A stretch of DNA of 29,125 nucleotides, taken from the IMG/VR virus record IMGVR_UViG_3300025000_000339, positions 1-29,125 of that record; one strand, given 5' to 3'. Source of the DNA: a virus. A model generated the notes under the pieces. The model made no database searches. It saw nothing but the letters and a program-made list of their open reading frames with translations, and was not told where the DNA came from. This document shows positions 1-29,125 of this stretch, piece by piece. The position numbers were made by a program, and so were the translations under genes. Position 1 is the first letter of the stretch. Every line of letters starts with the position of its first letter.

Positions 1-7
1 CAAGGCA

Positions 8-256
8 TTGCTAACTGATAAACTCAATAAATCAGAGATTAAAGTTCTTCAAGTTCTTCAGGAATCAAATATCACTAATGATATGAATGCTATGAAAATA
101 TCAACATTATCAGAAAAAACTGGATTAAGTTATTTTATTGTTAGGAACATTATCAAAGCATTTTATATCGCTAACATTTGCAAAAAGGGGAGGAGAGATG
201 GGAATGGAGAGACATATTATTTAAGTAAAGGAATTGATGAGAACGAGATGGTGTAA
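8..256 (+). CDS. Small winged-helix DNA-binding protein, possibly cut at the 5' end
   Basis: An 82-residue reading frame begins at a TTG with no ribosome binding site in the window. The frame is open back to the window edge, so the true start may lie outside. The sequence has an N-terminal helix (KSEIKVLQVLQ), then a helix-turn-helix-like stretch (KISTLSEKTGLSYFIVRNII), then a basic wing (KKGRRDGNGETYYL). That order fits a winged-helix module of about 80 residues, as used by small phage and plasmid regulators. It lies about 20 bases upstream of the broken zinc-ribbon frame and on the same strand, so the two were probably co-transcribed. The target is unknown. Confidence 0.6.
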   Translation: MLTDKLNKSEIKVLQVLQESNITNDMNAMKISTLSEKTGLSYFIVRNIIKAFYIANICKKGRRDGNGETYYLSKGIDENEMV

Positions 257-283
257 AGTTTAAATTAAGGAGGAAGAGAATAG

Positions 284-528
284 ATGAAATTTTAAAAAGA
301 AAACCTTTTGTAATTCCTAGTGGATGTCCTGAATGTGGTTCTAAAAATATTATAGGATATGCTCAAGTTGTTACTCATGCTTACATTAACCTAGCAGATA
401 AGAGCATTGATGAAATTGATTCAAGTAGTGATGTTGAGTTAAATGATATTGATCCAAGATATTGGGGTTATGTGTGTAAAGATTGTGAAAACGAATGGAA
501 TGATTATGGTCAAGGGAAAGTGAAATAA
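284..528 (+). pseudogene. Frameshifted zinc-ribbon protein
   Basis: A strong ribosome binding site (AAGGAGGAAG, 267-276) leads to an ATG at 284, but that frame stops after three codons. One extra T in the run at 290-293 would join it to a frame that continues to the TAA at 526-528. The joined product, about 82 residues, begins MKFLKRKPFVIPSGCPECGS and ends with a second Cys pair (VCKDCENEW), so it is a two-knuckle zinc ribbon. The clean binding site and protein-like downstream frame show a real gene. The break is a homopolymer indel, either a true mutation or a sequencing error. ATA at 280 or ATT at 289 as rare starts would be the alternative. Confidence 0.65.
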
Positions 529-583
529 AAGGAGTTGTTGAGTGATAATTTGGTTATGTTTTGAATGTTTTATTATAAATTAG

Positions 584-613
584 CAAAAAAATAATCCCCA
601 ATAGTGGGGATTT
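584..613 (-). terminator. Intrinsic terminator of the 28-residue peptide gene
   Basis: A 7-bp stem (593-599 with 606-612) has a 6-base loop. On the minus strand it is followed by seven U (A-run at 585-591). It sits 18 bases downstream of the peptide gene's stop codon. Confidence 0.8.
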
Positions 614-630
614 GGTGAGGCAATATAATC

Positions 631-717
631 CTAATTCAATAAACTTGCTAATGTTAAAAGTCCTGAGTAAACCATTCCACTTCCTAGTAAGACATAAAAT
701 CCTGCAACTAATGGCAT
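631..717 (-). CDS. 28-residue hydrophobic membrane peptide, type I toxin-like
   Basis: This short minus-strand frame has an ATG at 717, a TAG at 631-633 and a very good ribosome binding site (AAGGAGATGAG, 721-731). The peptide starts MPLVAGFYVLLGSGMVYSG and ends with LASLLN. It is almost entirely apolar with several glycines, so it should form one membrane helix. It has its own terminator and a structured leader with a 13-bp inverted repeat covering the ribosome binding site. Size, hydrophobicity and leader structure resemble peptides of type I toxin-antitoxin systems, but no family was recognised and no antisense RNA is proven. It could instead be a small accessory subunit of a membrane complex. 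It is divergent from the VirB4-type operon. Confidence 0.6.
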   Translation of the reverse strand: MPLVAGFYVLLGSGMVYSGLLTLASLLN

Positions 718-795
718 AATCTCATCTCCTTAAAATTAATTATGACTGTATTATTACCAACAATCATAAAAAATATACAAAAGAGATGAGATTAT
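716..795 (-). promoter_or_regulatory. Structured leader: 13-bp inverted repeat over the peptide gene's ribosome binding site and start
   Basis: ATAATCTCATCTC (716-728) and GAGATGAGATTAT (783-795) are perfect inverted copies. Between them 741-748 and 761-768 pair over 8 bp on the minus-strand RNA (one G-U). The proximal arm holds the ribosome binding site and the first two bases of the ATG. If the distal arm is transcribed, translation would be shut off. However, the distal arm also contains a TATAAT (791-796), 17 bases from TTAGCA (814-819). If that is the promoter, most of the distal arm is not in the RNA and the repeat would act on DNA. Confidence 0.55.
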
Positions 796-801
796 AAAAA
801 T

Positions 802-845
802 TGGGTATACTTATGCTAAATTTGTTCGGCATAACGAGTTATACC
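802..845. promoter_or_regulatory. Dyad elements in the divergent intergenic region, probable operator
   Basis: GGCATAACGAGTTATACC (828-845) is a near-perfect dyad. A related half-element, GGTATACTTATGC (803-815), lies just before it in inverted sense (GGTATA..TTATGC against GCATAA..TATACC). They lie between the peptide gene promoter and the start of the VirB4-type operon, where a repressor could control both directions. No clear sigma-A promoter for the rightward operon was found in 734-900. Confidence 0.45.
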
Positions 846-917
846 TAACAATATGCCACGACACATTCAATTTAGAACTCTTTTATCCTATTTCCTTAAA
901 GTAAGGAGTGGTAATTT

Positions 918-1259
918 ATGTTAAAGAAAAATTCAATTAAAATTCACTTAAAAAAGCATGGAATTAAATATTTACAAGGAGGATTAATAATTGGTTATAT
1001 TGTCCTAATTGATCCTTCTGTTGCCCTTGGAGTAGCAACAATTGAGCAAACATCAGATCAATTTTACAGGAAAGTATTAGGTCTTGGCAGGGCAGTAATT
1101 TTAATTAAAGGAGGATTGGAAATAGTTCAACATGCCCTTGCCGGAGATTTCCAAGCAACGAAGAAAACAATTCTAAGTTACTTAGGTATGTATGCTCTTT
1201 TACTATTACTTCCTTACGGCCTAGATCAAATCGATGCCATGATAGGAGGTTTAAAGTGA
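918..1259 (+). CDS. Small two-helix membrane protein, pilin-like (VirB2/TrbC-type?)
   Basis: A 113-residue protein with ribosome binding site AAGGAG (903-908) ahead of the ATG. It has a basic N-terminus, a hydrophobic segment at about residues 18-40 (GGLIIGYIVLIDPSVALGVA), an amphipathic middle and a second hydrophobic helix at about 84-101 (TILSYLGMYALLLLLPYG). Two hydrophobic segments plus an ALAGDFQATKK-type loop recall VirB2/TrbC pilins, which sit next to VirB4 genes. The match is by shape and position only. The stop codon is directly followed by the start of the next gene, so expression is probably coupled. Likely role: membrane or channel component of the complex powered by the ATPase at 1515-3887. 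Confidence 0.6.
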   Translation: MLKKNSIKIHLKKHGIKYLQGGLIIGYIVLIDPSVALGVATIEQTSDQFYRKVLGLGRAVILIKGGLEIVQHALAGDFQATKKTILSYLGMYALLLLLPYGLDQIDAMIGGLK

Positions 1260-1502
1260 ATGGTAAATTACGCAGATTGGTTTACTACTGCTATAAAAAC
1301 TGCATTAAAAGAAAGTGTTACTGAAAGCTTTAATTGGATTATGACAGGAATTATTTCAAATATCATATATGTATCCCATGCCGTTGCATTAGTTGGAGGA
1401 GGAATTCTAATTATTCTTTATATTGGAGGATATAAATCAGGACTTCAAAAATTAGGTATTATTACTGTTAGTTATGCCATGATTAAGTATTTACTAGGAT
1501 GA
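1260..1502 (+). CDS. Small membrane protein of the VirB4-type operon
   Basis: An 80-residue protein whose ATG directly follows the preceding TGA. After a short amphipathic N-terminus (about residues 1-25) it has a long apolar region (about 26-79) that can form two membrane helices, with a glycine cluster (LVGGGILIILYIGGY). It ends 12 bases before the ATPase gene. Small double-span membrane proteins commonly precede VirB4 in Gram-positive conjugation operons (PrgI/TrsC-like position), but no sequence family was recognised. Likely an inner channel partner of the ATPase. Confidence 0.6.
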   Translation: MVNYADWFTTAIKTALKESVTESFNWIMTGIISNIIYVSHAVALVGGGILIILYIGGYKSGLQKLGIITVSYAMIKYLLG

Positions 1503-1514
1503 GGAGGTTATCAA

Positions 1515-3887
1515 ATGAAAGGAATTAAATTAAGTAATTATTTTGAAATTATTCACCCTGAGTATGTCTATCTAAAATTAACTCCAAATAATTCCATTGA
1601 AAACAAAAGTACAGATCGAATTGCTAAATCAATTTCTACAATCTTTCAAGGTGTATCTCGCCATATCAAAGTAGAAGAAGGAAAATTAATTAAACTATAT
1701 CCATTTAAAAGACAATTTATGGTTGGAACTAAATACAGTTATCAATTGCCAGAAAAAGTTTCATATTTTATTTTTATTGAAAAAGAAAATGTAGAATTCT
1801 ATTTTATTATTCCAAAAAATTACTTATCACTATTGAAAGAAAAGATTAAAGATTCATGGGCAAATGTTACTATTAAAGAAGTTGATGCAATTCCTTTATT
1901 TAGTGAAAAATCAACAAAATATCAGTTGGTTTATTCTAAAGAAAATGCACTTAGTTTATCTATTGATAAGCGTAGTAGCGAACTTCTTAGTTCAAATCTT
2001 AATGTTATAGATGTATTAGAGGATGGTGATAAAGTAGGGATATTCTACAATTTTATTCCTACTAATCAATTTCCATGGAAATCTGAGTATAAAAACACGA
2101 TTCAAAAAGTAAGAGATGGTTTACCAACTGACAGACAAAAGGCAAATATATGGTATTTAGGTAAAATCATTGTTTCCATTGTTGTTGAGATTAGTGATTT
2201 ACTAGGAGAAGTTACTTCTGGAAAACCATCTAAAAAGAAAGGATTATCAACTGATAGTTTGGTACAAATGGAGAGAGTAATCGAGAGAATGAACAAATCA
2301 GCAGTCAGTAAATCAACTTATTCCAAAGCAACAGATATTATATTAAACACTCAAATTATTATATTGTCAGAAAGCATAGATAAATTAAGAGAAATTAATC
2401 ATGTTAAAAGTTTATCTCAAAGTTTTGAAGTGATAAATGAAGAGGATGGTGGCAATTCTCTAAAAGCAAAGTATTATAGTCAAAAATTTAATCCTAATGA
2501 TTATTCTATAAAAGGAGCAGAAATCAACAAAATTTCATCTGGAGAATGTCAAAATTTTATTGCTTTAGCAGGTAGAAAAATACTTGATAGATTTAATTTT
2601 ATTGATAAAGTCAATACTCAGGAAACTCAAGTTCCAGAAGATTTAAGAACTGGTGTAATGAGTGTAGGAACAAACACGTATAGAGGAATTCATCAGGAAG
2701 CATTCCTTAGTACAGATAGAGAATATTCTCAGTTATGTCTAGTCTTAGTTGGCCCTACAAGAAGTGGAAAGAGTGTCCTAATTTCTAATCTTGCACGAAA
2801 TGCTATGCAACATAATGAATGCTGTATAATTTTTGATTTTATTGAAAATTGTGAATTATCAATGGAAATTGCTAGTGTATTTCCTGAAGAAAGAGTTAAA
2901 ATTATTGAATGTGGAGATATAAGCAAACTTCAAGGACTTGGTTATAATGAAGTAGGAATAGATTCTGATGTTTTTATTCAATATGACAATGCTAAAAAGC
3001 AAACTACTCAATTATTAACCCTTATTAATTCTGTAAATTCTGATGAAAAAACTCTTGCTCCAAGAATGGAAAGAATGTTGTGTTCGGCTTCTTTGATTAC
3101 TTTTATTCAAGATGGAAATATTAAATCTGTTTTTGATGTATTGACTAATCACAAAGTAAGAGAACGATATATGAGTAAAATTCCATCAAATCAAAAAGAA
3201 AATCTAGGTGAATATATTATCGCTTTGGACGAACTTAATGAATATGACAAACAAGGAAATCTTGTAGGCACTAAATTTAGTTTTATTACTGGAATTTTAG
3301 ATCGTTTGCAAAAACTTAAATCAAATACTTATATGGAATTAATGTTGAAAAAAGGAACTGAAGATAATATTAATTTAATTGATGAACTTCAAAAACCACA
3401 ACTAATTTGTCTTAGAATGCCAGAATCAATGTTTTCAACTGATGAAGAAAGAGATGTATATTGCACTTATTGGATGACTAAATTATGGTTGTCGTTACAG
3501 TTAAGAGCAGAAAAATTTAGAGATAAAGGAGATAGAGTCAAGGTCAATCTATTTATTGATGAATTATATCAAGTAAATAATACAGAATTATTTTTAACAG
3601 ATAAATTATCGAGACTCGCTAAATTCCGGCTTAAACCTATTATATCATGTCATTATCTCAATCAAATAAAAGGAATTAGAGATGAATTAAGAAGTGCAAA
3701 CGCAAGCTATATGTTATTATCAGGTTGTGATAAGCAAAATTACAATGAATTAAAGGATGAACTTCAACCTTATGAAATGGAAGATTTGTTAAAACTACCA
3801 AGGTATCATAGTTTGAATTTAATCAAATGCAAAGAAGGATATGCAAAGTTTATTACTAAATTACCTGCTCCTATAAAGGGAGTGTGA
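1515..3887 (+). CDS. VirB4/TraE-like conjugation ATPase
   Basis: A 790-residue protein with binding site GAGGAGG (1500-1506). The C-terminal half is a P-loop ATPase: Walker A GPTRSGKS at residues 413-420 inside LCLVLVGPTRSGKSVLIS, and Walker B VNLFIDELYQ at about 677-686. A later FRLKPIISCHYLNQI stretch fits the sensor region of VirB4/HerA-type motors. The N-terminal ~400 residues are beta-rich with no clear signal, as in VirB4 proteins that dock on the membrane channel. Length suits the VirB4/TraE family (about 600-850). It should power assembly of, or transport through, the envelope complex formed by its operon partners. A HerA/FtsK-like DNA translocase is the alternative, but the small membrane proteins before it and the M23 peptidase after it favour a type IV secretion role. 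Confidence 0.82.
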   Translation: MKGIKLSNYFEIIHPEYVYLKLTPNNSIENKSTDRIAKSISTIFQGVSRHIKVEEGKLIKLYPFKRQFMVGTKYSYQLPEKVSYFIFIEKENVEFYFIIPKNYLSLLKEKIKDSWANVTIKEVDAIPLFSEKSTKYQLVYSKENALSLSIDKRSSELLSSNLNVIDVLEDGDKVGIFYNFIPTNQFPWKSEYKNTIQKVRDGLPTDRQKANIWYLGKIIVSIVVEISDLLGEVTSGKPSKKKGLSTDSLVQMERVIERMNKSAVSKSTYSKATDIILNTQIIILSESIDKLREINHVKSLSQSFEVINEEDGGNSLKAKYYSQKFNPNDYSIKGAEINKISSGECQNFIALAGRKILDRFNFIDKVNTQETQVPEDLRTGVMSVGTNTYRGIHQEAFLSTDREYSQLCLVLVGPTRSGKSVLISNLARNAMQHNECCIIFDFIENCELSMEIASVFPEERVKIIECGDISKLQGLGYNEVGIDSDVFIQYDNAKKQTTQLLTLINSVNSDEKTLAPRMERMLCSASLITFIQDGNIKSVFDVLTNHKVRERYMSKIPSNQKENLGEYIIALDELNEYDKQGNLVGTKFSFITGILDRLQKLKSNTYMELMLKKGTEDNINLIDELQKPQLICLRMPESMFSTDEERDVYCTYWMTKLWLSLQLRAEKFRDKGDRVKVNLFIDELYQVNNTELFLTDKLSRLAKFRLKPIISCHYLNQIKGIRDELRSANASYMLLSGCDKQNYNELKDELQPYEMEDLLKLPRYHSLNLIKCKEGYAKFITKLPAPIKGV

Positions 3888-3890
3888 TTT

Positions 3891-4448
3891 ATGGGTATTA
3901 TTATGGATACATTAAGGAACAATAAATTTTTTATTATTGTAATGGTTTTGTTGATTTATATATGTAGTAGGAAGCATTTATATAATGATTCAAGCGATAC
4001 TTGGATTATGCCTGTAGAGGGAGTAATTACTCAAGAGTTTAAAGGTGATAAGCATCATGGAATTGATATAGGCTGTGGGACAACTTCTATTCATGCATCA
4101 AACGATGGGATAGTTTCGTTTTCTGGATGGAAAGGAGTATATGGCAATTGTATTATGATATTACACAATAATAATGTAGAAACATTATATGGTCATAATA
4201 GTGAAAATTTAGTTGAGGTTGGAGATAAAGTTAAGCAAGGAGATGTTATTGCAAACTCAGGAAATTCAGGAAGGAGTTTTGGAATCCACTGTCATTTTGA
4301 GTATCGAAAAGGGGGAATTTGCTACAATCCAATGGATTTTGTAAATAAAAATTTAGATATCATTAAGAGTTATAAAATGGATGACGTATCCGATTTTGAT
4401 GCTAATAAATATTTACCACAGAATATTGATGAGTTTAAAGATGAGTGA
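3891..4448 (+). CDS. Membrane-anchored M23 (LytM-type) peptidoglycan endopeptidase
   Basis: A 185-residue protein starting 3 bases after the ATPase stop, with binding site AAAGGGAG. Residues 12-26 (KFFIIVMVLLIYICS) form an N-terminal membrane anchor, so the catalytic domain faces outside. The zinc motif is complete: HHGID (H55, D59), H102 in YGHNS, and the HxH pair H133/H135 in GIHCHFEYR. The downstream motif VEVGDKVKQGDVIANSGNSG is typical of M23 enzymes. Such enzymes cut peptide cross-links, and conjugation operons carry one to open the wall for the channel. Operon position supports that role here rather than phage lysis. Residues after about 150 are a short charged tail. A terminator overlaps the stop codon. 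Confidence 0.88.
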   Translation: MGIIMDTLRNNKFFIIVMVLLIYICSRKHLYNDSSDTWIMPVEGVITQEFKGDKHHGIDIGCGTTSIHASNDGIVSFSGWKGVYGNCIMILHNNNVETLYGHNSENLVEVGDKVKQGDVIANSGNSGRSFGIHCHFEYRKGGICYNPMDFVNKNLDIIKSYKMDDVSDFDANKYLPQNIDEFKDE

Positions 4449-4470
4449 TTGGACATGCTCATCTTTTTTA
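4437..4470 (+). terminator. Intrinsic terminator of the VirB4-type operon
   Basis: A 9-bp perfect stem (4437-4445 with 4458-4466) with a 12-base loop and a T-run to 4469. The left arm overlaps the M23 gene stop codon. Confidence 0.88.
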
Positions 4471-4499
4471 ATAAAATTTCATAAATATGTGATAAAAAC

Positions 4500-4528
4500 T
4501 TGCGAAAGTCATAAAATGATTATATATT
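4500..4528 (+). promoter_or_regulatory. Sigma-A-like promoter of the DGQHR gene
   Basis: TTGCGA (4500-4505), a 17-base spacer and TATATT (4523-4528) lie just after the operon terminator and about 75 bases before the preferred start. Confidence 0.6.
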
Positions 4529-4603
4529 ATATGAAAGGGTTGATTTGAGATGATTTTTAAATTTGATAAAGGTGGAAACATGAATATGGAAGGAGATAAT
4601 GAA

Positions 4604-6091
4604 ATGGCTAAGAAGAAGGATAGGTTTGCACAGATGGATATTGGTTTAGTTAATGCTGTGAAGGAAGAGGTGATGGGGATGGTAAATGAAACTCAAAGTC
4701 AAGTTGCTGTTGGGTTCAATGAGATTTTGGATGAGAATGATAAGGTTTGGGATAAAGGGAGTAAAGACGGAGAGGTTGAGAGTGAGAAGGTGATGCCTCC
4801 TTTTGGTAGTTTGAGTAGTTTAAGTGGACAGGTAAAAGAAGAAACTGATTTTAGTGGTGAAGATGAAACTGAAGAAGAGAGGAATGAAGCTCAAAGGAAA
4901 AAAGATGAGTTAAAAATTAAACGTGAGCAAAACAAATTGAAGAAGGAAATGAAAAGTAGATTGGAAAAATTGAATAATTCGGAGGAATGGAAATTTGATA
5001 ACGTAATCGAGGTTTTTAGAAATAATGAATTAGTAAAATACCAAGGAGTTGCAAATATCGAAGTATTAAGTGCTCTTTTTGAACGAGGTGTACTTTCTTA
5101 TAATGGAGAGCTTCAAAGAGGCTATCGCAAAGGGAAAAACGGAGATTTATTAGCTGTACGCTCAAAGAAGCAAATCGATTTGATCTACTCAAGTATTATT
5201 AAAAATAAGATGCATGGTGGTTTCATAACATTTAATTGGAATCCTGAAAAGGGTGATATTAATTATGATGAAGATGAGCGTACCCTTTCTGGTTCTATTG
5301 ACCAAAAGTTGGATATTTTAGACGGGCAACACAGACTTTCTGCATTTTTGAAGGTTTTAAAGGCTTATCGTAAATCACCAGAGACAATTCCTAATCCTGC
5401 TGATTATCAAATTGGAATTGTAATCGAATTATTAGATGACGATTCAGCAAAAAGTCTATTCTCTGAATACGCAACTAAAGGTTTAAAAATTTCTCGTAGC
5501 CGTGGGGAATATTTAAATGTAGAAGATTATACAAACAAATTATGTAGAGATGTTATGAAAAAATCTGACTTAAAGGTAGAGGTAGTAAGCACATCCATTA
5601 AAGCTACCTCAGAAAATATTATCACATTTGGTGTACTTTCAAAAAATATTAAAGATAATTATAATCCAAAAACAAAGATAGACGTTGAAGAGTGTAGCAA
5701 ACATCTTATAGCTTTTGTAGATGCTATAATTCAAAACTTTCCTAAATTTATGGCAAGTAAGGATCTTATAGAGAGAAAAATTCTTCGCGAAAATAGTCTC
5801 ACAATGGAAGCCCTTGCTTGGAGTGGGTATTTTTATATTTCCAAATCATTGCAAGGAAAGAGCAAAGAAGAGATGTTAAGTATACTTTCTAAGTTTAATT
5901 CCAAAGTGAATTACAGAGGATTTATAGGAAATTTCCTAGATAAAGAAAATCCTATTTTCAGAAAAATAATGCGAGAGGGAAACAAAATGATTTCGACTTC
6001 TTCTTCAGTAACTTGGGTTAATAAGGTATTTAATGAATACATTTTAGAAGGTAAAAGTTTAGAAGAAATTGGAAGGGAAGAAGTTAAGTAA
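4604..6091 (+). CDS. DGQHR-domain protein (ParB/DndB-like fold)
   Basis: The start is placed at 4604 (MAKKKDRFAQ, 495 residues) because AAGGAG (4590-4595) is well spaced from it. In-frame ATGs at 4550, 4580 and 4586 have poorer sites. About 130 N-terminal residues are charged and low in complexity, including an acidic stretch (GEDETEEERNEAQRKKDEL) that should form a coiled coil. The C-terminal ~360 residues carry the DGQHR signature (LDILDGQHRLSAFLKVL), with an upstream LQRGYRKGKNG stretch and SEYATKGLKISRSRG. This domain occurs in DndB-type regulators of DNA modification and in phage and plasmid proteins of unknown role, and is related to the ParB fold. DNA binding or nucleotide hydrolysis is likely but unproven. 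It has its own promoter and terminator. Confidence 0.75.
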   Translation: MAKKKDRFAQMDIGLVNAVKEEVMGMVNETQSQVAVGFNEILDENDKVWDKGSKDGEVESEKVMPPFGSLSSLSGQVKEETDFSGEDETEEERNEAQRKKDELKIKREQNKLKKEMKSRLEKLNNSEEWKFDNVIEVFRNNELVKYQGVANIEVLSALFERGVLSYNGELQRGYRKGKNGDLLAVRSKKQIDLIYSSIIKNKMHGGFITFNWNPEKGDINYDEDERTLSGSIDQKLDILDGQHRLSAFLKVLKAYRKSPETIPNPADYQIGIVIELLDDDSAKSLFSEYATKGLKISRSRGEYLNVEDYTNKLCRDVMKKSDLKVEVVSTSIKATSENIITFGVLSKNIKDNYNPKTKIDVEECSKHLIAFVDAIIQNFPKFMASKDLIERKILRENSLTMEALAWSGYFYISKSLQGKSKEEMLSILSKFNSKVNYRGFIGNFLDKENPIFRKIMREGNKMISTSSSVTWVNKVFNEYILEGKSLEEIGREEVK

Positions 6092-6101
6092 AACGGTAAA
6101 A

Positions 6102-6138
6102 ATAGAGGATATCTACAATTAAAGCAGATATCCTCTAT
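6102..6138. terminator. Bidirectional terminator between convergent genes
   Basis: A perfect 13-bp stem (6102-6114 with 6126-6138) with an 11-base loop. The minus-strand side has a good U-tail (TATTTTTACC); the plus side has a weaker ACTATTATTT tail. Confidence 0.88.
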
Positions 6139-6142
6139 ACTA

Positions 6143-8365
6143 TTATTTATTACTTTCTAAATATTCATCATAATACATCCATGTGAGTCTTACTCCGTCT
6201 AACAAACTTCCTGATGATTTTGCTTTACCTTTACAACAATGCCCTATATGAGATGCATTCTTATATTTTCTTTGTGCTTCTGCTAAAGAATTAAATATTT
6301 CTCCAGTCGTTAAACATATTACCTTAACAAAATTACTAGGCAGTAAAATCTCTTCTATTTCATCTTTGGTTTTTAATATATAATCCTTATAATACATCCA
6401 AACCATTTTTGTTCCATCTGAAAGTTTCCCTGCTGACTTATTAGTTTTATCTTTATCACAGCAAAATGATATGGCATCTGCTCGTATATTATATTTAATT
6501 CCGGCTTCATAGACATCATTGAATGTTTCTCTTGTTGTTAAACAAATTATTTCTCCTTTAAATCTTGTTTTAATTCTTTTATTATTCAATATACTTTGGA
6601 TCTCATCTTTGGTTTTTAAAACATACTCATCGTAATACATCCAGACTAAAGGTTTACCTGTAATCAAGTCAGTTCCTGCTGAAAAACTTGATTTTCTACA
6701 ACATGAAGATATACTATTGTATGATATATTATATTCTTCAGCAGCAGAAGTCATTGTGCTAAATATTTCTCCATTTGTTAAACAAATAACTTTGATTACC
6801 ATTCCATGCGGTTCTTCCAATTCTTCTTTTAATATATTTTCAATTTCATCTTTTGTTTTCATAATATACTCTTCGTAGAACATCCAAATTAATTTTGTAC
6901 CGTCCAATAATTTACCTGCTGTTCTTCTAATATCATTATCACTGCAACATTTTGAGATCCCAGTGGTATTATATTTCTTACCTGCTTCTGTTTGTGATTC
7001 AAAAACTTCTCCCGTTGTCACGCACACGACTCTTGTTTTTGAATTATAGTCACACCAACCTAATTCTGCTCCTTGCTTGAGATATTTACCAACGGTTTGA
7101 GTTCCTATTTTAAATAATTCAGAAATTTTTAATACGTTACGAGTGTCATTATACAAGTCACAAACTTCCTTGATCATATTTTTACATCCTGCCTCATGAC
7201 ACTCTAACCAATCAATATCTGATTCTTTAAAATTTAAAAGTTTTGGTAATCTTGACTGCATGATACTTCTCTTAATCCATTTCATTTCCGACTTTCTACA
7301 GTCAATGATTATGTAGTTTTTAACTTTATTTATTCTAGCTAACCATTCCTTGTCAAAATCGTTAATTTGTATTTCATCTAATGACATTTTCCAATTACCA
7401 TGATTTTCTTCATAATGCTGATTACCCATAATTTCACATATGATTCCGTTCATTTTATCTATGTAAAAGTCATATTGATACCTATCGCACCATTTGAAAG
7501 TCTTTGTTGATAATTGCATTATATAATTTTCTTGTAATATTTGTTTTAAGAAATTAGCAAAAAACTTTTCAGTATAAGGAATTTTATCTGAACAAATTCT
7601 GCACGAAAATCCCTTGTTTGATAAATCGCTAACTCTAATTTCTCTTTCACAACCACAATCAGGACATTTCATAAGAACAATTTCACTTGAACCAAAAGAA
7701 TACTTATAAGCATCTTCTTTAATAGCAAAATACTTCACCAAATGGGGATGAGTTAATGCAACAACGTTACACTGAATACATTCAATACTACCCATAAAAC
7801 CCTTAAAATTATTAGTAAAACGACAAATGCTTTTCAATTCTGACCCATGCTCTGGATGATCGAGGCATTTAAACCAATAACCTCTTTTCTTTTTATCAAA
7901 ACCATCTGAACCATGTCCAACATTTTTAGGACTTATTATATTTCCTTCTTTATCTATATTTTTCTCATAGTCCCAACGAGATAGTATATAATCTGCCATA
8001 TATTTTGGTAGGTATTTATAACACCAATCATAAAACGACAAACCTCTTCCTAAATATTTTTTACTTATTTTTCTAGATGAATTATTATGAGGTTTGTAAT
8101 AATATTTTCCATCTTCTTTTACATGGTATTTATAAACTTTCCATTCTACATTTTCTAATATTTCTCCGTTATCATCACATTGAACACTAACTAACACATC
8201 TGAATTATCTTTTAAGTCTTCAACCTTTACAATTATTTTTGTCCCTCTTTTAACATTTGTTCTCCCTTGTTTGTCTACTCGTCTTGGTATAAAATACCCC
8301 TTATTCTCAAAGTATTCTATATTAGTACCTGATAATTCTACCTCAACTTCTTTACTAATTAACAT
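6143..8365 (-). CDS. PD-(D/E)XK homing-type endonuclease with two zinc ribbons and four NUMOD1 repeats
   Basis: A 740-residue modular protein. Residues 1-110 are beta-rich. Two zinc-binding modules follow (KCLDHPEH...CIQC, then KCPDCG...SCRICS). The nuclease core is YDFYID...CEIMGNQHYEEN with D299, E311, Q316 and H317, the pattern of Vsr-related phage homing endonucleases of the I-Bth0305I (EDxHD) kind. The C-terminus has four NUMOD1 repeats starting near residues 444, 521, 602 and 680. Each begins V(I/V)C(V/L)T.GE.F, contains a Cys-Cys pair and ends W M.Y..(E/D)Y; linkers share KTKDEIE. NUMOD1 is a DNA-binding module that gives homing enzymes their specificity. It most likely spreads as a free-standing homing gene. 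Binding site GGAAGG precedes the ATG; a large terminator-like hairpin lies in the leader. Confidence 0.82.
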   Translation of the reverse strand: MLISKEVEVELSGTNIEYFENKGYFIPRRVDKQGRTNVKRGTKIIVKVEDLKDNSDVLVSVQCDDNGEILENVEWKVYKYHVKEDGKYYYKPHNNSSRKISKKYLGRGLSFYDWCYKYLPKYMADYILSRWDYEKNIDKEGNIISPKNVGHGSDGFDKKKRGYWFKCLDHPEHGSELKSICRFTNNFKGFMGSIECIQCNVVALTHPHLVKYFAIKEDAYKYSFGSSEIVLMKCPDCGCEREIRVSDLSNKGFSCRICSDKIPYTEKFFANFLKQILQENYIMQLSTKTFKWCDRYQYDFYIDKMNGIICEIMGNQHYEENHGNWKMSLDEIQINDFDKEWLARINKVKNYIIIDCRKSEMKWIKRSIMQSRLPKLLNFKESDIDWLECHEAGCKNMIKEVCDLYNDTRNVLKISELFKIGTQTVGKYLKQGAELGWCDYNSKTRVVCVTTGEVFESQTEAGKKYNTTGISKCCSDNDIRRTAGKLLDGTKLIWMFYEEYIMKTKDEIENILKEELEEPHGMVIKVICLTNGEIFSTMTSAAEEYNISYNSISSCCRKSSFSAGTDLITGKPLVWMYYDEYVLKTKDEIQSILNNKRIKTRFKGEIICLTTRETFNDVYEAGIKYNIRADAISFCCDKDKTNKSAGKLSDGTKMVWMYYKDYILKTKDEIEEILLPSNFVKVICLTTGEIFNSLAEAQRKYKNASHIGHCCKGKAKSSGSLLDGVRLTWMYYDEYLESNK

Positions 8366-8394
8366 AATTCTTATACCGCCTTCCTTAATAAGCT

Positions 8395-8446
8395 AAAAAA
8401 TGGGAAGAAGACACTCAAACTCTAAGGAAAGTTCAAGCGTCTTCTT
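8395..8446 (-). terminator. Terminator-like hairpin in the leader of the nuclease gene
   Basis: On minus-strand RNA 8428-8446 pairs with 8405-8423 over 19 bp (four G-U pairs) with a 4-base loop, followed by CCC, A and six U. It lies only about 30 bases upstream of the nuclease start, with no minus-strand gene before it for 400 bp. It may act as a leader attenuator or end a short leader RNA. Confidence 0.7.
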
Positions 8447-8521
8447 AATTACAAATTGCCAAACTTGCAAATCCAACAATTCAACCAAAATTATTATTTT
8501 ATAAACAACCCTCCACAACCC

Positions 8522-8544
8522 AAAAAAGAGAGTAATTTCTCTCT
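8522..8544 (-). terminator. Minus-strand terminator with no gene upstream
   Basis: A 6-bp stem (8527-8532 with 8539-8544), a 6-base loop, and a six-U tail on the minus strand (A-run 8522-8527, overlapping the stem by one base). No minus-strand gene precedes it, so it would stop a leader or antisense transcript. Confidence 0.6.
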
Positions 8545-8547
8545 CCC

Positions 8548-8576
8548 TTCCCAAAACCCCCACTCCATGCTATAAT
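8548..8576 (+). promoter_or_regulatory. Extended -10 promoter of the predicted small RNA
   Basis: TTCCCA (8548-8553, weak), a 17-base spacer, and a consensus TATAAT (8571-8576) preceded by TGC, giving an extended -10. Confidence 0.55.
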
Positions 8577-8583
8577 AAAATCA

Positions 8584-8702
8584 ACTTCTATCATCTAACT
8601 CAACTTCAATTTCTATCAATACTTCTATCATTCTATCTATCGTTTATACTTCAAAGGAAGATTTTTGGTGCTGTACAGCCAAATTCTTCCTTTCTTTTTA
8701 TT
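8584..8702 (+). ncRNA. Predicted ~120-nt small RNA with pyrimidine-rich repeats
   Basis: Transcription from the promoter at 8548-8576 would start near 8583 and stop at a strong terminator hairpin. The hairpin pairs 8653-8661 with 8685-8693, has inner TTTGG/CCAAA and GCTG/CAGC stems, and a T-rich tail to 8702. The body has no reading frame with a ribosome binding site. It contains four copies of TTCTATC(A) at 8586, 8611, 8623 and 8631, two of them inside the 11-base repeat ACTTCTATCAT. The repeats are single-stranded in the obvious fold and could bind a protein or RNA partner. Existence is inferred from promoter plus terminator only. Confidence 0.5.
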
Positions 8703-8712
8703 GCCCTCTAAT

Positions 8713-8741
8713 TTGAACAAAACATCTAATTATGCTATAAT
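8713..8741 (+). promoter_or_regulatory. Promoter of the zinc-ribbon/HTH gene
   Basis: TTGAAC (8713-8718), a 17-base spacer and TATAAT (8736-8741) with an extended -10 (TGC), about 50 bases upstream of the start. Confidence 0.7.
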
Positions 8742-8795
8742 AATCATATAATTCCTAACACCCAAACCAATTCTCACAACGGAGGACAATCATAA

Positions 8796-9665
8796 ATGAA
8801 ACGCACAGACACAATTCCAGAAACAATCTATGAAAGAAAAAAGAAACTTCGTCTCTGTCTAAAATGCAATTCTCCTTTACATCCAGAAGAAACAAAAAAG
8901 CACTGTGAGAAATGCAGAAAAATTATAACTCAAAATTATCAATTCAAAAAAGAATACTGTAAAGAACAAAATATCTGTTTTTTATGTCTTAAACCTCTAT
9001 CCAATACGGAATATTTTAAATGCCATAAATGTTATGAAAAAGCTCGCATAACTCAAATTCCTTATAATGATAAATTAGACCGTAAATCTAAAGCACCTAA
9101 ACTATGTAAAGGAGGATGTGGTGCTTTAGTCGATGTATTTGGCAAATACTGTCCTACATGTAAAATAGAAAGTAGGAAAAGAAATGCTAAAAATTCAAGC
9201 GATAAAGCAAAGCAAAAGAAACTACAAAACAGACAAACCATCATAAAGAAAACTAAACCGAAACCTAAAACTAAAACTCCTCAAGAAACTACACTAACTG
9301 AAAAAGAAAAACAAATTAGTGTTAAAGATTTTTATCTCCAATTAGAAATTAATGAACTCAAAAATACAGGTAATTATTTCGGATTTAATTTTAGAATGTT
9401 AAGACTGTTTAAAAAGTTATCTGTTTTAAATTTTGCTAATATTATTAATCTCAAAACAGTTGAATTGCAAAAGATAGAATCAGGCAAAAAGAAACTTGAT
9501 TTATTTGAATTCAAACAAATTATGATTAAATTAGAAATTGCTCCTTCTATATTTAAGATAAAACATGATAAATTATATAAGAAATTATTTTTAAAATTTA
9601 ACACAGAAGTTATAAATGGCGAGTTATTAAAATTAAAGGAGAATGAAAAACAATATGAAAACTAA
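8796..9665 (+). CDS. Triple zinc-ribbon protein with a C-terminal Cro/C1-type helix-turn-helix
   Basis: A 289-residue protein with binding site GGAGGA (8781-8786). Three zinc knuckle pairs are visible: C21/C24 with C37/C40, C61/C64 with C76/C79, and C104/C108 with C119/C122. A Lys-rich linker follows (about 125-175). The last ~100 residues hold an XRE-like helix-turn-helix (FRMLRLFKKLSVLNFANIIN, then VELQKIESGKKKLDLFEFKQ). This layout suggests a nucleic-acid-binding regulator. Its low-GC, Lys-rich composition matches its neighbours. It overlaps or abuts the next small zinc-ribbon gene, with which it is probably co-transcribed. No named family was recognised. Confidence 0.72.
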   Translation: MKRTDTIPETIYERKKKLRLCLKCNSPLHPEETKKHCEKCRKIITQNYQFKKEYCKEQNICFLCLKPLSNTEYFKCHKCYEKARITQIPYNDKLDRKSKAPKLCKGGCGALVDVFGKYCPTCKIESRKRNAKNSSDKAKQKKLQNRQTIIKKTKPKPKTKTPQETTLTEKEKQISVKDFYLQLEINELKNTGNYFGFNFRMLRLFKKLSVLNFANIINLKTVELQKIESGKKKLDLFEFKQIMIKLEIAPSIFKIKHDKLYKKLFLKFNTEVINGELLKLKENEKQYEN

Positions 9666-9882
9666 TACACAAATCATTAACAATCAACCCATAACCATAA
9701 AATGTCCAATGTGTAACAGTGATAAAGTACAACCATTAGGCATGGATATAGGTTTTACATTTAGAGCAAATGAACTTTCTGTTACAATGCCAACTATCGC
9801 TCATGTATGTAATAAATGTGGATATCTTATGCTTTTTATAAAACGCAGTAGGGATTCCGAAGGACAGGTTAATTGGGACTAA
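9655..9882 (+). CDS. Small zinc-ribbon protein
   Basis: A 75-residue protein with CPMC near the N-terminus and CNKC about 35 residues later, so a single zinc ribbon with a beta-rich middle. The ATG at 9655 is preferred because AAAGGAG (9635-9641) would overlap the alternative ATG at 9643. The start lies inside the end of the upstream gene, suggesting coupled translation. Function unknown; likely nucleic-acid binding or a structural cofactor of the upstream regulator. Confidence 0.65.
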   Translation: MKTNTQIINNQPITIKCPMCNSDKVQPLGMDIGFTFRANELSVTMPTIAHVCNKCGYLMLFIKRSRDSEGQVNWD

Positions 9883-9891
9883 TTATATTAA

Positions 9892-9925
9892 AACTCCTAA
9901 CCACTATAAAAGTAGTTAGGAGTTC
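9892..9925. terminator. Bidirectional terminator between convergent genes
   Basis: A 13-bp stem with one mismatch (9892-9904 with 9912-9924) and T-rich flanks on both strands, between the plus-strand zinc-ribbon gene and the minus-strand gene array. Confidence 0.85.
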
Positions 9926-9946
9926 TTTATTTGCTATTACAACTAT

Positions 9947-10462
9947 TTAACCTTTTCTACTAACCACCAATTCACAAACCTTCAAATCTCCAAATTCCAT
10001 TAAACAATCATACAATCCCATTCCAAATCCTTGAGTATTTACATATATCTCATATCCCTTTTTAAAAGCCATATCATGAATCATATTGGCATAACTTTTT
10101 ATATTTACTGGTTGCTGATATCTTCTAGGATCTAAAACAACTAATTTTCTGTCAACATATATTAATACTTTGTTGCTATCCCTGCCTTCAGTCCATATAC
10201 AATCAATATACATTGGTTCAGCACATTCAATTTTTGGATTCAATCTTATACTTTGGTTAATTTTATGAATCATATCTAAGATATCTCTTTTTGTTTTTAC
10301 ATGTTCTAGTGGAGTCATCATAAATTGATATTCCAACTCAAATAATGATCTAATTATAAATACTGAATTATAAGGAATATTATATTTTTCATTCCAAAAT
10401 GCAAATTTTTCCTCTATATATTCAGTTTGCGTTTGTTGTTGCTTGCTCTCTGTCTCGCTCAT
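9947..10462 (-). CDS. Hypothetical protein of the small-gene array
   Basis: The start is placed at ATG 10462 (MSETESKQQQ, 171 residues) because AGAAGGAAA lies just before it; a TTG at 10483 would overlap that site. The N-terminus is Gln/Glu-rich. The rest is a mixed alpha/beta globular domain (YNIPYNSVFIIRSLFELEYQ, then VLIYVDRKLVVLDPRRY) with no signal peptide, membrane segment or motif recognised. It is the last gene of the leftward array, before the bidirectional terminator. Confidence 0.6.
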   Translation of the reverse strand: MSETESKQQQTQTEYIEEKFAFWNEKYNIPYNSVFIIRSLFELEYQFMMTPLEHVKTKRDILDMIHKINQSIRLNPKIECAEPMYIDCIWTEGRDSNKVLIYVDRKLVVLDPRRYQQPVNIKSYANMIHDMAFKKGYEIYVNTQGFGMGLYDCLMEFGDLKVCELVVSRKG

Positions 10463-10486
10463 TATTTTATTTCCTTCTTTCAAATT

Positions 10487-11002
10487 TTATTTATTAATAT
10501 TTTCAGAAACACTTTTCAAAGATTCTCCAACACTATTCCCAACATCTAATGCGTCTACGACATTCCAAATCTTATGTTTTCTAATTAACCCTTCGCCATT
10601 TTGTTCCCAAACGGCAACTTGTCTAATCCAATTTCCTTCATTATCTATAGTACCATAATTAGAATACATTAATTTCCAATCATACATCTCAAGTAAATTC
10701 AATATTTCTTTAACTATTTTAATTTCATTAAATGTTTTATTTAAATCATTATAAGATCCATAACCGTACTCACTCAATCCAATCTTATTAAGAGTAAGTT
10801 TTAATTTATCTACTGTAGTTTCCATATTACTTTGATTTTCAAAAATAAACTTTAATATATTATCTTTTAATTTACTTAATTCACTTCCAACTTTTAAATA
10901 CAGTTGAAAGTCATCCTCGTTTTTTGACTCCGAATAAGCATTTCCATATTCTTCTTTAATTTTTACCAATTCTAAATATCTCTCAAAATCTTTAATTTCC
11001 AT
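10487..11002 (-). CDS. Hypothetical helical protein
   Basis: 171 residues with binding site AAAGGAGGAA. The N-terminal half is strongly helical and charged (FERYLELVKIKEEYGNAYSE, KVGSELSKLKDNILKF), likely a coiled coil; the C-terminal half is more globular with several Trp (MYDWKLMYSNYG, GNWIRQVAVWEQ). No known family recognised. A short hairpin (11023-11038) lies between it and the gene upstream. Confidence 0.6.
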   Translation of the reverse strand: MEIKDFERYLELVKIKEEYGNAYSESKNEDDFQLYLKVGSELSKLKDNILKFIFENQSNMETTVDKLKLTLNKIGLSEYGYGSYNDLNKTFNEIKIVKEILNLLEMYDWKLMYSNYGTIDNEGNWIRQVAVWEQNGEGLIRKHKIWNVVDALDVGNSVGESLKSVSENINK

Positions 11003-11022
11003 TATAATTTCCTCCTTTATTA

Positions 11023-11038
11023 TAGTGGTCGGTCACTA
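11023..11038 (-). repeat. Short intergenic hairpin
   Basis: TAGTG (11023-11027) pairs with CACTA (11034-11038) around GTCGGT, just before the ribosome binding site of the 171-residue gene. One of several similar small hairpins in the array. Confidence 0.4.
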
Positions 11039-11068
11039 CCCATTTTGTTATTTAATAATCTATTACCC

Positions 11069-11293
11069 TTAATCTTCCTTACTCATCAAAGCCATAACTT
11101 CACTTTTACCCTCCAAACCACCAAGCATCATTGTCCAATTATCTCTTGCTTCATCTGAAAATGTAGACCATACTGATTTTAATTTGCTGTAGAATTCTTC
11201 CATTTTGTATCCTTTTAACACTGCAACATAACCAATCTTTTTTGCTTCTTCTATTTCTTCTATGGTCATAGTTTTAATTTTAATTTCTTTCAT
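11069..11293 (-). CDS. Small hypothetical protein
   Basis: 74 residues from ATG 11293, chosen because AAAGGATGTG lies just upstream; a TTG at 11314 overlaps it. Acidic and mostly helical (MTIEEIEEAKKIGYVAVLKG, then EEFYSKLKSVWSTFSDEA). No recognised domain. Confidence 0.55.
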   Translation of the reverse strand: MKEIKIKTMTIEEIEEAKKIGYVAVLKGYKMEEFYSKLKSVWSTFSDEARDNWTMMLGGLEGKSEVMALMSKED

Positions 11294-11328
11294 TTTTGCA
11301 TCACATCCTTTCAATAAAAAACATAAAT

Positions 11329-11529
11329 TTATTTTTCATATAGTAGTTCTCTTCTAATAGTTGCTACATCTTCTATTTTAGAAGCACCATCTTCATTGGT
11401 ATAAAAAGTTATGTCTATTGTTCCTAATTCGTTGTCAACACTAATATTCTTCAATAAAGCATCAGAAGGAAAATTATAATGCTTTTTAAGAAACTCAAAA
11501 TCAAAACCTACTTTTCCAATCTTTTTCAT
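11329..11529 (-). CDS. Small hypothetical protein
   Basis: 66 residues with a near-consensus binding site (AAGGAGGTGATAAA before the ATG). A compact alpha/beta sequence (VGFDFEFLKKHYNFPSDALL, then LGTIDITFYTNED). No recognised family. Confidence 0.6.
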   Translation of the reverse strand: MKKIGKVGFDFEFLKKHYNFPSDALLKNISVDNELGTIDITFYTNEDGASKIEDVATIRRELLYEK

Positions 11530-11561
11530 TTTATCACCTCCTTAATTTAATAATTTATATA

Positions 11562-11663
11562 TCACCTACTATAATCATTTTTCTTCCAACGCGATACTAA
11601 TTTATCCTTTAAGAAAATCTTAAACAAAATAATCACTACAAATACGATTATAAAAAATTTCAT
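11562..11663 (-). CDS. 33-residue single-span membrane peptide
   Basis: A short frame with binding site AAAGGATGAAA (spacing about 6-8) and ATG at 11663. The peptide starts MKFFIIVFVVIILFKIFLKD and ends in a basic tail (SRWKKNDYSR). One membrane helix with a positive cytoplasmic tail is expected. It lies between two other small genes in the same direction. Confidence 0.5.
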   Translation of the reverse strand: MKFFIIVFVVIILFKIFLKDKLVSRWKKNDYSR

Positions 11664-11693
11664 TAATTATTTCATCCTTTCACTCCAACAATA

Positions 11694-11816
11694 CTAAATT
11701 ATTTTACTACCACACGTTTCTTCTTTAACCTTCTCTAAAAATTCCTTAGCTTTTTCCATTCCTCCTAACATTTCAATAACTTCTTCAGTAGATAGTTTAA
11801 TAGTTATAGTTTCCAT
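11694..11816 (-). CDS. 40-residue hypothetical protein
   Basis: ATG at 11816 follows a near-consensus AAGGAGGTGATACAAA site. The product is helical and charged (METITIKLSTEEVIEMLGGM, then EKAKEFLEKVKEE). Excellent initiation signal, so probably a real short gene; function unknown. Confidence 0.6.
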   Translation of the reverse strand: METITIKLSTEEVIEMLGGMEKAKEFLEKVKEETCGSKII

Positions 11817-11853
11817 TTTGTATCACCTCCTTAAATTAATAGAATTCATAAAG

Positions 11854-12321
11854 TTATATTTCTTGTGACTCAATAAACTTTCCTATTTCTTCGTCCGAAT
11901 AACCAAACATTTTACCTAGTATCTAATGTTCGTAAATTGTTTTTGGTTCATGTAATGTATTTTTAATAATTTCAAGCATATGGCTATGTTTATAAATATA
12001 AATAGTTGACCATCCTTCATAAAGAAATTCAGAGTAAAAATATAATGAAGCTTTTTCAACAATCTCTCTAACCTCTTTTAAATGTCTATTTTGCAAAGCT
12101 GTTTCAGCCACAGGTTTACAACCCCTACTTACCATATAGCAATATGCGTTTATTCCTCCAAATATCATGCCAGTATAATAACTTTCATTCCTTTCTACTG
12201 TCAATTTATCACCTTCCTTTTCCCACTTATCTGCTTCTAATCTCATTTGGAGTAAAAGTTCATCAATTTTATCCAATCCATCTATGAATATTTTATGGAA
12301 CGCATCATATGTAGAGTACAT
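11854..12321 (-). CDS. Hypothetical protein with an in-frame amber codon near the C-terminus
   Basis: ATG at 12321 follows AGAAAGGA. The frame gives 132 residues and stops at TAG (11923-11925). The same frame continues past it for 22 protein-like residues (ILGKMFGYSDEEIGKFIESQ) to a TAA at 11854-11856. The joined protein would be 155 residues and mainly helical (IFIDGLDKIDELLLQMRLEA, KEVREIVEKASLYFYSEF). No motif recognised. The amber codon may be a truncating mutation (CAG or TGG to TAG) or may be read through or suppressed. The 132-residue form is the standard-code product. Confidence 0.55.
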
Positions 12322-12348
12322 TGTTAATTAAATCCTTTCTGAGCTTAT

Positions 12349-13248
12349 TTATTTAAGTGAATAATAATTATTTATGTATTCTGAGTAGTATTGCCATTTA
12401 AAGCCACCAGTCGTTTCTCGTTTGTGGTTACAGCATTCAGAAATGCGAGATTTGTGAATATTTAAAGACTTCATTATCTCTGTCATTGAATTCCATATTT
12501 TTATAATTGTTTCATTTTGAGACAGTTGTATTATTGATATCGGAGGACGACCAGTAATATTGCCGTGTGGTCTATTTTGTTTTAAAATTATCTGTTCATC
12601 ATATACACCTTTAAAATTAATAATATCAGAAATAGTTCTTAAACACACCAAGTATTCTTCTGCTAAATCTTTTTGATAATAACTGCCTGTAGCATATTTA
12701 TTTCTAATTTCTTTAGTTTGTGTACTATTGAGTTTTTTTCTAGTTTTACTCATTTTTAATCTTGTTTTCTCTGAAAAATTTTTACCATACATAGGATTGT
12801 TTTTACCTTTTAAGGCTGTTTGTAACTTATATCTTGTGCCTTCCGATACATAATGACCTCTCAATGATTCACTTATTTTTAGCTTTGATTCTTTTGAATG
12901 AAAATGGCCTTTAAAAAGAAATGTATCATCACCACCGACACTTATATTATAATAATCTTCATTTTCGACAGCTCTGTAATTTTTAATATATTTAATCTCT
13001 AATATGTTTAATTCTTCTTTGGAATATGCTATTTCTAATATTTTTCTGGTGAAATTCTCTTTTCCGTATTTTCTAATAGCATTTTTAAGATATTTACCAC
13101 TACCTAAGTAACTTTTCCAATTTCTATTAAAAATCTTTTGCCCAATATATTTATTTCCATTTATTATATTCGTTGTAATATATATAAACCCGTAAGCATT
13201 CAAATTATTTAGCAATATGTATTCAACACTAAATTCATTCTCTGTCAC
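12349..13248 (-). CDS. GIY-YIG homing endonuclease with NUMOD3 and NUMOD1 modules
   Basis: 299 residues starting at GTG 13248, with AAGGAG 8 bases upstream inside the preceding gene. The N-terminal GIY-YIG nuclease has GFIY (20-23), KYIGQK (YIG 34-36), the catalytic Arg region NRNWKSYLGSG and the metal-binding Glu in NILEIKYI (E84). Two NUMOD3-type segments follow (HSKESKLKISESLRG and NPMYGKNFSEKTRLKMSKTR), then a helix-turn-helix region (about 177-215) and a C-terminal NUMOD1 repeat (NSMTEIMKSLNIHKSRISEC...FKWQYYSEY). It overlaps the HNH gene by 4 bases (GTGA), so translation is coupled. A selfish DNA nuclease; no split host gene is visible here, so probably free-standing. Confidence 0.88.
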   Translation of the reverse strand: MTENEFSVEYILLNNLNAYGFIYITTNIINGNKYIGQKIFNRNWKSYLGSGKYLKNAIRKYGKENFTRKILEIAYSKEELNILEIKYIKNYRAVENEDYYNISVGGDDTFLFKGHFHSKESKLKISESLRGHYVSEGTRYKLQTALKGKNNPMYGKNFSEKTRLKMSKTRKKLNSTQTKEIRNKYATGSYYQKDLAEEYLVCLRTISDIINFKGVYDEQIILKQNRPHGNITGRPPISIIQLSQNETIIKIWNSMTEIMKSLNIHKSRISECCNHKRETTGGFKWQYYSEYINNYYSLK

Positions 13249-14387
13249 TTTATTCGCTCCTTATTTTTGTTTATGTATAATCGGATAACGATTGGTAGTA
13301 ATACACGAGTTGATTTCATGTATTCAGTTAATTGCTCTTTTGAATTGTTATAAGTTCCATACATATTGTGAAATGAACCACGTTGACTAGGATTATGACA
13401 CGAATCACATAATGTAATTCCATTATCTAAATCTAGCCTTGATTCTTCATTAGAGCTAAAGTTTTTTATATGATGAGCATTTAGTTTCCTTTTTTTATTT
13501 CCACAACATTGACAAGTATAATTATCCCTTTTGAATACTTCTGTTCTCCAATTTTTATATTCCAAAGATTTTCTAAACATCTCATTATCAGAGGATAGGC
13601 CACCTTTCCAATTATAATGATTATTTCCACTTCTATTTTCTAGTGAACATAATGGACATCTGTGCTTTTGAGTATATAATTCTGACCAACTAATTTTAAA
13701 ATAACCATGTTTTTGGCATTTCAATATTAATTTACTGTGAGTATTTTCATATTTTTTACTTATCAATGTGTATCCTAAATTGGAATTTGTTAACCATAAT
13801 TTTATATTCTCTATGGTATATGGATTATACGTGCTAAATAATTCAGGAATGTCTCCAATTTGCAAAGACCTCCACCATATATTCACTCTATATCCATCAT
13901 CATCAATTAGCTCTATTTTTTCATTTAGATAATTATATTCTTTTTCAATTACTTTAAGATAAATATTATGTGTTTTTAACCACAATTCAATATTATCTAT
14001 ACTGTGCGGATTATACATTCCAACTATAGCATGTTGATTATGTAACTCTTTGTAAGTAGATGAAATTTTAAATCCTTGTGAAGTAATAAAATTAAATTTA
14101 CTCGAATTATTTATGTATTCTCCAGATAGAAATTTTAAGTCTATATTGTTTACAACTAGATATAATTTAATATTTTCAATTGTATATGGATTATATTTCG
14201 CAAATATAGGCGGGGTTCTTCCTTGTTTTAATTTATCTAAACTTATCAAAACTTTATATCCTTCTATCGTTTTTGCTAGTAGTTTTTCTTTTGCGTTGTT
14301 ATAATGGTTGAATAATGGAATATATCCTCTATCGATAAATTCCTGCCTAGCATGATCTAATGTTATTTTAATATTATTGATGCCCAT
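13245..14387 (-). CDS. HNH homing endonuclease with repeated DNA-binding modules
   Basis: 380 residues. The C-terminal HNH nuclease has CQCC (292-295), AHH (304-306), a conserved DNGITLC stretch and CDSCH (327-331); the Cys pairs form a structural zinc site. The N-terminal 250 residues hold three repeats beginning YNP(Y/H)(T/S)I.NI.L(Y/W)L, spaced roughly 75-80 residues, each followed by an L.....EY.N stretch; the third is joined to a zinc-like C.KH...CPLC segment. Such repeats likely recognise DNA. The leader carries two adjacent palindromes, one masking the ribosome binding site. Its last codons contain the ribosome binding site of the GIY-YIG gene. Confidence 0.85.
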   Translation of the reverse strand: MGINNIKITLDHARQEFIDRGYIPLFNHYNNAKEKLLAKTIEGYKVLISLDKLKQGRTPPIFAKYNPYTIENIKLYLVVNNIDLKFLSGEYINNSSKFNFITSQGFKISSTYKELHNQHAIVGMYNPHSIDNIELWLKTHNIYLKVIEKEYNYLNEKIELIDDDGYRVNIWWRSLQIGDIPELFSTYNPYTIENIKLWLTNSNLGYTLISKKYENTHSKLILKCQKHGYFKISWSELYTQKHRCPLCSLENRSGNNHYNWKGGLSSDNEMFRKSLEYKNWRTEVFKRDNYTCQCCGNKKRKLNAHHIKNFSSNEESRLDLDNGITLCDSCHNPSQRGSFHNMYGTYNNSKEQLTEYMKSTRVLLPIVIRLYINKNKERIK

Positions 14388-14398
14388 TCTCTTTCTCT

Positions 14399-14426
14399 CC
14401 TCCTGATCAGGGAGGCGTAGCTACGC
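14399..14426 (-). promoter_or_regulatory. Hairpin masking the HNH gene's ribosome binding site, plus an adjacent palindrome
   Basis: CCTCC (14399-14403) and GGAGG (14411-14415) are inverted copies around TGATCAG. On minus-strand RNA the SD GGAGG is therefore paired. Directly beside it is a perfect 12-bp palindrome, GCGTAGCTACGC (14415-14426). SD-masking hairpins are known to limit translation of T4 homing endonucleases, so a similar control is plausible here. Confidence 0.55.
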
Positions 14427-14506
14427 TATGTAAACTTGCAAGTTCTCCACATTATATTTATTTCTTAATTTAACAATTCATATCACTTTGTATTTTGCAA
14501 TTAATC

Positions 14507-14527
14507 AACAGAGTCCTCTACTATGGG
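14507..14527 (-). repeat. Degenerate copy of an intergenic hairpin element
   Basis: AACAGAG-tc-CTCTACT-ATGGG resembles the intact element at 14904-14931 (AAGCAGAG...CTCTGCT-ATGGG) but has lost most of the loop. It lies between the HNH gene leader and the 98-residue gene's stop. Confidence 0.4.
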
Positions 14528-14543
14528 TTTTATTTGGCGATTT

Positions 14544-14840
14544 CTAAAGACCTTGAAATTCTACAATGTCTATATTTTTGTTTTTAAACCAATCTATGTC
14601 AGAATAATGTATACCTTTGCATTTATCCGTTCCGTTATCATAAGTGTAGCAAGTTTCTTCATTTAACCTGTAAAATAAATTCCCTTGTACCAATAAACTT
14701 TCATTATCAGCTCTCCACTTTAGATTTTTACTATCACAAAATATAAAGAATTCATCGGCTAATTCCTGAGTCCTACAATTAACTACCAGTTTATTATTCA
14801 TAAATTTTTCCCAATGTTTTACAAGATCAAACTTTTCCAT
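14544..14840 (-). CDS. Hypothetical phage/plasmid protein
   Basis: 98 residues, binding site AAGGAGAG before the ATG. Begins MEKFDLVKHWEKFMNNKLVV, then CRTQELADEFFIFCDSKNL; small alpha/beta fold with four Cys, no membrane segment. The layout (N-terminal helix, then a strand-helix pair and a GIHYSDIDWF stretch) is that of short accessory proteins common in Bacillales phages, but no function is known. Confidence 0.6.
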   Translation of the reverse strand: MEKFDLVKHWEKFMNNKLVVNCRTQELADEFFIFCDSKNLKWRADNESLLVQGNLFYRLNEETCYTYDNGTDKCKGIHYSDIDWFKNKNIDIVEFQGL

Positions 14841-14903
14841 TTTATCTCTCCTTAAATTTTAATTTACTTGTGTGTGTATAACTTGTGCATCTCTTAATAA
14901 TTA

Positions 14904-14931
14904 AGCAGAGTATCAGCCCCTCTGCTATGGG
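14904..14931 (-). repeat. Intergenic hairpin element
   Basis: AGCAGAG (14904-14910) pairs with CTCTGCT (14920-14926) around a 9-base loop, followed by ATGGG. It sits just after the stop of the 116-residue gene and upstream of the 98-residue gene. No U-tract is present, so it is not a clear terminator; a related degenerate copy lies at 14507-14527. Confidence 0.5.
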
Positions 14932-14940
14932 ATTAACAAT

Positions 14941-15291
14941 TTAATTTATTTTAACATTCTCTCCATAAACAAGCGATGCCAATTTAGCAAGAACTTCATT
15001 TGAAATATTATCTAATGCAACATTTACAGTAATATTCTGCGGAGTATTAAGTTTCTTTTCAATATTATCAAGTTTCTGTAACAATGCCATTTTGAAATAA
15101 TCATCCATACTAATTCCATTTGGTAATCCATTGGTTTCATCTGTTAACGAAATAGTTTTATGAGTATTAATATCTCTTTCTTCTGAATTATGTCTAGAAG
15201 GATAATATTCTCCATTTAAATTAATGTCTGCATATGTAACATTACCATAAACCCCATTGATCTCATACTTAATTGATTTTGTATATTCCAT
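14941..15291 (-). CDS. Hypothetical protein
   Basis: 116 residues from ATG 15291, chosen because AAAGAGGTAATAAAA just upstream matches the leader of the next gene; an ATG at 15309 overlaps that site. The N-terminal half is beta-rich (SIKYEINGVYGNVTYADINL), the C-terminal half helical (DDYFKMALLQKLDNIEKKLN) with a likely coiled coil. No recognised family. Confidence 0.55.
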   Translation of the reverse strand: MEYTKSIKYEINGVYGNVTYADINLNGEYYPSRHNSEERDINTHKTISLTDETNGLPNGISMDDYFKMALLQKLDNIEKKLNTPQNITVNVALDNISNEVLAKLASLVYGENVKIN

Positions 15292-15345
15292 TTTTATTAC
15301 CTCTTTCATTATTTATTTCTAATTTGAACGAAAATTCTAACTATC

Positions 15346-15591
15346 CTACCTACCAAAACTATAACTTACCATTTGATGACTTTCATCAGGTAAAAGTTTA
15401 AACACAATTTCTCCAGTTCTATTGCCGTCCTCACCCATACCAACAGAATATGTAATATTCTCTAAGCTTATTCTTGCAACAAATATTTTACCACTCATTT
15501 CATCAAACATTGTATCGCCTTCTAATTGGATATATTCTTTTCCATCAACATTAATAATTTGAACTTTCGCATTGGTTATATTTGAATTCAT
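15346..15591 (-). CDS. Hypothetical protein
   Basis: 81 residues with binding site AGAAAGAGGTAATAAAA before the ATG, the same leader sequence as the following gene. Predicted all-beta (VQIINVDGKEYIQLEGD, ISLENITYSVGMGED, GEIVFKLLPDE). No motif recognised. Confidence 0.55.
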   Translation of the reverse strand: MNSNITNAKVQIINVDGKEYIQLEGDTMFDEMSGKIFVARISLENITYSVGMGEDGNRTGEIVFKLLPDESHQMVSYSFGR

Positions 15592-15639
15592 TTTTATTAC
15601 CTCTTTCTAATTTTTAATTTTACATTAAATTTTATTTAT

Positions 15640-15660
15640 TCTACTGCCCACCTCAGTAGA
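15640..15660 (-). repeat. Intergenic hairpin
   Basis: TCTACTG (15640-15646) pairs with CAGTAGA (15654-15660) around a 7-base loop, in the leader between two small genes. Similar in size and place to the hairpins at 11023-11038 and 14904-14926. Confidence 0.45.
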
Positions 15661-15690
15661 TATTACTCATTAGTTATTAATTAATAAATT

Positions 15691-16230
15691 CTACTTAAAT
15701 TCCCAATTGTCAAATATATCCCTAATCTCTTGATAATTTTTCATTCCACCTAATTTAAAAGCACATTCTTCTTTTTCTTTTTCTGAATAAGTATTTAACC
15801 AACCATAAGCAACTATATTGAGAGAACTAATATAAGACATTTCACCATATTCTGTATTATTATACTCTCTTGCCGAAGAACTTCTTTCTACAGAATCTAT
15901 GAACTCTTCAACTTCATCATTTTTCACAATAATATTACCTTTATCAACATGAAGAAACATTGTCATTTTATCTACTTTAGATAATTCTGCAATATATTCC
16001 TCTGCTAACTTTTTTGTAACAAAAGGAGTAACATAATGAACTTTAGGCACGATATTAATACTTAATTCATTACTATTTTTAGTTTCTGAATTTGTAATTA
16101 GCAATTTTATCACCGCAACAGCATAATTCATTTCAATATCTAGATTATAAGTTTTTAGTTTGTCACGAAGAATAGTATTACTTTTTCCATCTAATTGAGC
16201 TTTAATTATAGTATTAATATTTTTAGACAT
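15691..16230 (-). CDS. Hypothetical protein
   Basis: 179 residues from ATG 16230 (MSKNINTIIK), preceded by GAAAGGGG; a longer start at 16263 lacks a site. The sequence is mixed alpha/beta (YAVAVIKLLITNSETKN, VTKKLAEEYIAELSKVDK, MFLHVDKGNIIVKND) and acidic. No signal peptide, membrane segment or known motif. Part of the leftward array that starts at the promoter near 16772-16801. Confidence 0.55.
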   Translation of the reverse strand: MSKNINTIIKAQLDGKSNTILRDKLKTYNLDIEMNYAVAVIKLLITNSETKNSNELSINIVPKVHYVTPFVTKKLAEEYIAELSKVDKMTMFLHVDKGNIIVKNDEVEEFIDSVERSSSAREYNNTEYGEMSYISSLNIVAYGWLNTYSEKEKEECAFKLGGMKNYQEIRDIFDNWEFK

Positions 16231-16376
16231 AATTTTGCCCCTTTCTAATTTTGTGTAGGTCACAACCCTATTTATATTAATCCTTGGTGGGTAAGGAGTT
16301 AATAACTTATTAATTGGATAATAGATTAATATTTATTTATTTTATACACTCGTGAATTTTATAATTTTTACAGTGT

Positions 16377-16742
16377 CTAGATATCAATTTTATATTCCCA
16401 TCCACCATTTAAACTACCTTTATTTACTAAAAGACTTTGATCTTCCACAATAGTACACAATTCTTTAAATTCATCGTTCCCAGTTACATACTCTTGTGAA
16501 TGTTTAGTTTTCCAATCTCCAAGTTGATAATAAAGATAATGACCTCTATCATTAATTTCGACAACTTCTAATTTATCAAAACAAGTGCCAAATCCACCAT
16601 TCCAATCATCTTTATATAAAATTGTCTTTCCTAATTCAACCAAAGGTAATCCTTTGCCTCGTGATTCACATTTTATAGCTTCTTTTAAGGTGTCATATAC
16701 CTTTTTACATATTTCACATTGATATTTAATTAATTGTTTCAC
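16377..16742 (-). CDS. Hypothetical protein with an N-terminal zinc-knuckle-like motif
   Basis: 121 residues starting at GTG 16742, with GAGGTGAGAG 7 bases upstream. The N-terminus has YQCEICKKVYDTLKEAIKC, a C-x2-C plus a later Cys, resembling a C2H2/C4 treble-clef-like start. The remainder is beta-rich (GHYLYYQLGDWKTKHSQEYV). It is the first gene after a good sigma-A promoter and so heads the leftward array of small genes. Function unknown. Confidence 0.6.
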   Translation of the reverse strand: MKQLIKYQCEICKKVYDTLKEAIKCESRGKGLPLVELGKTILYKDDWNGGFGTCFDKLEVVEINDRGHYLYYQLGDWKTKHSQEYVTGNDEFKELCTIVEDQSLLVNKGSLNGGWEYKIDI

Positions 16743-16771
16743 TTCTCTCTCACCTCGCTTTCCTTGTCTTA

Positions 16772-16801
16772 ACTATACCATACGGACTATTCCAATGTCA
16801 A
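16772..16801 (-). promoter_or_regulatory. Sigma-A promoter heading the leftward small-gene array
   Basis: TTGACA (16796-16801), an 18-base spacer, TATAGT (16772-16777), about 30 bases upstream of the GTG start at 16742. Confidence 0.75.
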
Positions 16802-16830
16802 ATATTTATTTTACAATTTATACAGAAGAA

Positions 16831-16863
16831 AAAGGGAAAAGGGAATGAATCACTATTCCCTTT
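16831..16863 (-). terminator. Intrinsic terminator after the frameshifted gene
   Basis: A 9-bp stem (16838-16846 with 16855-16863), an 8-base loop and a pyrimidine tail (TTCCCTTTTTC) on the minus strand. It overlaps the stop codon of the broken gene. Confidence 0.75.
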
Positions 16864-17073
16864 ATTTAACAACTTTTAAATGTTCCCTACTTTCTCTTTT
16901 CATTTCTTCTTCACATTCTTGCTCCATACGATTATCCATTTGTTCAATTGCATATTGAGATAAATTTTCCTTCTTAATCCAATCTTCTATTGCAAAATGA
17001 ACATCTAGTCCTTGCATAATAGTTCCATTAGCTATGATTAAATTAAAATCACAATATTTTTTTTATGAAACAT
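16862..17073 (-). pseudogene. Small gene broken in an A8 run
   Basis: An ATG at 17073 (MFHKKN) reads into an early stop. One extra A in the eight-A run (17057-17064 as T on plus) would join it to a long protein-like frame containing YCDFNLIIANGTIMQGLDVH and ending KRESREHLKVVK at the TAA 16862-16864. As it stands only an internal ATG at 17017 could make 51 residues (MQGLDVHFAIEDWIKK...), with a weak GGAA site. No strong ribosome binding site precedes 17073, so the 5' end may also be lost. The downstream terminator is intact. A sequencing error cannot be excluded. Confidence 0.5.
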
Positions 17074-17116
17074 GATTTGAATTATGATTCATAATAATAT
17101 TTAGAAACTAATAAAG

Positions 17117-17216
17117 GTAAAAAATAGAGGGAATCCTAATCCAATATTAGAACTCCCTCACAAGGATGAAAGAAAGAGAGTGTAAATGAAATGGAAAATA
17201 ATAATAAATCATTTAC
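17117..17216 (-). ncRNA. Predicted ~100-nt small RNA
   Basis: A strong promoter (17223-17252) would start transcription near 17216. The RNA would end at a two-step hairpin (17127-17132 with 17154-17159, and 17136-17140 with 17146-17150) followed by six U. Near the 5' end TCATTTACA (17209-17217) can pair with TGTAAATGA (17181-17189). Between the two hairpins is an unpaired C/U-rich stretch whose core, TTTCATCCTT, is complementary to SD-like AAGGATGAAA. That sequence occurs exactly before the 33-residue membrane peptide gene (11562-11663). No ORF with a ribosome binding site lies inside. Base-pair regulation of small genes in this array is a hypothesis. Confidence 0.5.
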
Positions 17217-17222
17217 ATTTGT

Positions 17223-17252
17223 ATTGTAACATTATTTTTATAGTTGTGTCAA
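17223..17252 (-). promoter_or_regulatory. Strong sigma-A promoter of the predicted small RNA
   Basis: A consensus TTGACA (17247-17252), an 18-base spacer and TACAAT (17223-17228). No protein gene begins within 150 bases downstream. Confidence 0.72.
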
Positions 17253-17453
17253 GTGTGGTGTTTATTTATTGGTTTGTTTTAAGGTTTCTCTCCTATCCCT
17301 TACTACAACCCATTTTCCGAAAACGCGTTGGAATTTGAACACAATAGGTTTATTATATAGAACCCACGTTGCGTTCTTCGTTCCCTTGGTCTCTTAGGTC
17401 TTAATCCTTCACTATTATTATTATTATAAGTATAAGTATAAGAGATAGAAGTA
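17253..17453. other. Primase 3' flank without a clear gene
   Basis: No credible gene was seen. The stretch is richer in GC than its surroundings (for example ACCCACGTTGCGTTC near 17364), contains AACGCGTT (palindrome), and ends in a short ATT-type repeat and ATAAGT repeats (about 17413-17440) next to the primase stop. An origin or structured 3' UTR is possible but not shown. Confidence 0.4.
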
Positions 17454-18983
17454 TTAAACCATTACCATAATATTAGTACAGTATTCTCTATACTTTGTTA
17501 CCTCTCTATAATCCCAATCAGTTAACATAACTTTTAATTCTTTATTAGAATACATATTACAAAGACAAGCATTAAAACAATTTACACAATTCTTGTCGCA
17601 TACTTTAAATAACTTATTATTCTCAATTTCCAAAATTGGACACAATAGCTTTATTATATATTTATTTGTCTCAGAAATTGGTTTACTTAATTTATTATTA
17701 TATTTCGGAACTTCTCCTCTAGTCACTGTAATTAACTCTAATTCTTCTAATTGTTTAATCACTTTTACTAAAGTAGTCCTAGACTTTATTCCAGTCACTT
17801 GTGTCATCTGATTGTATGACATATAAAATTGACCACTTTTCACAGAATATCTTTTACTATGGACAAGCAAAGAATATAATACTAATTGATTATTCTTGCC
17901 TTTGATTTTAATAATTTCCATTATTTCTTCCATACTAACATCAATGTTTAAATTCTTAATCACAAAACTACAATTATTTGTATAAACATAATCAATAATT
18001 TCTGCAATATCTAGTAACACTGCATCCCATTTAGTAGAATAAGTTGTTTTATCTTGCTGATTCATCCATTCTGTAACCCATTCCTTATTATCTTCCTCAG
18101 ATACACCTAAATGTTTATAATACTTGATAATATTAAACAAAGCATTATGTCTTGATCCTGCTATTTGTAATCCATTAGTAATTACATTTTCAACTTGCTC
18201 AACTGTATATTTCTCATCAACATTATTTTTATATTCAGGCAATGGTTTATGTTTTTCTGTGATTGCTTCTATTTTGTATTGTTGTTCAGGAGTAACTAAA
18301 ATATCTTCTTCTTTTTCTAATATATCTAGCAATATTTCTTTTGGCATTGTTTCAATTGATAAAACATAATTATAATCCTTAATTGGTTTTAATCCTTTGT
18401 CATAATCACAAAACCAACAAATGTTATTAGTTTTAAGATTTACTCCTAAAGGTAATTTTACGCCTAGTGTCTTTCCTGTTTTAGTTAGACATGGTCTTAA
18501 TTCTACTTCTCCATAATCAATATTAAGTAAATCCGTAGCATTAAGAATCATTAGATATATTTTATGTATATCACTATTATAAACTGGTTCATCAAAGAAT
18601 ATCTCTATATGATAACCTTTTGACCCACTTAGACTAATATGAATATACTTTCCTGCTATACCTATATTTTGTAACGCATCAACTATTTTATCTACTGCCC
18701 ATTTACACATTGCTTCATCTTTTATATCCACATCAAAACACATAAATGAAGTTATTATATTTCCTGAAAATACTCCAATGGTCTTTTGTTGTGTAAGATG
18801 CTTCAATATCATAGAGTCATTCAATGGAAATTTATTTTCTCTATATGTAATAATATCTTTTTCTGTATTATGGTATTGTTCAATGAATTTCTTTCTATAA
18901 GTCACATATAATTTACCTATCTTTTGTGCTATTTCAATACCATTTTTAATATAGACTTTCTTTTTTGCTGATACCTCTTCCAC
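17454..18983 (-). CDS. Archaeo-eukaryotic-type (AEP) primase
   Basis: 509 residues starting at GTG 18983; an in-frame TGA lies three codons upstream, so no longer start exists, and AAAGGA lies 13 bases before. The AEP core is visible: catalytic D84-V-D86 in CFDVDIKD, the SGSKGYH motif (119-125) in HISLSGSKGYHIEIFF, and the third motif region around GKTLGVKLPLG with a nearby CWFC. The middle (about 260-330) resembles the helical PriCT-type extension. Residues about 370-440 look like a winged helix (YMSYNQMTQVTGIKSRTTLV). A Cys cluster (CDKNCVNCFNACLC) near the C-terminus likely binds zinc. Such primases start phage or plasmid replication by making primers. No helicase domain is present, so one must be supplied elsewhere. 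Confidence 0.85.
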   Translation of the reverse strand: MEEVSAKKKVYIKNGIEIAQKIGKLYVTYRKKFIEQYHNTEKDIITYRENKFPLNDSMILKHLTQQKTIGVFSGNIITSFMCFDVDIKDEAMCKWAVDKIVDALQNIGIAGKYIHISLSGSKGYHIEIFFDEPVYNSDIHKIYLMILNATDLLNIDYGEVELRPCLTKTGKTLGVKLPLGVNLKTNNICWFCDYDKGLKPIKDYNYVLSIETMPKEILLDILEKEEDILVTPEQQYKIEAITEKHKPLPEYKNNVDEKYTVEQVENVITNGLQIAGSRHNALFNIIKYYKHLGVSEEDNKEWVTEWMNQQDKTTYSTKWDAVLLDIAEIIDYVYTNNCSFVIKNLNIDVSMEEIMEIIKIKGKNNQLVLYSLLVHSKRYSVKSGQFYMSYNQMTQVTGIKSRTTLVKVIKQLEELELITVTRGEVPKYNNKLSKPISETNKYIIKLLCPILEIENNKLFKVCDKNCVNCFNACLCNMYSNKELKVMLTDWDYREVTKYREYCTNIMVMV

Positions 18984-19030
18984 ATAAATTCACTATTCCT
19001 TTCATATCTCTTCATATCATGTAAGAATTT

Positions 19031-19219
19031 TTATTTCTTACGACGAGTACACCATTCGGTGAACGCTTGTTTTGTATCTTCATTGTTTTTAAACATTGTG
19101 TAAGGATCACCCTTACTACCAGTTCCAACTTTAATGGGTAGGATTCCTTTAGAAAAATAGAATTGTGATTGTTGAGGATTGTAAATATAAACGAATTCTC
19201 TTTCTTTAGTAATCATCAT
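19031..19219 (-). CDS. Small hypothetical protein
   Basis: 62 residues. Beta-rich start (REFVYIYNPQQSQFYFSKGI), central Gly-rich turn, and a helical end (DTKQAFTEWCTRRKK). The shape (aromatic strand, then a C-terminal F..W helix) resembles the 61-residue protein at 24418-24603. Its ribosome binding site AAAGGAG (19230-19236) is locked in a perfect 10-bp hairpin. Confidence 0.55.
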   Translation of the reverse strand: MMITKEREFVYIYNPQQSQFYFSKGILPIKVGTGSKGDPYTMFKNNEDTKQAFTEWCTRRKK

Positions 19220-19229
19220 ATGCCTTAAT

Positions 19230-19257
19230 CTCCTTTAATTTTTAATTATTAAAGGAG
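19230..19257 (-). promoter_or_regulatory. Hairpin masking a ribosome binding site
   Basis: CTCCTTTAAT (19230-19239) and ATTAAAGGAG (19248-19257) are perfect inverted copies with an 8-base loop. On minus-strand RNA the AAAGGAG used by the 62-residue gene lies in the 3' arm. The lack of a U-tract argues against a simple terminator. Confidence 0.55.
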
Positions 19258-19308
19258 TCACTAATAAATAGCAACCCCACAATATTAATATTATTTAAAT
19301 CATTTATA

Positions 19309-19515
19309 CTAATCCCAGTTAAATTCAACATCATCTTCAAATAACTTATTATATAATTCAGTAAAACCAATTGTATAAGTGTCAACAATTTCATGATTCT
19401 CATCACTTATATTTACATTAAATGTATGTTCTAAATAATCAATCTGCATATCAATAAAGTAATCCTCATTAACTTTTAATAATAATTTAATTTCTTCAAT
19501 TTTAGATTTTTTCAT
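19309..19515 (-). CDS. Small acidic hypothetical protein
   Basis: 68 residues with binding site AGGAGGAA before the ATG. Acidic, helix first (KIEEIKLLLKVNEDYFIDMQ) then strands (HTFNVNISDENHEIVDTYTI). No motif recognised; low net charge and size could suit a phage inhibitor-type protein, but that is only a guess. Confidence 0.55.
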   Translation of the reverse strand: MKKSKIEEIKLLLKVNEDYFIDMQIDYLEHTFNVNISDENHEIVDTYTIGFTELYNKLFEDDVEFNWD

Positions 19516-19558
19516 ATTGTATTCCTCCTATATTTTAAATTATTTTATTTATGTATTA

Positions 19559-19663
19559 TTAAATATCTAAATCTAAAACAATATGATATTTTCTCCAATG
19601 GTCTCTAATCTTCTCATATTGTTCATCAGTCTAAAGGTTAGATAATAATTTGATTAACCCTAT
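19559..19663 (-). pseudogene. Remnant of a small gene with an amber codon
   Basis: A minus-strand frame without start encodes IGLIKLLSNL, an in-frame TAG (19631-19633), and TDEQYEKIRDHWRKYHIVLD to a TAA at 19559-19561. The composition is protein-like but there is no ribosome binding site or start. It is probably the 3' end of a decayed gene. A 13-base direct repeat (19632-19644 and 19695-19707) covers its amber codon and the sequence upstream. Confidence 0.4.
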
Positions 19664-19707
19664 TTAAAAATATTGATTTATAAGCATTTTCTATTAAAGG
19701 TTAGATA
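19632..19707. repeat. Direct repeat pair TAAAGGTTAGATA
   Basis: Two perfect 13-base copies at 19632-19644 and 19695-19707, 63 bases apart, within decayed sequence between two genes. Could be a duplication scar or a protein site. Confidence 0.5.
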
Positions 19708-19787
19708 GCGAAACTTTCCAACCCATCTCAAGTCATTGGTATATAATAATTATGTATATTTATGGTGGGTACTGAAACTACCTACCA

Positions 19788-20465
19788 TCATTTTGATTTA
19801 AGAATCATGTCTATCAATTCATATGGTTTTTGTCTATGAGGATTAAATCTAACTAATTTATACCCATTACTCCTTATATATTCCTCTCTAATCATTTCTT
19901 TTTCACCAGAGTATGAAGAATGTCCATTCTCATCTATTTCTATAGCTATATTTTCATATAAAACAAAGTCTATCAAATAACTACCACAACTTACTTGCTT
20001 CTGAATATATTCATCTCCGAATGAGAAAGATAGATAATCCCAATATTTTTGTTCAAATTTCTTGAATTTCAATCTATGACCATTTGACAACTCTTCATAC
20101 AATTTTGGATTTTGTTTTATAAGTTCTTCTCTAACTAATTTCGCAATATCAGAACCAGCTAAAAGAATACTAAACTTCAACATTATTTTTAAAGGGAAAA
20201 TTGTTAATGCAGAATAATTATTTTTAGAAGACACTAAATTAAATCCCGTTGATAATTTGAATTCTTTCAACTCTTGTCCTTTTATAACTCGCAGTCCTAA
20301 TAAATCTAATTCTTGCTTATTGCTTTTAATAAAGTATCTAATTAAATCCTTATTTACTTCAAAATAGTCTGCAATAATATCTGAAGTAACAATGTAATTG
20401 TTTCCAGACAAAATATTTAAATTTTTTGCATTATTTAATATTTGTAATACATTACCATTACTCAT
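19788..20465 (-). CDS. Antirepressor-like N-terminus fused to a PD-(D/E)XK (Vsr/DUF559-like) nuclease domain
   Basis: 225 residues with binding site AGAAGGAAAAG before the ATG. Residues 1-70 (NYIVTSDIIADYFEVNKDLI, then RYFIKSNKQELDLLG) resemble the Bro/KilA-type DNA-binding start of phage antirepressors, followed by a helical middle (KIMLKFSILLAGSDIAKLVR). Residues 150-225 are a small nuclease fold: SCGSYLIDFVLYENIAIEID with D166, E176 and D178, then ENGH (H182) and a GYKLVRFNP strand. This is the spacing of Vsr/DUF559-type endonucleases. The gene sits behind the interleaved inverted repeats of 20480-20658, which would form its leader. It may be a mobile nuclease or a regulator that cuts DNA. 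Confidence 0.68.
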   Translation of the reverse strand: MSNGNVLQILNNAKNLNILSGNNYIVTSDIIADYFEVNKDLIRYFIKSNKQELDLLGLRVIKGQELKEFKLSTGFNLVSSKNNYSALTIFPLKIMLKFSILLAGSDIAKLVREELIKQNPKLYEELSNGHRLKFKKFEQKYWDYLSFSFGDEYIQKQVSCGSYLIDFVLYENIAIEIDENGHSSYSGEKEMIREEYIRSNGYKLVRFNPHRQKPYELIDMILKSK

Positions 20466-20479
20466 TTTCTTTTCCTTCT

Positions 20480-20658
20480 TTCTTATTTTATTAGTAATTT
20501 CAGTTCATAAAAGACAACTGCGAATCATCATTTATAAACACAAAAACTACTTAGAGAAAAGTCAGAACAAATCTAACTCTCCTCTTCGCAGTTTCTTACT
20601 AATAAAATAAGAAGAAGAAATGTTAGAATAGTTTTCACTACTCTCTAAGTAGTTTTTG
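20480..20658. promoter_or_regulatory. Three interleaved perfect inverted repeats, pseudoknot-like region
   Basis: Repeat A: 20481-20497 with 20596-20612 (17 bp). Repeat B: 20516-20524 with 20585-20593 (9 bp), nested inside A. Repeat C: 20541-20557 with 20642-20658 (17 bp); its left arm lies in the loop of A/B and its right arm lies outside. A/B and C therefore cross, forming either a pseudoknot or, in RNA, alternative hairpins. On the minus strand this is the leader of the antirepressor/nuclease gene; arm A abuts its ribosome binding site. No protein frame is present. Confidence 0.7.
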
Positions 20659-20685
20659 GAAAATATTTTTAAATTTAATTTTTAA

Positions 20686-20718
20686 TACAAAAGAGAGCTA
20701 AAATAAATTTTAACTCTC
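20686..20718 (-). terminator. Terminator isolating the interleaved-repeat leader
   Basis: GAGAG (20693-20697) and CTCTC (20714-20718) with an inner TAAAAT/ATTTTA stem, followed on the minus strand by TTTTGTATT. It would stop transcripts arriving from the late region just before the repeats. Confidence 0.65.
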
Positions 20719-20752
20719 CAAAATCACTAAAATATGCAATTATTCATTTTAC

Positions 20753-20925
20753 CTAAACCCTGTAACCCTTACTATAAGCCACTTTCATTTTCTTAATAAC
20801 CCCATCAAACTGGAATTTTATTTGTTCATAATGTAATTTGACTATTTCTCACTCTCACTTAATGTCAATTTAATAATATAAACACTCCAAATTATAAAAC
20901 CAATTATTATAGAATACATCATCAT
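20753..20925 (-). pseudogene. Single-span membrane protein gene broken by a frameshift
   Basis: ATG 20925, with AGGAC 8 bases upstream, gives 27 residues (MMMYSIIIGFIIWSVYIIKL then TLSESEK) and a TAG at 20842-20844. One base earlier the next frame continues IVKLHYEQIKFQFDGVIKKM ... AYSKGYRV to a TAG at 20753-20755. One extra A at the AAA before the stop would give a 57-residue protein with an N-terminal membrane helix and a basic tail. The short form may still be made. It follows the lysis cassette on the same strand. Confidence 0.45.
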
Positions 20926-21091
20926 ATTATTTTGTCCTATCTCTAATATATTAAAAAATCTTATAATTTGTTAACTCCGAAACATTACTCTGACAACACT
21001 TTCAGGCCCACAATAAATTGATTCGCACAGAATTAGGTCTGTATTGAGTTTGATTTGTTCAATAGGGTAATTGTAAGGGTCTGAGAATTAG

Positions 21092-21112
21092 AAGGCTAAA
21101 AATGGCCTTTAA
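21092..21112 (-). terminator. Weak hairpin after the holin operon
   Basis: A short GGC-cored stem (AAGGC with GCCTT, loop of 8) follows the 42-residue gene by about 20 bases. The U-tail is poor, so the terminator call is tentative. Confidence 0.4.
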
Positions 21113-21128
21113 TTTGTGATATTTTTAA

Positions 21129-21257
21129 TTATTGGTTTACTTTATAAATTAAATCATCTTCAAGGTGTAAATATATAATTGTTTTAAAATAAATATCTAT
21201 ACAAATATTTGTGTATATTTTATCAATCTTTTTAATGATATTTCTCATTATTGTCAT
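21129..21257 (-). CDS. 42-residue hypothetical protein downstream of the holin
   Basis: ATG 21257 follows GAGGAGAAA, a strong site that overlaps the end of the holin gene; only 2 bases separate the holin stop from this start. The product (MTIMRNIIKKIDKIYTNICI, then a TIIYLHLEDDLIY stretch) is basic at the N-terminus and moderately hydrophobic. Tight coupling to the holin suggests a lysis-related role, unproven. Confidence 0.55.
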   Translation of the reverse strand: MTIMRNIIKKIDKIYTNICIDIYFKTIIYLHLEDDLIYKVNQ

Positions 21258-21259
21258 TT

Positions 21260-21643
21260 TTATTTCTCCTCTACAATTAGTTTATTTTCTTTTTCAGTTG
21301 TTATAATTTCATCAATTTTATATTTTCCACTAACAAAACTAGATAATTTAACTAAAACCTCTTTGCCATAGAAAATATAAGAAGAGAGCATTAGCATATG
21401 AGTTGCAGTAAATAAGTCAACATTAATTCCATTTACATTAATGACAATTATATTAGGAGTTAATTTTCCAACATAAATAACTGACACAAAACAAGCTGTT
21501 ACCACTAGTCCCTTTATGATTCCTTGAAATAATTTTGTTTTATCAAATTGTTTTTGAAAGAGGGACGAAATTGATCCTAAAATTATGTTGATTGTAATGA
21601 GTGCTAATAAACTGATTCCAAGATATAGAATATTTTGATCCAT
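21260..21643 (-). CDS. Phage holin (Phage_holin_5_2-like)
   Basis: 127 residues; AAGGAG upstream of the ATG at 21643. Three membrane segments: about residues 4-25 (NILYLGISLLALITINIILG), 42-62 (GIIKGLVVTACFVSVIYVG) and 78-95 (ATHMLMLSSYIFYGKE region), then a charged cytoplasmic tail rich in Lys/Glu. The FDKTKLFQGIIKGL stretch between the first two is typical of Bacillota holins of the 5_2/LydA-like group. It should form the membrane lesion that starts lysis. It lies next to the XhlA-like gene and the amidase. Confidence 0.75.
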   Translation of the reverse strand: MDQNILYLGISLLALITINIILGSISSLFQKQFDKTKLFQGIIKGLVVTACFVSVIYVGKLTPNIIVINVNGINVDLFTATHMLMLSSYIFYGKEVLVKLSSFVSGKYKIDEIITTEKENKLIVEEK

Positions 21644-21693
21644 TTAAATACATCTCCTTAAATTTATTTTATTACATTATTATTTATTTGAAA

Positions 21694-22134
21694 TTACATA
21701 ATAGCAGGAATACTCACCCCGTATTTAGCTAAGAAAACCCCTGTTACCACAGCACCAACAATTCCTAACACTTTTATAATTACTGTCGTTCTATTTGTGT
21801 CATTATTTTTAATTACATCTGCTTCATTTTTAGTTACATTTTTTACTATTTCAACTGAAGAGTTAGAAGTATTAACAATTACTTGACTAAGAAGTTGCAT
21901 CATATTGTTCTGTGTCTGGTATGAATTTGCTTCAAATCTAGTTACTATGCCTTCTAAATTTGTCATTTTTTCTTTCAGAACACTTGTATTTGTTTCTAAT
22001 GTCTGAATTTTTCCATCATGAATATTAATCTTATAATCGTGAGTATCCAATATCTGCCTATGCGAATCCAATTTGTCTAATACCTCTTGTACTTCATGTT
22101 CGTCCACATCAATCAACTCCTCTTCAATTTTCAT
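21694..22134 (-). CDS. XhlA-like coiled-coil membrane protein of the lysis cassette
   Basis: 146 residues from ATG 22134 (MKIEEELIDVDEHEV); GTG 22146 would sit on the AAGGAAGGTGG site. A long coiled coil (about residues 10-105, with KIQTLETNTSVLKEKMTNLE) leads to one C-terminal membrane helix (IIKVLGIVGAVVTGVFLAKY). This is the shape of XhlA, which works with a holin in PBSX-type lysis. Promoter-like TTGATA/TAATAT (22271-22299) and a strong hairpin (22210-22241) lie in the leader. Confidence 0.72.
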   Translation of the reverse strand: MKIEEELIDVDEHEVQEVLDKLDSHRQILDTHDYKINIHDGKIQTLETNTSVLKEKMTNLEGIVTRFEANSYQTQNNMMQLLSQVIVNTSNSSVEIVKNVTKNEADVIKNNDTNRTTVIIKVLGIVGAVVTGVFLAKYGVSIPAIM

Positions 22135-22209
22135 TGCATTTGCCACCTTCCTTAAATTATGATATACTGGTTACTAACAACCTTATATTCGTACTGGAAC
22201 ATGAGGTTG

Positions 22210-22241
22210 GGGAAGAAGGGTTGGCAACTGCCCCTCTTCCC
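22210..22241. promoter_or_regulatory. Strong GC-rich hairpin in the XhlA gene leader
   Basis: GGGAAGA (22210-22216) pairs with TCTTCCC (22235-22241), with an inner GGG/CCC stem and a TTGGCAACTG loop. It stands out in a stretch that is otherwise almost only A and T. On the minus strand it would be in the 5' UTR of the XhlA-like gene, about 75 bases from the start. Confidence 0.55.
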
Positions 22242-22270
22242 AATTTAATTTAATATACATTAATTAATTA

Positions 22271-22299
22271 ATATTAATTTAACTTTTATTAATTATCAA
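22271..22299 (-). promoter_or_regulatory. Promoter for the XhlA-like/holin genes
   Basis: TTGATA (22294-22299), a 17-base spacer and TAATAT (22271-22276) on the minus strand. Confidence 0.5.
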
Positions 22300-22303
22300 A
22301 AAA

Positions 22304-22312
22304 TGTTATAAT
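22304..22312 (+). promoter_or_regulatory. Plus-strand extended -10 facing the amidase 3' end
   Basis: TGTTATAAT (TG at 22304-22305, TATAAT at 22307-22312) is a full extended -10 without a good -35. It would give a short plus-strand RNA across the GC-rich segment 22313-22380. Confidence 0.45.
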
Positions 22313-22388
22313 AGGTTGCGGAGTCTTACGACAAAGCGAAACAGGGGAATGTGGGTGGGCAATTCACAGACCCCTGTTTCATTTATTT
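22313..22388 (+). ncRNA. Possible ~70-nt structured RNA, antisense at its end to the amidase stop
   Basis: The segment 22313-22380 is about 53% GC in a region of about 25-30%. It ends in a perfect 10-bp stem, GAAACAGGGG (22338-22347) with CCCCTGTTTC (22371-22380), with an inner TGTG/CACA stem, then ATTTATTTCC. With the extended -10 at 22304 this reads as a short plus-strand RNA. The same hairpin could instead protect the 3' end of the amidase mRNA, whose TGA (22379-22381) overlaps it. Confidence 0.4.
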
Positions 22389-22636
22389 CCTGATAAATAT
22401 TTTGCGACTTTTTGAACTGTATCAAATTTTGTATTTCCTGAAAGATAAATACGATTTGGATGAGTTGGAATGTCTGGTCCTCCTATTATAATTAACTGTT
22501 TACTTAAAAACGCTTCCTTGGGACAAGTTTTATCTATATGTCTAATAAATATTGCACAATTTCCATTCTTTTCTGCTACATCATTTCCACTCCAAAAATC
22601 ATCTTTTGAAAATAAGAGGATACAGGTATTTAACAT
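22379..22636 (-). other. Internal in-frame start giving a free cell-wall-binding domain
   Basis: AAAGGAG (22645-22651) lies 8 bases before ATG 22636, which is Met-214 of the amidase and in the same frame. Translation from here would give 85 residues, exactly the C-terminal binding domain. Internal starts of this kind are established for several Gram-positive phage endolysins (for example CD27L, CTP1L and Lys170), where the extra domain joins the full enzyme. Confidence 0.65.
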
Positions 22637-23275
22637 ATTATTATCTCCTTTATTATTTGTTGATTGTATTGATTGATTTGATCTTGATGGGGGAGTAGAA
22701 ATTTGTTTTTCTACATACTTAATGCCTAAAAAATTACAAATTCCTTTTGCTATAGAACTTGAAACTTTGTCATCCCATACAGAATCTTTCATTAATGCTT
22801 CTTCTTTGGGATTAGAAATAAATCCAATTTCAGTTAATATAGCAGGACAATCTGTTTCCCTAAGTACATGATAATTTGCAGTCTTTAAACCTCTATCAAA
22901 CAGTCCAGTAGCAGGAACAAGTTCTTTATGTATTGATTCTGCCAACATTCTGCCTTTACCTGTCGATGCCAATGAAAAAGTTTCTACGCCATTTGCCGAA
23001 TAATCTGAGTATGAATTACAATGAATACTAATAAAATAATCACTTTTCCAAGCATTTGACTGATTTGTTACATCCCATAAATCACCATCTTGAATTACTA
23101 ATGTTTCAAGTCTATTAAATTTCAGTTTTGTAGATACTGAATCTGCTATTTCTTTTGTTTCTATATATTCCTTATATCCTGATGGACCAATTGCACCAGG
23201 ATCTATTCCATTTGAACTTGAATTATTAACTCCTTTTGGGCCATGACCAGCGTTTATACATATTTTATAAGGCAT
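22379..23275 (-). CDS. N-acetylmuramoyl-L-alanine amidase endolysin (Amidase_3)
   Basis: 298 residues; AGGTGG before the ATG. The catalytic domain (1-185) has NAGHG (H11), the Glu in SGYKEYIETKEIA (E36), SIHCN (H85) and the catalytic Glu in LTEIGFISNP (E149), the complete zinc set of the family. It cleaves the lactyl amide between MurNAc and the stem peptide. A Ser/Pro/Gln/Asn-rich linker (about 186-212) leads to an ~85-residue C-terminal domain (LSKQLIIIGGPDIPTHP, then YLSGNTKFDTVQKVAKYL) that resembles a single CW_binding_2-type unit. A perfect internal ribosome binding site and ATG start precisely at that domain. There is no signal peptide, so export depends on the holin at 21260-21643. 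Confidence 0.88.
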   Translation of the reverse strand: MPYKICINAGHGPKGVNNSSSNGIDPGAIGPSGYKEYIETKEIADSVSTKLKFNRLETLVIQDGDLWDVTNQSNAWKSDYFISIHCNSYSDYSANGVETFSLASTGKGRMLAESIHKELVPATGLFDRGLKTANYHVLRETDCPAILTEIGFISNPKEEALMKDSVWDDKVSSSIAKGICNFLGIKYVEKQISTPPSRSNQSIQSTNNKGDNNMLNTCILLFSKDDFWSGNDVAEKNGNCAIFIRHIDKTCPKEAFLSKQLIIIGGPDIPTHPNRIYLSGNTKFDTVQKVAKYLSGNK

Positions 23276-23298
23276 TTTTATCCACCTCCAAATAATAT

Positions 23299-24369
23299 CT
23301 AAGACAATTCTTTAATTTTGGATTCTAATATCTCTTCAATCTTGTCAAAATCCCAATACCAAATTTCTAAGAAATTATATCCATTTACTAAGGCATATTC
23401 TTTCTTGCGTCTGTCATGTTCAACTTGTCTTTCAAAATCTTCTATAGTTTTATGAAATCCCTTGCAAAACTTTTCGTGTTGTCCACCTTGATATTCTATA
23501 AGAAGATTATATTGAGGTAAAAAGAAGTCATAAGACAGTAATCCATTTCGTAAACCAACTAGACCATCAAATTTCTTTTGAGGAATATAATATTTATTAT
23601 TTTGTTTGTCTAGTAAATTATTATAATCAAACTCACTTATTTCTATGAAGTTATTATAGATAAAAACTTCTTCACATCTTTTTTCTCCTTTTGGATTATT
23701 ACATTTTGGACATCTTCTATTATGTGTAAATTTATTCGGTGTAACTGGATATTCTGTACCACATTTTTCATGACGCATTAAAATAGGTGTGTTGGCGTTG
23801 ATATACTCTCCAAGAATTGTATATTCATCACCAGTCAACTCTTTTACTCTTTTTTCAAACAAAGGAGCATATTTTAATCGCCAATTTTCTTTATTTTTTA
23901 AAGATGAAGTCTCATTAAATCTATATATTCTAGGTTTTTTAACTTTAGATTTCGGTTTAGTAATAATTATTTTTGATGGTAAGCAATATTTGCAATATTC
24001 CATTTTGAAAGTCCTTAAGAATGAATCTGGGGTTATTGATAAAATATTACCACATTTTAAATGTTTGATTAATATATGTATTCTTGCTGTAATATACTCG
24101 CCTAAAACTTCATATTGTCCATTAGTTTTTTGAAATACTTCTTTTTTAAATTCCTCAGTAGTCTTCTTAGGTGTTCCAAAACATGTAGGACATCTTCTGC
24201 CTGCATTTAAAATCTTATAAGGCGTAACTGGATATTCGGTTCCACAAATATTGTGCTTCATCATAATATGAGTTTTATTATTTATATATTCCTTCCCCAT
24301 TACTGAATATTCTTCCCCATATAATTCATAAACATCTTTTATGAATTGCTCGATTGTACTTTTCTTCAT
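23299..24369 (-). CDS. PD-(D/E)XK endonuclease with three zinc-knuckle repeats
   Basis: 356 residues from ATG 24369 (MKKSTIEQF), with AAAGGTGG 8 bases upstream; GTG 24381 overlaps that site. Three N-terminal repeats of about 58 residues share Y..(L/M)G.EYI...(T/I).I...H..CG....(V/I)TP..F/I...(R)C..C, so each should bind one zinc and DNA. The third is KCGTEYPVTPNKF...RRCPKC. The C-terminal nuclease has YDFFLPQYNLLIEYQGGQHE (D281, E292, Q297, H298) and a later HD..K..Y..., the QH-type fold shared with phage homing enzymes. It sits between the terminator of the 61-residue gene and the amidase gene, as an inserted mobile gene would. Confidence 0.78.
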   Translation of the reverse strand: MKKSTIEQFIKDVYELYGEEYSVMGKEYINNKTHIMMKHNICGTEYPVTPYKILNAGRRCPTCFGTPKKTTEEFKKEVFQKTNGQYEVLGEYITARIHILIKHLKCGNILSITPDSFLRTFKMEYCKYCLPSKIIITKPKSKVKKPRIYRFNETSSLKNKENWRLKYAPLFEKRVKELTGDEYTILGEYINANTPILMRHEKCGTEYPVTPNKFTHNRRCPKCNNPKGEKRCEEVFIYNNFIEISEFDYNNLLDKQNNKYYIPQKKFDGLVGLRNGLLSYDFFLPQYNLLIEYQGGQHEKFCKGFHKTIEDFERQVEHDRRKKEYALVNGYNFLEIWYWDFDKIEEILESKIKELS

Positions 24370-24402
24370 TACATTTCCCACCTTTCACTTCAGAAAATTC
24401 CA

Positions 24403-24438
24403 CAAACAAAAAGAAGACTAAATTGGTTTAGTCTTCTT
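24403..24438 (-). terminator. Terminator overlapping the 61-residue gene's end
   Basis: A perfect 12-bp stem (24411-24422 with 24427-24438) with a 4-base loop and a TTTTTGTTTG tail on the minus strand. It includes the last codons of the 61-residue gene. Confidence 0.88.
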
Positions 24439-24603
24439 CCACTCCATTAACAAACTATTTAGTTTGTCATTGTCTATAAATATCCACATCTTCTTACGAC
24501 TATTTTCATTAAGTGCAGATAATTTATACCTTAATCCATTAGACATTAGATAATCCCTCAGGGGTAAACTGTAACAAGGGAATAATTGAACATCATTTTC
24601 CAT
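24418..24603 (-). CDS. Small phage protein, DUF5659-like
   Basis: 61 residues; AAAGGAATG before the ATG. MENDVQLFPCYSLPLRDYLM, then SNGLRYKLSALNENSRKKMW and FIDNDKLNSLLMEWKK. The layout (aromatic N-terminal strand, a G.RY strand, a W.F strand, then a C-terminal LL.EW helix) is that of DUF5659-type phage proteins. Function unknown. It is last in the tail/protease transcription block, before a strong terminator. Confidence 0.6.
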   Translation of the reverse strand: MENDVQLFPCYSLPLRDYLMSNGLRYKLSALNENSRKKMWIFIDNDKLNSLLMEWKKTKPI

Positions 24604-24666
24604 AAATTACATTCCTTTTACTTTAATTTTAGCAAAAACATCTTGACATTTTATTTTCCACCTCTT

Positions 24667-25749
24667 TTAATATTTAGCAATATATGTAGTAATATTTTCT
24701 TGACCTAATAACTTTTTCTGTTGATTGACTGCATTTTGTTCAGATGAAAAAGCTCCAAACTGCAAAGAATGAACAAGATATGTTTTAATTCCTTTTGCGT
24801 TTAATTCATCTGCTTTAGCTTGTGCTTCTTCGATTTTTAAATATGGAGTGGAAAGTACGTGATTTAACAATGGTTTAACCTCCTTTATAGGTTCTGTAAT
24901 TATTATTTCTGGTTGTTTTGGTTGTAGAATAATTGGTTTTTCAACAATAGGAATTTGAGATGGAAGTTTGAAGAGTCCATAACCCGAATCCCAGTCAAAA
25001 TTTTCTGCTCTAATATCAACACAATTATTCTTAATAAATTCTCTCGCTTCTTGCCAAGTAGGTATAGATAATCCATTTTTCATTCTCCAACAAACCCATG
25101 CTCCAAGTGTACAAAGTCCAAATGGAGAACTAGTGGAAGTGCCTGTATATTTTAGCAAACTTCCATCTTGATTTTTAACCCATATATTTGTACACGAAAC
25201 AGCAGTTATTGCTTCTCCTCCATTTGAATAACCAACTACATCATTTGAATACAAACCTTTTTCAAGATAATTATACGCTCCCCATGCAATTGTCCATTCT
25301 AAATCAGCAGGGAAACTAACACCTTCTTTTGTACGATTGTATTGATTTCCTGTCGAACAACACGTTAAAATATTATGTTTTTTTAGAACATCATATAAAT
25401 CTGATTTAGGAGAAGATAAAGATACATTCGCCATATGTATTAACTTTGGATGCTCATCTAACCACAAACCAATTTCTTCTGCTGAATATGTCCAAGGTGC
25501 AACATAGATAGTTGCTTTAGGAAGACCCTCATGAATAACTTGTGCTGTATATGTGTTATGTTTTGGTTCATTAACCATTTTTTGTTCTGGGTCAATTACG
25601 ATGCAATATTCTTTCATATGCGGAAGAATCATTCCATTTAAGTCACAAAGTAGAACATTCAATCCCTCACCATCTAGACCTGACTCTATCCATTTATCTA
25701 GGTTTACTTCTGCTCTAGCTTGGTCGTTTTCTTTTAAAATTATGTACAT
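24667..25749 (-). CDS. Subtilisin-family (S8) serine protease with a C-terminal SPOR domain
   Basis: 360 residues; AGGTGA before the ATG. The triad is visible: D36 in VLLCDLNG, H64 in KHNTYTAQVI (HNT in place of the usual HGT) and S205 in YTGTSTSSPFG, with the oxyanion Asn in STGNQ (N135). After a Pro/Ile-rich linker (about 265-295), residues 296-360 look like a SPOR domain (repeated strand-helix with A.....K..L, and QFGAFSSEQNAVNQQKKLLG). SPOR domains bind glycan strands lacking stem peptides, which is exactly what an amidase produces. There is no signal peptide. Placed in the late/lysis block next to the amidase, it may help breach the wall or mature virion proteins; S8-SPOR pairing in a phage is unusual. 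Confidence 0.8.
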   Translation of the reverse strand: MYIILKENDQARAEVNLDKWIESGLDGEGLNVLLCDLNGMILPHMKEYCIVIDPEQKMVNEPKHNTYTAQVIHEGLPKATIYVAPWTYSAEEIGLWLDEHPKLIHMANVSLSSPKSDLYDVLKKHNILTCCSTGNQYNRTKEGVSFPADLEWTIAWGAYNYLEKGLYSNDVVGYSNGGEAITAVSCTNIWVKNQDGSLLKYTGTSTSSPFGLCTLGAWVCWRMKNGLSIPTWQEAREFIKNNCVDIRAENFDWDSGYGLFKLPSQIPIVEKPIILQPKQPEIIITEPIKEVKPLLNHVLSTPYLKIEEAQAKADELNAKGIKTYLVHSLQFGAFSSEQNAVNQQKKLLGQENITTYIAKY

Positions 25750-25780
25750 TTGTTATTTTCACCTCCAATAATTCGTTAAT

Positions 25781-25824
25781 ACAAATAAATAAGAAGTCAC
25801 AATACAAACTTCAACTTCTTATTT
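25781..25824 (-). terminator. Terminator after the 50-residue membrane gene
   Basis: A perfect 11-bp stem (25787-25797 with 25814-25824), a 16-base loop and an ATTTGTATT tail on the minus strand. Confidence 0.8.
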
Positions 25825-25831
25825 CATATTA

Positions 25832-25984
25832 TTACTTACTCTTTGATTTCTTTTCACTATATTTACTAAGATACTCAATCTGCTCATTATCATCGTTTTC
25901 TCTATTTTGATTTGCTCCATAATTAAATACTAGAAAAATAACGACAGTTATTACCCATAATATAATTAAATAAACCCACAACAA
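25832..25984 (-). CDS. 50-residue single-span membrane protein
   Basis: The frame starts at TTG 25984 (or TTG 25981), with GAGGAAGTGA spaced about 5-8 bases. Residues 2-22 form a membrane helix (LWVYLIILWVITVVIFLVFN), followed by an acidic then basic tail (NRENDDNEQIEYLSKYSEKK). It lies between the YiiX-like hydrolase and the protease with its own terminator. It may be a small holin-like or spanin-like protein; no family recognised. Confidence 0.5.
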   Translation of the reverse strand: MLWVYLIILWVITVVIFLVFNYGANQNRENDDNEQIEYLSKYSEKKSKSK

Positions 25985-26040
25985 AAATCACTTCCTCATA
26001 GAATTATACGATTTAGGAGGAAGAATTGTGCGGGTTTGAT

Positions 26041-26511
26041 TTAATAGTTCCCACTTAAACGAAGTTTCTTCAAGACGTCATCTGGAACAGGAAATCTTTT
26101 TTTAGCCAACCCAATTCCAATAGACCTATAAGCATGATTACAAATTTCACTACAGATTACCTTTTTGTCATTTTTATATGGTAATCGAATATGAAGAGTA
26201 TATTTAATAAATAACCATAATAATAAAAGTCTGTCATATTTTAGACCGACTTTTGATTCCATATAAGAGGCAATCCCTATCCGTTGTTCGTCTGTAAGAA
26301 AATCTAATGTATAGATGTCTAAGTGATTTTTGTATTCTAATATATTTCGGTATCTGACATGCCCCGTGTAACCATCGCCTTCAATAATTTGAGTAGGAGA
26401 GACTACTATTGCAACATGAGAATAATTTGAGTTTGTTATTTTTCTAATTATTTCGGAAACTGTTGAATCAGAACGATACGCCACCACATCTCCAATCTTA
26501 ATATTTTCCAT
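26041..26511 (-). CDS. YiiX-like permuted papain-fold hydrolase (NlpC/P60 superfamily)
   Basis: 156 residues from ATG 26511, directly after GGAGGTGA (the longer start at 26535 overlaps the site). The permuted papain-like layout shows GDVVAYRS, the active-site His in NYSHVAIVV (H32), GHVRYRNI, a DEQR...ESKVGLKYD helix and the nucleophile Cys in KVICSEICNHAY (C120). Family members (YiiX/YaeF, DUF830) act on peptide or lipid amide bonds. In phage late regions such enzymes are often virion- or wall-associated. A DRLLLLWLFIKYTLHIR stretch may touch the membrane. Confidence 0.75.
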   Translation of the reverse strand: MENIKIGDVVAYRSDSTVSEIIRKITNSNYSHVAIVVSPTQIIEGDGYTGHVRYRNILEYKNHLDIYTLDFLTDEQRIGIASYMESKVGLKYDRLLLLWLFIKYTLHIRLPYKNDKKVICSEICNHAYRSIGIGLAKKRFPVPDDVLKKLRLSGNY

Positions 26512-26530
26512 ATTTTCACCTCCAATACAA

Positions 26531-26560
26531 TACAAAAGAGAGAAGAAATTAAATCTTCTC
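26531..26560 (-). terminator. Weak terminator after the tail accessory gene
   Basis: GAGAAGA (26540-26546) pairs with TCTTCTC (26554-26560) around 7 bases; a CTCTTTTG tail follows on the minus strand. Confidence 0.55.
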
Positions 26561-26614
26561 CCTCGGTTCTCTCAATTAATCTACAAATTATTATTTCCTG
26601 ATTATTGCTTATTT

Positions 26615-27163
26615 CTACCACACGAACGAATTTACCAACTCTATCGAATTTACACTATTGTCTAGAATCTGAGCCTTCATCCCAAAATATCTATACAAAT
26701 TACTCTCCATAAATGCTTTCCCATCTAAATATAATTGTATGAAATTTTCTCTATTATGTACTAATATCCCAGAATCGACTGTCGGCCAAGGAATTTCTAT
26801 TATATCAGAAGAAATACTAATTGCTCCAATTGCTAATCCAAAATTCCTCTGATATTCTTCGTCAAATTTATAAGTATGATTTTCGCCTAAACAATTACTT
26901 ACAAAACCCCCTAATATAGTTTGATTGCAAAGAGTGTTCAATTCTGATATCTTGGCATCTTTAGCATTCTTCAGTTCTACTTCTGGGTCAAATACTTTCC
27001 CCTCAACCCACTTTAATTCAATAAAATCCCACTTAGGCAAATACTTCCCTACCAATCCATCCTCCACATCAATACAATCCTTTGGGATTTCTAGTTCCTC
27101 ATCAAGTAAAATATCTTCGACAAAATATCCATCTTGGTCTATTCGCATTACTTTAATTAACAT
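26615..27163 (-). CDS. DUF4376-like tail fibre accessory protein
   Basis: 182 residues; GAGGTGAGG precedes the ATG. An N-terminal beta part (MRIDQDGYFVEDILL...PKWDFIELKWVEG) is followed by a helix (ELKNAKDAKISELNTLCNQT) and a DUF4376-type region (HTYKFDEEYQRNFGLAIGAI...NRENFIQLYLDG). Proteins of this type are usually encoded next to tail fibres, as here (18 bases after the fibre gene), and are thought to be tail-tip or fibre assembly factors. Confidence 0.7.
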   Translation of the reverse strand: MLIKVMRIDQDGYFVEDILLDEELEIPKDCIDVEDGLVGKYLPKWDFIELKWVEGKVFDPEVELKNAKDAKISELNTLCNQTILGGFVSNCLGENHTYKFDEEYQRNFGLAIGAISISSDIIEIPWPTVDSGILVHNRENFIQLYLDGKAFMESNLYRYFGMKAQILDNSVNSIELVNSFVW

Positions 27164-27181
27164 TATTATTCCTCACCTCTC

Positions 27182-29125
27182 TTATTGTTCTGCTCTGAAT
27201 GAAAAAGATATACTGACCCACGCATTTCCTGCATATGAAGGTATATACACTCCACCAGAAGGTAGTATAGACAGAAGAGTTGCTATATAAGAAGGTACTG
27301 TATTAGCAGAAACCGAAGGTTCATTATGCTGTTTTAGTGGTCTATAGCCTTTAGGAAGAATGAAACATACTCCACCCACAGTACCAGACTTAATGTATCC
27401 TGTAACTCTAACTAATCCAAATTCATCCTTATAATAATTTGCAAAATCAAACACCGAAGTGTCAAAATTCACCCACCCATTTAACAAAGTAGGGGTAATC
27501 CAATTAGGTTGCTGCCTATTCGCCTTTTGAGCCTCAACAACACTAACCCTAGTCTCAACATCCTCAACCTTGCCCACAATACTCTGCAAAACAGTATGAT
27601 CATTAGTGTCATAACTTCCACTTACATCTGCCACATTTGTGGTGTAAAGGTATTTATCTAAGACTTCGTAGGTCACTGAGTAGGATGCTGTTGGGTCATA
27701 AAGGGTAGGGATTATTATTGCTCTCATTTTACCATAGGAGAATACAGAATCAATTTGCCAACTAGGGTCTAATATGTCGTTCTTGTACACACCATATATT
27801 ATATTCGTCCTGTTTTTTAGATAAGATGATGTGTACGCAATATCATTTATTAGATAATAAGTTGAACCATTATAATACGGTATCACACTCTCCCTAACAA
27901 TAACCCCTTCGCCTAACTCAACCTGATTAGCACCTTCAATAAGTGCTAAACTTCCTTCTGGTTGAATTATTTCTGTGGTTGGTGTAGCTAAGGTGTAGTG
28001 GAGTTGATAATAATCATAAACTTTATTTGTAATATCACTAGATGGAGTAGTTGGGCAAACGGTTACCGATCCAGTATTGCTAGTAGCACTCCAAGCCGTC
28101 CACGTTTTAGTTCCTGTGCCATCGTAAACTGTGCCAAATGTGCCATTGTTCATTTTGTACCCATAAAAGTACGCTTTCATCTCATCTGACGTTGGGATAA
28201 TAGAATCTCCCCAACCTGAGTCTGCGGAGGAAATCCATATTTCTACAACTGTTGAACTAAACCATACAACATCGCCAGAACTATCACCAGTTGAATATGG
28301 TTTAATAATCTTACCATCATATTTTACGATATTGGGAGCTAGTGCATTTGAAGCAACAGGAAGAGTAAGGACTATTTTTTTTACACCCGTTATCGTTCCG
28401 CTGTAGGTATACCCTAAACTACCATCCAACACAACATCCTGAATCTTCTTAGTCTTAACCGTCTGCCCATCAATTTCCTGTAATGTCTCACCATCAGCAA
28501 GTTTACAAGGGAAGTATTTATAGGATGGATTAGCGGGTTCAAATGGTAGTGCTGTTGATCCGAGGTTTAGCATGGGGTTGGTATATAGGTAAGTTCCTGC
28601 TACAGTGGAATAAAAACTAATTAATATAACTACGGTGCCTGTTGGGGTATTGGATATTCCGTTTATTGGCCCATAGCCTAAAGTCGTCCCACTAGAGTTA
28701 ATAAATGCTACTTGTGCACCTGCGTTAGTAGGTAAGTTAAAAGATAAATAATATGCAGTATTTTGTATTGCTGGTACACGTACACTGGTGACTATAGCTC
28801 CACCTGTTGAGACAATCTGTAATGTGTATGGACTTATAATAGTGGCATTACTACCGACACTCCACTGACTAAAAGGTGGCAAATGATTTATACCTGCAAC
28901 AGTAACCATAGGATTCTGCAATACTTGATAAGAATCTACATAAGGATATTTCTCTGCTAATTTATCACCTGTGTATTCTGGGTCAACATCTATGAGGTTG
29001 TAGATTGCTTGGTCTATTGGGTATAGACGGATACCGTCTACGTAAGCGTATTGACCAGAAGTTCCGTTTACTGCGACAGCGAGATAATTTCCAGATCCTA
29101 AATCAGAAGGTTGTATTTTCACATA
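27182..29125 (-). CDS. Phage tail fibre / receptor-binding protein, 5' end outside the window
   Basis: The frame is open to the window edge; the GTG at 29122 is not a reliable start. At least 647 residues are present. The sequence is beta-rich with many Ser/Thr/Gly/Tyr, split into modules: a sugar-binding-like stretch near the N-terminus, a linker (FPCKLADGETLQEIDGQT), a central beta domain (YGYKMNNGTFGTVYDGTGTK), a short coiled coil (SIVGKVEDVETRVSVVEAQK) and a C-terminal fibre-tip-like domain (FILPKGYRPLKQHN...AWVSISFSFRAE). This is the plan of Bacillota tail fibres. Its composition is richer in GC than the left part of the window. The DUF4376-like gene follows directly. Confidence 0.85.
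   Translation of the reverse strand, partial: YVKIQPSDLGSGNYLAVAVNGTSGQYAYVDGIRLYPIDQAIYNLIDVDPEYTGDKLAEKYPYVDSYQVLQNPMVTVAGINHLPPFSQWSVGSNATIISPYTLQIVSTGGAIVTSVRVPAIQNTAYYLSFNLPTNAGAQVAFINSSGTTLGYGPINGISNTPTGTVVILISFYSTVAGTYLYTNPMLNLGSTALPFEPANPSYKYFPCKLADGETLQEIDGQTVKTKKIQDVVLDGSLGYTYSGTITGVKKIVLTLPVASNALAPNIVKYDGKIIKPYSTGDSSGDVVWFSSTVVEIWISSADSGWGDSIIPTSDEMKAYFYGYKMNNGTFGTVYDGTGTKTWTAWSATSNTGSVTVCPTTPSSDITNKVYDYYQLHYTLATPTTEIIQPEGSLALIEGANQVELGEGVIVRESVIPYYNGSTYYLINDIAYTSSYLKNRTNIIYGVYKNDILDPSWQIDSVFSYGKMRAIIIPTLYDPTASYSVTYEVLDKYLYTTNVADVSGSYDTNDHTVLQSIVGKVEDVETRVSVVEAQKANRQQPNWITPTLLNGWVNFDTSVFDFANYYKDEFGLVRVTGYIKSGTVGGVCFILPKGYRPLKQHNEPSVSANTVPSYIATLLSILPSGGVYIPSYAGNAWVSISFSFRAEQ

Follow-up and report, generated by a model that had tools for sequence, protein, structure and literature searches.

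Antirepressors contribute to the lysogeny/lysis decision, and the known RNA control of antirepressors is by antisense RNAs. These RNAs, c4 of P1/P7 and sar of P22, control antirepressor translation at the ribosome-binding site but are separate molecules that act in trans. Among T4-like phages, homing endonuclease genes such as I-TevI, segB, and mobE have their Shine-Dalgarno sequences buried in a leader helix (PMC2988022, PMC3014915), and the leader of the MS2 maturation gene adopts a final long-distance pairing that hides the Shine-Dalgarno sequence after an earlier fold has exposed it (PMC6733600); both provide mechanistic precedents for the RNA described here. The T4 gene 32 operator is a pseudoknot in a phage mRNA leader that is linked to translational control and bound by the gene's own product, while translational riboswitches are knotted leaders with a ligand-binding aptamer core in which one of two exclusive folds hides the Shine-Dalgarno sequence. 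The present locus shares a feature with each of these systems: a phage nuclease gene is preceded by a leader that is predicted to be knotted and to bury its Shine-Dalgarno sequence. It differs from the single hairpins of T4-like phages in being a predicted double pseudoknot of ~200 nt, with a conserved alternative fold, that occurs in unrelated phages; from the MS2 leader in sequence and topology, being the pseudoknotted product of a DNA phage; and from c4 and sar in pairing in cis with its own gene, as a single-copy element in its own record rather than a complementary RNA from another locus. Unlike the gene 32 operator, it precedes unrelated proteins, and, unlike the riboswitches, it has no Rfam match and is switch-like in its predicted folds.

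The window, by which we mean the whole stretch of DNA analyzed (29,125 bases of an IMG/VR virus record), contains three inverted repeats immediately upstream of a minus-strand gene (Table 1). A sequence-only reading had described all three as perfect and not easily produced by chance; all are real, although repeat A is one base pair longer than the 17 bp that it gave. The longest perfect inverted repeat in 1000 dinucleotide shuffles was 12 bp, which puts repeats A and C far outside what chance produces, and no other tile of the window holds a repeat of at least 14 bp; repeats of at least 9 bp arose at 0.29 per shuffle, and B by itself is therefore nonsignificant. Repeat C crosses A and B, as had been noted. 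The predicted fold of the minus strand (-71.7 kcal/mol, z -8.6) is better than that of the plus strand (-44.1 kcal/mol, z -5.6), and in every homolog the minus strand folds better than its complement, with stronger z-scores. Among the conserved pairs, counted on the minus strand, G-U cells number 22 and A-C cells 2, as would be expected of an RNA of this strand. The strand neutrality expected of a DNA cruciform or origin was not seen, given this G-U bias and the z-scores; of the two roles suggested earlier, a folded RNA regulator is favored and an origin or cruciform is disfavored.

Table 1. Features of the leader, the gene that follows it, and the underlying DNA repeats (window coordinates)
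Feature	Position	Strand	Remarks
Whole leader RNA	20463..20663	-	Unit conserved in L037/L019, L097, and L101
Helix C, 5' arm	20642..20658	-	Pairs with 20541-20557
Hairpin P0, GUAGU-GAAA-ACUAU	20628..20641	-	In 4/4 leaders; G-U to A-U change
UCUAAC	20622..20627	-	Invariant; unpaired in pseudoknot; pairs with GUUAG (20573-20577) in long hairpin
Helix A, 5' arm	20596..20620	-	Anti-Shine-Dalgarno UUUCUUC (20614-20620) plus 20596-20613
Helix B, 5' arm AACUGCGAA	20585..20593	-	U-A to G-C in L097
Hairpin P2	20558..20580	-	A-U to G-C plus G-U changes; nested extension 20553-20585
Helix C, 3' arm	20541..20557	-	17 bp; 3 pairs double-changed in the four homologs
Hairpin P3, B 3' arm in loop	20503..20539	-	Arms 20531-20539 and 20503-20511
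Helix B, 3' arm UUCGCAGUU, P3 apical loop	20516..20524	-	Same B covariation
Helix A, 3' arm	20472..20497	-	Contains Shine-Dalgarno GAAGGAA (20472-20478)
Long hairpin X, alternative fold built on C	20541..20658	-	Predicted; Shine-Dalgarno free
Start codon of controlled gene	20463..20465	-	From sequence
Controlled gene, 225 aa	19788..20465	-	Antirepressor-type N-terminal domain and DUF559/Vsr-like nuclease domain
Intrinsic terminator-like hairpin and T tail	20692..20719	-	Just upstream of leader; terminator scan
Repeat A (DNA)	20480-20497/20596-20613		18 bp, no mismatch
Repeat B (DNA)	20516-20524/20585-20593		9 bp
Repeat C (DNA)	20541-20557/20642-20658		17 bp

The leader recurs in three other virus contigs, with 98.5% (L019/L037), 83.5% (L097), and 69.7% (L101) identity to that of the window. 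In all of them it lies directly after an intrinsic terminator, and the start codon of an antirepressor-nuclease gene follows directly, so that the earlier description of a minus-strand leader of such a gene behind a terminator holds in all four viruses; the terminator was also flagged by the scan in L037, and a hairpin is predicted at this position in L097 and L101. A search for a promoter in the interval from the terminator to helix C gave no convincing candidate. Scanning viral contigs with one arm of C returned two contigs with both arms, L019 and L037, which are 99.9 to 100% identical to each other and represent one virus; its match to the window leader covers 20463-20662 at 98% identity, bounded by the start codon at one end and by a point just upstream of C at the other, while other shared blocks are 65 to 83% identical. 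L097 was found by a search with the protein of that virus, and the protein behind its leader is 63% identical. The fourth leader, L101, lies in the 122-kb record of L094 and was matched at an E value of 1.3e-20 by a covariance model (R2) built without B and C; the gene behind it matches Phage_pRha (1.2e-24) and, weakly, RusA, and blastp found no similarity between its protein and that of the window. Since two of the four leaders compared are 98.5% identical, the set amounts to about three independent sequences. No Rfam 15 family scored above its gathering threshold, and the matches obtained were at chance level and mostly to microRNA families. Nucleotide similarity revealed no relative in 50,697 phage records, and a model scan of sampled Bacillota genomes returned only a 70-nt match in G236, judged to be due to chance; as these collections comprise phage records and Bacillota samples, relatives may exist elsewhere. 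Matches to a single arm of C in 34 further viral contigs and B-arm pairs in L056 to L061 were also set aside as chance, R2 or R3 having given no convincing match there, as were short AT-rich matches in Clostridia genomes and matches in Staphylococcus plasmids. As judged from its sequences, the leader is a new RNA family.

The conserved unit exceeds the segment originally delimited: it runs from about 20663 as far as the start codon (20465-20463), and six helices (A, B, C, P0, P2, and P3) are kept. From 5' to 3' the order is C5', P0, A5', B5', P2, C3', P3 with B3' in its loop, A3' with the Shine-Dalgarno sequence, and the start codon; the full P0 hairpin (20625-20644) overlaps C by 3 nt, and B connects the loop of P3 with the strand that precedes P2. 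Because C crosses A and B crosses P3, the six helices can coexist only as a double pseudoknot. Across 74 pairs in an alignment of the four sequences, 96.9% of cells are paired and 17 pairs are double-changed, compared with a mean of 6.1 in shuffles, none of 500 of which reached this count, and 0 to 4 in controls with slid partners; the contributions of A, P0, P2, and P3 to these figures come from an alignment fitted to those same helices. Helix A, including the Shine-Dalgarno pairing, accounts for 25 pairs in this alignment, 7 of them double-changed. A MAFFT alignment of three sequences, made without any fitting to structure, gives standard pairs in every one of the 146 cells of B, C, P0, P2, and P3 that have letters on both sides, and it contains 6 double changes, against 2.1 in shuffles (reached by 1 of 500) and 0 to 1 with slid partners. 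P3 contributes five double-changed pairs to the structure-fitted alignment and two to the MAFFT alignment. Helices B and C together show four double changes on the R2 alignment (1/500), and both are absent from the R2 model.

Individual exchanges illustrate these counts. Helix C of L097 has changed CU..AG to UC..GA and still comprises 17 bp (CAAAAACUAC/GUAGUUUUUG to CAAAAAUCAC/GUGAUUUUUG), and helix B has passed from AACUGCGAA/UUCGCAGUU to AACGGCGAA/UUCGCCGUU, with CUGCGA/UCGCAG as its core in L101, where there are further changes. The alignment fitted by the covariance model places B one base out of register in L097 and L101, and B was therefore judged on the three-sequence MAFFT alignment and by duplex folding. 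Covariation of the arms in related elements was the check set in advance for the structure, and B, C, and the additional changes in L101 passed it; compensatory changes exceed both the shuffles and the slid controls, as expected of a conserved structured RNA. These comparisons support a conserved double pseudoknot as the probable fold of the minus-strand RNA. The sequence-only reading had left a choice between a pseudoknot and competition of A/B with C; covariation speaks for the former, and A/B and C, being compatible within a double pseudoknot, do not compete. A purely nested two-state model derived from the window alone was rejected. Its energies (-71.7 kcal/mol for the fold that hides the Shine-Dalgarno sequence and -59.8 kcal/mol for the hairpin fold) favor, in the window, a fold in which P2 and P3 have additional pairs, and L097 breaks these pairs in the outer part of P2 and the upper part of P3; the pseudoknot was accordingly taken as the state in which the Shine-Dalgarno sequence is hidden, and the hairpin of the nested model, hairpin X, was retained because it is stable in all four homologs.

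Helix A covers the Shine-Dalgarno sequence in 4/4 leaders even though both of its arms have changed: UUUCUUC/GAAGGAA is replaced by UUUUCUUUC/GAAGGAAAA and CACUUCUUUC/GAAAGAAGUG, and L097 and L101 keep the pairing in different letters. Leaderless genes of related viruses (L094 and L095) are preceded by AAGAAAGAAGGAAA-type strings resembling ribosome-binding sites, from which it follows that the anti-Shine-Dalgarno arm complements a common ribosome-binding site of these viruses. The element thus adjoins the start codon and pairs with the Shine-Dalgarno sequence of its own gene in every member, as a cis-acting translational leader should. The first ~125 nt have as their lowest-energy fold, in all four homologs, the long hairpin X, which buries the anti-Shine-Dalgarno strand and leaves the Shine-Dalgarno sequence free. 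Its stability in each homolog was reached by only 1 to 3 of 300 permuted sequences in which C, P0, and P2 were held, and in the window it is the best fold at every transcript length before the helix A 3' strand has been made. UCUAAC is invariant though the pseudoknot leaves it unpaired, and the P2 partner of GUUAG, with which it pairs in hairpin X of the window, keeps a U-G wobble in 4/4 sequences. Of the 201 bases considered in the window, 68 are paired in X and also, to different partners, in the nested fold that hides the Shine-Dalgarno sequence; the passage from X to the latter meets an estimated barrier of ~19 kcal/mol, an upper estimate confined to nested folds. Two exclusive folds that differ in access to the Shine-Dalgarno sequence, the arrangement found in riboswitches, are thus present in silico, and these observations support a conserved two-state RNA. 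As C is kept in both folds, any switch lies between helix A and the inner part of X.

We consider that this is probably a cis-acting structured phage leader RNA that controls translation of antirepressor-nuclease genes by a choice between hairpin X and the pseudoknot. Hairpin X would form first during transcription, leaving the Shine-Dalgarno sequence free and translation on; once the 3' strand of helix A had been made, the pseudoknot would form and translation would cease, the outcome being decided by folding kinetics or by some factor stabilizing one of the two states. Since the same leader stands before proteins with unrelated domains, a shared signal or an intrinsic timer is likelier in this role than the product of the gene itself. 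A sensorless version of the scheme, in which a static inhibitory leader acts as a kinetic timer, translated while in X and permanently off when the pseudoknot closes, is a possibility to which we give appreciable but lesser weight. The predominance of X among all prefixes that precede the helix A 3' strand, its conservation in 4/4 homologs, the barrier of ~19 kcal/mol, and the MS2 precedent (PMC6733600) are in keeping with a timer; a double pseudoknot with conserved unpaired bases exceeds what a timer requires, and the barrier is an upper estimate for nested folds. More tentatively, the leader may found a new riboswitch-like class, a double-pseudoknot sensor of a host or infection signal that forms a module joined to unrelated antirepressors and gates translation of antirepressor-nucleases.

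It is unlikely that the structure serves, as in T4, to silence read-through from upstream while a shorter transcript, started inside the leader and devoid of the anti-Shine-Dalgarno strand, yields the late protein. This arrangement is established for T4 I-TevI, I-TevII, I-TevIII, segB, and mobE (PMC2988022), and in the window and in L101 the upstream genes (a single gene in L101) are codirectional and end at the terminator, with TTTATAAAT present at ~20535; the L037 upstream gene is divergent, however, a scan for sigma-70-like promoters in the window and L037 found none within the leader, and helices B, C, and P3 would be unnecessary for plain read-through silencing. We regard as improbable a transcription attenuator with P2 and a T run as terminator and C/X as antiterminator: the scan marked P2 as resembling a terminator in both the window and L037, and C shares its 3' strand, but the T run stands apart from the stem and is partly paired, and both helix B and the placement of helix A over the Shine-Dalgarno sequence would go unexplained. 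Slightly less credible still is an independent small or protein-binding RNA, active in trans and simply adjacent to these genes, as its compact knotted fold and its occurrence beside unrelated genes might suggest, given that it always ends at the start codon, pairs with the Shine-Dalgarno sequence of its own gene, and changes with it. A cruciform, origin, or recombination site in the DNA, which the perfect inverted repeats and the variable gene content around the leader in related viruses might bring to mind, is very improbable, since only one strand keeps G-U pairs, no replication gene adjoins the leader in the loci of L037 and L101, and Shine-Dalgarno pairing would be purposeless in DNA.

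The gene behind the leader in the window encodes a protein with a Pfam DUF559 match (3.5e-8). Its N-terminal part resembles antirepressor-annotated proteins of Gordonia, Mycobacterium, and Paenibacillus phages; its C-terminal nuclease part matches the endonuclease-like protein of PDB entry 3hrl by sequence profile and weakly resembles the I-Bth0305I catalytic domain by fold comparison, the structure model of the 225-aa protein being of moderate confidence (pLDDT 72.9). The leader is not tied to the whole gene family, as the homologs in L046, L064, L065, L067, and L070 are leaderless, and so are the relatives in the other phages L062 and L063. The relative in L046, a Clostridioides phage, has an unrelated leader of its own (~1290-1450), in which GGAAGAAAG/CUUUCUUCC and UCUUCCUUUU/AAAAGGGAGA, the latter with the Shine-Dalgarno sequence, are mutually exclusive; this is perhaps a convergent switch. 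Gene and leader are both missing from a close relative (window 19252-21186 versus L091 5319-5728), so that the slot is empty in L091; in L088 it contains an HNH version truncated by the end of the contig, in L095 a Bro-N protein without the leader, and in further relatives other genes.

The window has other features of its own. A second long structured leader on the minus strand (8366-8700; -83 kcal/mol over 334 nt, with several hairpins and terminator-like stems) precedes a 740-aa gene at 6143-8365. That gene belongs to a nuclease-like set, with those at 12349-13248, 13245-14387, and 23299-24381, comprising GIY-YIG (together with NUMOD3), HNH, and long proteins that lack a Pfam match; modules of this set recur in other contigs from the same sample, and L082 carries the block at 23324-24631 at 83% identity. 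Hairpins of very high stability, GTTGGGGAAGAAGGG.. and GAAACAGGGG..CCCCTGTTTC, lie at 22150-22400, the latter overlapping the stop end of the amidase gene at 22379-23275. A 790-aa ATPase-like protein (1515-3887; PHROG 5156) is related to SPO1 gp27.4 and to a Terrisporobacter phage protein, and its gene adjoins one for an M23 peptidase, a conjugation-like pair in a phage. A TOTE AEP-type primase (17454-18983) and a DndB-like protein (4550-6091) are encoded by this one virus.

In summary, since the RNA hides the ribosome-binding site of its gene, it probably represents a new type of RNA switch, and its defined helices make the family amenable to point mutation and rescue. If our reading is correct, a conserved knotted leader acting in cis would provide phages with a new way to time or sense the decision between lysogeny and lysis.
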